A DNA stretch of 64,000 nt from Rhizobium sp. CCGE531 (GTDB taxonomy: Bacteria; Pseudomonadota; Alphaproteobacteria; Rhizobiales; Rhizobiaceae). The translations under genes were made by a program, and so were the position numbers. The stretch's first letter is position 1. The number at the start of each line of letters is the position of its first letter. Positions 1 through 64,000 of this stretch are shown here, in pieces. The notes beneath the pieces are model-generated. The model saw nothing but the letters and a program-made list of their open reading frames with translations. It was not told the origin of the DNA and made no database searches. The stretch covers positions 969,001-1,033,000 of the forward strand of contig NZ_CP032684.1 of the NCBI RefSeq assembly GCF_003627795.1, in the 5' to 3' direction.

Positions 1-153
1 AAAGACGGCGACACCGTGGCGGCTCCGTCCGGGCGTGAGTCGCGCGAGCAGGGTGGCGCGCGCAACGCTGGCGTTAGGGGGAATACCCCTCCGAAGGCCG
101 AGCAACAGGGCAGTTTCGGAGCCGCTTTGGCCGACGCACTTAAACGAAAATAA
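1..153 (+). CDS. 3' end of an unidentified protein, cut by the window edge
   Basis: Frame 1 is open from base 1 to a TAA at 151-153. It encodes about 50 residues rich in Gly, Arg, Gln and Ala, ending FGAALADALKRK. A disordered basic linker with a short alanine-rich helix at the very end is typical of RNA-binding proteins, and Tex-type transcription accessory proteins can end this way. Too little is visible for a firm name. No stem-loop terminator is obvious between it and cfa. Confidence 0.5.
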   Translation, partial: KDGDTVAAPSGRESREQGGARNAGVRGNTPPKAEQQGSFGAALADALKRK

Positions 154-298
154 GGACTTAGCGGAACTCCGTGCAAGAATGTCACACTCTGGCAGCGTTG
201 TTGCCGGAGTGCGAATGACTGCGAAAAGGTAAGCTTGCCACAATGCTGTGAGGCGCTAAAGTCTGCCTTAATGTCATGTCATAACATTCGAGGCGTCC

Positions 299-1558
299 AT
301 GGCGTCGGCACTCTTTTCTCTCGTCAAGAAACTCATCCGTAAAGGTTCACTTAGGCTTACGCTCGCATCCGGCGAGACCCATATGGTCGGCGACGGAACC
401 GGCGAGACGGTGGCCGTTCGTTTTGCCGATCAGCAGGCGGAAGATGCAGTCGCTCGCGATCCGACGCTCAGGCTCGGCGAAATGTATATGGAGGGCCGCT
501 TCATCCTCGAGCAGGGGGATATTTATGAATTCCTCTCGCTGGTGAAGCAGAATACCACCAACGAGATTTTCGATTTCCGCATGGCGGCGCTGCTGCTCGG
601 CCGTATCGCCCTGCAGCAGATCAAGAGCCGCTCGCCGATCAACCGCAACAAGTACAATGTTGCGCATCACTATGATCTGTCGGCGAAGCTGTTCGATCTC
701 TTCCTCGATGAGGATTGGCAATATTCCTGCGCCTATTTCAATCCGCCCGGCATCAGTCTGTACGAAGCGCAATTGGCCAAGAAGCGCCATATTGCCGCGA
801 AGCTGCTGGTCGAGCCCGGTCAGAAGGTGCTGGAGATCGGCTCCGGCTGGGGCGGCATGGCCATGTATCTTGCCGAGGCCTATCCCGGCCTCGACGTGAC
901 AGGCATTACGCTCAGCGAAGAGCAGCTGAAAGTATCGCGTGACCGCGCGGCCAAGCGCGGCCTCTCCGATCGCGTCCGCTTCGAGCTGCAGGATTATCGC
1001 TACATGACCGGCAGGAAGTTCGACCGCATCGTCTCCGTCGGCATGTTCGAGCATGTCGGCATCGGCGACTACGGCAAGTTCTTCCGCAAGGTTTCGGAGC
1101 TGCTCGACGACAACGGCGTCATGCTGCTGCATTCGATCGCGCGTCCGAAGCCAAGCTATGCTACCAACGCCTTCATCGAGAAATATATTTTCCCGGGCGG
1201 CTACATTCCGTCGATCGGCGAGACCACGCCGCCGCTGGAAAAGGCGGGCTTGCTGACGAGGGACGTCGAGACCCTGCCGATGCATTATGCCTATACGCTG
1301 CGGCACTGGCGCAATCGCTTGGTGGCACGCAAGGCCGATGCCGTCGCGCTCTACGACGAGAAGTTCTTCCGCATGTGGGAGTTCTATCTGGCCGGCTCCG
1401 AAATGGGCTTCCGTTGGGATGAATTGTTCATCATGCAGATCCAGATCGCCAAAAACCAGTTCGCCGTCCCGGACAATCGCAATTACATCTGGGAACGCGA
1501 GGCGAAGTTGAAGGAGTTCGAGGCAGGGCGCGCGCCTCTGGAGAAGGTGACGTTCTGA
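299..1558 (+). CDS. cfa: Cyclopropane-fatty-acyl-phospholipid synthase
   Basis: This 419-residue enzyme is of the Cfa/CmaS family. It transfers a methylene group from S-adenosylmethionine to the double bond of unsaturated phospholipid acyl chains at the inner membrane, a change linked to stationary phase and acid tolerance. Seen: the SAM-binding glycine motif VLEIGSGWGG at residues 177-186, preceded by the family segment HYDLS..LFDLFLDEDWQYSCAYF, and the aromatic C-terminal region. Length fits the family. The ATG at 299 has GAGG about 6 nt upstream. A strong terminator follows at 1569-1602, so it is probably monocistronic. Rhizobia often carry more than one cfa paralogue, so which one this is cannot be told. 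Confidence 0.93.
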   Translation: MASALFSLVKKLIRKGSLRLTLASGETHMVGDGTGETVAVRFADQQAEDAVARDPTLRLGEMYMEGRFILEQGDIYEFLSLVKQNTTNEIFDFRMAALLLGRIALQQIKSRSPINRNKYNVAHHYDLSAKLFDLFLDEDWQYSCAYFNPPGISLYEAQLAKKRHIAAKLLVEPGQKVLEIGSGWGGMAMYLAEAYPGLDVTGITLSEEQLKVSRDRAAKRGLSDRVRFELQDYRYMTGRKFDRIVSVGMFEHVGIGDYGKFFRKVSELLDDNGVMLLHSIARPKPSYATNAFIEKYIFPGGYIPSIGETTPPLEKAGLLTRDVETLPMHYAYTLRHWRNRLVARKADAVALYDEKFFRMWEFYLAGSEMGFRWDELFIMQIQIAKNQFAVPDNRNYIWEREAKLKEFEAGRAPLEKVTF

Positions 1559-1568
1559 CCGTCTATAG

Positions 1569-1612
1569 AACGCCGGACCGTGGAAGCCCACGGTCCGGCG
1601 TTTCTGCTTTTG
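1569..1612 (+). terminator. Intrinsic terminator after cfa
   Basis: A 15-bp perfect stem (1569-1583 with 1588-1602, loop AAGC) is followed by TTCTGCTTTT. It lies 11 nt after the cfa stop and between two convergent genes, so it may also serve the lipoprotein gene on the minus strand. Confidence 0.85.
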
Positions 1613-1639
1613 CTCTGCCAGCCCGCGTCCGGAAGGTCG

Positions 1640-2074
1640 TTACCTGCCGACGTGGACGATAAATGTGCCGTCTTGCACAGTTCCGTCGGTATTCAATCCC
1701 GTCAGGCGCATGGTGAATTGATCCGTGCCCGAGAAACCAGGGTTCGGCGTGTAGTAGACGATGTTCCCCTGGACCGTCTTGCCCGAGCACAGATAGGCGT
1801 TGCTGTCCTTCGGAAACTTTGCTGCGACCGGGCCGTGCTCGACGTCAACCTTGCCATGGGCAGGCGCCTTGACGACGCCCGTATAGGGAAACCCTGCAAA
1901 AGTGCAGTCCTGTTTCACAAGAGAAGCGCTTGTGATCTTCGTCTTCTTGCCGGGTGCGATTTGGCGTGAAAACTGGCTTTGTTTTGCCCCGCCTATCGGG
2001 GCGCTGACGCAGCCGGAAAGCGCTACGCCGGCGCCAAGGAGGAGACCCAGGGAAATCAGCGATATGGTCTTCAT
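1640..2074 (-). CDS. Small lipoprotein with an Ig/cadherin-like domain
   Basis: This 144-residue protein has a lipoprotein signal peptide: MKTISLISLGLLLGAGVA followed by the lipobox LSGC, giving a lipidated Cys at about residue 21. The mature part contains VKAPAHGKVDVEHGP and VYYTPNPGFSGTDQFTMRL, the pattern of tandem bacterial Ig-like/cadherin-like domains with a beta-sandwich fold. Location is inferred to be the periplasmic face of the inner or outer membrane. No enzyme motif is visible and the function is unknown. It is divergent from the MipA-like gene across a 284-nt intergenic region rich in repeats, and convergent with cfa. Confidence 0.75.
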   Translation of the reverse strand: MKTISLISLGLLLGAGVALSGCVSAPIGGAKQSQFSRQIAPGKKTKITSASLVKQDCTFAGFPYTGVVKAPAHGKVDVEHGPVAAKFPKDSNAYLCSGKTVQGNIVYYTPNPGFSGTDQFTMRLTGLNTDGTVQDGTFIVHVGR

Positions 2075-2126
2075 TCGTTTCTCTTTTTGGAAAACAGGGG
2101 GCTGCGAAATGGCTGGCGAAAGAAAC

Positions 2127-2158
2127 GCCCGCCATTACTTATGCCCGCCATTACTTAT
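2127..2158. repeat. Perfect tandem duplication of a 16-mer
   Basis: GCCCGCCATTACTTAT occurs twice with no gap (2127-2142 and 2143-2158). It lies about 53 nt upstream of the lipoprotein start codon, in a divergent promoter region. It could be a tandem operator for a response regulator or a replication-slippage product; the sequence alone cannot decide. Confidence 0.6.
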
Positions 2159-2160
2159 GA

Positions 2161-2173
2161 TTGAGTAACTCAA
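2161..2173. promoter_or_regulatory. 13-nt palindrome, possible operator
   Basis: TTGAGTAACTCAA is a perfect palindrome with 6-nt arms and one central base. It begins 3 nt after the 16-mer tandem repeat, in the lipoprotein/MipA divergent intergenic region. This is the size of a dimeric repressor site. No known consensus is claimed. Confidence 0.35.
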
Positions 2174-2222
2174 GCATCTATTAAATCACCGCGACAGATC
2201 ACCGCATGCCCGATACCGTCGC

Positions 2223-2268
2223 CCACGCAACCTGAATTTGGCTCTTTCACCGAATTCAGGTTGCGTGG
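2223..2268. repeat. 16-bp perfect stem-loop between divergent genes
   Basis: Arms at 2223-2238 and 2253-2268 pair perfectly over 16 bp around a 14-nt loop. No U-tract follows on either strand, so it is not a standard terminator. It lies about 90 nt upstream of the MipA-like start, in a region with no gene. Confidence 0.6.
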
Positions 2269-2358
2269 TTAAGAGAGCGGTAACGCGATCCGAATAATTT
2301 GCGGCAACTCTCGGGCTGCGTTCAGAGCCCTTTGTATTGCGTATCATGGAGTTGCAGT

Positions 2359-3168
2359 GTGTTTGCAAAGTCGCGTTTTCTTTTCATTTTCGGCCTCTCC
2401 GTCGCCTATGCCGGCGCCGCTTCCGCGGGCGATGGTCAGCATTTCTGGTCGGGCAATTGGTACCTGAGCGTCGGTGCGGCCGGTTTTTCAGCGCCGAAAT
2501 TCGAAGGCGGCAGGCACAACAAGCTGCAGTGGTCGCCGCTGGTCTCGATCGGTCGGCAGGGTCCCGGCCCGCGCTTTTCCTCGCGCAACGACAATCCGTC
2601 CTTCGCCCTGATCGAGAGCGATGCCTTCCGCATCGGTATCGTCGGCAAGTTCGTGCCGAGCCGCGACAGCAGCGACGGGCGCGAGCTGAGGGGGCTGAAG
2701 AAGGTGAAATGGGGTGCTGAAGTCGGTGGTTTCGCTGAAGCCTATCCGACCGACTGGCTGCGCGCCCGCATCGAAGTCCGGCAGGGTATTCGCTCTCATA
2801 GCGGCCTCGTCGCAGATGCGGCCATTGATGCCTTCACCGATATTACGCCGGAGCTGCGCCTCTCGGGTGGCCCGCGCATGACGATGGCCACCAACGACTA
2901 CTTCAACACCTATTACGGTGTCGATGCTCGTGAATCGGCCGCTTCCGGCCTCGGCCGCTACAATCCGGGGGGCGGGGTGAAGTCCGTCGGCGTCGGCGGC
3001 GCCTTGACCTGGAAGGCATCGGAAAACTGGACCACGAGCACCTTCCTCGAATATACCCGGCTCACCGGCCCCGCGGCCGACAGCAGCCTCGTGCGCGAGC
3101 GCGGCGACCGCAACCAGCTGCTGATCGGCGTCTCGGCGAGCTACAAGTTCAATTTCACGACGAACTAA
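2359..3168 (+). CDS. MipA/OmpV-family outer membrane protein
   Basis: The protein is about 269 residues when read from GTG 2359, which has GGAG 7 nt upstream; the open frame extends earlier but without signal-peptide character. From this start it has KSR, a hydrophobic stretch and AGAASAGDG, a good Sec signal peptide with AxA cleavage. The mature part has alternating beta-strand pattern, with a C-terminal strand ending SASYKFNF and a terminal aromatic region typical of barrels. MipA/OmpV proteins are outer membrane barrels, in some bacteria tied to murein-synthesis scaffolds or to antibiotic and acid response; the role here is unknown. Confidence 0.78.
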   Translation: MFAKSRFLFIFGLSVAYAGAASAGDGQHFWSGNWYLSVGAAGFSAPKFEGGRHNKLQWSPLVSIGRQGPGPRFSSRNDNPSFALIESDAFRIGIVGKFVPSRDSSDGRELRGLKKVKWGAEVGGFAEAYPTDWLRARIEVRQGIRSHSGLVADAAIDAFTDITPELRLSGGPRMTMATNDYFNTYYGVDARESAASGLGRYNPGGGVKSVGVGGALTWKASENWTTSTFLEYTRLTGPAADSSLVRERGDRNQLLIGVSASYKFNFTTN

Positions 3169-3183
3169 GAAATGGGCGGCGTC

Positions 3184-3300
3184 AGAGCATGATGCCGAAA
3201 GGTGTCTGAGCGGTTTTCGGACGACATCATGCTCCAATTCTTTGATTTTAGAGCGGATTCAGATTTTAGGTCGCTGCGACCTAAAATCATCTGACTCTAA
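3184..3300. repeat. GAGCATGATG palindrome plus second hairpin (element A, copy 1)
   Basis: GAGCATGATG (3185-3194) pairs with CATCATGCTC (3225-3234), with an inner CCGAAA/TTTCGG pairing. A second hairpin, 13 bp with a 1-nt centre, follows at 3262-3288. The same first unit recurs at 42820-42867 (also followed by a hairpin) and 60559-60606, with weaker copies at 18068 and 19894. These are dispersed intergenic palindromes. The stem-loops could also stop or process the MipA transcript. Confidence 0.75.
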
Positions 3301-3347
3301 CGCCCCGCCGCTTGACCTCCGGCGCCGGATATCACTACTACTCGCCT

Positions 3348-4307
3348 ATGCAAAACATAGGCGACAATGGGCGCGTTGCTGACGCGCCATCCGGCAACTG
3401 GGTCTATCGCGTCCTGCCTCCGTGGCTGTGGCCCTACGCCCAGCTTGCGCGCTGGGACAGGCCGATCGGCTGGGAGCTCCTGATGTGGCCGTGCTTCTGG
3501 TCGGTCGCGCTGGCCGCCAATGCCTCCGTCGCTATGGGGCACGGCTCGCCGGGCTTCGTGGTGATCTACCACCTCGTCCTCTATTTCATCGGCGCAGTCG
3601 CCATGCGCGGCGCCGGCTGCACCTATAATGATCTGGTCGATCATGAGATCGACATGTCGGTCGCGCGCACGCGCTCGCGCCCGCTGCCATCGGGCCGCGT
3701 GACGCGCACGCAGGCCAAGGGCTTTATCGCGCTGCAGGCCCTGGTCGGTCTGCTGGTACTGCTGCAGTTCAATTGGTTTGCCGTCGTTCTCGGCGTTTCG
3801 TCGCTTGCCATCGTCGCGCTCTATCCTTTTGCAAAGCGCTTCACCGACTGGCCGCAATTCTTCCTCGGCCTTGCCTTTTCCTGGGGTGCCCTGATGGGCT
3901 GGGCCGGCCTTTTCGGCAGCCTGTCCTTCGCTCCGATCGTATTGTACGTCGCCTCCATCCTGTGGACGATCGGCTACGACACGATCTACGCGCATCAGGA
4001 CAAGGAGGACGATGAACTCATCGGAGTGCGCTCGACGGCGCGGCTCTTCGGCGACCAGACACGACTATGGCTGGTCGGCCTTTATGGCGCGACATTGCTT
4101 CTGATGCTGGTGTCCTTCGCGCTGGCGGGAGCAAGCTGGCTTGCCTATCTCGGCCTGCTTGTCGCCGGCGGCATGTTCGCCTACCAGATTGCCGTGCTTG
4201 ACATCAAGGATGGCGAGCAGTGCCTTGCCCTGTTCAAATCGAACAATCGTGTCGGCCTGATCATCTTTGCCGGTCTCTTCCTGTCGTTCCTGTTTCTGAT
4301 TCCGTGA
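3348..4307 (+). CDS. ubiA: 4-hydroxybenzoate polyprenyltransferase
   Basis: The product is about 319 residues. It attaches the polyprenyl tail to 4-hydroxybenzoate, the second committed step of ubiquinone synthesis, in the inner membrane. Seen: the two Asp-rich prenyl-diphosphate/Mg motifs, NDLVDHEID at about residues 94-102 and YDTIYAHQD at about 210-218, among 8-9 hydrophobic segments. I start at ATG 3348 because the upstream TTG at 3312 adds only 12 non-conserved residues; neither has a strong ribosome-binding site. It is convergent with the DUF6101 gene. The same UbiA superfamily reappears in ctaB at 55822, which carries a different motif and has a different substrate. Confidence 0.93.
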   Translation: MQNIGDNGRVADAPSGNWVYRVLPPWLWPYAQLARWDRPIGWELLMWPCFWSVALAANASVAMGHGSPGFVVIYHLVLYFIGAVAMRGAGCTYNDLVDHEIDMSVARTRSRPLPSGRVTRTQAKGFIALQALVGLLVLLQFNWFAVVLGVSSLAIVALYPFAKRFTDWPQFFLGLAFSWGALMGWAGLFGSLSFAPIVLYVASILWTIGYDTIYAHQDKEDDELIGVRSTARLFGDQTRLWLVGLYGATLLLMLVSFALAGASWLAYLGLLVAGGMFAYQIAVLDIKDGEQCLALFKSNNRVGLIIFAGLFLSFLFLIP

Positions 4308-4359
4308 GGGGACTGGATCCGGGCGAAAGCGACAGCAAAATTTGGCTAACGCCATAAAA

Positions 4360-4404
4360 GAATTCGGCCGCGGGATTGTTCGTCCCACGGCCGGTCTTTC
4401 CGAA
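4360..4404. terminator. Stem-loop terminator between ubiA and the DUF6101 gene
   Basis: GGCCGCGGGA and TCCCACGGCC pair with one mismatch around a short loop, followed by GGTCTTTCC. It sits between two convergent genes and could stop transcription from either side. The U-tract is modest. Confidence 0.6.
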
Positions 4405-4429
4405 TGACCAGATTTCGAGCTGATGCGGC

Positions 4430-4996
4430 TCAACGCCTTGCGATGATCTCGCGGCCTTCGATCTTCATCTTGATGCCGAGCTTGCCCGTCGTGCGGCGCA
4501 CGAGGAAACGCGGACGGCGATTGGCGAAATAGGAATGGCGGCGACGCGGCTGGCTGTCCTGCGAGCGGACGCCGCCGAGATGCTCTTCCAGCGGGCGGGC
4601 AACGCCGTCGGCTTCGATCATCAGCATCGGAATGCGGAAGGCTTCCGACCAGGAGCGCCAGTCGGCGGCGATGTCGCTCAGGTCGTGGGCGACGAGAAGG
4701 GGGATGCAGAGATCCGGATCGGAGTGATGCAGTTCCAGCGTCACGGTCACTTCGCCGTCGCCATGGTCGATGGCGCGGGCGGCGACACCCTTGAAGGCAC
4801 GTTTCGGCAAGGCGACGGACAGCGGCAGGCCGCTGGACGGCAGGATCTTGCGCAGCACCGCGCCGCGCTCGTCGATCGTAATGGTGACATCACCTACGGC
4901 ACCTTGCATGGCGTAGCTGACCTGTTGCGGGAAACGCGCCGGATCAAGCCGCAGTGTGGTTCCAGCCCAATCGGGCTTCAGGACGGTATTTGTCAT
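4430..4996 (-). CDS. DUF6101 family protein, function unknown
   Basis: A 188-residue protein that resembles a conserved Rhizobiales family I know as DUF6101. It has no signal peptide or membrane segment. The N-terminal 130 residues look like an all-beta fold (VTITIDERGAVLRKILPS, VTVTLELHHSD), and the last 50 are strongly basic (RRRHSYFANRRPRFLVRR). It starts with MTNTVLKPDWAGTTLRLDP at ATG 4996. A 311-nt divergent region separates it from the DUF1217 gene. The function cannot be inferred; the basic tail could contact nucleic acid or anionic lipid. Confidence 0.75.
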   Translation of the reverse strand: MTNTVLKPDWAGTTLRLDPARFPQQVSYAMQGAVGDVTITIDERGAVLRKILPSSGLPLSVALPKRAFKGVAARAIDHGDGEVTVTLELHHSDPDLCIPLLVAHDLSDIAADWRSWSEAFRIPMLMIEADGVARPLEEHLGGVRSQDSQPRRRHSYFANRRPRFLVRRTTGKLGIKMKIEGREIIARR

Positions 4997-5307
4997 CGAT
5001 TTTCTACCCTTGCTTTACCTGAGAGCCGGTTGTTCCGGTCTTCTCTCGGAGAACTTTTGTCCTCTCGTTGTTGGGCAGATTAGGCGCCGTCCCTTCCAGA
5101 CAGCTTAAAAATCGAGGTTAAGAAAACTTTGCGTCCTCAAATGGTTAGCGAAATCGAATGCATCAGGGTTTCCATAAGATGAATACACGGCAGGGCGGTA
5201 CGTCAATATAGTGCGCGCATAAGGCGAGCCGATGTAAGTCTCAGGTAAGGTTTGTATGAAATAATGGCAACTAGATTCGTCCCCTTTATTAGAGATCTAT
5301 TGGGATT
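4997..5307. other. Divergent intergenic region, no gene seen
   Basis: These 311 nt between divergent genes hold no convincing small ORF or RNA gene. A weak hairpin (AGAGCCGG..CCGGTCTTCTCT type) occurs near 5020-5048, and the last 120 nt are AT-rich, which suits a promoter for the DUF1217 gene. No specific promoter can be fixed. Confidence 0.4.
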
Positions 5308-7821
5308 GTGCTGATGATTTCCACTTATCTTGGTTATACGATCGCAACCAGAGATATGGCGACCTCGCTCAACCAGGTGGCGTCACAGTCGCAAAACAAG
5401 CGTTTGATCGACTATTACAAGGCCAATATCGGCAAAGTAACCGACGTCGATGGCCTCCTGAATGACTATCAGCTATACAGTTACGCCATGGAAGCCTACG
5501 GGCTTTCGGACATGACCTATGCCAAGGCCTTTATGAAACAGGTCCTGACCAGCGACCTCAGCGACTCCAGCAGTTTCGCAAATAAGCTGACCGATCCGCG
5601 CTACAAGGAAATGGCCGCCGCGTTCAATTTCGGCACGGGCAGCACGAATACGGCACAGACCAGCGCGCAGGAAGACGATCTCATCGGCCTTTATCAGCAG
5701 TCGTTTACGAATGAGGAGACGTCCGCTGCGACCGAAACGAGCTACTACAGCCAGAATATCAGCTCCGTTAAGACCGTCGATGATCTCCTCGGCAATACCC
5801 GCCTGCGCAACTATGTCCTGCAGGCCTATGGCGTCGATCCGACCTATGCGTCGAACTCCATGCTGAAACAGATGCTGACGAGCGATCCCAGCGATCCCAA
5901 CAGCTATGTCAATCAGAACGGCAGTGCCGCCGACAAGGCCCTGGTCGCGGAATTCAATTTCAATGCCGACGGCACGGTCAAGACATCGACGTCGGACAGC
6001 GATACGGCCTATTACGAGGCGAATATCGGCAAGATCACCTCCGTCGATCAGCTGACGTCCAATCCGCAGCTGTTCCAGTACGTCAAGACCGCATTCGATA
6101 TCCCCGCCTACATCACGGCCGATCAGTTCAATGCTTCGGCCAAGGATGCGGGTACGGCGAGTTCGAACGGCTTGACCGATGTCATGGCCCAGTTCAATTT
6201 CCAGAGCGATGGAACGGTCGCCTCCGGCTCGCAGGCGCAGACGTCGGATCAGATCAGCGCCACGGCGACGGCCTATGCCGCGAACTATCCGGGAGGCCCG
6301 CAGACCCTCGGCCAGCAGGCCGATGTGATGAGCGCCTATAATTCCACCGTGCCCTCGTTCGTCACGAGCGTCGGTGCCGCCGACAACGATCTCTATTACA
6401 AGAACCACATCGGTTCGATCACCTCGGTCGACCAGCTGACCTCGGACACGCGCCTCTTCGATTATATCAAGAAGGCCTATAACATCGATCCGACGACACC
6501 TGCGATCGTCTTCAAGAACGCTTTCACCGATCCGTCGACCGCGGCCGTCTTCGGCCTGACGGATGTCGTCTCGCAGTTCAATTTCCAATCGGACGGCACG
6601 CTCGCCGCCGGCCAGACCGCGCAGTCGCAGGGCGAGATCGACACGGCCTCCAAGGCCTATATGAGCACCTACCAGTCATCGCAGTCGACCCTGACGACGG
6701 ATGCCGTCAACAACTACAAGAACCGCATCGCCAACGTGAAGACTATCAAGGATTTCTTCGCGAGCAACACGAGCGACAGCGTTTCCTCCAACGATAACGC
6801 GCCGGAGCTCTACCAGATGGCGCTGCGGGCCTATGGGATCGGGGACAGCGAGGTTACCAAGTCCCAGCTGACGAAGATTCTCGAAAGCGATCCTTACGAT
6901 CCGAAGAGCTATGTCAATTCGCTCAAGGATCCCCGTCTCACCGAACTTGCCAAGGCCTTTAATTTCGACGGCAAGGGCAATCTGAAGCCTCCGATCCAGT
7001 CTCTGTCGCCGACGCAGGTCAACAGCTATATCTCGCAATATTCCAGCCGTGCCACGACCGGGCTGACTGGCGCGGAGCTGACCAAGGCAACGAGCGACGC
7101 CAAGGATGCAGGCACCTATTTTGCGACCAATATCGTCAAGGTGACCAGCGTCACGGATCTTCTGGCCGATAGCAAGCTCACGAACTTCATCCTGAAGGCC
7201 AACGGCATCGATCCGAAGAGCGTCGATACGGCGACGTTGAAGAAGGCGTTTGCTTCGGATCCCTCCGATTCGAAGAGCTTCGTCAACACCGACGACGGCG
7301 CCAAGTTCAAGAGCATCGTCGACGCTTTCAATTTCGGCACGGATGGCAAGCTGACCGACACCAAGCTCGGCACGGCGCAAAACCAGGGCGCACTCGCTTC
7401 GACCAATGATCTCTTTCTGCATCAGACGCTGGAAGATCAGCAGGGCGATACCAATCCGGGCGTGCGCCTGGCGCTCTATTTTCAGCGCAAGGCGGCCGAT
7501 ATCAACTCCGTCTATGACATCATGGGCGATGCGGCGCTCTATGAGGTGATTACCACGAGCTACAATCTGCCGAGTTCGATTTCCAGCATGGATGTCGATA
7601 CGCAGGCCAAGATGCTCAGCAAGTTCGTCGACGTGACCGACCTCCAGGATCCGGACAAGGTCAACAAGCTGCTGCAGCGATTCTCGGCGATGTATGACCT
7701 GAAGAACAATACGACCTCCTCGACATCGCCGGCGCTTTCGATTCTCTCGGGCTCTTCCTCGAGCATCGGCATCAGTGCCGACACGCTGCTTTCCATCGCG
7801 CAACTGTCCTCGCCGAGGTAA
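5308..7821 (+). CDS. Large DUF1217 multi-repeat protein
   Basis: A protein of 837 residues from GTG 5308 (835 from ATG 5314; MISTYLGYT is the usual family start). DUF1217 proteins occur in and near flagellar gene clusters of alphaproteobacteria, but no flagellar gene is present here. I count seven units of the pattern YYxxNIxxVxSVDxLLxxxxLxxYxxxAYGI, often followed by LKxxLxSDPSDPxSYVN and FNF, at about residues 28, 145, 225, 360, 470, 610 and 735. There is no signal peptide and no cysteine-rich or catalytic motif. Composition is rich in Ser, Thr, Asp and Ala, as in secreted filament-like proteins. Followed by the ftsK-like gene after 221 nt. The role is unknown; a secreted or structural function is inference. 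Confidence 0.85.
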   Translation: MLMISTYLGYTIATRDMATSLNQVASQSQNKRLIDYYKANIGKVTDVDGLLNDYQLYSYAMEAYGLSDMTYAKAFMKQVLTSDLSDSSSFANKLTDPRYKEMAAAFNFGTGSTNTAQTSAQEDDLIGLYQQSFTNEETSAATETSYYSQNISSVKTVDDLLGNTRLRNYVLQAYGVDPTYASNSMLKQMLTSDPSDPNSYVNQNGSAADKALVAEFNFNADGTVKTSTSDSDTAYYEANIGKITSVDQLTSNPQLFQYVKTAFDIPAYITADQFNASAKDAGTASSNGLTDVMAQFNFQSDGTVASGSQAQTSDQISATATAYAANYPGGPQTLGQQADVMSAYNSTVPSFVTSVGAADNDLYYKNHIGSITSVDQLTSDTRLFDYIKKAYNIDPTTPAIVFKNAFTDPSTAAVFGLTDVVSQFNFQSDGTLAAGQTAQSQGEIDTASKAYMSTYQSSQSTLTTDAVNNYKNRIANVKTIKDFFASNTSDSVSSNDNAPELYQMALRAYGIGDSEVTKSQLTKILESDPYDPKSYVNSLKDPRLTELAKAFNFDGKGNLKPPIQSLSPTQVNSYISQYSSRATTGLTGAELTKATSDAKDAGTYFATNIVKVTSVTDLLADSKLTNFILKANGIDPKSVDTATLKKAFASDPSDSKSFVNTDDGAKFKSIVDAFNFGTDGKLTDTKLGTAQNQGALASTNDLFLHQTLEDQQGDTNPGVRLALYFQRKAADINSVYDIMGDAALYEVITTSYNLPSSISSMDVDTQAKMLSKFVDVTDLQDPDKVNKLLQRFSAMYDLKNNTTSSTSPALSILSGSSSSIGISADTLLSIAQLSSPR

Positions 7822-8042
7822 CGCGTCAAGCAAAAAATTTAACGTGTGTTCCTGCCGCGCTTCAGCGCGTCGGGGATGTCGCCATGTGCTTGTTTCCACG
7901 GGGTGTTCGAGATTTTTTCGCCTTCTTTGAATGCGTGTGGAATGGCGGCTTTCCACAACGGCAGGAAGGAACTTATTAACCATCCTTGCCCTATTCGATT
8001 TGAGAAGCCAACGGCAATATCAATGACTGGGTTGCAGGTCTC

Positions 8043-11033
8043 ATGCGTCTTTCCCGAACGACACTTTCCAATACGTCTCAAGGCGTCCAGCCGGAGGGCG
8101 ATCTTGACCCGGAGCAGGCGGCCGAAGAGGCGCGCCGAGCCGAGCAGATCGCTGCTCGCCGCGCGTTCCTGGAAGAGAAGATTCGCAGCGCCCGCGAAGC
8201 CAAGCGCCAGGCTGAAGAACAGCGCCGCGCCGAGGAAAAGCGCCTTGCCGAAGAGGTGAGGCAGCGCACCGCCGCTGCGCCGCCGCCGGTCGTGGAAGCG
8301 CTGCAGGCCGCCGCTATCGTAAGCGAGCAGGAAATGCCCGTTCTGCCGCAGGGAATCTCCGCGGAAGATCTCGCATCGCCGGGCTGGCAGAACGCGTTCC
8401 TGATGGGGCCGAACGTACGGTTCACCCGCACGCGCGAAAACGAAATCATCAGCCGCCGTCCGCCCGCCGAGCCGAAGCCCGAGATTCGCCAGCAGGTCTC
8501 CGCGCACGCGATCATGCGGATGATGGAGGCGCCGGTCGTCGAGGCGCCCGCCGCGCCGGCTGCAACCCCGGCTGCAACCATTGTCGTTCCGCCCGCGCGG
8601 CGGGACGAGTTCTATCTGCCGCCGCTCGAGGACATGCCGCTGGTGGTGGGAAGCTACATGCCGACAGTAATTCAGAATTCTCCGGCAACCGCGCCGGACG
8701 CATTGGAGATGACCGTTATCGCTACCGCATTTTCGAAAGCTCCCGCGATCGCGCTGGACGCTTCACCAGTACAGTCAAGTGTTCCCGAGTCCCTAGCCGC
8801 GCCTGTGGTCGAGTCGCGTCTTGTCCATCTTTCCGATTTCGCCTTCTGGGATGCGATGCCGTTCGACGGCGAGTTCGTCTCGGCCCTCAGGGGTGAGCCG
8901 AAGCAGCCGGCAATGCCGCCCAAGCCGGAAGTCGATGCCGAATCGATCATTGCGAAGTTCCGCGTCGTCGAATGCCGCCGCCCGGTTGGTGCCAGCGAGC
9001 AGCCTTTTATCGCGTCGTCTCCGGCAGCCGAAATCGTAGCTCCCGTCGAAACCGCTTCCAGCCTTTCAGCGACGCATCTCAGCACGCCGGCCATGGACGA
9101 GCTTGCCGCGCTTGAGGCTGCCGTTCTGGCTCCTCTCGTCGAGGCGGCGCCCGTCGTTGTCGAAGCACCTGCTGCCGAGCCGCAGGCTGCGGTGGCGCCG
9201 ACCAAAACATTCACGCCGCCTGCTTTCGTAACTGCGGTCTATGGGTCGGAAGCCGCTCCGGTTATCGAATCCCGTCCAGCGCCGATGATGGTCGTCGCGC
9301 CGATGCCGGCCAAGGTCGCAGCCCCTGCGCCGGCCGCGCCGGTTGCCAAGGCTACGCCGACGATTCCGGCGGTCGAAGCCGCAGCCCAGCGCCTGATCGA
9401 TGCACCGCCGTCACGGGTTGTGCCACGCCGCCCCGCGTCGCTGACGCCGCCCGAGTGGCGGCCGATCGCTCCCAGCGTTGATGGCGAATACGAGCTGCCG
9501 CCGCGCGAACTGCTGCAGGAACCCGTCGCCCGTTCCGGCGTGATCATGACGCAGGAAACGCTGGAGCAGAATGCCGGCCTGCTGGAAAGCGTGCTCGAAG
9601 ATTTCGGCGTCAAGGGCGAGATCATCCATGTCCGTCCCGGTCCGGTCGTCACGCTCTATGAATTCGAGCCGGCGCCTGGCGTCAAATCCTCGCGCGTCAT
9701 CAATCTTGCAGACGATATCGCCCGTTCGATGTCGGCCCTGTCCGCTCGCGTCGCCGTCGTTCCCGGCCGCAACGTCATCGGCATCGAACTGCCGAACGTC
9801 AACCGCGAGACCGTCTATTTCCGCGAGATGATCGATTCGCCCGATTTCGAAAAGAGCGGCTATAAGCTTGCCCTCGGCCTCGGCAAGACGATCGGCGGCG
9901 AACCCGTCATCGCCGAGCTTGCGAAGATGCCGCATCTGCTTGTCGCCGGCACAACCGGTTCGGGCAAGTCTGTCGCCATCAACACCATGATCCTGTCGCT
10001 GCTCTACCGCATGACGCCTGAGCAGTGCCGCCTGATCATGGTCGATCCGAAGATGCTGGAACTTTCCGTCTATGACGGTATCCCGCATCTCCTGACCCCC
10101 GTCGTCACCGATCCCAAGAAGGCCGTTATGGCGTTGAAATGGGCGGTGCGCGAGATGGAGGATCGCTACAAGAAGATGTCGCGCCTCGGCGTGCGCAATA
10201 TCGACGGCTACAACAGCCGCGTTGCCTCCGCCAAGGAAAAGGGCGAGACGATCCACGTCATGGTCCAGACCGGCTTCGACAAGGGCACCGGTGCCCCGAT
10301 CGAAGAGCAGCAGGAAATGGACCTGACGCCGATGCCCTATATCGTCGTCATCGTCGATGAAATGGCCGACCTGATGATGGTCGCCGGCAAGGAGATCGAA
10401 GGCGCGATCCAGCGTCTGGCGCAGATGGCGCGTGCCGCCGGTATCCATTTGATCATGGCGACGCAGCGTCCCTCGGTCGACGTCATCACCGGCACGATCA
10501 AGGCGAACTTCCCGACGCGTATCTCCTTCCAGGTCACGTCGAAGATCGACAGCCGCACCATTCTCGGCGAGCAGGGCGCCGAACAGCTCCTCGGGCAGGG
10601 CGACATGCTGCACATGGCCGGCGGCGGCCGTATCTCCCGCGTTCACGGCCCCTTCGTCTCCGACGAGGAAGTCGAGAAGGTGGTCGCGCACCTGAAGCTG
10701 CAAGGCCGTCCGGAATATCTCGACACGGTCACGGCCGACGAGGACGAAGAAGACGAGGAAGAGGACACGGCCGTCTTCGATAAGGGCGCGATTGCCTCGG
10801 AAGACGGCGATGATCTCTACGAGCAGGCGATCAAGGTGGTCATGCGCGACAAGAAGTGCTCGACCTCCTACATCCAGCGTCGCCTTGGCATCGGCTACAA
10901 CCGCGCCGCCTCGCTCGTCGAGCGCATGGAGAAGGACGGCCTGGTCGGTCCCGCCAACCATGTCGGCAAGCGCGAGATCATCACCGGCAACCGCAATGGC
11001 GGCGGCAATTCGGGCAATGAGGATTTTGAGTGA
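8043..11033 (+). CDS. ftsK: FtsK/SpoIIIE-family DNA translocase without a membrane domain
   Basis: A 996-residue ATP-driven double-strand DNA pump, which in this family aligns chromosome dimers for XerCD/dif resolution at division. Seen: Walker A GTTGSGKS at residues 636-643, Walker B IVVIVDE at 767-773, the [21 protein letters not shown] block, and a C-terminal winged-helix gamma domain (about 920-985) that reads KOPS. Residues 20-80 are a charged Ala/Glu/Arg coiled coil, and 80-490 are a low-complexity Ala/Pro/Val linker. The four N-terminal membrane helices of classical FtsK are absent. The ATG at 8043 is chosen; the upstream region is not coding in this frame. The alphaproteobacterial paralogue with membrane helices is probably elsewhere in the genome. 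Confidence 0.9.
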
Positions 11034-11072
11034 TTGAGTAGGGGGTGGCTTCGATAATCGCGGAGAGTGCGC

Positions 11073-11263
11073 ACCCCCCTCTGTCACTGTCGTGACATCT
11101 CCCTCACAAGGAGGGAGATCGTTGGGAGTTTGCCGCTCGTAGCTCACAAAATAGCGAGCTGCAATTTCAATGCGTTCGATCTTTGCTTAAGGCGAGGGGG
11201 TGCCTCAGGTTACCAATCTCCCCCCCTTGTGGGGGAGATGTCACGAAAGTGACAGAGGGGGGT
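11073..11263. repeat. Long inverted-repeat intergenic element (element B, copy 1)
   Basis: An arm at 11073-11120 (CCCCCCTCTGTCACTG..GTGACATCTCCC) is repeated in inverted orientation at 11218-11263 (GGGGGAGATGTCACG..GTGACAGAGGGGGG). The arms flank about 97 nt with no gene. It resembles the mosaic palindromic elements (RIME-like) of rhizobia. It follows ftsK and is convergent with the MOSC gene, so it may also end both transcripts. Confidence 0.75.
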
Positions 11264-11359
11264 ATCAGAGGTTCAGCATACTCAGAGCTAGCTGGCCGGG
11301 CCCTGCCACCATCATCCACAAGCATGCCTGCCTGACCCATAACGGCGTCGATCTCGATA

Positions 11360-11926
11360 TCAAACACGCTCGAGCTTGAGATGCGGCAGCGGCGGCAGCT
11401 CGATGCGGATGGCGTCGTCGGGTTGCACGCAACCACCCTGCGAGACGATGCCCATGATGCCGGCCTTGCGGACCAGACCGCCATCGGCATCTTTGTCCAG
11501 CACCGCGTGCAGCAGGCCCTTTTGAAAATCGTCGATCTGCTTGCAGGGGTTGCGCAGGCCCGTCACTTCGACAATCGCTTCCTCGCCCAGATGCAGGCGC
11601 GTGCCTTGAGGCAGGGAAAGCAGGTCGATCCCTCGGGTCACGATATTCTCGCCCATGTCGCCCGGCATGACGGAAAATCCCTTTTCCGTGAGCTCGTCGA
11701 ACAGCTCTTCGTGGATGATATGCACCTGGCGCAGATTGGGCTGGGTCGGATCGACGGCGACGCGCGAGCGGTGTTTCACCGTCACTCCCATATGTGCGTC
11801 GCCTTCCACGCCAAGGCCTGTCAGCAGTTGAATGTGATCCTTGGTCTGCTTGCTGAACTCGTGCACACCGCTGCTGCTCACTGATGTCACATATATGCGC
11901 TTGTCGCCCATGCTGAACCCTTCCAT
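11360..11926 (-). CDS. MOSC domain protein
   Basis: A 188-residue single-domain protein of the MOSC family, which includes the molybdenum-cofactor sulfurase C-terminus and YiiM/YuaD-type proteins and typically uses a conserved Cys. Seen: GVEGDAHMG, HIIHEELFDEL, PGDMGENIVTRGIDL, LHLGEEAIVEVTGLRNPC (likely the functional Cys) and GIMGIVSQGG. The start could be ATG 11926 or ATG 11911 (MGDKRIY); the latter has AAGGG 6 nt upstream and is equally good. A role in sulfur or molybdenum-cofactor handling is inferred from family only. It is separated by 53 nt from the FAD oxidase gene on the same strand. Confidence 0.88.
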   Translation of the reverse strand: MEGFSMGDKRIYVTSVSSSGVHEFSKQTKDHIQLLTGLGVEGDAHMGVTVKHRSRVAVDPTQPNLRQVHIIHEELFDELTEKGFSVMPGDMGENIVTRGIDLLSLPQGTRLHLGEEAIVEVTGLRNPCKQIDDFQKGLLHAVLDKDADGGLVRKAGIMGIVSQGGCVQPDDAIRIELPPLPHLKLERV

Positions 11927-11979
11927 GACAACCTAGATTCAGAGCGTGTCTCGCGGCCGTTAAGGCAGCCAACCAGCTC

Positions 11980-13410
11980 TCAGACCTTGAGGACCTTGCC
12001 GGGGTTCATGATCCCGGCCGGGTCGAAGGCCGTCTTGATCCGGCGCATCAGGTCGATCTCGATATCGGAGCGGATCGACGCCAGCTCGTCGCGCTTCAGC
12101 TGGCCGATGCCGTGCTCGGCCGAGATTGACCCGCCATGCCGCAGCACCAGCCCGTGCACGATCTCGTTCATCTCGCGCCAATGGCCGATGAACTCCGCCT
12201 TGTCGGCGCCGACGGGCTGCGAGATGTTGTAGTGGATATTGCCGTCGCCCATATGGCCGAAAGCGCAGACGCGCGCGCCCGGCATGGCGGCGACAACGGC
12301 TTTTTCGGCTTCCGCCATGAATTGCGGGATCTGCGCCACCGGCACGGAAACATCGTGCTTGATCGAGCCGCCTTCTGGCTTCTGCGCGTCCGACATGCTC
12401 TCGCGCATGTGCCAGATGGCCTTCTGTTGCGCCTCGGAGCTGGCGATGGCCGCGTCCTGGACCAGGCCGTCTTCGTAGCCCTGTTCGAGCAGCGTCGTCA
12501 TCATCCGCTCGGCCGTTTCGGCCGAATCGGAAGTGGAAATGTCGATCAACACATACCAGGGATGCGCCGTCTCCAGCGGATCGCGCACGCCCGGAATATG
12601 GCGAGTGGTGAATTCGACGCCGATGCGCGGCATCAGCTCGAAGCCGGTCAGCGCCGTGCCGCACAGGCTGGAGGCATTCTTGAACAGCGTCAGCGCGTCA
12701 TCGACCGATTGCAGGCCGGCAAAGGCGACTTGATGGCCGAGCGGCTGCGGGAAGAGCTTCAGCACCGCGCCGGTGATGACGCCGAGCGTGCCTTCGGCGC
12801 CGATGAAGAGGTCGCGCAGGTCGTAGCCGGTATTGTCCTTCTTCAGGCGGCGCAATCCGTTCCAGATCTCGCCCGTGGGCAATACGACTTCGAGGCCGAG
12901 GCAGAGCTGGCGCATATTGCCATAGGCAAGAACAGCCGTGCCGCCGGCATTGGTGGAAAGGTTGCCGGCGATGCGGCAGGAACCTTCGGAGCCGAGCGAA
13001 AGCGGAAACATGCGGCCATGCTCGGCCGCCGCCTTATGCACATCCGCCAGGATGCAGCCGCCGTCGACGATTATAGTGTTGCCGATCGGATCGATATCGC
13101 GGACGCGGTTCATGCGCTCCAGCGACAGGATGATGTCGGAGCCGCCCTCGCGCGGCGTCTGGCCGCCGACAAGACCGGTATTGCCGGTTTGCGGAACGAT
13201 CGCTGCGCCGGTCTCGCTGGCAAGCTTGAGGATCGCGGAAACCTCTTCCACCGAGCCAGGCTTCAGCAGCATCGGCGAAGCGCCATGATAGAGACCCCGA
13301 TTTTCCACCAGATGCGGCGCAATTTCCGCAGGGTCCCGCACGGCATGTTTTTCACCGACGATGGCGGCGAAGCGGTCGAGGAGGGCGGAAGAGGGGGCGG
13401 TGCTGCTCAT
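11980..13410 (-). CDS. FAD-binding oxidoreductase (D-2-hydroxyacid dehydrogenase type)
   Basis: A 476-residue flavoenzyme of the GlcD/D-2-hydroxyglutarate dehydrogenase group, oxidising D-2-hydroxy acids and passing electrons to the respiratory chain or a flavoprotein. Seen: the PCMH-type FAD domain in the first half, with IVPQTGNTGLVGGQTP and SLGSEGSCRIAGNLSTNAGG, and the FAD-linked oxidase C-terminal domain with CAFGHMGDGNIHYN and SAEHGIGQLKR, whose His residues coordinate substrate. Length matches single-polypeptide members. The substrate is not determined: D-2-hydroxyglutarate, D-lactate and glycolate are all possible. Sua5/tsaC lies 20 nt upstream on the same strand, so co-transcription is likely. 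Confidence 0.88.
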   Translation of the reverse strand: MSSTAPSSALLDRFAAIVGEKHAVRDPAEIAPHLVENRGLYHGASPMLLKPGSVEEVSAILKLASETGAAIVPQTGNTGLVGGQTPREGGSDIILSLERMNRVRDIDPIGNTIIVDGGCILADVHKAAAEHGRMFPLSLGSEGSCRIAGNLSTNAGGTAVLAYGNMRQLCLGLEVVLPTGEIWNGLRRLKKDNTGYDLRDLFIGAEGTLGVITGAVLKLFPQPLGHQVAFAGLQSVDDALTLFKNASSLCGTALTGFELMPRIGVEFTTRHIPGVRDPLETAHPWYVLIDISTSDSAETAERMMTTLLEQGYEDGLVQDAAIASSEAQQKAIWHMRESMSDAQKPEGGSIKHDVSVPVAQIPQFMAEAEKAVVAAMPGARVCAFGHMGDGNIHYNISQPVGADKAEFIGHWREMNEIVHGLVLRHGGSISAEHGIGQLKRDELASIRSDIEIDLMRRIKTAFDPAGIMNPGKVLKV

Positions 13411-13430
13411 GGTGTGTCCTTTGGCCGGAT

Positions 13431-14405
13431 TTAGTCTCTGGGCGCGGCTGCGCGGCGCAGCCGGTCGTTGATGGCCTCGCCGAGGCCCTCGTCAGGAATA
13501 TGCGAAAACGCGATGGTCGTAGCACCCGTGGCATCGGCGCGCTTCATGAAGTCGAAGAGGTTTGCGGCGGCCTCCGAAAGATCGCCGCTGGCGCTCAGAT
13601 CCAGCACGGCGACAGCCTTTTCGATGCCTGCGATGTCGGGCGTCCCGAAGCGGATCAGCGCCTCGCTTGCGGAAACCTCCATCGCGTCGAGCCGCACGGC
13701 TGCCCCTGGTGCATAATGCGAGGCAAGCATGCCGGGCGCCTCGATGGCGGCTGAAGCCTTCTTCTTGCGCTTCAGCGCTTTGCCCGCCACTCGCTCGATC
13801 TCGCTGGCCGCGAGGCCACCGGGCCGCAAAAGACGCATCTCGCCGTCCTCGACCTTGACGATGGTCGACTCGACGCCGACGACCGAGGCGCCGGCATCGA
13901 GGATGAGTGTAATCCGCTCGCCTAGATCGTCATCGACATGATCGGCGCTTGTGGCGCTGATCTTGCCTGACGTATTGGCGCTCGGCGCGGCAAGCGGCCT
14001 GTCGAAGGCGCGGATCAGCTCGCCGGCAAAGCCCTGGGGCACGCGGATGCCGACTGTATCGAGCCCCGCAGTCGCCAGCGGATGGATGCCGCTATCAGGC
14101 TTGAGCGGCAGCACCAGCGTCAACGGGCCGGGCCAGAAGGCTTCCGCGAGCTTGCGCGAGATCGGGTCGAAGATGGCATAGCGCTCCGCCATGGCGAGAT
14201 CGCTCATATGGCAGATCAGCGGATTGAAGCGTGGCCGTCCCTTCGTCTCGTAGATCCGGGTAATGGCTGTGGGATTGGTGGCATCGGCGGCAAGGCCGTA
14301 GACCGTCTCCGTCGGCAGCCCGATTGGCAGGCCCTCGGCAAGGGTTGCCGTCGCGACCTCTATCGCCGTTTGCGGATGTTCGAGAATATCTATGTGTCGC
14401 GCCAT
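13431..14405 (-). CDS. tsaC: L-threonylcarbamoyladenylate synthase (Sua5 type)
   Basis: A 324-residue enzyme that makes L-threonylcarbamoyl-AMP from threonine, bicarbonate and ATP, the first step of t6A37 modification of ANN-decoding tRNAs. Seen: the YrdC domain (about 1-200) with GLPTETVYGLAADATN, KGRPRFNPLICH, VGIRVPQGF, APSANTSGKISAT and VVGVESTIV, followed by the smaller C-terminal Sua5 domain (LASHYAPGAAVRL). The two-domain length distinguishes it from the shorter TsaC of enterobacteria. Starts at ATG 14405. Probably in one unit with the downstream oxidase gene. Confidence 0.93.
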   Translation of the reverse strand: MARHIDILEHPQTAIEVATATLAEGLPIGLPTETVYGLAADATNPTAITRIYETKGRPRFNPLICHMSDLAMAERYAIFDPISRKLAEAFWPGPLTLVLPLKPDSGIHPLATAGLDTVGIRVPQGFAGELIRAFDRPLAAPSANTSGKISATSADHVDDDLGERITLILDAGASVVGVESTIVKVEDGEMRLLRPGGLAASEIERVAGKALKRKKKASAAIEAPGMLASHYAPGAAVRLDAMEVSASEALIRFGTPDIAGIEKAVAVLDLSASGDLSEAAANLFDFMKRADATGATTIAFSHIPDEGLGEAINDRLRRAAAPRD

Positions 14406-14463
14406 GGCCTGCCTGCTTGCAGTTCAGGCCGTTCTTATGCTCTTCGAGTTTTCGGATCAATCG

Positions 14464-15081
14464 TCAAAGCTGGCGAATGATGTCGCGAAGCTGCTCGTTG
14501 CGCGCGCCGAGCAGGAGAACGTTGCGGATGGCGATCTGCGGATCGTGGGTGTGGAACAGCACGCCGTTGCCGCGAATGTCGCGATTGATCGTCAGCTTCT
14601 TGTCTTCCGCTTGCCTGTCCGGATGGATGGCGACGGCGAAATACATCCGCGAATATTTGAGGCTGATGTCCTCGAAGAAGTTCTCTTCCTGGCCGATGCG
14701 GGCAAAGAAATTGGCGATATAGAAGGCCCAGTTCACTTCCTCATATCGCGCGAACTGAGTCCGCGCGGCCGTCACATGACAATAGCCGAGATGCGGCGTG
14801 TCCTTCAGCGTGTGATGAAAGATGAGTTTCGGAAAGCGGATGGACTTGTGGAAATTGTTGAGCCGGTCATGGGTCTTTTCGCCGGCGTCGCGGAGCTTCA
14901 GCGCCGTGCGCTCGGCCACCTGTTCATGGGTGAGGTATTCCCGCTCTTCCGCCAGCCAATGCGGCCTGTTGCGGTTGATGCGGCCGGTGCGCAGGAACTC
15001 GCTGTACCCCGTCGTCGATACCGCTGGCGCCGGTTCGGGCTCGGCGGGCTTCCCAGCGTCGAAATATCTGAGTTTGGCCAT
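14464..15081 (-). CDS. Conserved hypothetical protein
   Basis: A protein of about 205 residues if started at ATG 15081 (MAKLRYFDAGKP), which has GAGG 6 nt upstream; an ATG 33 nt earlier lacks a ribosome-binding site. It has no signal peptide or membrane segment. It is rich in His, Arg, Tyr and Phe, with KLIFHHTLKDTPHLGYCHVTAARTQ trimmed here to its key His cluster HH..H..H and a C-terminal FHTHDPQIAIRNVLLLGARN. It looks like a rhizobial orphan family (possibly DUF6656, from memory). The clustered His could bind metal; no function is assigned. Confidence 0.65.
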   Translation of the reverse strand: MAKLRYFDAGKPAEPEPAPAVSTTGYSEFLRTGRINRNRPHWLAEEREYLTHEQVAERTALKLRDAGEKTHDRLNNFHKSIRFPKLIFHHTLKDTPHLGYCHVTAARTQFARYEEVNWAFYIANFFARIGQEENFFEDISLKYSRMYFAVAIHPDRQAEDKKLTINRDIRGNGVLFHTHDPQIAIRNVLLLGARNEQLRDIIRQL

Positions 15082-15114
15082 GCCGGACCTCGCTATAAAC
15101 TCTTTAGGCGACAT

Positions 15115-15442
15115 GATGGATCATGGAGCTTGAGCCGAGCTTAATCGCGCCGGACCGAAAGCTCCCGATGGCGGCTCTGCTGGCGCTTTCCGCCGCCCAA
15201 TCATTACCCTGATTATCGGCCGTTCGCGGGCCTGTCGCAATCAGGATAAAGCGTCATCGGCGGAATGCGCATGCGATGCGCGGGCCTTCTCCCATGCAAG
15301 CACCTAAGAGATTGAATCACCTTTCTATATTGTCACGACATGCAACCGTCCCATCGTCCGGTTTCGCCTGTCGTCAATTTCGAAGCGGATGTCGCATTGC
15401 AGCACAGCGGCCGATCGGGCCGAGGGATATGATGACATCAAT
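15115..15442. other. Intergenic region upstream of the riboswitch
   Basis: About 330 nt between the divergent hypothetical gene and the cobalamin aptamer. It must contain the promoter for the riboswitch transcript, but I cannot fix a -35/-10 pair. No small ORF or RNA stands out. Confidence 0.4.
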
Positions 15443-15621
15443 CTCAAGGTGCCGTCTGCTAGGGAGACGGAGAATTGGGAAGCCGGTCAAAATCCGGCGC
15501 TGCCCCCGCAACGGTGGTGGAGTAAGGCATGGCGAATTAAGCCACTGGGTCGATCGACCTGGGAAGGTGCCATGGGGCTCTGGAAACAGGGCCGCTCCAG
15601 AGCCCGGAAACCAGCCTTGGG
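15443..15621 (+). promoter_or_regulatory. Cobalamin (adenosylcobalamin) riboswitch aptamer
   Basis: The hallmark blocks occur in order: GGTGCC (15448-15453), GGGAAGCCGGT..AATCCGGCGCTGCCCCCGC then AACGGTGG (about 15477-15520), GCCACTG (15541-15547), TGGGAAGG (15559-15566), a peripheral stem GGGCTCTGG/CCAGAGCCC and the closing GAAACCAGCC (15607-15616). CAAGG (15445-15449) pairs with CCTTG (15615-15619) as closing helix P1. The B12-box core and the conserved GAAACCAGCC end make this a full-length class I type aptamer. It lies directly upstream of a Rieske oxygenase gene on the same strand. Cobalamin switches normally lower expression when B12 is plentiful. Confidence 0.93.
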
Positions 15622-15654
15622 CACATATGGTTTACTGATCGCGGCGGGCGGTCG

Positions 15655-15730
15655 GGACATTGCTTTCGGCTGTCTTCAACCAGCCATGCATGTCCTTCGC
15701 CCGTTTCCTGGTACTGCGAAGGATAGGCAA
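15655..15730 (+). promoter_or_regulatory. Candidate expression platform: hairpin hiding the ribosome-binding site
   Basis: TCCTTCGC (15693-15700) is perfectly complementary to GCGAAGGA (15716-15723), which contains the ribosome-binding site 7 nt before ATG 15731. A competing helix is possible between GGACAT (15655-15660) and ATGTCC (15690-15695), stacked on GGCTG/CAGCC (15669-15673 with 15681-15685). The two overlap at 15693-15695 and so are mutually exclusive. This suits translational control by the upstream aptamer. Structure is by eye, not by energy calculation. Confidence 0.6.
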
Positions 15731-16975
15731 ATGGATATCGGCAGCAAAGTTCTGCGGCAATTGAAGAACCACCGGACGGGTTTGAGTCTGGAGCAACCAT
15801 TCTATACCGATCCGGATTACTTCAAGCTCGATATGGAGACGATCTACTATCGCGACTGGCTGTTCATCGGCCATGATTGCGAAGTGCCGCGCGCGGGCAA
15901 TTATTTCACCGTCCAGATCGGCGATTATCCCGTCGTCATCGTTCGCGGTCGCGATCAGGTCATCCGCGCCTTCCACAACAGCTGTCGCCATCGCGGCTCG
16001 CGTGTCTGCTCGACCGAACGCGGCTCCTCGGCAAAGCTCGTCTGCCCCTATCACCAGTGGACCTACGAGCTTGACGGCTCGCTGCTCTTCGCCCGCCAGA
16101 TGGCCGAGGATTTCGACAGGAGCCAGCATTCGCTGAAGCCGGTTCATTGCGAAAGCGTCGGCGGCTACATCTTCGTCTGCTTAGCGCAGAACGCTCAGGA
16201 CTTCGCGCCGGTTCGCGCGTCGATCGAGCCTTACATGGCACCGCATCGCATCAGCGAAGCCAAGGTTGCCTTCCAGAGCACCATCATCGAAAAGGGCAAT
16301 TGGAAGCTTGTCTGGGAAAACAACCGCGAGTGCTACCATTGCGCAGCCAATCACCCCGAACTTTGCCGCACCTTCCCGGAAGCGCCGACCGTCACAGGCG
16401 TGCAGGGCGCGATGAACGACCCCGTCATCACCGAGCACTGGCAGCGCTGCGAAGCTGCCGGCCTGCCGAGCGAATTCAAGATCTCGCCGGATGGCCAGTT
16501 CCGCGCCGCGCGCATGCCGCTGATCGAAGGGGCCGAGAGCTACACCATGTCCGGCCAGAACGCCGTCAGGCGGCCGCTTTCACCCGATGTGACGATCAAC
16601 GGCATCGGCACCATGCTGCTGTTCCATTACCCGACGACGTGGAACCACATTCTCGGCGACCACGCGATTTCGTTCCGCGTCCTGCCGATCAGCGCCGAGG
16701 AAACCGCCGTCACCACCAAGTGGCTCGTCCACAAGGATGCCGTCGAGGGCGTCGACTATAATCTGGAAGAGCTGACCCACGTCTGGACCGAAACCAACGA
16801 TCAGGATCGCCGTATCGTCGAGGAAAATGCCTTCGGCATCCGCTCGCCGGCCTATGAGCCCGGCCCCTATTCGGAGATCCATGAAGGCGGCGTCATGCAG
16901 TTCGTCGAATGGTACACGACGTTCATGATCAACCGGCTGCAGGGCGACCAGGCCAAGCTGTCGGCGGTTGCCTGA
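15731..16975 (+). CDS. gbcA: Rieske oxygenase alpha subunit, glycine betaine/stachydrine demethylase type
   Basis: A 414-residue ring-hydroxylating-type oxygenase. Relatives GbcA and Stc2 remove an N-methyl group from glycine betaine or stachydrine as formaldehyde using O2 and electrons from a reductase. Seen: Rieske [2Fe-2S] ligands C85-x-H87 and C105-x2-H108 (CRHRG, CPYH); mononuclear iron motif NNRECYHCAANH with H203 and H208. The start is ATG 15731 with AGGA 7 nt upstream; the frame is open through the riboswitch but that part is not coding. The reductase gene follows after 2 nt. Expression is likely governed by the cobalamin riboswitch in its leader. The substrate is inferred from family and partner gene; carnitine or other betaines remain possible. 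Confidence 0.83.
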   Translation: MDIGSKVLRQLKNHRTGLSLEQPFYTDPDYFKLDMETIYYRDWLFIGHDCEVPRAGNYFTVQIGDYPVVIVRGRDQVIRAFHNSCRHRGSRVCSTERGSSAKLVCPYHQWTYELDGSLLFARQMAEDFDRSQHSLKPVHCESVGGYIFVCLAQNAQDFAPVRASIEPYMAPHRISEAKVAFQSTIIEKGNWKLVWENNRECYHCAANHPELCRTFPEAPTVTGVQGAMNDPVITEHWQRCEAAGLPSEFKISPDGQFRAARMPLIEGAESYTMSGQNAVRRPLSPDVTINGIGTMLLFHYPTTWNHILGDHAISFRVLPISAEETAVTTKWLVHKDAVEGVDYNLEELTHVWTETNDQDRRIVEENAFGIRSPAYEPGPYSEIHEGGVMQFVEWYTTFMINRLQGDQAKLSAVA

Positions 16976-16977
16976 AC

Positions 16978-18066
16978 ATGAACATGGCCGTTCCCCTTTC
17001 GCATCGCCACCTCGACCAGATGCAGCCCTGGAGCGACAGGCAGCATCTGCTTGAATGCCTCTCGGCAACGCCCGAAGCGCCCGACGTGATGACCTTCACG
17101 TTCCGGTCCGACGAGGACAACTGGTTCCGCTATCTGCCGGGCCAGTTCGTGACGCTGGAGCTGCCAACGGCTCCGGAGCCGGTCATGCGCACCTATACGC
17201 TGTCGTCGACGCCGTCGCGGCCCTTCTCGGTCGCCGTGACGGTGAAGGCACAGAAGGACAGCATCGGCACGCGCTGGATGTTCGAGAACCTGAAGCCGGG
17301 CATGCGCGTCAAGGCTTTCGGCCCGCTTGGCGATTTCAGCCATATCCGTCATCCCGGCGAAAAATATCTCTTTGTCTCCGCCGGCTCCGGCATCACGCCG
17401 ATGATGTCGATGACGCGCTACATGGCCGACACGGCGCCGCTGTCGGATATTACCTTCGTCAACTGCTCGCGTAGCCCGGCCGACATCATCTTCCGGTCCG
17501 AGCTCGAATATCTCGCCCGCTTCATGCCTAACCTCAATCTCGGCCTGATCGTCGAGGGTTGCGGCCGCACCGATCTCTGGTCGGGATTGAAGGGACGCAT
17601 CGACAAGGCGAAGATCGGCCTGCTGGCGCCCGATTTCATGGATCGGACCATCTTCTGCTGCGGCCCGGAAGTCTTCATGGACGCCGTGCGCTCCATGCTG
17701 GAGGCGCATGGCTTCGACATGTCGCGCTACCACCAGGAAAGCTTCCAGCCGGCGAATGCGGCAACGCCGCTTGCGGAGGTTTCCGATGATGCGTCGGGCG
17801 AGGCTGCGACGACGATCCGTTTCACGATGGCCGGCAAGGACGTCGTCTGCGCGGCGGGTCAGACCGTGCTGCAGGCCGCGCGCGGCGCCGGTGTGCGCAT
17901 CGGTGCGGCCTGCGAATCGGGGCTCTGCGGCACATGCCGGGTGCTGAAACTCTCGGGCGAAGTCGAGATGAGCCACAATGGCGGCATCCTCGATGACGAG
18001 ATCGAAGAGGGGTATATCCTCGCCTGCTGTTCGCGTCCGAAGACGGATGTCCAGGTCGAGGCCTGA
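16978..18066 (+). CDS. gbcB: Ferredoxin reductase partner of the Rieske oxygenase
   Basis: A 362-residue electron-transfer protein that takes electrons from NAD(P)H through FAD to a plant-type [2Fe-2S] cluster and on to GbcA. Seen in order: FAD-binding beta-barrel with RTYTLSSTPS (about 77-86), nucleotide-binding domain with FVSAGSGITPMMSM, CCGPEVFMDAV near 225, and a C-terminal ferredoxin domain with CESGLCGTCRVL followed by a fourth Cys in ACCSRP. Starts at ATG 16978, only 2 nt after the gbcA stop, so the pair is translationally linked and falls under the same riboswitch. Annotation pipelines often call such proteins hybrid-cluster oxidoreductases; the cluster here is [2Fe-2S]. Confidence 0.85.
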   Translation: MNMAVPLSHRHLDQMQPWSDRQHLLECLSATPEAPDVMTFTFRSDEDNWFRYLPGQFVTLELPTAPEPVMRTYTLSSTPSRPFSVAVTVKAQKDSIGTRWMFENLKPGMRVKAFGPLGDFSHIRHPGEKYLFVSAGSGITPMMSMTRYMADTAPLSDITFVNCSRSPADIIFRSELEYLARFMPNLNLGLIVEGCGRTDLWSGLKGRIDKAKIGLLAPDFMDRTIFCCGPEVFMDAVRSMLEAHGFDMSRYHQESFQPANAATPLAEVSDDASGEAATTIRFTMAGKDVVCAAGQTVLQAARGAGVRIGAACESGLCGTCRVLKLSGEVEMSHNGGILDDEIEEGYILACCSRPKTDVQVEA

Positions 18067-18067
18067 A

Positions 18068-18112
18068 GCATGGCGCGCAAAGCCGCGCAGCGGTTTTGCG
18101 GCAACGACATGC
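18068..18112. repeat. Degenerate element A palindrome
   Basis: AGCATGGCGCGCAAAGCC..GCAGCGGTTTTGCGGC..ACATGC matches the general plan of the GAGCATGATG palindrome (outer GCATG/CATGC, inner AAAGCCGC/GCGGTTTTGC) but with changed sequence. It sits between convergent gbcB and the GH25-like gene and may act as their terminator. Confidence 0.45.
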
Positions 18113-18166
18113 GCAAAGTCAAAATACTGAAGCGCGAAAAGCGAATCGGAAGGATCGCGGCGCGCT

Positions 18167-19171
18167 TCAGAAATCCTGATAGTTCAGTTCGTTGATCTCG
18201 ACCGGTTTCGATTGCGGGGTTGATGCCGTAACGACGGGATCGACCATCAGCGAGACGAGCGTCTGCCGTGGCCCGTTGCACGTCGGCGCCTGTGCGATCA
18301 TCAGGTCGGGCGCCGGCAGCGGCCTGGCCGGCAGGAGATCGCCCTGCGGCCAGATCCTGGCGAGCTGAACCTTCGTCATCGGCACGACATTGACGTCGAT
18401 ATCGGTCAACGTGCCCGGTACGCGATAGGGGCAGCTCTTCTCGGAGCAATTGTCCGAAGAAGCGAACTGCCAGATGGCATAGCTGTCCCAATTGCCGAGC
18501 GGAAAGGTGCCCTTCACGTCAGGCTTGTAACGCGCGTACCACAATGGCAGCCGCGATAGCAGCGGATAGTTGTCCCGGTGATCGGCGATGTATCGCGCCG
18601 TATTATGGTTGACGTAGAGAATGGGGTAGCGCCCGGTCCTGACCTTGATATGGGCCACGAAGATCTGGGCGTCCTCAAGCGACATGAATTGCGCCGTGTC
18701 TATGCCGTCTATGTCGAGTACCATCAGCTCGTCCGGCTGCGGATCGGCATAGTCGAGAAAATGATTGGCCTGATCGATCGGATTGCCAGGCCGTCCCAGG
18801 TGATAGGCGCCCCATAACAGGCCATTTGCCTTTGCCAGCATGCGGCGGGTCTGGAACAGCTCGCGGCTGACCGCATATTTGCGCCACATCGTCCGACAAT
18901 GGGCCACCGTATCGCCGCCGTGGTCGCCGGTGCAGCTGAAGCTTTCGGGCAATCCGTCGGAGGCCTTGGAGATGAAACCGGCGATCCGTTTGTCCTGCAG
19001 AAATGCGTTCCAGTCGATGGTGTTCAGCTCGTAAGCATCGACGATGAGGGCGTTTTTCGGATCGCTCCAAGGCTGGCTTTCGCCGGCCGAAGGCTCGGAG
19101 ACCGGCCCCATCAGGGTCAGGATCGTCAGCAAGCCGCAAATCAGGAGGTTACTCTGCCGGTATCCCTTCAT
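18167..19171 (-). CDS. Secreted GH25-like (lysozyme-family) protein
   Basis: A 334-residue protein with an N-terminal signal peptide or anchor (hydrophobic residues 8-24, then PSAGESQP). Residues 40-260 fit the glycoside hydrolase 25 barrel: ALIVDAYELNTIDW, GFISKASDG, LWGAYHLG, DELMVLDIDG, YPILYVNHNTARYI, LPLWYARY and YAIWQFAS. Family members hydrolyse the beta-1,4 bond of peptidoglycan in the periplasm or outside. Odd: the catalytic D-x-E motif reads D153-I-D155, so the expected acid Glu is Asp. Two or more Cys pairs suggest disulfides. The last 75 residues are a Pro-rich tail of unknown role. Activity is therefore uncertain. Confidence 0.75.
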   Translation of the reverse strand: MKGYRQSNLLICGLLTILTLMGPVSEPSAGESQPWSDPKNALIVDAYELNTIDWNAFLQDKRIAGFISKASDGLPESFSCTGDHGGDTVAHCRTMWRKYAVSRELFQTRRMLAKANGLLWGAYHLGRPGNPIDQANHFLDYADPQPDELMVLDIDGIDTAQFMSLEDAQIFVAHIKVRTGRYPILYVNHNTARYIADHRDNYPLLSRLPLWYARYKPDVKGTFPLGNWDSYAIWQFASSDNCSEKSCPYRVPGTLTDIDVNVVPMTKVQLARIWPQGDLLPARPLPAPDLMIAQAPTCNGPRQTLVSLMVDPVVTASTPQSKPVEINELNYQDF

Positions 19172-19409
19172 GAAATAATAGTAAGGATTGCTGGTTAATC
19201 TTGGGTTAAGGATGAAATCACTATAAATTCATCGTGGAGCCCCGCATAACTCCTTAAATTGGCAGGGATTTGAGGAACCAAATAACGCGCTGCCACGTTT
19301 CTTGTCGTCTACTCGGATATGCGACGAAGCAGGCGGCGAAACCTTGCTCGGGAAGCATTCCCGACATAAATGCTATAGGCTTGAGCATAAGTCGAACCAG
19401 GAAATGGAG

Positions 19410-19892
19410 ATGAAGATGCTTGGTTTCCGTGCAAAAATCGCGACCGTCGCCGTAACGGCCGCCGTCGCCCTGACGAGCTTCACACCGTCTTTCGCCATCC
19501 AGATGCCCGCCGCGCCGATCGCAACAGCGTATCAGGCCGCGCCCGCCCAGGCCGCGCCCGGCAATGTCGAACAGGTTCAATGGCGCCATGGTGGTTACTA
19601 TCGCCGCGGCTGGTATGGCGGCTATCGTGGTTATCGGGGAGGCTATCGTGATGGCTATCGCTACCATGATGGCTATTGGTTCCCGCTGGCTGCCTTCGGC
19701 GCCGGCGCGCTCATCGGCGGCGCGATCGCCAGCCAGCCGCGCTATTATGAGCCGGCTCCGGCTCCGAGCGCTGAGATCAACCCACGCCATGTCGGATGGT
19801 GCGAGTCGCGCTATCGGTCCTATCGCTCCTACGACAACACGTTCCAGCCCAATTCCGGCCCGCGCCGCCAGTGTTACTCGCCGTATTTCTAA
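19410..19892 (+). CDS. BA14K family protein
   Basis: A 160-residue protein of the BA14K family, first known as a Brucella immunoreactive antigen with lectin-like reports. It has a signal peptide ([22 protein letters not shown]), then a Tyr/Gly/Arg repeat ([20 protein letters not shown]), one hydrophobic segment [17 protein letters not shown] that could be a membrane helix, and the C-terminal signature [29 protein letters not shown] with two Cys. ATG 19410 is chosen because AGGA lies 7 nt upstream; ATG 19404 is too close to it. Location is inferred as membrane-attached in the periplasm. Rhizobia usually carry several paralogues. Confidence 0.85.
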
Positions 19893-19893
19893 A

Positions 19894-19937
19894 GCAGTTC
19901 CGGGAAAAGTGCCGAGCGGTTTTCCGTCCGGAATTGC
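19894..19937. repeat. Degenerate element A palindrome
   Basis: GCAGTTCCGG..AAAAGTGCCGAGCGGTTTTCCG..CCGGAATTGC keeps the inner AAAAGTG..AGCGGTTTT part shared with the copies at 3184 and 42820, with different outer arms. It begins 2 nt after the BA14K stop. Confidence 0.55.
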
Positions 19938-19978
19938 GAGACAACAAAGAGATGGAGCGGTTCAGAGAGCATCATCAA

Positions 19979-20014
19979 TGCAAGCCGTCCGGTCCATGCC
20001 GGGCGGCTTTTGCG
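19979..20014 (+). terminator. Stem-loop terminator after the BA14K gene
   Basis: GCAAGCCGTCCGG pairs with CCGGGCGGCTTTTGC (one G-U pair) around the loop TCCATG, and the 3' arm carries TTTT. It lies about 90 nt after the stop codon and just before the convergent zntB-like gene end. Confidence 0.65.
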
Positions 20015-20024
20015 TGCTTCGACG

Positions 20025-21026
20025 TCAGAGAATGCTGACCCGCTTGAGCAGCCACCATGCCAGCAGCATGGAGGCGATGATGAAGCCGACGGCATATTCT
20101 GTGCCGCCCGCGCCGCCCGAAAGCGGCAGGTTCGAGGTGTTCATGCCGAAGAAGCCGGTCACCAGCGTCGGCGGCAGCAGAAACGCGGTCATGATCGACA
20201 GGATGTAGAGATGGCGGTTGATTTCGGAAGAGAGCTTCGAGTCGATTTCTTCGTGCAGAAGCCTGGCTCGCTCCTGCAATGCATAGACATCGTGTTCGAC
20301 TGCCTCGAGCCGGCCCGTCAAGCGCCCGGCAACGTCCTCGAAACCGAGTGGCAGTTCCTCATCGTCGGAGGCGGCCGCATGGCGCATCAGCGACAGGACC
20401 GTCCGCAGATGGCGATGCAGGCGCACGATCGTCCTGCGGATTGGCGGAAGCCGCGTGCGCTCGTCGCGTGACGTATTCCCGTGGACGAAATCCTCGATGG
20501 CATTGAGCTCCTCGCTGATCTCGATGACGATCGAAATCAGGGTGCGCTGGAATTCGACGACCAGCAGCTCGAAAATATCGAGCGGCCGCAAAAACCTCGC
20601 GGCGTTTTTGTCGATCAGCATTCGCGCCCGATCCAGGCTACGAAGCGGCTGCAGTCGGCTGGTAATGAGCATGCGGTCAGTCACGGCGAAATGCAGCCAG
20701 CCGATATCGTGGGTGTCTCTGGCAAAGTCGCGTTGAAAATCGATCAGCGTGCCGAAGAGCATCTGTTCGTCGACGGTGACCGCCGCATGCGTCTCGTGGC
20801 TCGTCAGCGCTATGCGGGCGGCTTCGTTCAGCCCCGGTGCATCATCGAGAAAAGCCGGCACGCGCGCATCGACGAGATTGAGATGCAGCCACAGGAAGCC
20901 GTCTTCGGCAAAGAGCGTTGAACGATCGGTATCGTCGGGTAGCCGCTCCGGCTTGGCTTCGCCTGGACGGAGACGATAGGCCCAGATGAAGCCGGGTATG
21001 GTGTTGACTGACGTGATCGTGTTCAT
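20025..21026 (-). CDS. zntB: CorA-family metal ion transporter, ZntB type
   Basis: A 333-residue inner membrane transporter with a large cytoplasmic funnel domain and two C-terminal helices. Seen: the pore signature GMN in FFGMNTSNLPL at about residue 299, between helix 1 (LSIMTAFLLPPTLVTGFF) and helix 2 (YAVGFIIASMLLAWWLL), and the long coiled-helix region with LEAVEHDVYALQERARLLHEEI. The N-terminus INTIPGFIWAYRL fits ZntB, which moves Zn2+ in exchange with protons. CorA (Mg2+) is the alternative; ion choice cannot be settled by sequence alone. Starts at ATG 21026, with no operon partner. Confidence 0.83.
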   Translation of the reverse strand: MNTITSVNTIPGFIWAYRLRPGEAKPERLPDDTDRSTLFAEDGFLWLHLNLVDARVPAFLDDAPGLNEAARIALTSHETHAAVTVDEQMLFGTLIDFQRDFARDTHDIGWLHFAVTDRMLITSRLQPLRSLDRARMLIDKNAARFLRPLDIFELLVVEFQRTLISIVIEISEELNAIEDFVHGNTSRDERTRLPPIRRTIVRLHRHLRTVLSLMRHAAASDDEELPLGFEDVAGRLTGRLEAVEHDVYALQERARLLHEEIDSKLSSEINRHLYILSIMTAFLLPPTLVTGFFGMNTSNLPLSGGAGGTEYAVGFIIASMLLAWWLLKRVSIL

Positions 21027-21218
21027 GGCTGTATCATTCGCGTTGTCTGAACAGTTGCCTTAGTCTTCGTTCATGACGATTGTTTATGCAAGTCCGTGCT
21101 TTGGTGGAATAATCGCGGCTGCGGGCGGCGATGTCACAGCCGCGCGGCGCGTGCAAGGCGTAAAGGATGTCAAGGTTCGCGAAAGGGTGGAAATTAACAT
21201 CTTGCCGCTTCGCTAAAA

Positions 21219-21248
21219 TTGACGTTTACGTAAAAATAAACTAGCTAT
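21219..21248 (+). promoter_or_regulatory. Candidate promoter with a MerR/LiuR-like operator
   Basis: TTGACGTTTACGTAAA (21219-21234) contains the palindrome TTTACGTAAA; its TTGACG could be a -35 box, with TAGCTA (21242-21247) 17 nt further as -10. Sites of this TTTACGTAAA type are associated, as I recall, with MerR-family regulators (LiuR) of branched-chain and fatty-acid degradation. The gene downstream is an acyl-CoA dehydrogenase, which fits. It lies about 70 nt upstream of the start. Confidence 0.45.
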
Positions 21249-21313
21249 GACCACAGATGAGCGGTGATCCGGGTGAGGCGGGTCATTGACGGCACCAATG
21301 CGGAGGAAACAGC

Positions 21314-23092
21314 ATGTACAAGGCGCCAGTCGAGGAAATCGCGTTCACGCTGAAGCATGTCGCCGGCATGGAACGCGCGATGGAAGAGGGCGTCCTCGGC
21401 GATCTGAGCGCCGATGTCGTCGATGCCATCCTTTCGGAGGCCGGCCGTTTTGCCGGCGAGGAGATGGAGCCGCTTGCCGAGATCGGCGACCGACAGGGCG
21501 CGCGTCTGGCCGATGGCAAGGTTGTACTTCCCGACGGGTGGGAGAAACTCTATCGCGATTGGATCGCCGGCGGTTGGAACGGCTTGACCGCGCCCGAGGA
21601 ATTCGGCGGGCAGGGCCTGCCGCATATGCTGAATGTCGCGACGCTGGAAATGTGGAACTCGGCTTCCATGGCGTTCGGTCTCGCGCCGACGCTGACCATG
21701 GGAGCGGTCGAGGCGCTGATTGCCCATGGCAGCGACGACCTCAAGAAAAAATACTTGGAAAAGCTCGTCTCCGGGCAATGGTCCGGTACGATGAACCTGA
21801 CCGAGCCGCATGCCGGTTCCGATGTCGGCGCATTGCGCACCCGCGCCGAACGCCGCGGCGACGGCACCTATCGCCTTTTCGGCCAGAAGATCTTTATTAC
21901 CTGGGGCGATCACGAGGCGGCCGAAAATATCGTCCATTTCGTTCTCGCCCGTCTTCCGGATGCGCCGGCCGGCACGCGCGGCATTTCGCTGTTCCTCGTG
22001 CCGAAATTCCTGGTGAATGACGACGGCTCGCTCGGCGCCCGCAACGACTATTTCGCCCATTCGCTCGAACACAAGCTCGGCATCCACGGCTCGCCGACCT
22101 GCACGATGATTTATGGCGATGGAAAATACGGTACTGAGAAGGGCGCCGTCGCCTGGCTTGTGGGCGAGGAAAACAAGGGCCTCGCCTGCATGTTCACGAT
22201 GATGAACAATGCCCGTCTTGCCGTCGGCATCCAGGGCGTTGCGATTGCCGAGGCCGCGACCCAGAAGGCCATCGCCTATGCCAGGGAGCGGACGCAGGGC
22301 CGCGCACCGGGCACGACATCATCGGGCATGAGCCCGATCATCGAGCATCCCGATGTCGCACGCATGCTGCTAACGATGAAAGCGCTGACGCAAGGTTCGC
22401 GCGCCATCTGCTACGCCTGCGCCGAGGCGATCGACATGTCGCATCGCGATCCGCAAAAGGGCCGCTTCTGGCAGGAGCGCGCCGCATTGCTCACGCCGAT
22501 CGCCAAATCCTTCTCCACCGATGCCGGCGTCGATGTCGCCTCGTTGGGAATCCAGGTTCACGGCGGCATGGGCTTCATCGAGGAGACCGGAGCCGCGCGC
22601 CTGCTGCGCGATGCGCGCATCGCGCCGATCTACGAGGGCACCAACGGCATTCAGGCGATCGATCTGGTGGTGCGCAAGCTGACGATCGCCAATGGCGATC
22701 ATATGCGCGGTTTCCTCGCCGAATTGCTTGAGATCGCGGACACCGTCGCGAAATCGAATCTCGATGGCTTCGGCGAGACCGCGCCACGGCTGCGGGCGGC
22801 GATTGCCGATCTCGAAAAGGCGAGCGAATGGCTGCTTTCAAAACAGGCTGAAGGCGCCGTTGCCGAGGCTCTGGCAGGCGCCACGCCTTACCAGCGGCTC
22901 TTCGGCCTGGTGCTGACCGGATCCTATCTCGCCAAGGGCGGGCTTGCCGATGCGGGGGATGGCGAGGGAGGCAAGCGCATTGCGCTTTGCCGTTTCGCCG
23001 CCGAGAACCTTCTGGCTGAAACCGCTGCCCTTGCCGACCGAGTCATTACCGGAGCCGGCAGTCTTGAAGCCGCCCGCATCGCGCTTGCCTAA
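21314..23092 (+). CDS. Acyl-CoA dehydrogenase
   Basis: A 592-residue FAD enzyme that introduces a trans-2 double bond in an acyl-CoA and passes electrons to ETF. Seen: N-terminal helical domain, mid beta-domain with MNLTEPHAGSDVGALRTRA and KIFITWGDHE, and C-terminal domain with IQVHGGMGFIEETGAARLLRDARI and the catalytic-Glu motif YEGTNGIQAIDL at about residue 440. An extra 150-residue C-terminal helical domain makes this the long subclass that includes DmdC-like enzymes. Starts at ATG 21314 after GGAGGAAA. The enoyl-CoA hydratase gene follows after 6 nt, so the two form consecutive beta-oxidation steps. Chain specificity is unknown. Confidence 0.92.
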   Translation: MYKAPVEEIAFTLKHVAGMERAMEEGVLGDLSADVVDAILSEAGRFAGEEMEPLAEIGDRQGARLADGKVVLPDGWEKLYRDWIAGGWNGLTAPEEFGGQGLPHMLNVATLEMWNSASMAFGLAPTLTMGAVEALIAHGSDDLKKKYLEKLVSGQWSGTMNLTEPHAGSDVGALRTRAERRGDGTYRLFGQKIFITWGDHEAAENIVHFVLARLPDAPAGTRGISLFLVPKFLVNDDGSLGARNDYFAHSLEHKLGIHGSPTCTMIYGDGKYGTEKGAVAWLVGEENKGLACMFTMMNNARLAVGIQGVAIAEAATQKAIAYARERTQGRAPGTTSSGMSPIIEHPDVARMLLTMKALTQGSRAICYACAEAIDMSHRDPQKGRFWQERAALLTPIAKSFSTDAGVDVASLGIQVHGGMGFIEETGAARLLRDARIAPIYEGTNGIQAIDLVVRKLTIANGDHMRGFLAELLEIADTVAKSNLDGFGETAPRLRAAIADLEKASEWLLSKQAEGAVAEALAGATPYQRLFGLVLTGSYLAKGGLADAGDGEGGKRIALCRFAAENLLAETAALADRVITGAGSLEAARIALA

Positions 23093-23098
23093 GGACAT

Positions 23099-23854
23099 AT
23101 GATGACCGACCATATTCTGATCGAACGCCCCGAGACCGCGCCGCAGGTTCAGGTCATCCGGTTCAACCGACCGGAAAAGAAGAATGCCATCACGCGCGCC
23201 ATGTATCAGACCATGACTGATGCATTGAAGGCGGCGGAGGAAGCGTCGCATATCCGCGTTCATGCCTTCCTCGGCACGGAAGGCTGCTTCTCGGCCGGCA
23301 ATGATTTGGCCGATTTCCTCGCCTTCGCCATGAGCGGCAACATGGGACGCGAAGTGATTGATTTTCTCGTCGCGCTGGCGAGCACGAAGAAGCCGGTCGT
23401 CTCCGGCGTCGACGGCCTGGCGATCGGCATCGGCACCACGATCCATCTGCATTGCGACCTGACGGTTGCCTCCGATCGCAGCCTGTTCAAGACACCCTTC
23501 GTCGATCTCGCCCTCGTTCCCGAAGCGGCTTCGAGCCTGCTTGCCCCGCGCGTGATGGGCCATCAGCGCGCTTTCGCCCTGCTCGCTCTCGGTGAGAGCT
23601 TTTCAGCCGCCGAAGCAAAGGAAGCCGGCCTGATCTGGAGGGTGACCGGACCGGAAGCGGTGGAGGCCGAAACGCTGTCGCTGGCCGCCAAGCTCGCCGC
23701 CAAGCCACCCGAAGCCCTGCGGATCGCCCGCGACCTGATGCGCGGCCCGCCGGACGCGGTGCTCGACCGAATTCAAAAAGAAGCCGAGCATTTCGCCGCC
23801 CAGCTGAAAAGCGCCGAGGCCCGCGCGGCCTTCGAGGCCTTCATGAAGCGGTGA
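23099..23854 (+). CDS. Enoyl-CoA hydratase/isomerase family protein
   Basis: A 251-residue crotonase-fold protein. It would add water to the enoyl-CoA made by the dehydrogenase encoded just upstream. Seen: FNRPEKKNAITRAMYQTM, the oxyanion-hole segment FSAGNDLADFLAF and VSGVDGLAIGIGTTIHLHCDLTVASDRSLFKTPF trimmed to its core GVDGLAIGIG. In LVPEAASSLLAPRVMG the Glu could be the acid/base residue. Two adjacent ATGs exist (23099, 23102); AAGGA overlapping the preceding stop codon is better spaced for 23102. Crotonase members also include isomerases, so the exact reaction is not certain. Confidence 0.88.
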   Translation: MMTDHILIERPETAPQVQVIRFNRPEKKNAITRAMYQTMTDALKAAEEASHIRVHAFLGTEGCFSAGNDLADFLAFAMSGNMGREVIDFLVALASTKKPVVSGVDGLAIGIGTTIHLHCDLTVASDRSLFKTPFVDLALVPEAASSLLAPRVMGHQRAFALLALGESFSAAEAKEAGLIWRVTGPEAVEAETLSLAAKLAAKPPEALRIARDLMRGPPDAVLDRIQKEAEHFAAQLKSAEARAAFEAFMKR

Positions 23855-23862
23855 AGCTCAAC

Positions 23863-23911
23863 CCGCCCTCGTGGTTCGAGACGGCCTTTCAGGCCTCCTC
23901 ACCATGAGGGC
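23863..23911. repeat. Element C palindrome, copy 1
   Basis: CCGCCCTCGTGGTTCGAGAC..GGCCTTTCAGGCC..TCCTCACCATGAGGGC, followed at 24048-24096 by the same 48-nt unit in inverted orientation. It is one of five copies within 860 bp around a GIY-YIG gene. Confidence 0.8.
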
Positions 23912-24047
23912 TGATCACCGTACCAGCCGACGGGAGCCTTTCGGGCTTTGGCCACTTCACGGGTTTCACTTATCTTGATCATTTTCAGATCCGCAGATCT
24001 ACTCATGAGGCTGCCGAAGCTGACTCGTTTGAAACGCGGTGACCACT

Positions 24048-24096
24048 CCGCCCTCATGGTGAGGAGGCCTGAAAGGCCGTCTCGAACCACGAGGGT
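24048..24096. repeat. Element C palindrome, copy 2 (inverted)
   Basis: An inverted copy of the unit at 23863-23911; the pair encloses 136 nt with no gene. It ends 8 nt before the stop codon of the convergent GIY-YIG gene. Confidence 0.8.
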
Positions 24097-24104
24097 CAGG
24101 CCCC

Positions 24105-24413
24105 TTAATCCCCATTCAGCTTGCTTTCCACCGGCCCACGACGAGACAAAGCAGGCAAAGCCTCATAGTCTAACGCAATCAGCGCCTCTTTCTTCCGCCG
24201 CGACCAGCCCTTGATCTGTCGTTCGCGGGCGATGGCGTCGATGATGCGGTCGTAGACTTCCTGAAACACCAGTTCGACGGGCCGGCGCTTGGCGGTGTAA
24301 CCGTCATAGATGCCCGCATTGTGCTCCCAAACCCGCCCTTCGATCGGCTGCTTGGTCAGGCCTGTATAATAGGAGCCATCGCTGCAGCGAAGGATATAAA
24401 CGGTCGCTTCCAT
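24105..24413 (-). CDS. GIY-YIG nuclease family protein (small, UPF0213-like)
   Basis: A 102-residue single-domain protein. Seen: the first motif as VYILRCSDGSYYTGLT (GIY/YIG variant VYI..YTG), an Arg in IEGRVWEHNAG, the Tyr/Lys/Arg motif YTAKRRPVELVFQEVYD, and the Glu helix AIARERQIKGWSRRKKEALI. This minimal form has no DNA-binding partner domain. Its cellular role is unknown; relatives are proposed to act in repair or with mobile DNA. It lies inside a cluster of five element C palindromes, the nearest 8 nt from its stop codon and another about 65 nt upstream of its start. Confidence 0.88.
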   Translation of the reverse strand: MEATVYILRCSDGSYYTGLTKQPIEGRVWEHNAGIYDGYTAKRRPVELVFQEVYDRIIDAIARERQIKGWSRRKKEALIALDYEALPALSRRGPVESKLNGD

Positions 24414-24487
24414 GGTAGGGCTCTCAAAGTGGGGACGAGCGATTTTCTACCATTTGGTGTGTCATGAGGTCAATTCTTTTCCCTCAT

Positions 24488-24720
24488 CCGCCCTCGTGGT
24501 TCGAGGGTCGCCCTTCGACAAGCTCAGGGCTCCCACCTCACCATGAGGGCTAGCCTTTTACGCATCTCGGTCGCCACTTACCGCCCCGTTGCCGTTCGAG
24601 ACGCCTCTATAGGCCTCCTCACCATGAGGGCTAAGCTCTTGCGTGTTTCGACCGCGACCCACTCCGCCCTCATGGTGAGGAGCGAAAGCCCGTAGGGCTG
24701 CAGCCTCGAACCACGAGGGT
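24488..24720. repeat. Element C palindromes, copies 3-5
   Basis: Three variants of the unit lie at about 24488-24550, 24594-24632 and 24665-24720. Copy 5 is inverted relative to 3 and 4 and carries an altered centre (GCGAAAGCCCGTAGGGCTGCAG). They fill most of the 334-nt gap between the GIY-YIG gene and the RNA methyltransferase gene; no ORF is credible there. Confidence 0.75.
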
Positions 24721-24747
24721 CGGCCACTTTACTCGCGATCAAGAGAA

Positions 24748-25998
24748 TTACTTCTCCAGCGCCACTACCACTTCGACATGTGAGGTCCACAGGAACTGGT
24801 CGATCGGCGTCACCCGGGTAATGCGGTAACCGCCATCGACCAGCAGCGCGAGATCGCGGGCGAGCGTCAGCGGGTTGCAGGAGACGGCGACGATCTTCTT
24901 GACCTGGGATCGGGCAAGCTCCTTGCACTGGAATTCCGCGCCGGCGCGCGGCGGGTCGAAGACGACGGCGTCGTAGACTTTCAGCTCCTGCGTCATCAAC
25001 GGCCGGCGGAAGAGGTCGCGGCGTTCGACGGAGACGGGTTTCAGCCCCTGCGTGTTACGGGCAGCCTGATCGAGTACCGCGAGCGGCTTTTCTTCGCCTT
25101 CCACCGCATGCACGCGCCCGATCCGCGCCAGGCGAAGCGAGAAGGTGCCGCTGCCGGCAAAGAGATCGGCGATGCGCTTTGCCTTGCCGACATGGGCTGC
25201 GACCAACTCGGCCATGGCGTCCTCGGCCTGCTTGGTCGCCTGCGTGAAGGTACCCGGCGGCGGCGAGACCTGCACGCCGCCGAAATCGATGATCGGCTTC
25301 ACCGGCTCCACCAGGGTCTCTCCGTTCAGCGAAAGACGCACGATGCCGCGAAGCGACAACACGGTTTCGATCGTGCCGCGGCGCTGCTTGTCCGAAAGCG
25401 ACTTGATGCCGTCGACGGCAAGATCGAGGCCGGTCTGCGTCTCCAATACCGAGATGCGGAAGGCTTCGGCATTGATGGCGATTGCCGCCGCGATCGTCCT
25501 GATCGCCGGCAAACGGGCCATGATGCCGGGCGAAGCGATGGGACATTCCTCGATGGCGACGATGTGGTGGCTTTCGGCCTGGTTGAAGCCGATCAGCATG
25601 TCCTTTTCCGTCTTGCGCGCGGCAAAGACGACCCTGCGTCGCTCGCCCGGATGCGCGGCAACGATATCGTCCACCTCGGGCGTCAGGCCCTTCGAGCGCA
25701 GCGCATCGACGACGAGTTGGCGCTTGAAGGCGCGATAGGGCGCGTCGGCATAATGCTGCAGCGTGCAGCCGCCGCAGGTGCCGTTGACACCGTGCGGGCC
25801 GAAGTGCCGACAGTGCGGCTCCTGCCGGTCCGGCGAGGCAGAAGCGATCGACATCAGCGTACCCTGGCTTTTCACCCGCGCGATGGCGACGTTTTCGCCC
25901 GGCAGCGTGAAGGGCACGTAGACCGGGCCATCGGCGCCGTGCGCGATACCGTCGCCCTGGGCGCCGAGCTTCTGTATGGTGACGTTTTCAGTGCTCAT
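24748..25998 (-). CDS. RNA (uracil-5-)-methyltransferase family protein with Fe-S site (RlmD-like)
   Basis: A 416-residue SAM-dependent RNA methyltransferase of the RumA/TrmA family, likely acting on 23S rRNA uridine. Seen: an N-terminal TRAM domain (about 1-50), [4Fe-4S] cysteines C63, C75 and C78 with a fourth further on, the SAM motif ADLFAGSGTFSLRLARI at about 275, and the catalytic Cys374 in VAVSCNPLTLARDL. The exact uridine (747 or 1939) is not decidable. It overlaps tlyA by 4 nt (ATGA), so the two rRNA methyltransferase genes form an operon. Confidence 0.85.
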   Translation of the reverse strand: MSTENVTIQKLGAQGDGIAHGADGPVYVPFTLPGENVAIARVKSQGTLMSIASASPDRQEPHCRHFGPHGVNGTCGGCTLQHYADAPYRAFKRQLVVDALRSKGLTPEVDDIVAAHPGERRRVVFAARKTEKDMLIGFNQAESHHIVAIEECPIASPGIMARLPAIRTIAAAIAINAEAFRISVLETQTGLDLAVDGIKSLSDKQRRGTIETVLSLRGIVRLSLNGETLVEPVKPIIDFGGVQVSPPPGTFTQATKQAEDAMAELVAAHVGKAKRIADLFAGSGTFSLRLARIGRVHAVEGEEKPLAVLDQAARNTQGLKPVSVERRDLFRRPLMTQELKVYDAVVFDPPRAGAEFQCKELARSQVKKIVAVSCNPLTLARDLALLVDGGYRITRVTPIDQFLWTSHVEVVVALEK

Positions 25999-26735
25999 GG
26001 CTTGATCCCTGCGAGAAGAAATTCCTGGTTGCCGTCGCCGCCTGTTATCGGAGAGGCGATGAGGCCGAGGCTCTGCCAGCCCATGTCTTCGGTGAACCAG
26101 CGCTCGAGTTCGGCCGCAACCGCCGGGGCGGAGGAGGGGTCCTTCAGAAGTCCGGCCTTGCCGATCGCATCGCGCCCGGCCTCGAATTGCGGCTTCACCA
26201 GCAGGGCTGCCCGCGCGCCCGATTCGGCAAGCGCCAGCGCCGGTGCCAGAGCCAGCTTCAGCGAAATGAAGGAGACATCGGAAACGACGAACGAGAAAGA
26301 TTTGCCGATGTCCTCGGCGGTCAGGTTGCGTGCGTTCAGCCCCTCGATATTGGTCACGCGCGGATTGGCCGCTATGCGCGGATGCATCTGGTCGTGACCG
26401 ACGTCGATCGCCGTGACATGGGCTGCACCACGCTGCAGCAGCACTTCGGTAAAGCCTCCGGTCGATGCGCCGACATCGAGACAGTGCTGCCCCTGCGGAT
26501 CGAGGCCGAAATGGTCGAGTGCCGCCACCAGCTTCAACGCCGCGCGCGAGACGTAATCCTGCGCGGGATCATCGATGCTGATCTGTGCGTCTTCGGTGAA
26601 CAGCGCCCCCGGCTTCGTCACGATCTTGCCGTTCACGGTCACCGTGCCGCGCTGGATCGCATCGCGAGCGCGCGAGCGGCTGGCGAAGAGCGAGAGGGTG
26701 ACGAGAAGCTGGTCGAGGCGTTGCGGTTCAGACAT
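25995..26735 (-). CDS. tlyA: TlyA-family rRNA 2'-O-methyltransferase
   Basis: A protein of 246 residues. TlyA proteins methylate ribose in 16S and 23S rRNA (C1409/C1920 in mycobacteria); some also have haemolysin reports. Seen: an N-terminal S4 RNA-binding domain (RLDQLLVTLSLFASRSRARDAI and a basic continuation) and the FtsJ-like SAM fold with HCLDVGASTGGFTEVLLQRG. Catalytic Lys candidates are in LLVKPQFEAGRD. ATG 26735 (MSEPQRLDQ) is chosen since earlier in-frame codons give a non-conserved extension. The stop overlaps the next gene's start. In related genomes, as I recall, dxs lies directly upstream; here two genes on the other strand intervene. Confidence 0.88.
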   Translation of the reverse strand: MSEPQRLDQLLVTLSLFASRSRARDAIQRGTVTVNGKIVTKPGALFTEDAQISIDDPAQDYVSRAALKLVAALDHFGLDPQGQHCLDVGASTGGFTEVLLQRGAAHVTAIDVGHDQMHPRIAANPRVTNIEGLNARNLTAEDIGKSFSFVVSDVSFISLKLALAPALALAESGARAALLVKPQFEAGRDAIGKAGLLKDPSSAPAVAAELERWFTEDMGWQSLGLIASPITGGDGNQEFLLAGIKP

Positions 26736-26847
26736 GGGCTGTCCATGCCGGGCAATGGGCCATGTTGCAAGCCTTTTATGCTGATATCGGCGTTGACGCC
26801 GGATCGTGGCCGGCCATAATCGCTGCAATCAACGGGCGAGGGGTATC

Positions 26848-27855
26848 ATGCGAAAGATCGGTGGCTATGCGGCGCTATTGGTGATGTCGGCCGCTCCGGC
26901 GCTTGCGAACGACACCATGGCCGAGCTGAGAACGGGCGGTCTCGCATATGTCCGCACCGGCGACATCAGCATGGATCAGGAAAAGCTGTTCATTTCGGCG
27001 GAGCAGGTCCGCGTCGATTACGTTTTCGAAAATACGTCCGACAAGGATGTCGAAAGCATCGTCGCCTTTCCGATGCCCGATATCAAGGGCGACATAGACA
27101 GCATGGTCGATGCCGGAAATGTCGATGCCGACAATTTCCTGGGTTTCACCGTGACGCAGGACGGCAAGGCCATCACGCCGACCCTTCAGCAGCGCGTATC
27201 GGTCGCCGGGGTCGACATGACGGATGAGCTGAAGGCACGTGGCGTTCCCTTGTTGCCGCTGAGCAAGGCGGCGACGGACGCAGTCGCCAAGCTGCCTGTC
27301 GATGTGCTCGAAGATTGGACGGCCCGGGGCCTGATCGCCGATAACGAATACGATAATGACGGTCAGGGCATGAAGCATCATCCGACGCCGATATGGACGC
27401 TGCATACGACCTATTGGTGGCGCACCAGGTTCCCGGCCAAGGCGAAGATCGCGGTCGAGCATCGCTACAAGCCGAGCGTCGGCGGCACCGTGGCCATCAC
27501 CTTCGCCGGCGAGGAAGACTATCAGAAGCAGCAGCTGCAGGCCTATCGCGCCAAGTACTGTTTCGACGAACCCTTCCTGAAGACGGCGGCCAAGCTCGCC
27601 GCCGCAGCCGACAAGGGCGGGCGCGGCTATACCGAAAGCTGGATCTCCTATGTGTTGACGACGGGCGCCAACTGGTCCGGCCCGATCAAGCATTTCGAGC
27701 TGACGGTCGATAAGGGCAGCCCCGACAATTACATCAGCTTCTGCGGCAAGGATGTAAAAAAGACCGGCGCGACCACCTTCCAGATGACGGCGCAGGATTT
27801 CTATCCCGAACACGATCTGGATGTCCTCATTCTCGCTGCCGTGCCGCCGAATTAG
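26848..27855 (+). CDS. DUF4424 domain protein, exported
   Basis: A protein of about 335 residues from ATG 26848, with GAGGGG about 5 nt upstream. It has a signal peptide (RKIGGYAALLVMSAAPALA), then NDTMAELRTGGLAYVRTGDISMDQEKL and DYVFENTSDKDVESIVAFPMPDI, the typical start of DUF4424. The remainder is a beta-rich periplasmic domain with ILTTTYWW-like HTTYWWRTRFPAKAKIAVEHRYKPS (core HTTYWW..FPA) and one likely disulfide pair (C272-type and SFCGKD). No catalytic motif is recognised. It lies divergent from tlyA; no operon partner follows. Confidence 0.8.
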   Translation: MRKIGGYAALLVMSAAPALANDTMAELRTGGLAYVRTGDISMDQEKLFISAEQVRVDYVFENTSDKDVESIVAFPMPDIKGDIDSMVDAGNVDADNFLGFTVTQDGKAITPTLQQRVSVAGVDMTDELKARGVPLLPLSKAATDAVAKLPVDVLEDWTARGLIADNEYDNDGQGMKHHPTPIWTLHTTYWWRTRFPAKAKIAVEHRYKPSVGGTVAITFAGEEDYQKQQLQAYRAKYCFDEPFLKTAAKLAAAADKGGRGYTESWISYVLTTGANWSGPIKHFELTVDKGSPDNYISFCGKDVKKTGATTFQMTAQDFYPEHDLDVLILAAVPPN

Positions 27856-28087
27856 AGCGGCTGGAAGAAGCGATGCGGTTGCGCGTAATTAAATAAATTT
27901 AAAGTCCGAGCCTCTACTGATGCCTGTGATTACGGTGATCGTTTTGAGATCATCGCCTGCCATGAAGGCTTCGCGCTTCTGCGTCCCAATCATGCCCTTC
28001 CCTGAATTCTTCGAGCATCGGCCGCGTTCCCTCCCAATCGCGGCCTAATGACGCTCGCCAGGACCGGCGCTCAGGAGGCGCTCGCCC

Positions 28088-30034
28088 ATGTTTGCGAAAA
28101 AACTCTCGCTGAATGGCAAACTTGCCATCACGTTCACGGCGTTGATCGCCATCTTTGCCTGCGTTTCCGCATTCGTCTATTCCAAGGAAGAAGTGTCCGC
28201 CGGTGCTGCCGCCGAGCAGACCAAGTCGCAGCAGCTCGTCAGCATGATCGACGATTCCCTGCAGGCCATGCTGGAACAGGCGGTCAATCTGCGCGGCTTC
28301 CTGCTGCTGCGCAGCGAAAGCACCTATGGTGATATCTTCAACAATCGCGAACGGATGTTGAAGAGCATCGCCGCAGCCAAGCAGGTCGCGGCCGATTCCC
28401 CGGATCTGCTGCAGGCCATCGACAACATGCAGAAAGCCGCCGATCTCTATTTCCATCAGCTCGCGGAGCCGCAGGCCAAGGCCCGCAAGGAAACCGAGAT
28501 GCCGCTCGACCAGGTCGTCAAGATCGGTCAGAACGAAACCAAGGGCCAGCTCGATGGCTTCCGCGACGCTGCCGCCAAGATCAAGCAGGCTGCCCGTGCC
28601 AAGGCCAGCGAGCTGGCAGCCATGCAGGACGATGCCAACGGCGATCTGCGCCTGACGCTTATCGTCGGCGGCGTCTTCGCGTCGTTCGCTGCCGCCGTTC
28701 TCGCCTGGTTGCTGTCGCGCCTCATCGTGCGTCCGATCGTCGGCATGACGGCCGCGATGGGCCGACTGGCGAACGGCGAGCATGATGTCGAAGTCCCGGC
28801 CGTCGGCCGTGGCGACGAAGTCGGCCGTATGGCCGATGCCGTCCTGGTCTTCAAGCAGGCCGGGATCGAAAAGCTGCGTCTTGCCGGCGAGACCGAGCGC
28901 ATGCGCGGCGATGCCGAGCGCGAGCGTCAGATGAACGACGAGCAGAAGGCGCGTGAAGAGGGTGAAATTCGCTTTGCCATGGAAGCACTCGCGGGCGGCC
29001 TCTCCGCCCTGTCTTCCGGCAATGTCGCGACCCGCCTGCGCAATAGCTTTACGCCGCAGTTCGATAGCGTCCGCGCCGACTTCAACAATGCGGTGGAAAA
29101 GCTGGAAGCCGCTTTGCAATCCGTCGGCCGCAATGCCTCCGCCATCAATGCCGGTGCCGACGAGATCCGCTCGGCCGCCGACGATCTGGCGCACCGCACC
29201 GAGCAGCAGGCTGCCGCCGTCGAGGAGACCGCCGCGGCGCTGGAGCAGGTAACGACGACCGTCCGCGACTCCGCCAAGCGTGCCGAAGATGTCGGCCATC
29301 TCGTCGAGCGTGCCCGCCTCGGCGCGGAACGCTCCGGTGAAGTGGTGCGCAACGCCGTCTCCGCCATGCAGCAGATCGAAAAGTCCTCGGGCGAGATCGG
29401 CAACATCATCAGCGTCATCGACGATATCGCCTTCCAGACCAACCTGCTTGCGCTGAACGCCGGTGTTGAGGCGGCCCGCGCCGGTGATGCCGGCAAGGGC
29501 TTTGCCGTCGTCGCCCAGGAGGTCCGCGAGCTCGCCCAGCGCTCGGCCAATGCCGCCAAGGAAATCAAGGCGCTGATCACGACATCGAGCGATCAGGTCA
29601 ATACCGGTGTGTCCCTGGTCGGCGAAACCGGCAAGGCCCTCCAGTTGATCGTCTCCGAAGTGCAGGAGATCAACCGCCATGTTGGCGCGATCGTCACTGC
29701 GACCCGCGAACAGTCGATCGGCCTGCAGGAGATCAACACGGCCGTCAACAACATGGATCAGGGTACGCAGAAGAATGCCGCCATGGTCGAGGAACAGACG
29801 GCCGCAAGCCATGCGCTCGCCCGCGAAGCTTCGGCACTCAACGAGCTGCTGCAGCAGTTCCGCCTCGGCGATGCCGCGCAGGCTGTACCCGCGCGTCCGG
29901 TCGCGGCGACAGCACGCTCGAGGCCGGCCGCATCTCCGGCCCGCGCTCTTGGGCGCACCATCGCCAAGGCCTTCGGCGGCAAGGCAACGGCGACGGCCGC
30001 TGTCGCTGCCCGCGACGACTGGGAGGAGTTCTGA
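28088..30034 (+). CDS. Methyl-accepting chemotaxis protein
   Basis: A 648-residue chemoreceptor. Seen: membrane helix 1 (about 11-31), a periplasmic helical sensor domain of about 155 residues (32-187), membrane helix 2 (188-214), HAMP (211-265), a second HAMP-like stretch around 300-350, and the signalling hairpin with the tip [24 protein letters not shown]. The protein ends DDWEEF; W-x-x-F at the extreme C-terminus matches the pentapeptide that tethers CheR/CheB to some receptors. The ligand is unknown. No che genes lie nearby. Starts at ATG 28088 after AGGAGG. Confidence 0.92.
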
Positions 30035-30041
30035 TCCAATA

Positions 30042-30180
30042 ACTCTCCCCTTGATGGGGAGGGTTCGGCACGCCGTGCCGGGGCGGGGTAACGACGGCAT
30101 CCGTCGAAATCCCGTCCCATTTCATGGGAGATCACCCCCAACTCGCCGCTTTGCGGCGATTTTCCCTCAAGGGGAGGGCA
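30042..30180. repeat. Mosaic palindromic element (element B, copy 2)
   Basis: CTCTCCCCTTGATGGGGAGGG at one end and TTCCCTCAAGGGGAGGG at the other enclose CGGCACGCCGTGCCGGGGCGGGG and CACCCCCAACTCGCCGC. The layout is the same as at 39472 and 40401. It lies just after the chemoreceptor stop. Confidence 0.75.
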
Positions 30181-30196
30181 ATCGCATTCGGCGCCG

Positions 30197-30278
30197 CACC
30201 TTCTCCCCTCGGGGGTCCGAAGGACGGGTTGAGACCCGTGGCTCAACCCCGGCGAGGTGGCCCGAGGGGAGAAGGGTG
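30197..30278. repeat. Nested long hairpin
   Basis: CTTCTCCCCTCGGG (30200-30213) pairs with CCCGAGGGGAGAAGG (30261-30275); inside, GTTGAG/CTCAAC form a second stem near 30228-30247. It differs from element B in sequence. Located between the convergent chemoreceptor and dxs genes. Confidence 0.7.
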
Positions 30279-30333
30279 AGCGGCAACGACCTCATTTCAA
30301 ATGCGATTGCACTGCCTAAAGGGGGAGGTAAAC

Positions 30334-32250
30334 CTAGCCGGCGGCTTCGACGATGCGGCCGTGGCCGAGCGTGCGGAATACCGTCTGCACGATGCCGGCA
30401 CGGTCGAGACCGGCCCTGGCATTCATGGCTTCAGGCTTTGCCTGTTCCATCCAGATATCGGGCATGACGAGCGAGCGGATCTTCAGGCCATTGTCGAGCA
30501 GGCCCTCATTGGCGAGAAACTGCATGACCTGGCTGCCGAACCCGCCGACCGAACCTTCCTCGATGGTGATCAGCATTTCGTGATGCGCTGCGAGCTGGCG
30601 GATGAGGTCGTGATCGAGCGGCTTGGCAAAGCGCGCATCGGCGACCGTCGTCGACAGGCCGGCGGCATCGAGATCCTCGGCTGCAGCTAGGCTGTCGGCC
30701 AGCCGGGTGCCGAAGGACAGCAACGCGACTTTCGAACCCTGCTTCACCACGCGCCCCTTGCCGATTTCGAGGATCTGACCCCGTTCCGGCAGCTCGACGC
30801 CGACACCTTCTCCGCGCGGATAGCGGAAGGAGATCGGACCGAGATCATAGGCGGCGGCGGTGCGCACCATATGCTTGAGTTCCGCCTCGTCGGCCGCGGC
30901 CATGACGACGAAACCGGGCAGGGTGGCAAGAAAGGCGGTATCGAAGGAGCCCGCATGCGTCGGGCCATCGGCGCCGACGAAGCCGGCGCGGTCGATCGGA
31001 AAGCGCACCGGTAGGCCCTGGATCGCCACGTCATGCACCACCTGGTCGTAGGCACGCTGCAGGAAGGTGGAATAGAGGGCGGCGAACGGCTTGTAGCCTT
31101 CTGCGGCGAGGCCGGCGGCGAAGGTCACGGCATGCTGCTCGGCGATGCCGACATCGAAACAGCGCTTGGGGAAGAATTCCTGCAGCTTGTCGAGGCCGGT
31201 GCCGTTCGGCATGGCGGCGGTAATGCCGACGATCTTGTCGTCGAGCGTTGCCTCCTGCACCAAAGCGTCCGCAAAGACGCTGGTATAGCTCGGCGCATTC
31301 GGCTTCACCTTTGTCTGCGCGCCGGTGATGACGTCGAACTTGTTGACGCCGTGATACTTGTCGGCGGCCGCTTCGGCCGGCGGATAGCCCTTGCCCTTCT
31401 GCGTCACGATATGGATCAGCACCGGACCTTGCGCGTTGTCGCGCACATTGCGCAGCACCGGCAGCAGATGCTCGAAGGAATGGCCGTCGATCGGGCCGAT
31501 ATGGTAGAAGCCCATCTCCTCGAACATGGTACCGCCGGTCACATAGCCCCGGGCGTGCTCGACCGCCCGCGTGATGGCCCGGTCGACCTTCTTGCCGAGA
31601 TAGGCGGTCAGCTTCTTGCCGAAATCGCGGAAGCCCATATAGGTGCGGCCGGAGGCGAGGCGGGCGAGATAGGCGCTCATCGCCCCCGTCGGCGGGGCAA
31701 TCGACATGTCGTTGTCATTGAGGATGACGATCAGCCGTGCGTCGAGCGCGCCGGCATTGTTCAAGGCTTCGTAGGCCATGCCGGCCGACATGGCGCCGTC
31801 GCCGATGACGGCGATGACGCGGCGGTCGGTCTTATCCAGTTCGGCGGCAACCGCCATGCCGAGACCGGCGGAAATGGACGTCGAGGAATGCGCGGCGCCG
31901 AAGGGATCGTATTCGCTTTCGGCGCGGCGCGTGAAACCGGAAAGGCCGTCTTCCTGACGCAGAGTGCGAATGCGGTCGCGACGCCCGGTGAGGATCTTGT
32001 GCGGATAACATTGATGCCCGACATCGAAGATCAGCCGATCGTTCGGCGTATCGAAAACGCTGTGGATGGCAATGGTCAATTCGACGACGCCGAGGCCGGC
32101 GCCGAGATGCCCGCCGGTGCGCGATACCGCATCGATCATCTCGTCGCGGACTTCGCGGGCGAGCTGCGGCAAGTCCCGGTCCTCCAGCTTTCGCAGGTCG
32201 GAAGGATAGTGGACCTGGTCCAGCAGGGGCGTCTCTGGCATTTGTGTCAA
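30334..32250 (-). CDS. dxs: 1-deoxy-D-xylulose-5-phosphate synthase
   Basis: A 638-residue thiamine-diphosphate enzyme joining pyruvate and glyceraldehyde-3-phosphate; the first step of the MEP isoprenoid pathway, also feeding thiamine and pyridoxal synthesis. Seen: [18 protein letters not shown] (conserved His), the TPP motif [18 protein letters not shown], the [11 protein letters not shown] segment, and the transketolase-type pyrimidine domain with [20 protein letters not shown] and [14 protein letters not shown]. Length is typical. ispH, the last step of the same pathway, is at 60677. Starts at ATG 32250. Confidence 0.96.
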
Positions 32251-32375
32251 GGCGGATGCCTCTTTCTTGCTATTCTTGGGCGGTTGTCCGCCTTTACGTC
32301 AAAACAGATTGCGACAAAAGACGCCGAATTCAAGGTGTTCCCGAACAAGAAACATGTGGGAGTGTCATGAACCCG

Positions 32376-33299
32376 TTAGCCTTCCGGCAGGGGAATGAAC
32401 TCTTCCTCGTCGCCGGGCACGATATCGAAGCGGCCGGTGCGCCATTCTTCCTTGGCCTTTTGGATGCGCTCCTTTGAGGACGAGACGAAATTCCACCAGA
32501 TATAGCGCTTCGAATTGAGCGCTGCACCGCCAAAAAGCATGAGATGACAGCCTTTTTCGGCAGCCTCCAGCGTTATCGCATCGCCGGGACGGAAAACGAG
32601 CAGTTGATCCTGTTCGAAACGATCGCCGGCGACGATAAGCGAGCCGGAGAGGATATAGACGGCACGCTCCTCATGCGCTGCCCCGAAAGGAAACGCCGTA
32701 TTCGGCTGGAGCTGGAGATCGACGTAGAGCGTGTCGGAGAAGGATTTTACCGACGACTTCAGGCCCTCGAATTCGCCGATGACAACGCGCCCGGTCACGC
32801 CGCCATCGGCGATCGTTGGCAAGTCATCCTTTTCCGTATGGGCGAAGGAGGGATCTATCTCCTCCTTGTCGTCAGGGAGCGCCAGCCACGTCTGCAGGCC
32901 GGACATGGCGAATGGGTGGTCGCGCAGGTTTTCCGGCGTGCGCTCGGAATGCACGATGCCGCGCCCGGCCGTCATCAGGTTGACGTCGCCGGGGCGGATC
33001 ACCTTGGCCGTGCCGAGGCTGTCCATATGGCGGATCTCGCCGTCGAACAGGTAGGTGACCGTGGAAAGCCCGATATGCGGATGTGGACGAACATCGAGCG
33101 CCTGCCCCGGCCGTAAAATTGCGGGACCCATGCGATCGAAGAAGATGAACGGTCCCACCAGCCGGCGCCGGCTGCTCGGAAGCGCGCGCCGCACGGAGAA
33201 GCCGCCGAGGTCGCTGGTGCGCGGAATGATAAGGTTCTCGATCGCGTCACAGGCGAAGGCATCGCCGGCCTGGGGATCGTTGCCTGGGAAGAAGGACAT
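32376..33299 (-). CDS. Pirin family protein
   Basis: A 307-residue bicupin protein. Seen: the pirin N-terminal cupin with VGPFIFFDRMGPAILRPGQALDVRPHPHIGLSTVTYLFDGEI (core HPHIG giving metal His), GRGIVHSERTPE, and a C-terminal cupin with NTAFPFGAAHEERAVYIL. Bacterial pirins bind Fe or other metal; some have quercetin 2,3-dioxygenase activity and others regulate pyruvate metabolism. Which applies here is unknown. Starts at ATG 33299 with GGAGAG upstream. Confidence 0.88.
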   Translation of the reverse strand: MSFFPGNDPQAGDAFACDAIENLIIPRTSDLGGFSVRRALPSSRRRLVGPFIFFDRMGPAILRPGQALDVRPHPHIGLSTVTYLFDGEIRHMDSLGTAKVIRPGDVNLMTAGRGIVHSERTPENLRDHPFAMSGLQTWLALPDDKEEIDPSFAHTEKDDLPTIADGGVTGRVVIGEFEGLKSSVKSFSDTLYVDLQLQPNTAFPFGAAHEERAVYILSGSLIVAGDRFEQDQLLVFRPGDAITLEAAEKGCHLMLFGGAALNSKRYIWWNFVSSSKERIQKAKEEWRTGRFDIVPGDEEEFIPLPEG

Positions 33300-33383
33300 A
33301 TCGGCTCTCCTTTCGGTTGGGACACAACCTACCGGGCCAACCTAACGGGAATGCCGGCCAAACTCAAACTTTCCCGCTTCGTC

Positions 33384-33635
33384 TTAGGCGCCGTCCAGCG
33401 CTTCCGTGCCCTGCGGCTTGCCGGCGCGGTCGAGCCGGATTTTCTCGATGCGGTTTTCCGCCGCCGATAGCAGCGCCTCGCAATGCTTCTTCAGAGCCTC
33501 GCCGCGCTCGTAGATCGAGATGGATTCATCCAGCGCCACATCGCCGCGTTCGAGCCGGGCGACAATGCTCTCAAGCTCCGCCACGGCCTTCTCGAAGGAA
33601 TAGCCTGATACATCTGCCTTGGCGCTCTCGCTCAT
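33384..33635 (-). CDS. xseB: Exodeoxyribonuclease VII small subunit
   Basis: An 83-residue subunit. XseB binds the large subunit XseA to form the single-strand-specific exonuclease VII. Seen: the signature [41 protein letters not shown] (core [24 protein letters not shown]), forming a helical hairpin. ATG 33635 is chosen over TTG 33641 because AAAGG lies 6 nt before it. It abuts the histone-deacetylase-like gene (2-nt gap), so both are likely co-transcribed. xseA is not in the window. Confidence 0.94.
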
Positions 33636-33637
33636 CG

Positions 33638-34579
33638 TCAACCTTTCATCATGCGTAGAATATGCATCCCCGCCGACTCGGCGAGGCCTTCCAGATCATA
33701 GCCGCCTTCGAGCAGGCTGACGACCCGGTTCTTGGCGCTGCGGTCGGCGACCTCGAGCAGCCGTCCCGTCGCCCAGTCGAAATCCTCGCCCGTCAGGTTC
33801 AGCTGTGCCAGCGGATCGCGGTGGTGGGCGTCGAAACCGGCCGAGATGATGATGAGGTCGGGGCGGAAGTCATTGAGCGCCGGCAGGACGCGCGACTTGA
33901 AGGCCTCGCGGAAATGATCGCCGCCGGTATTGGGCGACAGCGGCGCATTGACGATGGTGTTGTGCGCGCCGCGCTCTTCCTTCTTGCCCGTGCCCGGATA
34001 GAGCGGCATCTGATGGGTGGAACAGAAGAGCACCGACGGATCGTCCCAGAAGATGTCCTGCGTGCCGTTGCCGTGGTGCACGTCCCAGTCGACGATGGCG
34101 ACGCGCTCGGCGCCGTGGGCCTTCTGCGCATGGCGAGCGGCGATTGCCGCGTTGTTGAAGAAACAGAAGCCCATGGCCTTGTTCTTCTCGGCATGGTGCC
34201 CGGGCGGACGGGCCGCGACGAAGACATTGTCGGCGGCACCGGAGAAGACGTCGTCGACCGCCGCCATGGCGCCGCCGACGCCATGCATGATCGCCTGCAG
34301 CGTCTTCGGGCTGGCATAGGTATCCGCCTCGAGCTGGGTGATCTCGCCGTCGTCGCCTCTGTCCGGTATTGAGCGCAGCACGAAATCCAGATGCTCTTCG
34401 GGATGCGCAAGCAGGATCGCATCCTCATGGGCGGGAGGCGCCTTTCGCCGGTCCAGCCGCTCGAAATTCGGATGTTCCAGCGCGATATTCAGCGACCGCA
34501 GCCGATCCGGCCGCTCCGGGTGGCCAGGCGGAACAATATGTTCCAGGAAGATCGGGTGTTCATAAAGACGTGTGCTCAT
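33638..34579 (-). CDS. Histone deacetylase superfamily hydrolase
   Basis: A 313-residue Zn2+ hydrolase of the class II HDAC/acetylpolyamine amidohydrolase family. Seen: [20 protein letters not shown] (active-site His pair), [18 protein letters not shown] (Zn ligands Asp and His), [24 protein letters not shown] (third Zn ligand Asp) and [12 protein letters not shown]. These key residues are intact, so it should be active. Bacterial substrates are probably acetylated polyamines or acetyl-lysine; not determined. Next to xseB. Confidence 0.9.
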
Positions 34580-34743
34580 GGGGCCAATCTATAAATGAGG
34601 TGTGACGCCTATTACAGGACATGGACAATGTCACTACAATGTCAACAACCCGCCTTAACCACTCTCAATGGCGCCCGTTTACTTATCGGGGCGCGGTGTT
34701 AAGCTTTTGTTAGGGCGAGTATGGCGTCGGCCAGGATTATTGC

Positions 34744-35148
34744 GTGATGGCGAGAGCAGAACGATCCGATGTCATCGAGGTAAGGGTGCCGCCGCGCGAT
34801 ATCGACCGGCACGGCCAAATGTTTATCGCCTCCTATATCTCCCAGGCGGAAACGGCGCTCTCGAATTTCTGGCGCACGCGGCCGCTGGTCGACGACGAGC
34901 CCCTCTATATCGCTAGGAAAGCATCCTGTTCGCTGCATCGGGCCTTGCACCATGACGATCTTGCCCGCTTTTCGATCAGCGTCAACAAGATCGGCGGCAA
35001 GTCGATCGGCTTCATGATCATGGTCGAAACCGGCAATGAACTGGCGGCGGAGGTGGAAATTCTCTGGCTCGCGGTCCGTGGCGAGGAGCACGATCCGGCA
35101 TCGCTGCCGGAAGACACGCGCGACTGGCTCTATAAATATCTGACGTAA
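34744..35148 (+). CDS. Hotdog-fold thioesterase-like protein
   Basis: A 134-residue single hotdog domain. Seen: VRVPPRDIDRHGQMFIASYISQAETALSNFW, the start of acyl-CoA thioesterase/4-hydroxybenzoyl-CoA thioesterase proteins with Asp in the usual catalytic position (core RDIDRHGQMF), then the strand-rich C-terminal half. Starts GTG 34744 or ATG 34747, adjacent codons. No membrane segment. The acyl substrate is unknown. It lies divergent from the HDAC-like gene and convergent with bioY. Confidence 0.75.
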   Translation: MMARAERSDVIEVRVPPRDIDRHGQMFIASYISQAETALSNFWRTRPLVDDEPLYIARKASCSLHRALHHDDLARFSISVNKIGGKSIGFMIMVETGNELAAEVEILWLAVRGEEHDPASLPEDTRDWLYKYLT

Positions 35149-35156
35149 GTCGAGCT

Positions 35157-35714
35157 TTAGCTCCGCTGCGGCAGAAGCGGATAGCCGACCATGACGGCGC
35201 GACCGACGAGCGCCGCGACGACGGCCTTGATGACATCTCCCGGCACAAAGCCCAAGGACCCGAGAAACGCCTTGCTGAAACCGATATTGATGGTCAGCCA
35301 GGCAATGCCGAACGCATAGAGCACGACCACACCGCCGATGACGGCGGCGATGAAGAAGCCGACGCCCTGAACGAGGCCGCTCTGTTCCGGCTTCACCAAC
35401 CTCTCCGAGAAATAGCCGGTGACGAAGGCCGCGAATATCCAGCCGACGAAGAAGCCGGCCGTCGGACCTGCGAAGACGGCGAGGCCGCCGCGACCTCCCG
35501 ACAGCACCGGCAGGCCGATCGTGACGAGCACGACCACCAGCAGCACCGCGATCGTCCCGCGCTTGGCGCCGAGCACGACGCCGGCGAGCATCACGCCGAG
35601 CGACTGCGCCGTGATCGGCACGGGAATGATGCCGATCGGGATGGGCGGCAAGAGGCCGAGCGCCACGATGATGGCGGCAAAAAGCGCCGAGAGGACGAGA
35701 TCGCGGGTGTTCAT
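35157..35714 (-). CDS. bioY: Biotin ECF transporter substrate-binding component
   Basis: A 185-residue membrane protein with six helices that binds biotin. Seen: TRDLVLSALFAAIIVALGL, PITAQSLGVMLAGVVLGAKRG, GGRGGLAVFAGPTAGFFVGWI and GSLGFVPGDVIKAVVAALVG, all family-typical. ATG 35714 has AAGGAG 6 nt upstream. It is last of three co-oriented genes bioM-bioN-bioY. BioY alone can move biotin slowly; with BioMN it works as an ATP-driven complex. Confidence 0.95.
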   Translation of the reverse strand: MNTRDLVLSALFAAIIVALGLLPPIPIGIIPVPITAQSLGVMLAGVVLGAKRGTIAVLLVVVLVTIGLPVLSGGRGGLAVFAGPTAGFFVGWIFAAFVTGYFSERLVKPEQSGLVQGVGFFIAAVIGGVVVLYAFGIAWLTINIGFSKAFLGSLGFVPGDVIKAVVAALVGRAVMVGYPLLPQRS

Positions 35715-35742
35715 GGCGGCTCCTTGCGAAAAAGATCTATGT

Positions 35743-36345
35743 TCATTGACGCCGAATGCCGCGTGCGTCAATCGCCGCCGCGATATTGTCCGCATCGCGC
35801 AGCGTCAGGATGATCAGCGGCGCGAGCGTGGTCGCCAGGCGAACTTTGATTCCGCGGGCCTGATGCGCCTCGCGGATCGCGCGGTAGCGATCGAGAATCT
35901 CGGGGACGAAGCGGATCACGAGGCCGATTGCAAGCCCGATATCGGCGGCCTTCAGTAGGCCGAGCTTTTCAAGCGGCGTGGCAAGGATCGTGATCTCGTC
36001 GATGAAAGCGGCCATCGATGTCGTCGCCGTCACCGTGGCGGCGAACAGCGCAAGCGCGGTCAATCGCAGGGCGGTGACGATTGCCGCGTGGAGCGGCCCG
36101 ACCAGTGCCGCGAAAATTGTAAGGACGGCAATCGAGATCAGGATCGGCCGCAGCCGCTTCAATGCGTCTCCGATCGACAGGCCCGTGCGAAAATAGAGGC
36201 CGGCGCCGACAAGATTTGCACAGGCAAGCAACGGGATGGACTGGGTCAGGAAAGGCAGAACGCCAAATGCGGCCAGCGCCAGGAGCTTCACGCGCGGGGA
36301 GAGCCGGTGCAGCCAGGTATCGACGTCGACATGCAGCGTCTGCAT
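35743..36345 (-). CDS. bioN: Biotin ECF transporter transmembrane (T) component
   Basis: A 200-residue membrane protein coupling BioM ATP hydrolysis to BioY. Seen: five or so hydrophobic segments and the cytoplasmic coupling-helix region with RAIREAHQARGI, the Ala-Arg-Gly type motif (AxxARG) of ECF T components, followed by a second IDARGIR. Start codon overlaps the last base of bioM, so translation is coupled. bioY follows after 28 nt. Confidence 0.92.
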   Translation of the reverse strand: MQTLHVDVDTWLHRLSPRVKLLALAAFGVLPFLTQSIPLLACANLVGAGLYFRTGLSIGDALKRLRPILISIAVLTIFAALVGPLHAAIVTALRLTALALFAATVTATTSMAAFIDEITILATPLEKLGLLKAADIGLAIGLVIRFVPEILDRYRAIREAHQARGIKVRLATTLAPLIILTLRDADNIAAAIDARGIRRQ

Positions 36346-37022
36346 CAGGAGGCCAGCTCCCTGTAGCGCGCAATCGCTTCCGCGGCCGGAGCGTCGGCGA
36401 CAAGCCGGCCCTGGTCGAACAAAAGCACCCGCTCGAAATCCTCGAGCAGCGGCAGGTCGTGGCTGATGACGATGACCCTTTCCGGCAGTCCCATGATGGT
36501 CTTTTGCACCAGCGCCCGGTTCTTGAGGTCGAGCTGGTTCGTCGGTTCGTCCAGAATGAGAATATCCGGGCCGGTCACAAGCACCGAGCAGAGGGCTGCC
36601 ATCTGCAACTCTCCGCCGGAAAGCTCATGTGCCCGCCGTGCCCCAAGATGGCTGACGCCAAACCGGCCGAGAATGCCCTCGACGGCCGCCTCGATTTCAG
36701 CCTTGTCATATCCACGCGCCTTGAGGCCGAAAGCGATGTCGTCGCGCACGATGGGCAGGATGATCTGGTTCTGCGGCGACTGGAAGATATAGCCGACCTT
36801 GCCGAGCACTTTGGCAGCCTCGCCGACCGTATCGAGCCCATCGACCGTGACGCGTCCCGCCGTCGGCTTGACGAGCCCGTTGATCAGCCGCGCGAAGGTC
36901 GTCTTGCCGGAACCGTTGAGTCCGATGATCCCGACGCGCTTCTCCTGAAGCGTCAGGCTCAGCGGGAAAAGAGCGGTTCGTTTGTCATAGTCGACGCCGG
37001 CTTTATCGAAGCGGATGTCCAA
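36345..37022 (-). CDS. bioM: Biotin ECF transporter ATPase
   Basis: A 225-residue ABC-type ATPase. Seen: Walker A GLNGSGKTT at about residue 34, Q-loop FQSPQNQIILP, signature HELSGGELQMAALCS, Walker B ILILDEPTNQLDL and the switch His in VISHDLPLL. First gene of bioMNY. I looked for a BioR-like palindrome upstream (37023-37070) and found none convincing. Confidence 0.94.
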   Translation of the reverse strand: MDIRFDKAGVDYDKRTALFPLSLTLQEKRVGIIGLNGSGKTTFARLINGLVKPTAGRVTVDGLDTVGEAAKVLGKVGYIFQSPQNQIILPIVRDDIAFGLKARGYDKAEIEAAVEGILGRFGVSHLGARRAHELSGGELQMAALCSVLVTGPDILILDEPTNQLDLKNRALVQKTIMGLPERVIVISHDLPLLEDFERVLLFDQGRLVADAPAAEAIARYRELAS

Positions 37023-37129
37023 GCGGCTTCCCTATTCCATGGTTGTGTCGCGGAGCTATAGCGCATCGCCCCGATTTATCAAATCAACGCCTCTTTGAAA
37101 GCATGGGAATTTATGCCTATGATCCGCGC

Positions 37130-38320
37130 ATGACGAATCTGCTCTCGAATCGCGATGCTCGCCGCGTGTTCCTTGCCAAGCAGGGCCTTGCCAATCCGCC
37201 GAACCGCGCCTTGACCAAGGCGGGTCTGCTGCAGCTCATCCACGACATCGGCTTCGTGCAGGTGGACAGCATCGCCACCGTCGAGCGCGCCCATCACCAG
37301 ATCCTGTTTTCGCGCAACCAGACCTACCGGCGCGAGCATCTGACGGAGCTTCTGGAAAAGGACGGCGCGCTCTTCGAAAACTGGACGCACGATGCCTCGA
37401 TCCTGCCGAGCGCCTTCTTCGTCTACTGGAAGCATCGCTTCCGCCGCGAGGACGAGGCGATTATCGCGCGCTGGCGCAAATGGCGGGGCGAGGGGTTCGA
37501 GGCCGCCTTCGACGAGACCTACGAGCGCGTCCTGAAGAACGGCGCGATCACCGCCCGCGAGGTCAAGGCGGAGGATCATGTCTCCGGCGGCTGGTGGAAC
37601 TGGCATCCGAACAAGACGGCGCTCGAATATTTCTGGCGCACCGGCAAGTTCGCGATTGCCGGCCGCACCAATTTCCAGAAGGTCTACGACCTTGTCGAAC
37701 GCGTGCTGCCGAGCCATTTCCACGAGCCGGAAGTCGAGCACGACGAATTCGTCGACTGGGCCTGCCGCAGCGCGCTGCAGCGCCTCGGCTTTGCGACATC
37801 GGGCGAAATCGCAGCCTTCTGGGATCTGGTGACGCCGCAGGAGGCCAAGACCTGGGTCGAGACGCATCGGGACGAACTGACCGATGTGCTGATTGAGCCC
37901 GCCGGCAGCGGCAAGCCGCGGCCTTCCTTCGCCTTCCTTGATTTCCATGCGAGGCTCGATAATCATGCGGAAGCCCCGGCGCGTATCCGCGTCCTCAGCC
38001 CCTTCGATCCGACCCTGCGCGACCGCAACCGCACGGAACGCCTCTTCGGCTTCTTCTACCGCATCGAGATCTTCGTGCCGGAACCGAAGCGCGAATACGG
38101 CTATTATGTCTTCCCACTGCTGGAGGGCGACCGGCTGATCGGACGGATCGACATGAAGGCCGACCGCAAGGCGGGGACCCTCGATGTCAAGCGCCTGTGG
38201 CTGGAACCGGGCGTCAAGGCATCGGCTGGCCGGTTGGAGAAGCTCGAAGCGGAACTGGAGCGCGTCGCCCGCTTTGCCGGTGTCGAGAAAGTGGTGTTTC
38301 TCGAGGGCTGGCGGGGATGA
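37130..38320 (+). CDS. YcaQ/AlkZ-family winged-helix DNA glycosylase
   Basis: A 396-residue protein of the HTH_42 family, whose studied members (YcaQ, AlkZ) unhook DNA interstrand crosslinks by removing alkylated bases. Seen: LSNRDARRVFLAKQGL, LLQLIHDIGFVQVDSIATVERAHHQILFSRN (core GFVQVDSI), LFENWTHDASILP, and WKHRFRR. A QxQ/QxD-type catalytic pattern is matched here by the QVDS segment. ATG 37130 (MTNLLSNRDARR) is chosen because family members begin just before this helix; ATG 37103 gives nine extra residues. Divergent from bioM; it overlaps nothing. Confidence 0.82.
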   Translation: MTNLLSNRDARRVFLAKQGLANPPNRALTKAGLLQLIHDIGFVQVDSIATVERAHHQILFSRNQTYRREHLTELLEKDGALFENWTHDASILPSAFFVYWKHRFRREDEAIIARWRKWRGEGFEAAFDETYERVLKNGAITAREVKAEDHVSGGWWNWHPNKTALEYFWRTGKFAIAGRTNFQKVYDLVERVLPSHFHEPEVEHDEFVDWACRSALQRLGFATSGEIAAFWDLVTPQEAKTWVETHRDELTDVLIEPAGSGKPRPSFAFLDFHARLDNHAEAPARIRVLSPFDPTLRDRNRTERLFGFFYRIEIFVPEPKREYGYYVFPLLEGDRLIGRIDMKADRKAGTLDVKRLWLEPGVKASAGRLEKLEAELERVARFAGVEKVVFLEGWRG

Positions 38321-38406
38321 TCGGCTTCTCCCGTTTCGGGAGATCGGCTGTGAATTGCATTGACGGGAAAGCGAAACTGCCTCTGACCTATGGGGATTGC
38401 GATCGC

Positions 38407-39486
38407 ATGGACAATGTTCGGATTTTCGATGGGCACAACGATGCGGTCCAGTTCATGCTGGACTACAAATCTGACGGCCGCGATTTTCTGGCTCGATCGG
38501 AAGCCGGACATCTCGATCTTCCGCGAGCACTGGAAGGAGGTTTGGCCGGCGGATTGTTCGCGATGCATGCCTCGCCAGAGCATGAGCCGGTGGATGATCT
38601 GACGATCACAGATAATGGATATGAGGTTCGCTATGCCGAAGCCCCGCATCCCGACCATGCGCGGCTGCAGATCGATGGGCAGCTTTCGGCCATAAGGAAG
38701 CTGGTTGGGCGCTCGGGCGATAAAATACGCCTTGTATCAAGCGTAGGCGAGATTGAGGCGGCACGACGTGATGCCGCCTTTGCCATCGTGCTTCACATGG
38801 AAGGTGCCGACGCCATCGGCCCCGATCTCGGCTATCTGGAGGGCTTGTACGATGCCGGCCTTCGGTCCCTGGGCATCGTGTGGAGCCGCCCGAATATTTT
38901 CGGCTACGGCGTTCCGTTCGCCTATCCGAGGTCGCCCGATACGGGGCCGGGACTGACGGATTTGGGAAAGAATCTGGTCAGAAGATGCAATGAGCTCGGC
39001 ATCATGATCGATGTTTCCCATCTGAACGAGCGCGGATTTTGGGATGTCGCGGCATTGAGCACCGCTCCGCTTGTGGCCACCCACGCCTGCGCCCATGCCA
39101 TATGTCCATCGACCCGGAACCTCACCGACCCGCAATTGGATGCCATCCGCGATACCGGCGGGGTCGTCGGGTTGAACCTGGCCGTCAATGACATTCGCGC
39201 GGATGCCAATCTTGAGGAAGATACCCCGCTCGAGGCCGTTGTTCGTCAGATCGATTATCTCATCGCCCGCGTTGGAGCGGATGGGGTCGCCCTTGGATCG
39301 GATTTTGACGGCGCTGTTATGCCTCGTGAGATCAAGGACGCAAGCGGCTTGCCACATCTCATGGATGCCATGCGCAAAAGCGGATTCGATGAACCGATCC
39401 TGCGAAAATTCGCCTATGATAATTGGCTTCGCGTATTCGGCCTCACATGGCCGGATCGATCGCGAACTTTGTCACCTCCCCCTTGA
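38407..39486 (+). CDS. Membrane dipeptidase (peptidase M19)
   Basis: A 359-residue zinc dipeptidase of the renal dipeptidase family. Seen: the HxD zinc motif in DGHNDAVQFML, MEGADAIGPDLGYLEGLYDAGLRSLGI (bridging Glu in HMEGAD), IDVSHLNERGFWDV and ATHACAHAICPSTRNL (zinc His), and GSDFDGAV. ATG 38407 (MDNVRIFDGHND) starts just before the fold. The last residues RTLSPPP and the stop codon are read from the palindromic element at 39472; relatives would end near NWLRVFGLTW. There is no signal peptide, so despite the family name it is cytoplasmic here. Confidence 0.88.
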   Translation: MDNVRIFDGHNDAVQFMLDYKSDGRDFLARSEAGHLDLPRALEGGLAGGLFAMHASPEHEPVDDLTITDNGYEVRYAEAPHPDHARLQIDGQLSAIRKLVGRSGDKIRLVSSVGEIEAARRDAAFAIVLHMEGADAIGPDLGYLEGLYDAGLRSLGIVWSRPNIFGYGVPFAYPRSPDTGPGLTDLGKNLVRRCNELGIMIDVSHLNERGFWDVAALSTAPLVATHACAHAICPSTRNLTDPQLDAIRDTGGVVGLNLAVNDIRADANLEEDTPLEAVVRQIDYLIARVGADGVALGSDFDGAVMPREIKDASGLPHLMDAMRKSGFDEPILRKFAYDNWLRVFGLTWPDRSRTLSPPP

Positions 39487-39592
39487 GGGGGAGGTCGCCG
39501 CATAGCGGCGGGTGGGGGTGATCCTGAGTGTGGGGAGAGATCACCCCACCCGGAGCTTCGCTCCGACCCTCCCCCTCAAGGGCAGGGTGGAA
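39472..39592. repeat. Mosaic palindromic element (element B, copy 3)
   Basis: CACCTCCCCCTTGAGGGGGA..CGGCGGGTGGGGGTGATC at one end and GATCACCCCACC..GGAGC/GCTCCGACCCTCCCCCTCAAGG at the other. It is closely matched by copy 4 at 40401-40530. The dipeptidase stop codon lies within it. Confidence 0.85.
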
Positions 39593-39680
39593 TCGGCAAA
39601 TCTCCGTCTTGGCGATCTTGATGCCGAAGCCCTCCAGGCCGACATAGGGCCGCTTAAGGCTTGTAAGGTCCAGCAAAACC
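39593..39680 (-). pseudogene. Duplicated fragment of the ribB 3' end
   Basis: Minus-strand translation gives LTSLKRPYVGLEGFGIKIAK then TEICR, against LTSRERHYVGLEGFGIKIAT then TEIC-stop at the true ribB end (40536-40620). The flanking palindromes (39472 and 40401) are in the same relative position, so this is a copy of palindrome plus gene tail. The stop codon has mutated to CGA and no start exists, so it is a non-functional remnant. Confidence 0.8.
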
Positions 39681-39772
39681 ACTTCTATTGGCTCGAGTGC
39701 AGCGCGTTTTAAACTTCCGCCAGTGGTGGAGGCCGCGACTCATAGGGTCGAATAGGCGGAAAAGCGCCTGAA

Positions 39773-40330
39773 ATGGGGGGGTCGTTGTTGTCACCAATTC
39801 TTGAAGGCAGCAACGTCAGGCTCCGCCCGCCATGTGCCGAGGACGCCGATGTGCGTTTTGCCCTGGGTACGACTGCCGAGATCGCGGAGATGTACGGCGT
39901 AAACAAGGACGACATGAAGCCCGTTACCCGGGAGGGCGCCGCCAAGTGGCTGCGATGGCTCACCGATCATCCGCATGCATGGGTCATCGAAATCAATGAC
40001 GCCTTTGCCGGCGAAATCAGATTGGACAACGTCAATCGCCAGGACCGGCGCGCGATGATGGCAATCGGCATCAACAATCCAGCCTTGCTTGGCAAAGGCT
40101 TTGGCACGGAAGCAATCACTCTCCTGCTAAACCATGCCTTCGGCGAGATGGGACTGCATCGCATCGGAATCCGCGTGCTCGCCTACAACAAGCGCGCCAT
40201 CCGCGCCTATGAAAAATGCGGCTTTATCGTCGAAGGGAGGGAGCGAGAGACCGCTTACGTCAACGGCAGCTGGCACGATGACACCATGATGGGCCTGCTG
40301 GATCGAGAGTTTTCGGCGCTGCAGCGCTGA
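39773..40330 (+). CDS. GNAT-family N-acetyltransferase
   Basis: A 185-residue acetyl-CoA-dependent acetyltransferase of the RimJ/RimL-like group. Seen: LEGSNVRLRPPCAEDADVRF, AFAGEIRLDNVNRQDRRAMMAIGI (core GEIRLDNVN), the acetyl-CoA loop LLGKGFGTEAITLLLNHAF, and RVLAYNKRAIRAYEKCGFIVEGRERE. The substrate is unknown. The ATG at 39773 is followed at once by seven G residues and has no clear ribosome-binding site; TTG 39785 or 39788 would be alternatives. It lies between two copies of palindrome plus ribB tail, which suggests it came in with a rearrangement. Confidence 0.82.
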   Translation: MGGSLLSPILEGSNVRLRPPCAEDADVRFALGTTAEIAEMYGVNKDDMKPVTREGAAKWLRWLTDHPHAWVIEINDAFAGEIRLDNVNRQDRRAMMAIGINNPALLGKGFGTEAITLLLNHAFGEMGLHRIGIRVLAYNKRAIRAYEKCGFIVEGRERETAYVNGSWHDDTMMGLLDREFSALQR

Positions 40331-40400
40331 GACTCCTACTGATGCGTCAAGGTTGTGTATCGCCGAAGGAGTTGACGCTGCCAAGGGATGACAGCGTCAA

Positions 40401-40530
40401 TCACCTCCCCCTTGAGGGGGGAGGTCGCGCGGAACGCGCGGGTGGGGGTGACAGTTGGCTGGCTGCAGAAGTTGCCGCGATCACCCCACCCCGGAGCTAT
40501 GCTCCGACCCTCCCCCTCAAGGGGAGGGTT
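40401..40530. repeat. Mosaic palindromic element (element B, copy 4)
   Basis: Same layout as copy 3: CACCTCCCCCTTGAGGGGGG at the left, GATCACCCCACCCCGGAGC and CCTCCCCCTCAAGGGGAGG at the right. It ends 5 nt before the ribB stop and may act as its terminator. Confidence 0.85.
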
Positions 40531-40535
40531 AAAGA

Positions 40536-41639
40536 TCAGCAGATTTCCGTGGTGGCGATCTTGATGCCGAAGCCTTCGAGGCCGACATAGTGCCGTTCGC
40601 GGCTGGTGAGCAGCTTGATCGAGCTGACGCCGAGATCCTTGAGGATCTGTGCGCCAAGGCCGATTTCCAGCCATTCGCTGTCGCGCGCCTGTGCCTCGGT
40701 ATGGCTTTCGCGTTCGGCCTGGCGCGCCTTGCGGCCATTGTCGAAATGGCCGACGCCGACGGAGCCCTCGCGCAGATAGACGATGATGCCGCGGCCTTCC
40801 TCGGCGATCTTCTTCATGTAGAAATCGACCGGACGGCGCTTGCCGAACAGGTCCTCGGCGACGCTTTCGGGATGCAGGCGCACCGGGATGTCGACGCCGT
40901 CGCGGATATCGCCGAAGACGACGGCGAGATGCTGCATCGGGTCCCAGGGCAGCGAATAGGTATGCGCCCGCGCCTTGCCGAACGGCGTCTCGATATCGAA
41001 GCTGTCCCCGAGCTCGATCAGGGTTTCCTTGCGCTGGCGGTAGGCGATGAGATCGGCGACGGAAACGAGCTTCAATCCGTGCTGCTCGGCGAATTCGACC
41101 ACCTGCTGGCCGCGCGTCACCGTGCCGTCGTCATTGACGAGTTCGCTGATGACGCCGATCGGCGGCAGGCCGGCGAGCCTGCAGAGGTCGACCGCGGCTT
41201 CCGTATGACCGGAGCGCATGAGCACGCCGCCTTCGCGTGAGACGAGCGGAAAAATATGGCCCGGGCGGACGAAATCGTTCGCGCCGACATTCGGATTGGC
41301 GAGGTTGCGCACCGTCAGCGTCCGGTCGTCGGCGGAAATGCCTGTCGTCGTGCCGTGCTTGAAATCGACGGAGACGGTGAAGGCCGTCGTATGCGCGGAA
41401 TCATTCTCCGCCACCATGGCGTTGAGGTTGAGCCGCTTGGCTTCCTCGCGCGGCATCGGCGTGCAGACGATGCCGGACGTGTGCCGGACGATGAAAGCCA
41501 TCTTTTCGGACGTGCAGTGAACGGCGGCGACGATCAGGTCGCCTTCGTTTTCGCGGTCGTTATCGTCCATGACGACGACGATCTCGCCGGCCTCGAAGGC
41601 CCGGATGGCATCGACAACGCGCTTCTGGTCGTAAGACAT
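40536..41639 (-). CDS. ribB: 3,4-dihydroxy-2-butanone 4-phosphate synthase fused to a degenerate cyclohydrolase II domain
   Basis: A 367-residue riboflavin enzyme converting ribulose 5-phosphate to the four-carbon unit of the xylene ring. The RibB domain (1-205) is complete: VVMDDNDRENEGDLIVAA, TSGIVCTPM, RPGHIFPL and SGHTEAAVDLCRLAG. The C-terminal part is GTP-cyclohydrolase-II-like, but where RibA has three zinc Cys (type SECLTGDVF..RCDCG) this has HPESVAEDLFGKRRPVDF with no Cys, so that activity is probably lost. aroC lies 10 nt upstream on the same strand. No FMN riboswitch is seen. Confidence 0.92.
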   Translation of the reverse strand: MSYDQKRVVDAIRAFEAGEIVVVMDDNDRENEGDLIVAAVHCTSEKMAFIVRHTSGIVCTPMPREEAKRLNLNAMVAENDSAHTTAFTVSVDFKHGTTTGISADDRTLTVRNLANPNVGANDFVRPGHIFPLVSREGGVLMRSGHTEAAVDLCRLAGLPPIGVISELVNDDGTVTRGQQVVEFAEQHGLKLVSVADLIAYRQRKETLIELGDSFDIETPFGKARAHTYSLPWDPMQHLAVVFGDIRDGVDIPVRLHPESVAEDLFGKRRPVDFYMKKIAEEGRGIIVYLREGSVGVGHFDNGRKARQAERESHTEAQARDSEWLEIGLGAQILKDLGVSSIKLLTSRERHYVGLEGFGIKIATTEIC

Positions 41640-41649
41640 CTCGAAATTC

Positions 41650-42747
41650 CTACCTCTGCTGGCCCGTCTGGCCGCGATCCCTCAGATAATGGTCGGCAAC
41701 GGCGCAGGCAACCATCGCTTCGCCGATCGGTACGGCGCGAATGCCCACGCACGGATCGTGGCGGCCCTTGGTGCGCACATCGACATTGTTGCCGTCGGCA
41801 TCGATCGACTGGCGTTCCGTCAGGATCGAGGATGTCGGCTTGATGGCGAAGCGCGCGACGATCGGCTCGCCGGTGGAAATGCCGCCCAGAATGCCGCCGG
41901 CGTGATTGGACAGGAAGATGCGCTTGCCGTCATTGCCCATGCGCATCGCATCGGCATTTTCCTCGCCTGTCAGTTCGGCGGAGGCGAAGCCTTCGCCGAT
42001 TTCGACGCCCTTGACGGCATTGATCGACATCAGCAGCGAGGCGATATCCTGGTCGAGCTTGCCATAGATCGGCGCGCCGAGCCCTGCCGGCACGCCTTCG
42101 GCCACGACTTCGACCACGGCGCCGATCGAGGAGCCGGCCTTGCGGATGCCGTCGAGATATTCTTCCCATACCGGCACGATTTCAGGATCCGGGGCAAAGA
42201 ACGGGTTCTGGTTCACCTGCGCCCAGTCCCAGTTGGCGCGGTTGATCTTGTGCTTGCCGATCTGTACCAGCGCGCCGCGGATCGTCACGCCGGGCACGAC
42301 GAGGCGGGCGATGCCGCCGGCCGCGACGCGTGCCGCCGTCTCGCGCGCCGACGAGCGCCCGCCGCCGCGATAGTCGCGGATGCCGTATTTGACGTCATAG
42401 GTATAGTCGGCATGGCCGGGGCGGTAGCTCCGGGCGATCTCGCCGTAATCCTTCGAACGCTGGTCGGTATTCTCGATCAGCATCGAGATCGGCGTGCCGG
42501 TCGAGATCATCGTCTCGCCGTCCTCGTCCATCATCACGCCCGAGAGAACCTTGACGAGGTCGTCCTCGCGCCGCTGTGTGACGAAGCGGGATTGTCCCGG
42601 CTTGCGCTTGTCGAGCCAGGCCTGAATGTCTTCGAGCTTGAAGCGGAGGCCGGGAGGGCAGCCATCGACGACGCAGCCGAGCGCCGGGCCATGGCTTTCG
42701 CCCCAGGTGGTGACGCGGAAAAGATGACCGAATGTATTGTGCGACAT
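41650..42747 (-). CDS. aroC: Chorismate synthase
   Basis: A 365-residue FMN-dependent enzyme making chorismate from EPSP, the last shikimate step. Seen: [24 protein letters not shown] (signature core WGESHG), [36 protein letters not shown] (core [10 protein letters not shown]) and [19 protein letters not shown] 42747 ([12 protein letters not shown]) is chosen; the frame is open further upstream into the palindrome at 42820. ribB follows after 10 nt, so the two genes are probably co-transcribed. Confidence 0.96.
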
Positions 42748-42819
42748 GGGAAACGACCGGTTTGCTGCAGCCTGATGAACAGACCGCCTTTTCTCTCTTG
42801 CAATTGCGGCACACTCATA

Positions 42820-42925
42820 GAGCATGATGCCGAAAAGTGTAAGCGGTTTTCGGGCGACATCATGCTCTACTTATTTGTTTGATTCCAATGCTAGATGATC
42901 GAGGCCGAACCGACCTCGATCATCT
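42820..42925. repeat. GAGCATGATG palindrome plus second hairpin (element A, copy 2)
   Basis: GAGCATGATG (42820-42829) pairs with CATCATGCTC (42858-42867), inner CCGAAAA/TTTTCGG. A second hairpin with 12-bp arms (AGATGATCGAGG/CCTCGATCATCT) follows at about 42892-42924. The same two-part plan occurs at 3184-3300. Confidence 0.75.
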
Positions 42926-43166
42926 GGCAGAGCCAAAAGGCCGACAAGACAAAATCTTTCTTTTCGCCGCTGAAGAAGCGCCGCCCGATGCCGTCTCCCG
43001 CCGGTCATCGGTATGGTAAACAAAGATTAATCCGCACTGTGGATTGTGACGGCGCATTCACCAATTGGGCGAGCTAAGCCACTATTGGGGGCAACTTCCG
43101 CCATATTCGACGTGTTTTCTACGCCGCATAAGAAATCACAATCAAATGACCTGAAGGGTGACGACC
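42926..43166. other. Intergenic region upstream of the DUF1344 gene
   Basis: About 240 nt with no credible ORF; short reading frames here lack ribosome-binding sites. The promoters for aroC and the DUF1344 gene must lie in or near it. Confidence 0.4.
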
Positions 43167-43427
43167 ATGCGCTTTTTTGTAGCGACGCTTTTGGCCACGG
43201 CAAGCCTGCTTGCGCCCGTCGCAGGCTTTGCCGAAAGCGCCGATGTCGAGGCAACGATCAAGAAGGTCGATGCGAAGAATTTCAGCATCACCCTGGATGA
43301 CGGCAAGAATTATCAGGTGCCGGAGGATTTCGATTTCAACGGCTTACAGGCCGGCGTGAAGGTTGTCGTCTTCTACACGGAAGTCGACGGCAAGCGTGTC
43401 GTCAACGATCTCGATATCGTTCGGTAA
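43167..43427 (+). CDS. DUF1344 small exported protein
   Basis: An 86-residue protein with a signal peptide (MRFFVATLLATASLLAPVAGFA cut after AGFA), then SADVEATIKKVDAKNFSITLDDGKNYQVPEDFDFNGLQAGVKVVVFY, a small OB-like beta barrel of the DUF1344 family (core VDAKNFSITLDDG). ATG 43167 has GAAGGG about 8 nt upstream. Function unknown; periplasmic location is inferred. Convergent with the phosphatase gene. Confidence 0.82.
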   Translation: MRFFVATLLATASLLAPVAGFAESADVEATIKKVDAKNFSITLDDGKNYQVPEDFDFNGLQAGVKVVVFYTEVDGKRVVNDLDIVR

Positions 43428-43526
43428 ATGACGGTGCCGCCCGGCGGCTCGGAAATAATTCAAAGCTTCAGGAAACGGTCGTTCCTTCGCGGTTTTGCAG
43501 ACCACATCGCCCTCGGTCTTGCCGCT

Positions 43527-44123
43527 CTACATCCAGCCGATAATCCTCATGTCCGGATCGACCCTCAGAATCTGGTCCTGGTGAATCGGGATTTCGGCGG
43601 CCTCTTCCTTTTCGACATCGCCGATCAGCCGGAATAGCGTGCGGATGACGCCGCCATGCGAGACGCAGACAGTTGGCCGGTCGATGGATGTCAGCCATGA
43701 GCCGACGCGCCAGGAGAGGATTTCGTAGCTTTCGGCATCATCGCCCGGTGGGATGAAATCCCATTTGTTCGCCTTGCGCTCGGCAAGACGATCGGGCTCG
43801 GTCGCCTTCAGTTCCTTGAGGGTGAAGCCTTCCCAGGCGCCGAACGACAGCTCGACCAGCCTGTCGTCGGTGCTATAGTCCTTGGGCGGCAGGCCCATGG
43901 CGTCCCTGGCGATCTCCATGGTCTCGCGCGTGCGGCGCAGGGGACTAGCGATGAAATCGAAGGGCCGGTTTTCGAAGGCGAGGATTTCTGCAAGATCGAT
44001 GCCGTTCTGCCGCGCCTGTTCGCGGCCGATGGCATTGAGATCGATATCCCTCTGCCCCTGCAGCCGACGCTCGGCATTCCAGTCGGTCTGACCGTGACGT
44101 ATCACATAGAGGATGGGCGACAC
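43527..44123 (-). CDS. Histidine phosphatase family protein (phosphoglycerate mutase-like)
   Basis: A 198-residue phosphohistidine phosphatase. Seen: the RHG motif YVIRHGQTDWNAERRLQG with catalytic His9, SPLRRTRETMEIA, the Glu region LVELSFGAWEGFTLKEL, and the second catalytic His in VCVSHGGVIRTLFRLIG. Likely a broad phosphatase rather than a glycolytic mutase; the substrate is unknown. fabI is 18 nt upstream on the same strand, so the two are probably co-transcribed. Confidence 0.9.
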   Translation of the reverse strand: MSPILYVIRHGQTDWNAERRLQGQRDIDLNAIGREQARQNGIDLAEILAFENRPFDFIASPLRRTRETMEIARDAMGLPPKDYSTDDRLVELSFGAWEGFTLKELKATEPDRLAERKANKWDFIPPGDDAESYEILSWRVGSWLTSIDRPTVCVSHGGVIRTLFRLIGDVEKEEAAEIPIHQDQILRVDPDMRIIGWM

Positions 44124-44141
44124 GGTCAGTCTTCCTGTTGG

Positions 44142-44960
44142 TCAGTCCTTCGCGACGGAAATGTCAGGCGCGTCCACGGCCTTCATGCCGACCGTGTGGT
44201 AGCCGGAATCGACATGGTGGATTTCGCCGGTAACGGCCGTCGACAGGTCGGACAGCAGATAGAGGGCGGAGTTGCCGACTTCGTCGATCGTAACAGTCCG
44301 CTTCAGCGGAGCATTATACTCGTTCCACTTCAGGATGTAGCGGAAGTCGCCGATGCCGGAAGCTGCGAGCGTCTTGATCGGGCCAGCCGAAATCGCGTTG
44401 ACGCGGATGCCGCGGCCGCCGAGATCGACGGCGAGGTAGCGTACGCTTGCTTCCAGAGCCGCCTTGGCGACACCCATGACGTTGTAATGCGGCATGACCT
44501 TCTCCGCACCGTAATAGGTGAGGGTGATCATCGAGCCGCCGTCATTCATGATTCGCTCGGCACGCTGTGCAACCGCGGTGAAGGAATAGACGGAGATGTC
44601 CATCGTCTTCGTGAAGTTGTCGCGGCTGGTATCGAGGTAGCGGCCGGTCAGCTCGTCCTTGTCGGAGAAGGCGATGGCGTGCACGACGAAGTCGATCTTG
44701 CCCCATTTCGCTTCCAGCGTGTCGACGACTGCATCGATCGTTGCCGGCTCGGTCACGTCGCAATGGCCTGCCATGAAGGCGCCGAGTTCCTGAGCGAGCG
44801 GCTCGACGCGCTTCTTCAAAGCGTCGCCCTGCCACGTCAATGCGATTTCGGCTCCGGCATCCGAACAGGCTTTGGCAATACCCCACGCTATCGAACGGTT
44901 GTTTGCTACGCCGAGGATGACGCCGCGCTTGCCTGCCATGAGGCCAGTGGATTGAGCCAT
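44142..44960 (-). CDS. fabI: Enoyl-[acyl-carrier-protein] reductase (NADH)
   Basis: A 272-residue short-chain dehydrogenase-type enzyme, the last reductive step in fatty acid elongation and target of triclosan. Seen: LMAGKRGVILGVANNRSIAWGIAKA (core GVANNRSIAWG), GHCDVT, the active-site pattern TYYGAEKVMPHYNVMGVAKAALE giving Tyr-x6-Lys, and NAISAGPIKTLAASGIGDF. Length typical. Starts at ATG 44960 after AGGGAG. Rhizobia often have two fabI genes. Confidence 0.95.
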   Translation of the reverse strand: MAQSTGLMAGKRGVILGVANNRSIAWGIAKACSDAGAEIALTWQGDALKKRVEPLAQELGAFMAGHCDVTEPATIDAVVDTLEAKWGKIDFVVHAIAFSDKDELTGRYLDTSRDNFTKTMDISVYSFTAVAQRAERIMNDGGSMITLTYYGAEKVMPHYNVMGVAKAALEASVRYLAVDLGGRGIRVNAISAGPIKTLAASGIGDFRYILKWNEYNAPLKRTVTIDEVGNSALYLLSDLSTAVTGEIHHVDSGYHTVGMKAVDAPDISVAKD

Positions 44961-45082
44961 ATTCTGCTCCCTTGAACTTTCGAATGACCCTGCCTATGGC
45001 ATAGGCCGTTCCCCTGTTCAAGCATCGTAAAGATCATCAACTGTTAGGGATCGTAACAAAGGGTGCTGTTGTCACCAAAATT

Positions 45083-46258
45083 TCACAGGAAAAGCCCTTC
45101 ACGCATGCTGCGCATCAGATCGGTAACCTTATCATCCGGTTTTTCCCACAGCATCAGCCGCAATTCGACGACGAGATCGCCTTTTCCGCCGTCGCCGTCG
45201 GGCAATCCCTCGCCAGGAATGCGAACGATCTGATCCGAACCGGACCAGGCCGGCACCGTGATCTTGACCGGCCCGTTCAGCCCTTCGACGGTCGTTTCGC
45301 AGCCGAGGACCGCATTCTCGATGGTGACGGGCAATATGGTGCGCACATCGCCGCCGTCGAGCGTGAAGCGCCCATCGGTGGACAGATGTACTGTGATGGC
45401 GACATCGCCACGCAGCATGCCCTGCAGCTTCAACCCCTGGCCCTTCAGATGCAGCACCTGGCCGTTGCCGATATCCGTCGTCGCCTGGAAGCGCGCCTCG
45501 CGGCCATCCGACAGCGGAACGGTGATCCAGCGGCTCTTCAACATGTCGTCGAGCGTCACTGTGGCTTCGGCGGCAACTTCGGGCGTCTTTTCGGGCGGCT
45601 TCTCCTGGACACTGCCGCCGGTGAAGCGGCGTACGAGCGAACCGAGAATGCCGAAACTGGAGCGTGGACCGGCGGGAGAGGTTCCCGTCGCCAGCAGTTC
45701 CTCCTCGGCAGCGGTTTCTTCCGCCGCGGCTGCGTTGGCCTCCTGCTGCTTCTCGGCGTGCTGCGCGACCGTCTCGGCTGCGGCCTGGTCTTGTTGTTGC
45801 GCGCGACCGGATTTTACCCCGAATATGCGCTCGACCACGTCTTCAGGCGTCTCGCTTGTCGCATTGTGCTGAGCTGATGCGGCGGAAGCGGCTGCCTTGC
45901 GCGCATTCGCGCGGGCAAGTTCCTCCATGATCTTGTCGGCATTGGCGCGGGCGGCCTTGGCACGCTCGGCAGCCTGGCGCGCCGCCTGCCGCTGCTGCAT
46001 GATCGTCTGCTCCTGGCTCTGGCCGTTCGCGTCCGCCATGCGCGCGATCTGATCGTAACGGCTGCGCTTCTGCGGATCCTTCAGCGTCTCGTAGGCAAGG
46101 CCGATTTCGGCGAAACGCTCCGACGCCGTCGGGTCGCCCGGATTGTGATCGGGATGGGCGGACTTTGCCAGTTTGCGCCAGGCAGCCTTGATTTCGTCGG
46201 CTCCAGCATCTTTCTTAACGCCCAACACCTTGTAAGGATCGCGCATATTTCCCGCCAT
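45083..46258 (-). CDS. DnaJ-type co-chaperone (CbpA-like with long linker)
   Basis: A 391-residue protein. Seen: the J domain (about 5-75) with the HPD tripeptide at 35-37 (KLAKSAHPDHNPG), then an Ala/Glu/Gln-rich coiled linker (85-220), and two C-terminal substrate-binding beta domains (about 235-380) with LHLKGQGLKLQGMLRGDVAITVHL. It lacks the zinc-finger CxxCxGxG repeats of true DnaJ, so it is a class B J protein. It stimulates a DnaK ATPase; client proteins unknown. Start is ATG 46258 or ATG 46246 (MRDPYKVLGV); neither has a strong ribosome-binding site. Confidence 0.85.
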   Translation of the reverse strand: MAGNMRDPYKVLGVKKDAGADEIKAAWRKLAKSAHPDHNPGDPTASERFAEIGLAYETLKDPQKRSRYDQIARMADANGQSQEQTIMQQRQAARQAAERAKAARANADKIMEELARANARKAAASAASAQHNATSETPEDVVERIFGVKSGRAQQQDQAAAETVAQHAEKQQEANAAAAEETAAEEELLATGTSPAGPRSSFGILGSLVRRFTGGSVQEKPPEKTPEVAAEATVTLDDMLKSRWITVPLSDGREARFQATTDIGNGQVLHLKGQGLKLQGMLRGDVAITVHLSTDGRFTLDGGDVRTILPVTIENAVLGCETTVEGLNGPVKITVPAWSGSDQIVRIPGEGLPDGDGGKGDLVVELRLMLWEKPDDKVTDLMRSMREGLFL

Positions 46259-46554
46259 CGTTTATGGACATGCCCGGCCCCGTCGGAGCAGCCCAAACAA
46301 AGAAACCTGTTGATCGCGCGTCGACACCCCTGCTTCCGTTGAGGAGGCATGGTGCATGCGCGGATGAACTGATCCTGCGGGAAGAGTTGCTAATCATGAG
46401 TTACGCCGGACGGGGGCCATCGACCTCCATTTCGGCGCATGGTTAGCCGATCGCTAACGACGAATGCCAGGAAGTGGTAACGGCATCACGCGTCTATCAT
46501 TCTGCCGTTCGGCAGGATCGATGGCACGCGGGAAAAGAGGGTGAAAAGGCGCGA
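46259..46554. other. Intergenic region between the dnaJ-like and surface lipoprotein genes
   Basis: 296 nt. A 16-codon ORF at 46396-46446 exists but has no support. There is no strong hairpin or RNA signature; it must carry the dnaJ-like promoter. Confidence 0.35.
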
Positions 46555-47013
46555 TCAGCCGGCCTGCTGGAAACTCAGCAGCTGCCATTCGCCCTGGCCG
46601 ACGAGGCAGGTCCTGCCGGAAAAATTGGCGATGCCCTGATAGGAGTGGCGGCTGGTGCGGAACTGGCGGCAAACCACGCCGGACGCATTGCTTTCGACGA
46701 TCGCGTCGATGACGCCGGCGCTGCCTGTGGAGGCGTTCGCCCAGGGGATGGATTGGCCGTTGAGCTTGTGCAGATCCGCCGAGGTCACCGCATTGCGTAC
46801 CGTGGTTTCGTCAGAAATGCTGTCCGTGGTTACAGGCGCCGTCGGCACCGTGCCCGTCGATACGCTGCGATCCACCTTGGCCGAGCTCAGATAGTCCATG
46901 CCGCCGCCGACGCAGCCGCCAAGGGTGAAAAGGGAGACAAGGACGACAGTCATCGTCACGCCTTTTGCAAGCTTGCGCTTTGTATGAACGGTCGACTTTG
47001 CTATGACTTCCAC
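46555..47013 (-). CDS. RT0821/Lpp0805-family surface lipoprotein-like protein
   Basis: About 152 residues from GTG 47013. Basic N-region KRKLAKG then TMTVVLVSLFTLGGC, a lipoprotein signal with lipobox LGGC. The rest matches the RT0821/Lpp0805 surface protein plan: IPWANASTGSAGVIDAIV, SNASGVVCRQFRTS, NFSGRTCLVGQGEWQLL, with two Cys likely disulfide-bonded. The GTG start is preferred because the first ATG would drop the basic N-region. Function unknown. Divergent from pdxH, with only 66 nt between starts. Confidence 0.72.
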   Translation of the reverse strand: MEVIAKSTVHTKRKLAKGVTMTVVLVSLFTLGGCVGGGMDYLSSAKVDRSVSTGTVPTAPVTTDSISDETTVRNAVTSADLHKLNGQSIPWANASTGSAGVIDAIVESNASGVVCRQFRTSRHSYQGIANFSGRTCLVGQGEWQLLSFQQAG

Positions 47014-47079
47014 CCGAGCGTTTTTTGGCCTGCCAGAGGGGCCGGCGGTTATTAGGAATTGCGGAGTATTTGAACTAAT

Positions 47080-47700
47080 ATGTCGGAAAACGAGTTAACA
47101 ACCGGTGACTTCACCGAGCAGAACGAACCTTTCACTCTTTTCGCGGCCTGGCTGCGCGAAGCAGAGACCACGGAGCCGAACGATCCGAATGCGGTCGCCT
47201 TGGCAACGGTGGATAAGGATGGATTGCCAAATGTCCGCATGGTTCTTCTGAAGGGTTTTGATAGCGACGGATTCGTCTTCTATACGAACTTCGAAAGCCA
47301 GAAAGGTCAAGAAATTCTTTACCACAAGAAAGCGGCCATGTGTTTCCACTGGAAATCGCTGCGCCGCCAGGTGCGCCTGCGCGGTTTGGTTGAAGTGGTG
47401 AGCAATCAGGAAGCGGATGAGTATTTCAAGACCAGGGCGCGCGGCAGCCGCATCGGCGCCTGGGCCTCGAAGCAGTCCCGCCCGCTCGAGGGTCGTTTTG
47501 CGCTGGAAAAGGCGGTTGCCGAATATACCGCCCGCTATGCCATCGGCGATATTCCGCGCCCGTCTCACTGGTCCGGCTTCCGCATCCGGCCGCTCTCGAT
47601 CGAGTTCTGGCACGACCGCCAGTTCCGTCTGCATGACCGCATCGAGTTTCGCCGCGAGGTGCCGGAAGGCGCCTGGCAGAAGGTGCGGATGTACCCGTAA
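47080..47700 (+). CDS. pdxH: Pyridoxamine 5'-phosphate oxidase
   Basis: A 206-residue FMN oxidase making pyridoxal 5'-phosphate from PNP/PMP. Seen: [39 protein letters not shown] (core NVRMVLLKG), [32 protein letters not shown] and, at the C-terminus, [24 protein letters not shown] (core RPLSIEFW), which close the active site. Complete and typical length. ATG 47080 has no strong ribosome-binding site, though GGAG lies about 14 nt upstream. Monocistronic. Confidence 0.95.
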
Positions 47701-47717
47701 GATTTATGCCGTTAGAT

Positions 47718-48776
47718 TTATGCCGTTTCCTGGCGCCCCATCAATCGCATGGGGATGCCGGAGGCGAGAGCCGATGCATATCGAGGCTTCTGGTAATGGC
47801 CATTCAGCGATAGCCGCGGCAGGAGCATAGGTCCTGTTCCATTCGTCGGCATGATCGTGCCGGCGCGCGTCGTGACGCCGACGGAAAAGCCGAGTTCTGC
47901 CGCGAGCCGGCCCTCGCGTGGCGAAACGGCCTCCAGCGTGCCATAGGGATAGGCGATCGAGATCGGCCGCCGTCCCGTGATATCGGCGACGTAATCGGCC
48001 GAAAGCGCCATTTCCGCCGCTGCCTCCGCCTCTGGCAGCCGCGACAGCGCGCGGTGGCTCACGGTATGCGCGCCGAGCGAGGCGAGGGGATGGCGAGCGA
48101 GCTGCCTCAACTCGGTCCGATCCATGATCGATGCGCTGACGATGTCGAGCGGTTCCAGACCGTGGCGCCGGCCAAGCTCGTCGATCCGGCCGACGGCTTC
48201 GCTTTCCTCATGGCCGTGGACGAAGGCGGCGAAACGGGCAAATGCCGCATGCTTGTGGCTCTCCTTGCCAAGCGGCAGGAATTCCTCGCCGGAGCCGAAA
48301 TCGAATGTCAGCCGATCCAGCCGGCCGAGTAGTTCGGCGAGCGTTTCCCACCATATGCTGTGGCGCCGCTCCGAGAACCCTTGCGCGACAAAGACGGTAA
48401 AGGGCACATCGTGACGCGCGAAGACCGGCAGGGCGTGATCGAGGTTGTTCCGATTGCCATCGTCGAGCGTGAAGGCGACGAAGGGCGGCTTGTCCGCGGC
48501 ATTCGCCAGCCGTGACGGAAGAGCGTCAAGGGCGATGAATTCATAGCCATCCTTTTTCAGCCGTGCGATCGTGCGGTCGAGAAAGTCGGGCGAAACCTCG
48601 AGATGCGCATTGGGCGCAAAGCTGCGGGAAAAGGCAGGGCGGACATGATGAAGGGTGAAGATGACACCAAGGCCGCCAACATCGCGCATCAGGCCGGCGC
48701 CCTTCAGTATTGCGGCAGCCTCCAGCCCGCTGGAAATCATCGCGCGCTTGAGGCGGACCTTGATGCCCTGTTCCAT
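47718..48776 (-). CDS. Polysaccharide deacetylase family protein
   Basis: A 352-residue NodB-fold carbohydrate esterase 4 protein. Seen: motif 1 FTLDDGNRNNLDHALPVF with the Asp-Asp pair, motif 2 LGAHTVSHRALSRL with the metal His pair (HTVSH), and a later motif ISIAYPYGTLEAV with the usual tyrosine-proline. No signal peptide. It may de-N-acetylate a surface polysaccharide; note that LDDG replaces the more common TFDDG. The acceptor is unknown. A GTTGAC-CAAC-GTCAAC palindrome lies 14 nt before the start codon. Confidence 0.83.
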   Translation of the reverse strand: MEQGIKVRLKRAMISSGLEAAAILKGAGLMRDVGGLGVIFTLHHVRPAFSRSFAPNAHLEVSPDFLDRTIARLKKDGYEFIALDALPSRLANAADKPPFVAFTLDDGNRNNLDHALPVFARHDVPFTVFVAQGFSERRHSIWWETLAELLGRLDRLTFDFGSGEEFLPLGKESHKHAAFARFAAFVHGHEESEAVGRIDELGRRHGLEPLDIVSASIMDRTELRQLARHPLASLGAHTVSHRALSRLPEAEAAAEMALSADYVADITGRRPISIAYPYGTLEAVSPREGRLAAELGFSVGVTTRAGTIMPTNGTGPMLLPRLSLNGHYQKPRYASALASGIPMRLMGRQETA

Positions 48777-48789
48777 GCGGATCGACCCG

Positions 48790-48805
48790 GTTGACCAACG
48801 TCAAC
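48790..48805. promoter_or_regulatory. Small palindrome upstream of the deacetylase gene
   Basis: GTTGAC and GTCAAC are inverted around CAAC, 14 nt upstream of the deacetylase start on the minus strand. It has the size of a dimer operator but no known consensus is claimed. Confidence 0.3.
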
Positions 48806-49003
48806 GCTGTAGCGCATCCCCGTTAAACCTTACTGAATCTTTGTCATAATTTCCAATGCGTTAATGGTTATTTTACCAGGAACGGCAAAATTGAAGAACT
48901 ATCGAGGCTGTTGCCTCAATATCGCACCGGTATCAGGTTTTTTGTCGCAAAATCATACAGGGATTGATGCGGTGTGTTGGCATTCTTTCGGTTGGGGACA
49001 ATT

Positions 49004-50302
49004 ATGAAAAGACTTTTGATGGCTCTGTCTGCGGCCGTCTTGCTGTTGAGCGCTCCCGCGGCGAGCCTCGCGGGCAGCGCCTATTTCATCATGGATGCGA
49101 AGACCGGCAAGGTACTTGCATCCAGCAATGCCGATGACCTCAACCATCCGGCATCGCTGACCAAGATGATGACCTTGTACATGGCCTTCGAGGCGATCCA
49201 TCGCGGCAAGCTCAGCTGGAACACAAGGATAGCGGTATCGCACGCCGCCGCCGCCAAGCCGCCGACCAAGCTCGGCCTGAAGCCCGGCAGCACTGTGACC
49301 GTCCGCGAAGCCGTCGACGGCATGATCATCAAGTCCGCCAACGACGCCGCAGCCGCCATGGCGGAAGCGCTCGGCGGCAGCGAAAGCGGCTTTGCCCGGC
49401 TGATGACGCAGAAGGCGCGGGAAATCGGCATGCGCCGCACCGTTTTCGTCAATGCTTCCGGTCTTCCGAACATGCAGCAGGTGACGACGGCACGCGATAT
49501 GTCGACGCTCGCCGTCGCGCTCATCAATAATTATCCCCAGGAATACCGGCTCTTCTCGCAGACGAGCTTCAACTATCGTGGCCGCAGCGTGCGCGGTCAT
49601 AACAACCTGATGTATCGCTATGAAGGCATGGACGGGATCAAGACCGGCTATACCAATGCCTCCGGCTTCAATCTCGTCAGCGCCGTGCGCCAGGGCAATC
49701 GCCGGGTCATCGGCGTCGTCATGGGCGGCGCCACGGCGCGCGGGCGCGATGGGCTGATGGCATCGCTGCTGGATCGCAATATCCCGAAGGCTAGCTCCGT
49801 TTCGTCATCGCGCCTGGTGGCAAGCGTCGGCGGCGGCAAGGTTCCGACGCAGGTCGAAGTGGCCTCCGCCTCCGATGATGTTGGGGTCGATGTCGATACC
49901 CAGACCACGTCCACGACGACGCCAGCGCCGGCGCGCAAGCGCGTCGAGGTCGTGCCGATGGCATTTGCCGCGGCCTCGAACGTCACCGTGCCGATGGATC
50001 GCCCGGCTGCGATGGATGAGATCCTCGTCGCCAACAAGCCGGCTGCGACCGGCAGCTGGCAGGTGCAGATCGCCGCAACCCCGACCGCCCAGGCCGCAAA
50101 GGATCTGCTTTCGGAAGCGAAGTCCAGGGCCGGCAATGCGCTCGCCAACGCTTCACCCTATACCGAAGCTGTCGGCAAGGGCGGCAACACGGTCTATCGC
50201 GCCCGATTCGTCGGTTTCGCAAGCCGCGACGATGCGAATTCCGCTTGCTCCGCTCTGAAGCGCAAGGACTTCGATTGCATGTTGCTGCCGAGCAAGGGCT
50301 GA
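49004..50302 (+). CDS. D-alanyl-D-alanine carboxypeptidase with SPOR domain
   Basis: A 432-residue low-molecular-weight penicillin-binding protein trimming the terminal D-Ala of peptidoglycan stem peptides in the periplasm. Seen: signal peptide (residues 1-23), the SxxK motif S51-LT-K54, the SxN motif S111-A-N113, and K213-T-G215. A linker of about 80 residues follows, then a C-terminal SPOR-type peptidoglycan-binding domain (about 350-430: SWQVQIAATPTAQAAKDLL, YRARFVGFASRDDANSACSALKRK). SPOR domains bind denuded glycan at division sites. ATG 49004 is chosen. A terminator follows the stop. Confidence 0.93.
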   Translation: MKRLLMALSAAVLLLSAPAASLAGSAYFIMDAKTGKVLASSNADDLNHPASLTKMMTLYMAFEAIHRGKLSWNTRIAVSHAAAAKPPTKLGLKPGSTVTVREAVDGMIIKSANDAAAAMAEALGGSESGFARLMTQKAREIGMRRTVFVNASGLPNMQQVTTARDMSTLAVALINNYPQEYRLFSQTSFNYRGRSVRGHNNLMYRYEGMDGIKTGYTNASGFNLVSAVRQGNRRVIGVVMGGATARGRDGLMASLLDRNIPKASSVSSSRLVASVGGGKVPTQVEVASASDDVGVDVDTQTTSTTTPAPARKRVEVVPMAFAAASNVTVPMDRPAAMDEILVANKPAATGSWQVQIAATPTAQAAKDLLSEAKSRAGNALANASPYTEAVGKGGNTVYRARFVGFASRDDANSACSALKRKDFDCMLLPSKG

Positions 50303-50322
50303 GCATAGTCCCACTTGGATAA

Positions 50323-50367
50323 AGTCGAGCCGGCGGGGCAAGCCTCTGCCGGCTCGACTTTTTTGTA
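50323..50367 (+). terminator. Intrinsic terminator after the carboxypeptidase gene
   Basis: AAGTCGAGCCGGC pairs with GCCGGCTCGACTT around a short loop and is followed by TTTT. It lies about 20 nt after the stop. Confidence 0.85.
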
Positions 50368-50410
50368 GGAATCGTTCATCAATGCATGGAACATAAGAGG
50401 AACGATATCG

Positions 50411-50716
50411 ATGCTGTCAGATCTGATGAAGCAATTCGAAGCGGCTTCGGCAGCCTATGCCGCCGATAATGGCCTGGAACGCGACGACGATTGGTTCGTC
50501 CTGAAGCTTCAGGAGGAGATGGGCGAACTGGCCCAGATCTGGAACAAAGTCACAGGCCGCGGACGCCGCAAGGGCATGAGCGAGTCCGAACTGGCGACGG
50601 CGTTGGCGGACGAGACGGCCGACGTGCTCGGCCATATCCTTCTCTTCGCGCACCGCAACGGCCTGGATCTCCACGCCGCAGTCGAGCGAAAGTGGCGCTT
50701 CCGCCCACGGGACTAG
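50411..50716 (+). CDS. MazG-like nucleotide pyrophosphohydrolase
   Basis: A 101-residue all-alpha NTP-pyrophosphohydrolase. Seen: LKLQEEMGELAQIWNKV with the ExxE metal pattern and LADETADVLGHILLFAHRN with ExxD, the two metal-binding halves of the MazG/phosphoribosyl-ATP pyrophosphohydrolase fold. It hydrolyses a nucleoside triphosphate to monophosphate and PPi; the substrate is not known (house-cleaning is usual). Starts at ATG 50411. Confidence 0.85.
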   Translation: MLSDLMKQFEAASAAYAADNGLERDDDWFVLKLQEEMGELAQIWNKVTGRGRRKGMSESELATALADETADVLGHILLFAHRNGLDLHAAVERKWRFRPRD

Positions 50717-50734
50717 CGAGGGCAGGGGGCCGGC

Positions 50735-52150
50735 TTAAGCCTTGGTGCCGCCCACCGTGATCTGATCCATCCGCAGATGCGGCTGGCCGACGCCGACGGG
50801 CACCCATTGGCCCGCCTTGCCGCAATTGCCGATGCCGGTATCGAGCTTCATGTCGTTGCCGATCATCGAAACGCGCTTCATGGCATCCGGCCCGTTGCCG
50901 ATCAGCATGGCGCCCTTGATTGGCGCGCCGATCTTGCCGTCCTCGATGAGATAGGCCTCGGTGCAGCCGAAGACGAATTTGCCGGACGTAATATCCACCT
51001 GGCCGCCGCCGAAGGAGACGGCATAGATGCCCTTCTTCACCGAGGCGATGATTTCTTCCGGCGTCTTGTCGCCGCCGAGCATGTAGGTGTTGGTCATGCG
51101 CGGCATCGGCGTATGGGCATAACCTTGGCGGCGGCCATTGCCGGTCGCCTTCATGCCCATCAGCCGCGCATTCTGCCGGTCCTGCATATAGCCGACCAGC
51201 TTGCCGTTTTCGATCAGGACGTTGTAGGCCGAAGGCGTGCCCTCGTCATCCACGGTGATCGAGCCGCGGCGGTTCTCGATCGTACCGTCATCGACGACGG
51301 TGACGCCCGGTGCGGCAACCATCTGGCCCAGCAGCCCCGCGAAAGCCGACGTCTTCTTGCGGTTGAAATCGCCTTCCAGCCCGTGGCCGACGGCTTCGTG
51401 CAGCATGACGCCCGGCCAGCCGGAGCCGAGCACGACGTCCGTCGTGCCGGCGGGCGCTTCGATCGCCTCGAGATTGACGAGTGCTTGGCGCAAGGCCTCG
51501 TCGGCGCCGCGATGCCAGTTGTCCTGGGTGACGAAGTCGCCGAAGCCAACGCGCCCGCCGGTGCCGAAGGAGCCGGCTTCCTGCCGGTCGCCGTCACCGA
51601 CGATCACGGAGATGTTGATGCGCGTCATCGGACGGATATCGCGCACGCGATGCCCGTCGGCGCGAAGGATGTCGACCACCTGCCAGCTCGCGGCGATCGA
51701 TGCCGTCACCTGGCGCACCTTGTCGTCCTTGTCGCGCAGATAGCTATCGATCTGCTGCAGGAGCTTTGCCTTTTCCTCGAAGCTCGGCGTGCCGATCGGG
51801 TTCTCGTCGCCGTAAAGCACCTTGTTGGTGCGCTGGGGCGCCGCGGCGTAGGAGCCGGCATAGCCTGAAGTGACCGCGCGCACGGCATCGGCGGCGCGTT
51901 TCAAGGCGGCCTCGGAAAGATCCCCCGCATGGGCATAGCCCACGGCTTCACCGGCAACGGCGCGAAGGCCGAAGCCCTGTTCCGTGTTGAAGCTGCCGCC
52001 CTTCATCCGACCATTGTCGAATGTCAGCGATTCCGCCTGGACATGCTCCACGAAGAGCTCGCCGTCATCGGCGCCCGACAGCGCTTCGGCAACGATGCCG
52101 CGCAGCTTGGCTTCGTCGGCATCGAAAAGAGTAAGGAGATCGGTATTCAT
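50735..52150 (-). CDS. tldD: Metalloprotease TldD
   Basis: A 471-residue subunit of the TldD/TldE metalloprotease, involved in maturation of peptides such as microcin and in toxin-antitoxin turnover. Seen: TSGYAGSYAAAPQR, GWPGVMLHEAVGHGLEGDFNRKKTSAFAG with the HExxxH zinc motif (HEAVGH), RRGSITVDDEGTPSAYNVLIENG and the GNCGKAGQWVPVGVGQPHLRMDQITVGG C-terminus (core NCGKAGQ). TldE/PmbA is not in the window. ATG 52150. Confidence 0.95.
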   Translation of the reverse strand: MNTDLLTLFDADEAKLRGIVAEALSGADDGELFVEHVQAESLTFDNGRMKGGSFNTEQGFGLRAVAGEAVGYAHAGDLSEAALKRAADAVRAVTSGYAGSYAAAPQRTNKVLYGDENPIGTPSFEEKAKLLQQIDSYLRDKDDKVRQVTASIAASWQVVDILRADGHRVRDIRPMTRINISVIVGDGDRQEAGSFGTGGRVGFGDFVTQDNWHRGADEALRQALVNLEAIEAPAGTTDVVLGSGWPGVMLHEAVGHGLEGDFNRKKTSAFAGLLGQMVAAPGVTVVDDGTIENRRGSITVDDEGTPSAYNVLIENGKLVGYMQDRQNARLMGMKATGNGRRQGYAHTPMPRMTNTYMLGGDKTPEEIIASVKKGIYAVSFGGGQVDITSGKFVFGCTEAYLIEDGKIGAPIKGAMLIGNGPDAMKRVSMIGNDMKLDTGIGNCGKAGQWVPVGVGQPHLRMDQITVGGTKA

Positions 52151-52212
52151 GGGTCAGTGCTCCGTTCAGAGCCGATGTAGGCCTCGCATGGCGCAAGAGC
52201 AAGCCCATCCCG

Positions 52213-52827
52213 TCAGGGAAGGGCGTCGTAGCCGTCCGCGAAGCCCTTCAAGTCCACAGGAATACCGATGCCTTCCTCCGGCGACTGGAAGACGATGAAG
52301 GTTGCCGTCGCGCCGCTGCGCAGCGTCTTCAGCAATTCGTCCTCGAGCACGACTTCGGCGTAGCAGCCATCGGAGAAGCAGCGCACGAAATAGGCGCGGC
52401 CGATATCCTTGCCGTCGATATTGAGGCCGAGACCGTTCGGCAGCAGCACGCCGAGCGGCGCAAGCACGCGCAGGATCTTCGACTTGCGGTCAGCCGTCTT
52501 CAGCACGACAACGGAAAGGCCGATTTCCGGACGGTCCTCGGCAATCACGTTCTGCATCAGCGCGCATTGCTCGGTCGCTGCACCCGCCGGCTTGTCGCAG
52601 ACGACGGACCACGCGCCGTGGCTGGAGCGTACCGTGCCCGGAGGTTGCGGAACCTGGCTTGTCGGAACCTGCTGCGTATGCGGCTGTGGCTGGCCCTGCT
52701 GTTCGGGCTGCAACTTCTGGGTCTGCTGCGCCGGCGGCTGAGTCTGTTGCGCCCATGCGGGCGCCGCAACCGCAGCAGCGACGCTGCTGGTAACAAGCAA
52801 AAGCCGGGCGAGGGAACGAAAGCCCAT
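52213..52827 (-). CDS. Invasion-associated locus B (IalB) family protein
   Basis: A 204-residue exported protein. Signal peptide RSLARLLLVTSSVAAAVAAPAWAQ, a Gln/Pro-rich linker of about 40 residues (QQTQPPAQQTQKLQPEQQ and on), and an IalB domain with RSSHGAWSVVCDKPAGAATEQCALMQ (two Cys) and ARYFVRCFSDGCYAEVVL-type AYFVRCFSDGCYAEV. IalB was named in Bartonella for red-cell invasion; in free-living rhizobia the role is unknown. ATG 52827 is chosen because it begins the signal peptide. Confidence 0.85.
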   Translation of the reverse strand: MGFRSLARLLLVTSSVAAAVAAPAWAQQTQPPAQQTQKLQPEQQGQPQPHTQQVPTSQVPQPPGTVRSSHGAWSVVCDKPAGAATEQCALMQNVIAEDRPEIGLSVVVLKTADRKSKILRVLAPLGVLLPNGLGLNIDGKDIGRAYFVRCFSDGCYAEVVLEDELLKTLRSGATATFIVFQSPEEGIGIPVDLKGFADGYDALP

Positions 52828-53163
52828 GGAAACCTCTAGATTCGAATCAGTGCCGATATTGTTGAAGCCCAGGCCGGCAAATGAAAAGCCCCGGCTGCTG
52901 GATTCCAACCGAGTGCGGCGGAAATACGACGTCTACTCCATTTTGTCCCGGCGGCGCCATGGACCATCATGCAATTTTTCGTATGATGATGAAATGCTTG
53001 CCATGTCCGGGGCGGGCATGGGGGATATTCGCGCAAAAATGCCGCACTAACAAATCTCTTGAGTTGTTGCGGAGCACCCCAAACTGTGGTTTGAAGCGCA
53101 GTGGATTGTAGGGATACTGCGTTTGAGGAAGATCTGGGATCAAACGCTGGAGGGAGAGACATC
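52828..53163. other. Divergent intergenic region before ctaC
   Basis: 336 nt between the IalB-like gene and ctaC. It must hold the promoter of the cytochrome oxidase operon. A hairpin-prone segment (GCAGTGGATT..GATACTGC) lies at about 53098-53120, 45 nt before the ctaC start. No ORF or named operator is recognised. Confidence 0.4.
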
Positions 53164-55763
<2,600 letters not shown>

Positions 55764-55770
55764 CCTGTTT

Positions 55771-55797
55771 CCGGACGCCGTGATAAACGGCGTCCGG
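55771..55797 (+). other. Intercistronic stem-loop between ctaD and ctaB
   Basis: CCGGACGCCGT and ACGGCGTCCGG pair perfectly over 11 bp around GATAA. No U-tract follows, so it more likely protects the ctaC-ctaD mRNA or marks a processing site than ends transcription. Confidence 0.6.
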
Positions 55798-55821
55798 CTC
55801 AACTGACAATTGGAAGAAAGA

Positions 55822-56781
55822 ATGACGCTCATCGACAATCACGAAGCGCTCGCAAAGAAAGGCGAAACCGGCCTGTCGGAAGCGAGTGCGCGCGATTATT
55901 TCGAGCTTCTGAAGCCGCGGGTCATGTCACTGGTCGTCTTCACCGCCTTCACCGGTCTGGTGCTGGCCCCCGGTCACATCAATCCGGTCCTCGGCTTCAT
56001 CGCCATTCTCTGCATCGCCGTCGGTGCCGGCGCATCCGGCGCTTTGAACATGTGGTATGACGCCGATATCGACGCCGTGATGAGCCGCACCGCGCGCCGG
56101 CCGATACCGTCAGGTCGCATCAAGCCATCTGAAGCACTGGCCTACGGCCTCGTGTTGTCAGGCTTCTCGGTGACGATCCTCGGCCTTGCCATCAATTGGC
56201 TTTCCGCCGGCATCCTCGCCTTCACCATTTTCTTCTATGCCGTCGTCTACACGATGTGGCTGAAGCGCTCGACGCCGCAGAATATCGTCATCGGCGGTGC
56301 CGCCGGCGCCTTTCCGCCCGTCATCGGCTGGGCCTGTGTGACCGGCAGCGTGACGATCGAGAGCGTCGTGCTCTTCCTCATCATCTTCCTGTGGACGCCG
56401 GCGCATTTCTGGGCGCTGGCCTTGTTCAAGATGGGCGACTACGAGGCCGTCGGCGTGCCGATGCTGCCGAATGTGGCCGGCATCCCGACGACGAAGAATC
56501 AGATCGTCGTCTATGCCGTTCTGACCGCCGTTGTCGGCGTCGTCCCGGCCTTCATGGGCTTTGCGAGCCTGGGCTATGGCGTCGTCGCCGCGCTGCTGGG
56601 CGCGATCTTCGTGCACTGTTCGATCGCCGTCTGGCGCATGGCCGACGGCGACGTGAAGATGGTGCCGGCAAAGAAGCTTTTCGGCTTTTCCATCTTCTAT
56701 CTCTTCGCGATCTTTTCCGCGTTGCTGATCGACCGGCTCGTTGCCGTGCTGATGTCGGGCGGCGTCGGAGGCTGGCTATGA
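55822..56781 (+). CDS. ctaB: Protoheme IX farnesyltransferase (heme O synthase)
   Basis: A 319-residue membrane enzyme of the UbiA superfamily adding a farnesyl group to heme b to make heme O. Seen: [21 protein letters not shown] (the family [10 protein letters not shown] start), the prenyl-diphosphate motif [24 protein letters not shown] (core NMWYDxDID), and [16 protein letters not shown] 55822 has a GGAAGAAAG-type site. It overlaps coxF by 4 nt. Confidence 0.96.
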
Positions 56782-56918
56782 TCGAGCTCGTCAAACTGAC
56801 GGATGCGCAGAGGAAATCGCGGCGCGGGCGCAATATCGCGCTCGGCCTGGTGCTTGCTGGCCTGGTGGTGCTGTTTTACGCGATCACCATCATCAAGGTC
56901 GGTTCCGGACACGTTTGA
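56778..56918 (+). CDS. coxF: CoxF-like small membrane protein
   Basis: A 46-residue protein with [19 protein letters not shown] then a single helix [17 protein letters not shown]. It overlaps the ctaB stop (ATGA), so translation is coupled. Small CoxF proteins are common at this position in rhizobial oxidase operons, perhaps an assembly or stability subunit; the role is not established. Confidence 0.8.
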
Positions 56919-56927
56919 GGAGGCGTG

Positions 56928-57539
56928 ATGGAGGGGGAGGTCACAAAGAGCACAAAAGCCGGCGCCCGTAACAACGGGATGATCGTTGCCATGTGCCTGA
57001 GCTTCGTCATCGGCATGAGCGCCATGTGCGCCGCCGCCGTGCCGCTCTATCGCATGTTCTGCCAGGTGACGGGTTATAACGGCACGACGCAGCGCGTCGA
57101 GCAGGTGTCCAACCTCATCCTCGACAAGCGGATCCAGGTTTCCTTCGACGCCAATGTCGCGCCCGGCCTACCCTGGGATTTCAAGCCGCTGCAGAAGTCG
57201 GTAAGCCCGAAGATCGGCGAGACGATCGAGGTCAAGTTCGAGATCGAGAACAAGTCGGACAAGATGGAGCGCGGTCAGGCGATCTTCAACGTCTCGCCGC
57301 TGGAGGCCGGGGTCTATTTCAACAAGGTCCAGTGCTTCTGCTTCAACGAAACGGATCTCGCTCCGGGGGAAAAGCGCGAGATGTCGGTGGTTTTCTATGT
57401 CGATCCAGAGATCACCAGGGCCGTGGAAACCAAGACGATCAGCGCGCTGACACTGTCCTACACCTATTATCCACGGGAAGGCGCAAAGCCCGTGGCATCC
57501 AATGACGGCGCTGCGAAGCCGGTGGAAAAGAAACTTTGA
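56928..57539 (+). CDS. ctaG: Cytochrome c oxidase assembly factor (Cox11/CtaG)
   Basis: A 203-residue copper chaperone that delivers CuB to subunit I. Seen: an N-terminal helix ([27 protein letters not shown]), [15 protein letters not shown] and the CFCF copper motif in [13 protein letters not shown], then a cupredoxin-like domain on the periplasmic side. ATG 56928 is chosen with AGGAGG about 4 nt upstream of it; GTG 56925 is adjacent. Next to coxF and before ctaE. Confidence 0.94.
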
Positions 57540-57546
57540 TGGAGAG

Positions 57547-57569
57547 TGCTTTCGGCTTGACCGAAAGCA
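57547..57569 (+). other. Intercistronic stem-loop between ctaG and ctaE
   Basis: TGCTTTCGG pairs with CCGAAAGCA around CTTGA, with no U-tract. Similar role to the ctaD/ctaB stem-loop: possible mRNA processing or stability. Confidence 0.55.
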
Positions 57570-57600
57570 ATATGGGAAAAGTTATTCGGGGATTGCTGAT

Positions 57601-58479
57601 ATGGCCGAAGTGCATCAGAGAAAACACGATTATCACATTATCGAGCCCAGCGCGTGGCCGATTACCGCGGCCGTCGGGGCCTTCGTGATCACCTTCGGCG
57701 GTGTCTGCTTCATGCGCTACCTCAATGGTGGCGCGGTGCATCTGTTCGGGATCAATTTCGCGCAGCCCTGGCTGTTCTTCATCGGCCTGGCCGTGATCCT
57801 CTACGTCATGTACGGCTGGTGGGCCGATACGATCAAGGAGGCGCATCAGGGTGCGCACACCCGCGTCGTGTCGCTGCATCTGCGCTACGGCATGATCATG
57901 TTCATCGCCTCCGAGGTGATGTTCTTCGTCGCGTGGTTCTGGGCCTATTTCGACGTCAGCCTGTTCCCGAACGAGGCGATCCAGGCCTCGCGAACGGCGT
58001 TCCTGGGCGGCCAGTTCCCGCCGAAGGGCGTCGAGGTCCTCGACCCCTGGCACCTGCCGATCTACAACACCATCATCCTGCTGCTGTCGGGTACCACGGT
58101 CACCTGGGCGCACCACGCGCTGCTGCATGGCGACCGCAAGGGGCTGATCCAGGGCCTGACGTTGACCGTCCTGCTCGGTGCGCTGTTCTCCTGCGTGCAG
58201 GCTTATGAATATGCGCATGCACCCTTCGCGTTCAAGAACTCGATCTATGGCGCGACCTTCTTCATGGCGACCGGCTTCCACGGCTTCCACGTTCTGATCG
58301 GTACGATCTTCCTGCTGGTCTGCCTGGTCCGCGCCATCAGGGGCGATTTCACGCCGAAGCAGCATTTCGGCTTCGAAGCTGCCGCCTGGTACTGGCACTT
58401 CGTCGACGTCGTCTGGCTGTTCCTGTTCTTCTGCATCTATATCTGGGGCAGCTGGGGCGCGCCGGTCGCGGCCGGCTGA
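57601..58479 (+). CDS. ctaE: Cytochrome c oxidase subunit III
   Basis: A 292-residue seven-helix subunit that stabilises subunit I and the proton pathway. Seen: HDYHIIEPSAWPITAAVGAF, FIASEVMFFVAWFWAYFDVSLFP, TVTWAHHALLHGDRKGLIQGL and the C-terminal GFEAAAWYWHFVDVVWLFLF. ATG 57601 (MAEVHQRKHDYHIIEPS) is chosen. A strong bidirectional terminator follows at 58502. Confidence 0.97.
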   Translation: MAEVHQRKHDYHIIEPSAWPITAAVGAFVITFGGVCFMRYLNGGAVHLFGINFAQPWLFFIGLAVILYVMYGWWADTIKEAHQGAHTRVVSLHLRYGMIMFIASEVMFFVAWFWAYFDVSLFPNEAIQASRTAFLGGQFPPKGVEVLDPWHLPIYNTIILLLSGTTVTWAHHALLHGDRKGLIQGLTLTVLLGALFSCVQAYEYAHAPFAFKNSIYGATFFMATGFHGFHVLIGTIFLLVCLVRAIRGDFTPKQHFGFEAAAWYWHFVDVVWLFLFFCIYIWGSWGAPVAAG

Positions 58480-58501
58480 TCGGTATCGATCTTTCGAAAA
58501 C

Positions 58502-58532
58502 AAAAGGCGGGCGCCAAGCGCCCGCCTTTTGC
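58502..58532. terminator. Bidirectional terminator after ctaE
   Basis: AAAAGGCGGGCGC (58502-58514) pairs with GCGCCCGCCTTTT (58518-58530) around CAA. A and T tracts on both sides allow it to stop transcription from either direction, ending the oxidase operon and the convergent gene. Confidence 0.9.
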
Positions 58533-58541
58533 ATATGAGCC

Positions 58542-59192
58542 TTACTCTCCCAATGCCAATTTCTCGAAAGCGGTCGGATGGGGTAAGCCTCTTGCAAGCA
58601 ATCGCCGGATTTCCTCGGCACAGGCCTCAGAACTGCTCACCGACGTATCGACCTCCAGATCGTAGATCCCCGGCCGATGCACTTGCTCCTCCCAGGCAAT
58701 GACCGGCGCGGGGGCGGGCATGCCGGCCTCAACCTTCACGTAAACCCCTTGTCTGTCCGGTCCTTCCGCCAGCCGCCGCTGCATCACGACATCGATCGGG
58801 CAGCGCACGCCGACGAACAAAACGGGCAGCCCCGCCAGCAGCCGGGCGCAATCGGCAAGGATCCCGAGCGGTTGCGAATAGGCGTCGTGATGGCCGAATT
58901 CGGCGACGACATTCAGCCCCATGCGGCTGTGCGCGGCGATCGAGGCATAGAGTGCGGCATAAAAGCGCCGAACCAGCGGCTCAAGATCGGCCTGCTCGCC
59001 GCCGGGACGCAAACCGATGCCTGGGCGATAGCGTGGGGGCGTCACATGCCGCACATAGGCGTCGACACCGAGATTGACCCATACGCCCTCGAATTCAGCC
59101 TGAATCGCCTCGACGATGCTGCTTTTCCCAGATCGCGGCGCGCCGTTCAGAATGACGATGTGGCCGGGCGGCGTGCCTTCGCTGAGCGCCAT
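58542..59192 (-). CDS. Chloramphenicol phosphotransferase-like kinase
   Basis: A 216-residue P-loop kinase of the CPT family. Seen: Walker A in VILNGAPRSGKSSIVEAI (GAPRSGKSS), VWVNLGVDAYVRHVTP, NVVAEFGHHD and FVGVRCPIDVVMQRR with C-terminal helix. True CPT phosphorylates chloramphenicol, but family members can act on other substrates; the family name does not prove resistance. ATG 59192 (MALSEGTPPGHIVILNG) is chosen. It lies reversed between ctaE and the DUF983 gene, interrupting a common cluster order. Confidence 0.72.
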   Translation of the reverse strand: MALSEGTPPGHIVILNGAPRSGKSSIVEAIQAEFEGVWVNLGVDAYVRHVTPPRYRPGIGLRPGGEQADLEPLVRRFYAALYASIAAHSRMGLNVVAEFGHHDAYSQPLGILADCARLLAGLPVLFVGVRCPIDVVMQRRLAEGPDRQGVYVKVEAGMPAPAPVIAWEEQVHRPGIYDLEVDTSVSSSEACAEEIRRLLARGLPHPTAFEKLALGE

Positions 59193-59210
59193 GGATCCAA
59201 TCCTTTTGAC

Positions 59211-59345
59211 ATGTTTTCCAGACTGACGACGAGGATATCCGAGCTTTTGGATTGGACGGATGCGCGCATCGCGGTTACTGATGGTGGCAGGGGCGAAATC
59301 CATATGTTCGCCCGCAATGGCAGGCTGATAGAGACAGAACTTTGA
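59211..59345 (+). CDS. Candidate 44-residue small protein
   Basis: ATG 59211 to TGA 59343-59345. It starts MFSRLTTRISELLDWTDAR and ends RNGRLIETEL, without a clear ribosome-binding site. Its stop codon overlaps the TTG start of the DUF983 gene as TTGA, which would allow coupled translation. Composition is protein-like but short; may be the only explanation for the TTG start. Low confidence. Confidence 0.25.
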   Translation: MFSRLTTRISELLDWTDARIAVTDGGRGEIHMFARNGRLIETEL

Positions 59346-59761
59346 ACTCAGAGCAAGACAAGACGCCCGACAGGACATCCCATAGCGACAGCGCTCTCTT
59401 TGCGCCCGTCGATCCGTTCAAGGTCGGCATCCAGGGATGTTGTCCGCGCTGCGGCCAGGGCAAGCTCTTCAATGGATTATTGTCGCTGAAGCCGCGCTGC
59501 GCCGCCTGCGATCTCGACTATGCCTTCGCCGACGCCGGCGATGGTCCGGCCGTTTTCGTCATCCTGATCGTCGGTTTCATCGTCATCGGCCTCGTCCTGT
59601 GGACACAGATCAATTATGCGCCGCCGATCTGGGTCTATATCGTGCTGTTCGCGCCGCTGACCATCATTCTGTCGCTGCTTTCCCTGCGCTGGTGCAAGGG
59701 CATTCTGATTGCGCTTCAATATCGCAACAATGCCAGTGAGGGGCGCATCAGCGGTGACTGA
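59342..59761 (+). CDS. DUF983 zinc-ribbon membrane protein
   Basis: A 139-residue protein. Seen: a short polar N-terminus, a CxxC zinc-ribbon pair (GCCPRCGQGKLF..RCAACDLDYAFAD), then two membrane helices (FVILIVGFIVIGLVLW and VYIVLFAPLTIILSLLSL). DUF983 genes sit beside surf1 in alphaproteobacterial oxidase clusters, so a role in oxidase assembly is likely. No ATG fits; TTG 59342 is the only start before the conserved part. It overlaps the surf1 start by 8 nt if GTG 59754 is used. Confidence 0.82.
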   Translation: MNSEQDKTPDRTSHSDSALFAPVDPFKVGIQGCCPRCGQGKLFNGLLSLKPRCAACDLDYAFADAGDGPAVFVILIVGFIVIGLVLWTQINYAPPIWVYIVLFAPLTIILSLLSLRWCKGILIALQYRNNASEGRISGD

Positions 59762-60515
59762 GTCAAGCATGCCGGCCCGTCGCGCCAATCCCTTGTGGCA
59801 GATCGGCAAGGCATTGCTCCTGCTCGTTGCTCTCGTCATTCTGATCGGGCTCGGCACCTGGCAGGTCGAGCGGCTGCAGTGGAAGGAAGGCCTGCTGGCC
59901 GATATCGCTGCGCGCAAGGATGCGCCCGCCGTGCCGCTGTCGGCGATCGAGGCGATGGCTGCCTCCGGCGGCGACATCGAATATCGCGTGGTGACCGCCG
60001 CCGGCCATTACCTGAACGACAAGGAGCGGCATTTCCTCGCCACCTATGACGGCGATCCCGGCTTTCATGTCTACACGCCGCTGCAGCTGGACGATGGCCG
60101 CTACGTCTTCGTCAACCGGGGCTTCGTGCCCTCCGAGGCAAAGGCGCCTGAAAAGCGCAGGCAAGGCCAGCTGGCCGGCGAACGGACCGTCATCGGCCTC
60201 GCACGCGCCAAGCTTGCCGGCCAGCCCTCGGGCATGCCCGATAATGATTTCGCCAAGAACATATTCTACTGGAAGGATCTGGACGTCATGACGTCCAGCG
60301 TTGGCTTGCCGAAGGACAAGGTGCTGCCGTTCTTCATCGATGCCGACAAGACGCCCAATCCGCAAGGCTTGCCGATCGGCGGCGTTACCATCATCGATCT
60401 GCCGAACAATCATCTGCAATATGCGGTGACATGGTATGGGCTGGCGGTGGCGCTGGTGGCAATCGTCGCCATATCCTGGTGGCGCAAGCGCCATCCGGAC
60501 GCGCCCTCACAATAG
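59754..60515 (+). CDS. surf1: SURF1 family cytochrome oxidase assembly protein
   Basis: A 253-residue protein inserting or stabilising heme a3 in subunit I. Seen: helix 1 (ALLLLVALVILIGLGTWQVERL), the periplasmic domain with FLATYDGDPGFHVYTPLQLDDGRYVFVNRGFVP (core VFVNRGFVP) and LPNNHLQYAVTWYGLAVALVAIVAI as helix 2, the family end. Starts at GTG 59754 (overlapping the DUF983 end) or ATG 59769. Likely one operon with the DUF983 gene. Confidence 0.92.
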   Translation: MTESSMPARRANPLWQIGKALLLLVALVILIGLGTWQVERLQWKEGLLADIAARKDAPAVPLSAIEAMAASGGDIEYRVVTAAGHYLNDKERHFLATYDGDPGFHVYTPLQLDDGRYVFVNRGFVPSEAKAPEKRRQGQLAGERTVIGLARAKLAGQPSGMPDNDFAKNIFYWKDLDVMTSSVGLPKDKVLPFFIDADKTPNPQGLPIGGVTIIDLPNNHLQYAVTWYGLAVALVAIVAISWWRKRHPDAPSQ

Positions 60516-60558
60516 AGATCTGCAATAGAATAGCTTCATTTCGATGGAATATTCGGCT

Positions 60559-60606
60559 AGAGCATGATCCCAAAAAGTGCGCAGTGGTTTTGGAATAAGA
60601 TCATGC
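60559..60606. repeat. GAGCATGATG palindrome (element A, copy 3)
   Basis: AGAGCATGATCCCAAAAAGTG..GTGGTTTTGGAATAAGATCATGC; GCATGATC (60562-60569) pairs with GATCATGC (60599-60606). It lies about 70 nt before the ispH start. Confidence 0.7.
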
Positions 60607-60676
60607 GGACTAAATAGAGCAGGCGACATAGCGCACCTATCTTGGCTGAGCCATCGTCGCGCATTTCGGAAGAGAC

Positions 60677-61684
60677 ATGAACATAGCCGTTTCCAAACCT
60701 GACCTGACCATCCGGCTTTGCGGGCCGCGCGGCTTCTGCGCCGGCGTCGACCGCGCCATCCAGATCGTCGTTCTGGCGCTGAAGGCCTATGGCGCGCCCG
60801 TTTATGTCCGCCACGAGATCGTGCACAATCGCTATGTGGTCGAAGGGCTGGAAGCCAAGGGCGCCATCTTCGTCGAGGAGCTGAACGAAATCCCGGCCGA
60901 GCATCGCGCCCAGCCCGTCGTCTTCTCGGCGCATGGCGTGCCGAAGTCCGTGCCGGCCGATGCCGATGCGCGCAATCTCTTCTATCTCGATGCCACCTGT
61001 CCGCTGGTCTCCAAGGTGCACAAGCAGGCCATGCGCCACAATCGCCTCGGCCGCCATGTCGTCCTGATCGGCCATGCCGGCCATCCGGAAGTGATCGGCA
61101 CCATGGGCCAGCTGCCCGAGGGCACCGTGTCGCTGATCGAGACGGTGGAGGATGCCGACGTCTACGAACCCGTCGACCCCAACAATCTCGGCTTCGTGAC
61201 GCAGACGACGCTCTCGGTCGACGATACCGCCGGCGTCATCGCGCGCCTGCAGGAGCGCTTCCCCAATTTGACCGCACCATCAGCCGATTCGATCTGCTAT
61301 GCCACGACCAACCGCCAGGAAGTGGTGAAGGAGGCGGCTCCAGGCTGCGATCTCTTCATCGTCGTCGGCGCGCCGAATTCGTCGAATTCCAAGCGCCTCG
61401 TCGAAGTGGCGCTCAGGGCAGGGGCGAAGAAATCCGTGCTCGTCCAGCGCGCTTCAGAGATTGATTGGGATAATATCGGCGACATCAAGACGGTTGGCCT
61501 TTCGGCTGGTGCGTCTGCGCCAGAAGTCATCGTCAACGAGATCATCGAAGCGTTCCGCGCCCGCTACAATGCCGTGGTGGAACTCGCTGAAACTGTGAAG
61601 GAAACCGAAAATTTCCTCGTCAATCGCGAGTTGCGCAGCATCGAGCTGACGACCGCTGATATGGCTTTCGTCAACGGGGATTGA
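60677..61684 (+). CDS. ispH: 4-hydroxy-3-methylbut-2-enyl diphosphate reductase
   Basis: A 335-residue [4Fe-4S] enzyme, the last MEP step giving IPP and DMAPP. Seen: the first cluster Cys in [15 protein letters not shown] (C21), [46 protein letters not shown] and the late [15 protein letters not shown]. All three cluster Cys regions are present. Start ATG 60677. Length typical; an element A palindrome lies upstream. Confidence 0.96.
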
Positions 61685-61689
61685 AGAAT

Positions 61690-61845
61690 CGCCACCTCGT
61701 CCTTCGAGGCCTTGCCGCCTGCGCTGACGTTGCATCGGCAAAGCATCTCAGGATGAGGGGACAAGAATTTCGACGCCGGGCGCCAAGGATCAGCCCTCAC
61801 GGTGAGGAGGCCTTAAGGGCCGTCTCGAACCGCGAGGGGCGGGTG
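61690..61845. repeat. Element C palindromes, copy 6
   Basis: Two degenerate units: CTCGTCCTTCGAGGCC..GCATCTCAGGATGAGG at about 61697-61760 and CAGCCCTCACGGTGAGGAGGCC..CGTCTCGAACCGCGAGGG at about 61791-61841. It occupies the ispH-thrB gap; the thrB promoter or ribosome-binding region follows. Confidence 0.7.
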
Positions 61846-61883
61846 GTTGCGGTGGCTGGCGTGTATCAAGCAGGGAATAGTTC

Positions 61884-62849
61884 GTGGCTGTTTATACCGA
61901 TATTACCGAAGACGATTTGAAGTGGTTCCTAACCGAATATGATGTCGGCGAATTGCTGTCCTATAAGGGCATTGCCGAAGGCGTCGAGAATTCGAACTTC
62001 CTGCTGCATACGAGCCGCGATCCGCTGATCCTGACGCTTTACGAAAAGCGCGTCGACAAGGGCGACCTGCCGTTTTTCCTGGGCCTGATGCAGCACCTGG
62101 CAAGCAGAGGGCTGTCCTGCCCCTTGCCGCTGCCGCGCCGCGATGGCGAGCTGCTCGGCCATCTCTCCGGCCGCCCGGCTGCTCTGATCTCCTTCCTCGA
62201 AGGCATGTGGCTGAGGAAGCCCGAAGCGCAGCATTGCCGCGAAGTCGGCAAGGCGCTGGCCGCCATGCACGTTGCCGGCGAGGGTTTCGACATCCGCCGC
62301 CCGAACGCGCTGTCGCTTGAGGGCTGGCAGGCGCTCTGGGAAAAGTCCGAGGCGCGCGCCGACGAAGTCGAAACAGGCCTGCAGGGCGAGATCCGCAGCG
62401 AGCTCGATTTCCTCGGTCAGCATTGGCCGAAGGATTTGCCCGAGGGGGTCATCCATGCCGATCTTTTCCCGGACAACGTCTTCTTCCTCGGCGATAGGCT
62501 CTCCGGCCTGATCGATTTCTATTTCGCCTGCAACGATCAGCTCGCCTACGACGTCTCCATCTGCCTCAACGCCTGGTGCTTCGAGAAGGACCATGCCTAC
62601 AACATCACCAAGGGCATGGCATTGCTCGAAGGCTACCAAAGCGTGCGGCCGCTGAATGCTGCCGAAATCGCCGCATTGCCGACGCTTGCGCGCGGCTCGG
62701 CGCTGCGCTTCTTCCTGACGCGGCTCTATGATTGGCTGACGACGCCGGCCGGCGCGATGGTCACCAAGAAGGACCCGATCGAATATCTGCGCAAGCTGCG
62801 CTTCCACCGCCAGATTGCTTCCGCCGCCGAATACGGGCTGAAGGCATGA
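61884..62849 (+). CDS. thrB: Homoserine kinase
   Basis: A 321-residue kinase of the APH fold (ThrB II type), phosphorylating homoserine in threonine synthesis. Seen: [44 protein letters not shown] and [30 protein letters not shown] (catalytic HADLFPDN and DFY). GTG 61884 ([12 protein letters not shown]) is chosen. It overlaps rnhA by 4 nt (ATGA), so the two are co-translated. Confidence 0.93.
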
Positions 62850-63286
62850 AGCACGTCGATATTTTCACGGACGGCGCCTGCTCGGGCAATCCCGGTCCCG
62901 GCGGCTGGGGGGCTGTGCTTCGCTACGGCGAGGTGGAGAAGGAACTCTCCGGCGGCGAGGCGGATACGACCAACAACCGCATGGAGCTGATGGCGGCGAT
63001 CTCGGCCCTCGGCGCCCTGAAGGGGCCGTGCGAGGTCGATCTCTACACCGACAGCGTCTACGTCAAGGATGGCATCACCAAGTGGATCTTCGGCTGGAAG
63101 AAGAACGGCTGGAAGACCGCGGACAAGAAGCCGGTGAAGAATGCCGAACTGTGGCAGGCGCTGGACGAGGCCTATGGCAGGCACAAGGTGACGCTGCATT
63201 GGGTCAAGGGCCATGCGGGACACCCCGAGAACGAGCGGGCCGACGAGCTGGCCCGCAAGGGCATGGAGCCTTTCAAGCGGAAGTAG
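62846..63286 (+). CDS. rnhA: Ribonuclease HI
   Basis: A 146-residue enzyme degrading the RNA strand of RNA-DNA hybrids. Seen: the catalytic carboxylates D9 ([11 protein letters not shown]), E47 ([10 protein letters not shown]), D69 (LYTDS) and D133 (ENERADELA) plus H123. Full length, and the handle region [11 protein letters not shown] is present. ATG 62846 overlaps the thrB stop (ATGA), so the genes are coupled. Confidence 0.97.
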
Positions 63287-63331
63287 CCCACTGGCGATAA
63301 GCCTGGACTAGCCGCGCCGGCCTCGAAGCGA

Positions 63332-64000
63332 TCAGGTCAGGATGTGATCGAGCGCACTTTTCACTCTCGGCCTTTCGGCTGCGGAGAGTGGCAGGATCGG
63401 GCGCGGCGGATCGGCACGGCAAAGATCGAGCGCTTCCGCAATCGCATACATGACGCGGAAGCTGCCGAACTCCTTGAACAGGCTCCATAGCGGCTGAAAC
63501 GCCTGATCGAGCCGTTCCGCTTCGGCAGTGTCGCCGGCTTGGGCCGCTCGCGTGAGCGCCAGTGCTTCGGCGGGCAGGAGGCCGGCGATCACGCTGTACC
63601 AGGCGTCACAACCCGCCAGCAGGCCGGCCGCTGCTCCCCAATCGCCGCTATAGCCGATGGAAAAGCCCTGTGGTGTCTCCTGGCGCAAAAGCGCCAGCTC
63701 TCCCTGGAAGTCGCCCCCTTGCGGCAAGGGCATCTTGACCGCCGCGATATTTGCCACCTTTGCCAGCCGCGCAATCAGCTCATTGCTGAAGGTAAATTTC
63801 GTCGTGCCTGGATTGTTGTAGATGCAGAGCGGCAGGTCGCCGGCCTCCGCGACGGCGGCGAAATGCTGGTAGACCTCTTCCTCCAGCAGTGGCGTATAGG
63901 ACATGGGAGCCAGAAGCAGCCCGTCCGCGCCGGCCGCCTTGGCGTCACGCGCCAATGCCTGCGCTTCGTCGGTTCGCAGCGCTCCGACGCCGACGATGAC
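63332..64000 (-). CDS. DapA/N-acetylneuraminate lyase-family protein, 5' end beyond the window
   Basis: The visible 222 residues are the C-terminal part of a (beta/alpha)8 lyase. Seen: VGVGALRTDEAQALARDAKAAGADGLLLAPMSYTPL (core GADGLLLAPMSY), LPLCIYNNPGTTKFTF with the Tyr of the YNxP motif, and VAAVKMPLPQGGDF with the Schiff-base Lys. Reads off the right edge at 64000. Family includes dihydrodipicolinate synthase and sugar-acid aldolases. A real dapA often lies elsewhere in rhizobia; the substrate cannot be fixed from this part. Confidence 0.85.
   Translation of the reverse strand, partial: VIVGVGALRTDEAQALARDAKAAGADGLLLAPMSYTPLLEEEVYQHFAAVAEAGDLPLCIYNNPGTTKFTFSNELIARLAKVANIAAVKMPLPQGGDFQGELALLRQETPQGFSIGYSGDWGAAAGLLAGCDAWYSVIAGLLPAEALALTRAAQAGDTAEAERLDQAFQPLWSLFKEFGSFRVMYAIAEALDLCRADPPRPILPLSAAERPRVKSALDHILT

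Follow-up and report, generated by a model that had tools for sequence, protein, structure and literature searches.

In a 64,000-nt stretch of Rhizobium sp. CCGE531 DNA (the window), a complete cobalamin riboswitch aptamer precedes a gene pair resembling gbcA-gbcB, and the explanation we consider likely is that the switch lowers expression of a B12-independent betaine N-demethylase while a B12-dependent Mtg route can work, as for metE and metH. The genomic test of this reading is one of distribution: among the gbcA lineages examined, the switch is accompanied by an MTTB gene, counted as any gene of PF06253, a family that spans several substrate specificities, in 98 of the 99 switch-bearing lineages. 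This pattern suggests that B12 supply chooses between two routes of betaine demethylation.

The RF00174 match that defines the aptamer is full length (model positions 1-189), far over the gathering score of 31.5, and the only gathering-level Rfam match in the window (Table 1). An earlier note on this DNA had read a complete cobalamin aptamer upstream of gbcA-gbcB from the letters alone; the covariance model bears this out with one correction, as the start proposed there, 15443, is inside the match but the true match begins 13 nt earlier. From the aptamer end, 97 nt lead to the gbcA-like ATG, and the view that neither a terminator nor an unmarked gene separates the two was upheld: there was no terminator-like site within 15115-15800, the region searched around the aptamer and the gbcA start, and no gene in the interval. 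Membership of this RNA family suggests that the aptamer binds cobalamin. Three RF00174 sites were found in the genome, located before gbcA, a btuFCD-like uptake operon and a cobU-cobW-cobN operon, the two operons being named by eye from their open reading frames.

Table 1. Features of the gbcA leader and the genes that follow it, in window coordinates.
Feature	Position	Strand	Evidence
Candidate regulator binding site, direct repeat TGTCG-N16-TGTCG (21-bp spacing), upstream of aptamer	15369..15395	+	pattern count
Cobalamin riboswitch aptamer, complete	15430..15633	+	RF00174 110.5 bits, E 8e-27
P5/L5 (GCTGCCCCCGC), presumed kissing-loop partner	15499..15509	+	invariant in 18-sequence alignment A2
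Conserved segment GCCACTGG	15541..15548	+	CCACTGG invariant in 18-sequence alignment A2
P13/L13 hairpin, loop GCGGCGGGC complementary to L5, candidate regulatory kissing loop	15635..15655	+	motif conservation
Predicted anti-Shine-Dalgarno strand (UGUCCUUCGC)	15691..15700	+	pairs with 15716-15725 in minimum-energy fold
Shine-Dalgarno region of gbcA (GCGAAGGAUA)	15716..15725	+	ends 5 nt 5′ of ATG 15731
gbcA-like Rieske oxygenase, 414 aa	15731..16975	+	PF00355 63 bits, PF00848 113 bits
gbcB-like reductase (FAD, NAD, 2Fe-2S)	16978..18066	+	PF00970, PF00175, PF00111

By inspection, and from the general architecture of cobalamin riboswitches, we take L5 to be the pairing partner of the kissing loop L13, which lies 3′ of the aptamer as a partner hairpin of the RF00174 class does, and the segment GCCACTGG to be the B12 box. 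The L13 motif GCGG[ACT]GGGC was present in 57/57 leaders checked; 97/99 leaders had this motif or the 8-nt core of L13, and the GCCACTGG octamer was found with at most one mismatch anywhere in the 450-nt leader in 97/99. Covariation of the P13 stem, assessed in 32 of the 57 leaders (24 distinct), was strong by two measures and no better than shuffles by two others: the covariation score was 0.417 versus 0.285 when shuffled (0 of 500), while pairs changed on both sides numbered 3 versus 2.6 in the shuffles (264 of 500). Leaders of this anatomy would allow L5 to dock on L13. Four of the 99 leaders had at least two mismatches in a conserved box or were without L13: in G200, which has MTTB, L5 is altered and the standard L13 is missing; in G196, L5 is one C short and L13 is intact; in G223, two positions close to the GAAACCAGCC segment are altered; and in G233, which has no MTTB, the switch is damaged and the conserved boxes are lost.

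Further downstream, the complementarity between the anti-Shine-Dalgarno strand and the Shine-Dalgarno region of the window leader had a p of 0.005, and the minimum-energy fold a z of -1.7, with 10 of 200 shuffles equally good. A conserved helix sequestering the Shine-Dalgarno region was rejected, and a 10-bp helix masking the gbcA ribosome-binding site is kept as a prediction for the window leader only, because just 4/57 leaders reached p 0.05 (median 0.48). Upstream of the aptamer, the repeat TGTC[GA]-N15..18-TGTCG[CT], a pattern derived from the counted leaders themselves and counted with their relatedness ignored, occurred in 122/151 leaders (73/99 with the switch and 49/52 without) versus 0.2 expected from mononucleotide shuffles.

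The mechanical open reading frame opens at 15389 (528 aa) and spans the aptamer; the gbcA start at ATG 15731 is backed by conservation of the N-terminus in eight aligned orthologues. The first ATG of the gbcB-like frame lies 2 nt past the gbcA stop, and the domain and NCBIfam scores of its product were computed on 16981-18066. A Rieske and a catalytic domain with an adjoining reductase gene constitute the architecture of GbcA/GbcB, which are also the nearest NCBIfam names for both subunits, but the scores of 521 and 384 bits are below the respective cut-offs of 670 and 500 (NF058607/NF058606 equivalog set). The assignment to gbcA-gbcB made in the earlier note thus stands for the domains and the nearest name and not at equivalog level, and we use the name GbcAB-like because both subunits are under the cut-offs. 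The pair probably strips methyl groups from a betaine. Its oxygenase has 3n0q, 3vca and 4qup as best PDB relatives, of which 3vca and 4qup (530 bits) are proline betaine demethylases; because these are close and the equivalog cut-offs are missed, the substrate may be a betaine other than glycine betaine.

Near the cob operon, the same genome encodes a glycine-betaine-type binding protein (OpuAC, PF04069), a BHMT/MtgE-like protein (580 bits, cut-off 338), MTTB (PF06253, 764 bits), a B12-binding protein, a DUF1638 protein, a MetF-like protein and an MtgD-like pterin-binding methyltransferase (396 bits, cut-off 259). The corrinoid protein scores under the NCBIfam MtgC cut-offs (214 < 370 and 182 < 310). 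Together, these genes read as a B12-dependent betaine-type demethylation system comprising MTTB/MtgB, a corrinoid protein, an MtgD-like and an MtgE/BHMT-like protein and a betaine importer, and in this counterpart cluster (L157) the PF06253 methyltransferase, the B12-binding protein and the pterin-binding methyltransferase occur together, as in the MtgBCD gene set. Glycine betaine demethylation in Ruegeria pomeroyi is reported to require MtgC and MtgD, the R. pomeroyi-type MtgC is reported to be distinct from the anaerobe type, and S. meliloti is described as having mtgBCDE beside its cob operon (PMC12478193). The GbcAB-like pair and the MTTB/Mtg cluster may carry out the same reaction. Among the usual targets of cobalamin switches the earlier note had listed B12-independent replacement enzymes, and this class is the best fit to a genome that holds a B12-dependent MTTB/Mtg-type cluster co-occurring with the switch.

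The same isozyme logic could apply to another quaternary amine, such as proline betaine, carnitine or a choline derivative, handled by the Rieske pair and an MTTB partner. We regard this as unlikely, though it fares best among the alternatives: the missed GbcA cut-off, the structural relatives and the several MTTB genes in many switch-bearing genomes are in its favour, whereas both subunits match GbcA/GbcB best among the NCBIfam models and the binding protein encoded near MTTB is of the glycine-betaine type.

Conservation of the arrangement in relatives, on which the earlier note had staked its reading, was found in the majority of them, though not in all: of the 80 named loci, which belong to the best 80 of 580 confirmed relatives (referred to as named relatives), 56 gave a match to our own gbcA-leader model ahead of gbcA, and in 53 of these 56 the switch was 230-266 nt before the gene. 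Switch-bearing relatives include Rhizobium, Sinorhizobium, Shinella, Mesorhizobium and others, and in S. medicae L114 the gene order (DUF6656, switch, gbcAB, GH25) matches that of the window.

The presence of the switch follows that of MTTB at each level of sampling. Within the genus, 14/14 switch-bearing genomes had MTTB together with an orthologue of MtgC (92-100% identity; looked for in 61 genomes), as against 0/22 without the switch, a count that leaves out G003, the aptamer state of which is undeterminable at a contig end. MTTB was found in 56/56 named relatives with the switch and 1/24 without it (best 80 of 580), and, in a family sample that added 53 leaders, in 35/36 with and 3/17 without. 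Removal of identical sequences left 152 gene lineages, 151 of them with a known switch state (rows removed: G003, and the five genus loci and six of the added family leaders that were identical to named loci; L096 and G245, apparently one genome, were counted as separate rows). Of these 151, 98 had both switch and MTTB, 48 had neither, four had MTTB only and one had the switch only. With five exceptions, the switch is thus found where the putative B12-dependent counterpart is, as would be expected of a B12-independent isozyme under a cobalamin riboswitch. The five discordant lineages are L089 (Ciceribacter lividus), G241, G229 and G237, which have MTTB and no switch, and G233, which has the damaged switch and no MTTB; G229 and G237 are distant (57% GbcA). 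In the family sample (111 genomes with an MTTB match and 40 counted as without), MTTB occurs, by subtraction, in 72/95 genomes lacking gbcA at E <= 1e-150; backup by gbcA is therefore not general, because MTTB is common without this gbcA.

On the GbcA tree, which leaves out G007, G011, G017, G023, G026, G028 and G032 (for these seven genus genomes, absence of the switch was established by comparing aptamer and gbcA coordinates), there were 12 switch changes and 11 MTTB changes. By our own reading, the best tree contains approximately 10 separate joint losses of switch and MTTB. A Pagel-type test of switch versus MTTB, run with our own script and with some rates at their bounds, gave LR 40.1 (p 4e-8), and an independent-pairs test on well-supported branches was weak (six pairs, median p 0.06).

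These results bear on the possibility that the joint loss of switch and MTTB reflects clade membership or a wider reduction of B12-dependent metabolism, the two having no direct functional link. Most switch-lacking genus members are in one clade, and within the genus the two-subunit form of methylmalonyl-CoA mutase is distributed just as MTTB is; to call the genus correlation specific to MTTB would therefore be too strong, and we rejected that claim. Such a coincidence of descent nevertheless appears quite improbable, given the separate joint losses and the strong Pagel-type result, the retention of methylmalonyl-CoA mutase as such and of MetH-like genes in 37/37 genus members, and the 22 switch-lacking members that keep both other RF00174 sites and gbcA. 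One genus member, G004, has an aptamer with an internal deletion and no MTTB. G004 is also without the two-subunit mutase, for which reason horizontal transfer of the switch into it was considered; transfer was rejected in a comparison of 20 genomes. Loss in place is the more likely course, because the MetH-like protein of G004 groups with the switch-bearing clade and the gbcA neighbourhood is shared.

The earlier note had proposed that methyl-group or betaine metabolism is rewired under low B12, when the B12-dependent methionine synthase MetH fails; on this view gbcAB would be switched on to help secure the supply of methionine. A connection between betaine and methionine metabolism is reported for R. 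pomeroyi and S. meliloti (PMC12478193), and a BHMT/MtgE-like gene is found within the cluster. Yet a MetH-like frame, recognised by its corrinoid domain and length and partial in G003, is found in 37/37 genus members with or without the switch, MetE in 1/14 genus members with the switch and 4/22 without, and the GbcAB product is reported to be formaldehyde rather than a methyl group for homocysteine (PMC12478193). On this distribution MetE/MetH was rejected as the driver within the genus, and methionine rewiring as a whole is less probable still than coincidence of descent. The direction of the proposal, a rewiring of betaine or methyl metabolism under low B12, probably holds in view of the Mtg cluster and the switch-MTTB co-occurrence; for its cause, MetH failure, the genus offers no support. 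A role of GbcAB in making B12, for example at an oxygenase step, with the pair repressed as part of the biosynthetic pathway, is very improbable: genes that appear to be for B12 synthesis and uptake do follow the other two cobalamin switches found in the genome, but the pair is homologous to N-demethylases and gbcA is present without the switch in 52/151 lineages.

In our preferred reading, that of a B12-independent demethylase held down while the Mtg route can work, transcription would begin upstream, possibly controlled by a regulator that binds the TGTCG repeat. Cobalamin, when plentiful, would bind the aptamer, L5 would dock on L13 and, in the window leader, the predicted 10-bp helix would mask the gbcA ribosome-binding site, lowering expression of the O2-dependent Rieske pair. 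With B12 present, MTTB/MtgB, the corrinoid protein MtgC and the pterin-binding MtgD would hand the methyl group on to tetrahydrofolate and methionine. Scarcity of cobalamin would end the repression and leave demethylation to the Rieske pair, with the methyl group being oxidised. In lineages that lose the Mtg route, the switch would no longer be of use and would decay. We lean, with less assurance, towards the broader view that in rhizobia and mesorhizobia the supply of cobalamin, read by this RNA, determines where betaine methyl carbon goes, with the switch, GbcAB and Mtg constituting one co-evolving module in which loss of the B12-dependent route was repeatedly followed by switch decay.

If true, this would place another enzyme pair in the B12-independent/B12-dependent isozyme logic of metE/metH, extend cobalamin riboswitches to osmolyte catabolism, and connect B12 supply with the choice between feeding betaine methyl groups into one-carbon metabolism and oxidising them. 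A known switch would also gain a reason: a cobalamin riboswitch upstream of S. meliloti SMc00982, which we infer to be the same gene as the window gbcA, was catalogued in 2007 and 2008 (PMC2245857, PMC2573895), and the gene has been described as 'likely encoding a dioxygenase' (PMC2848018). The passages on it in these three papers give no function for the pairing, and a literature search, confined largely to openly available main texts, returned no explanation of the SMc00982 switch and no account of gbcAB, or of a Rieske demethylase, under the control of a cobalamin riboswitch. Our reading would thus add a testable part to the unresolved story of betaine demethylation in S. meliloti.

Compared with known systems, the window pair shares with the GbcAB glycine betaine monooxygenase of Pseudomonas and Chromohalobacter a Rieske oxygenase and an FAD/2Fe-2S reductase in one operon, but is under both equivalog cut-offs and has a cobalamin riboswitch leader. 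MtgBCD(E), as described for R. pomeroyi and the S. meliloti locus, is probably the B12-dependent counterpart, and a comparable set of genes is located near the cob operon of this genome; the gbcAB switch is undescribed in the main text of that paper, where 'riboswitch' occurs solely in the title of a glycine-riboswitch reference (PMC12478193). Isozymes of B12-dependent enzymes are reported to be an established class of cobalamin-riboswitch targets (PMC3766115), with metE/MetH of P. megaterium as a case (PMC9600662). The likeness to the metE riboswitch would lie in a B12-independent isozyme that is repressed by cobalamin while its B12-dependent counterpart can work; here, however, oxygenative betaine demethylation would be set against demethylation by methyl transfer, so that the two reactions differ, as do the ends of the methyl carbon.

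The cobalamin aptamer that the earlier note had placed before gbcA is real: the Rfam covariance check recovered it in full, as the sole gathering-level Rfam match in the 64-kb window, leaving a gap of 97 nt before the gbcA start, which is the conserved one in an alignment of eight orthologues. A terminator between aptamer and gene would, by the earlier note, have counted against this reading; no terminator-like site was found on scanning 15115-15800. The longest open frame begins at 15389 and crosses the aptamer, and the leader could therefore be masked in automatic annotation. In the predicted minimum-energy fold of this leader the Shine-Dalgarno region is base-paired (complementarity p 0.005); the corresponding helix is mostly non-significant in relatives, reaching significance in 4 of 57 leaders.

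Features of the gbcAB leader and operon and of the gene set near the cob switch
Feature	Position	Strand	Match or remark
Direct repeat TGTCG-N16-TGTCG	15369-15395		upstream of gbcA; pattern in 122/151 leaders
Cobalamin riboswitch aptamer, complete	15430-15633	+	Rfam RF00174, 110.5 bits, E 8e-27
gbcA-like Rieske oxygenase, 414 aa	starts 15731	+	
gbcB-like reductase	2 nt after oxygenase gene		FAD, NAD, 2Fe-2S domains
OpuAC and two apparent importer partner genes	near cob switch		
BHMT/MtgE-like protein	near cob switch		580 bits, cut-off 338
MTTB (PF06253)	near cob switch		764 bits
B12-binding protein	near cob switch		
DUF1638	near cob switch		
MetF-like protein	near cob switch		
Pterin-binding methyltransferase	near cob switch		396 bits, cut-off 259

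The top NCBIfam matches of the enzyme pair are GbcA and GbcB, both below the equivalog cut-offs (521 < 670 and 384 < 500). The solved structures nearest to the oxygenase are 3n0q, 3vca and 4qup (530-568 bits), the latter two of which we take to be proline betaine demethylases. The pair is thus best called GbcAB-like, a putative N-demethylase of a betaine, with glycine betaine the most likely substrate. In the window gbcAB is flanked by a DUF6656 gene (14464-15114) and a GH25 family gene (18167-19171), as it also is in Sinorhizobium medicae (locus L114).

All 37 genus genomes examined carry gbcA; the switch precedes it in 14 and is absent from 22, genome G003 not being judgeable. Using our own covariance model, made from 18 gbcA leaders, we found the aptamer-gbcA arrangement, which the earlier note had suggested seeking in relatives, in 56 of the best 80 of 580 confirmed relatives (loci fetched), directly upstream of gbcA, and in 0 of the other 24; an Rfam cross-check likewise gave 0/24 for the model-negative loci and recovered 9/9 submitted positives. 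Between aptamer core and start codon, 53 of the 56 have 230-266 nt and the remaining three have 345-348 nt. The loop L13, proposed to kiss loop L5, reads GCGG[ACT]GGGC in 57/57 leaders. Covariation in its stem, P13, assessed in 32 leaders from this set, 24 of them distinct, scored 0.417 versus 0.285 for shuffled alignments (reached by 0 of 500 shuffles), with 12 versus 4.9 cells altered on both sides; pairs altered on both sides (3 versus 2.6) and further pair types (10 versus 9.4) were not above shuffles. Three Mesorhizobium loci (L123, L124 and L129) have about 100 extra bases between P13 and gbcA, with an inverted-repeat-like stretch. At locus L096 a second gbcA-type aptamer (8731-8960, minus strand; our model scores it at 167 bits) sits where a metH-like frame and gbcB face each other with their 3′ ends, and no gene is evident after it; that gbcB frame, of 316 aa, lacks the ferredoxin domain.

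The 7.14-Mb genome contains three RF00174 sites including that of gbcA; the second precedes an apparent BtuFCD-like uptake operon and the third, the cob switch, an apparent cobU-cobW-cobN (genes named by eye in both cases). About 5 to 21 kb from the cob switch lies a betaine-type gene set (see table), interspersed with some unrelated-looking genes. A 2025 report (PMC12478193) shows with Ruegeria pomeroyi mutants that glycine betaine demethylation requires MtgC and MtgD, and describes mtgBCDE adjoining the cob operon of S. meliloti. The CobN-like frame (L007 720-4718, minus strand) contains an in-frame repeat-like stretch, PPSVAFATSPPQGG ... PPISPLVGEMSAKLTEGG, and a similar stretch occurs in an open frame at 11167-11490 of the window.

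The switch is distributed with MTTB, part of this proposed B12-dependent counterpart of GbcAB. Within the genus MTTB is present in 14/14 switch-bearing and 0/22 switch-less genomes, and the corrinoid-protein orthologue has an identical distribution; among the best 80 named relatives the counts are 56/56 and 1/24. A family sample of 151 genomes yielded gbcA at E <= 1e-150 in 56, and in the 53 of these new to the set, whose leaders we fetched, MTTB accompanied 35/36 switches and occurred in 3/17 genomes without one, two of these three having a GbcA only 57 % identical. With identical proteins removed, 98 have both, 48 neither, 4 MTTB only and 1 the switch only, with 1 undetermined; L089 and G241 (MTTB present, switch absent) go against the pattern. 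MTTB is also common without this gbcA (72/95 family-sample genomes, by subtraction), so the Rieske backup is not general. In genome G106 (that of L110) two of the MTTB genes are each broken up over neighbouring frames, and a further copy is fully open.

Since a Fisher value of 1.8e-33 ignores kinship, we set it aside. The GbcA tree has 12 switch changes and 11 MTTB changes and, by our reading of this quick tree, about ten coinciding losses of both if the ancestor had both. Our own correlated-evolution likelihood test gave LR 40.1 (4 d.f., p 4e-8), with some rates at bounds, and LR 42.1 without the 57 % GbcA group. Independent pairs on well-supported branches gave a weaker result: among 6 pairs a mean of 4.8 was concordant and none opposite (median p 0.06), and taking MTTB as the leading trait gave 7 pairs and a median p of 0.03.

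One suggestion of the earlier note, that the link is methionine synthase failing at low B12, fails to account for the variation within the genus: 37/37 genomes carry a MetH-like frame (partial in G003), and MetE occurs in 1/14 with the switch versus 4/22 without. Methylmalonyl-CoA mutase is likewise present in 37/37 (G000-G036); a two-subunit-like form, with a second, small-subunit-like match, is confined to the 15 MTTB-bearing genus genomes and missing from 22, so that within the genus MTTB is not alone in tracking the switch. What supports the MTTB link is the wider genome set together with the matching chemistry.

Two leaders, those of G004 and G233, appear to be decaying. That of G004 (L047 1300-1430), a genome with neither MTTB nor an MtgC orthologue, is internally deleted, the aptamer core gone and both ends retained; its MetH-like protein falls among those of the switch-bearing clade and it has a shared gbcA neighbourhood, so the switch looks to have been lost in place. 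G233, the sole lineage with a model match and no MTTB, has the lowest score of 36 (80.6 bits); neither the GCCACTGG box nor the L13 loop is left in its leader, the L5 and GAAACCAGCC segments are altered, and the switch looks broken. In G200 (L189 1319-1538, minus strand) L5 is altered and there is no standard L13, and the switch is possibly defective or changed; its two MTTB matches go against the pattern.

The direct repeat upstream of gbcA resembles a tandem regulator site. It is kept in leaders irrespective of the switch, which suggests a candidate regulator common to switch-bearing and switch-less leaders.

What the sequences show is the operon with its aptamer and L13 motif, the set of partner genes and the co-distribution. 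The function proposed for the switch and the GbcAB-like pair is well supported as a prediction: the aptamer would bind cobalamin, loop docking would act on the ribosome-binding site, and the switch would thereby repress gbcAB, whose products would demethylate a betaine. A switch upstream of S. meliloti SMc00982 was catalogued in 2007 and 2008 (PMC2245857, PMC2573895), and a further paper takes that gene to be a likely dioxygenase gene (PMC2848018). As S. medicae has the same arrangement, SMc00982 is probably the same gene as gbcA of the window; the literature searched offered no explanation for its switch. Cobalamin switches that precede genes for B12-independent isozymes form a described class (PMC3766115, PMC9600662), of which the gbcAB switch would be a new member; what is new is the proposed partner system and the pattern of co-loss.
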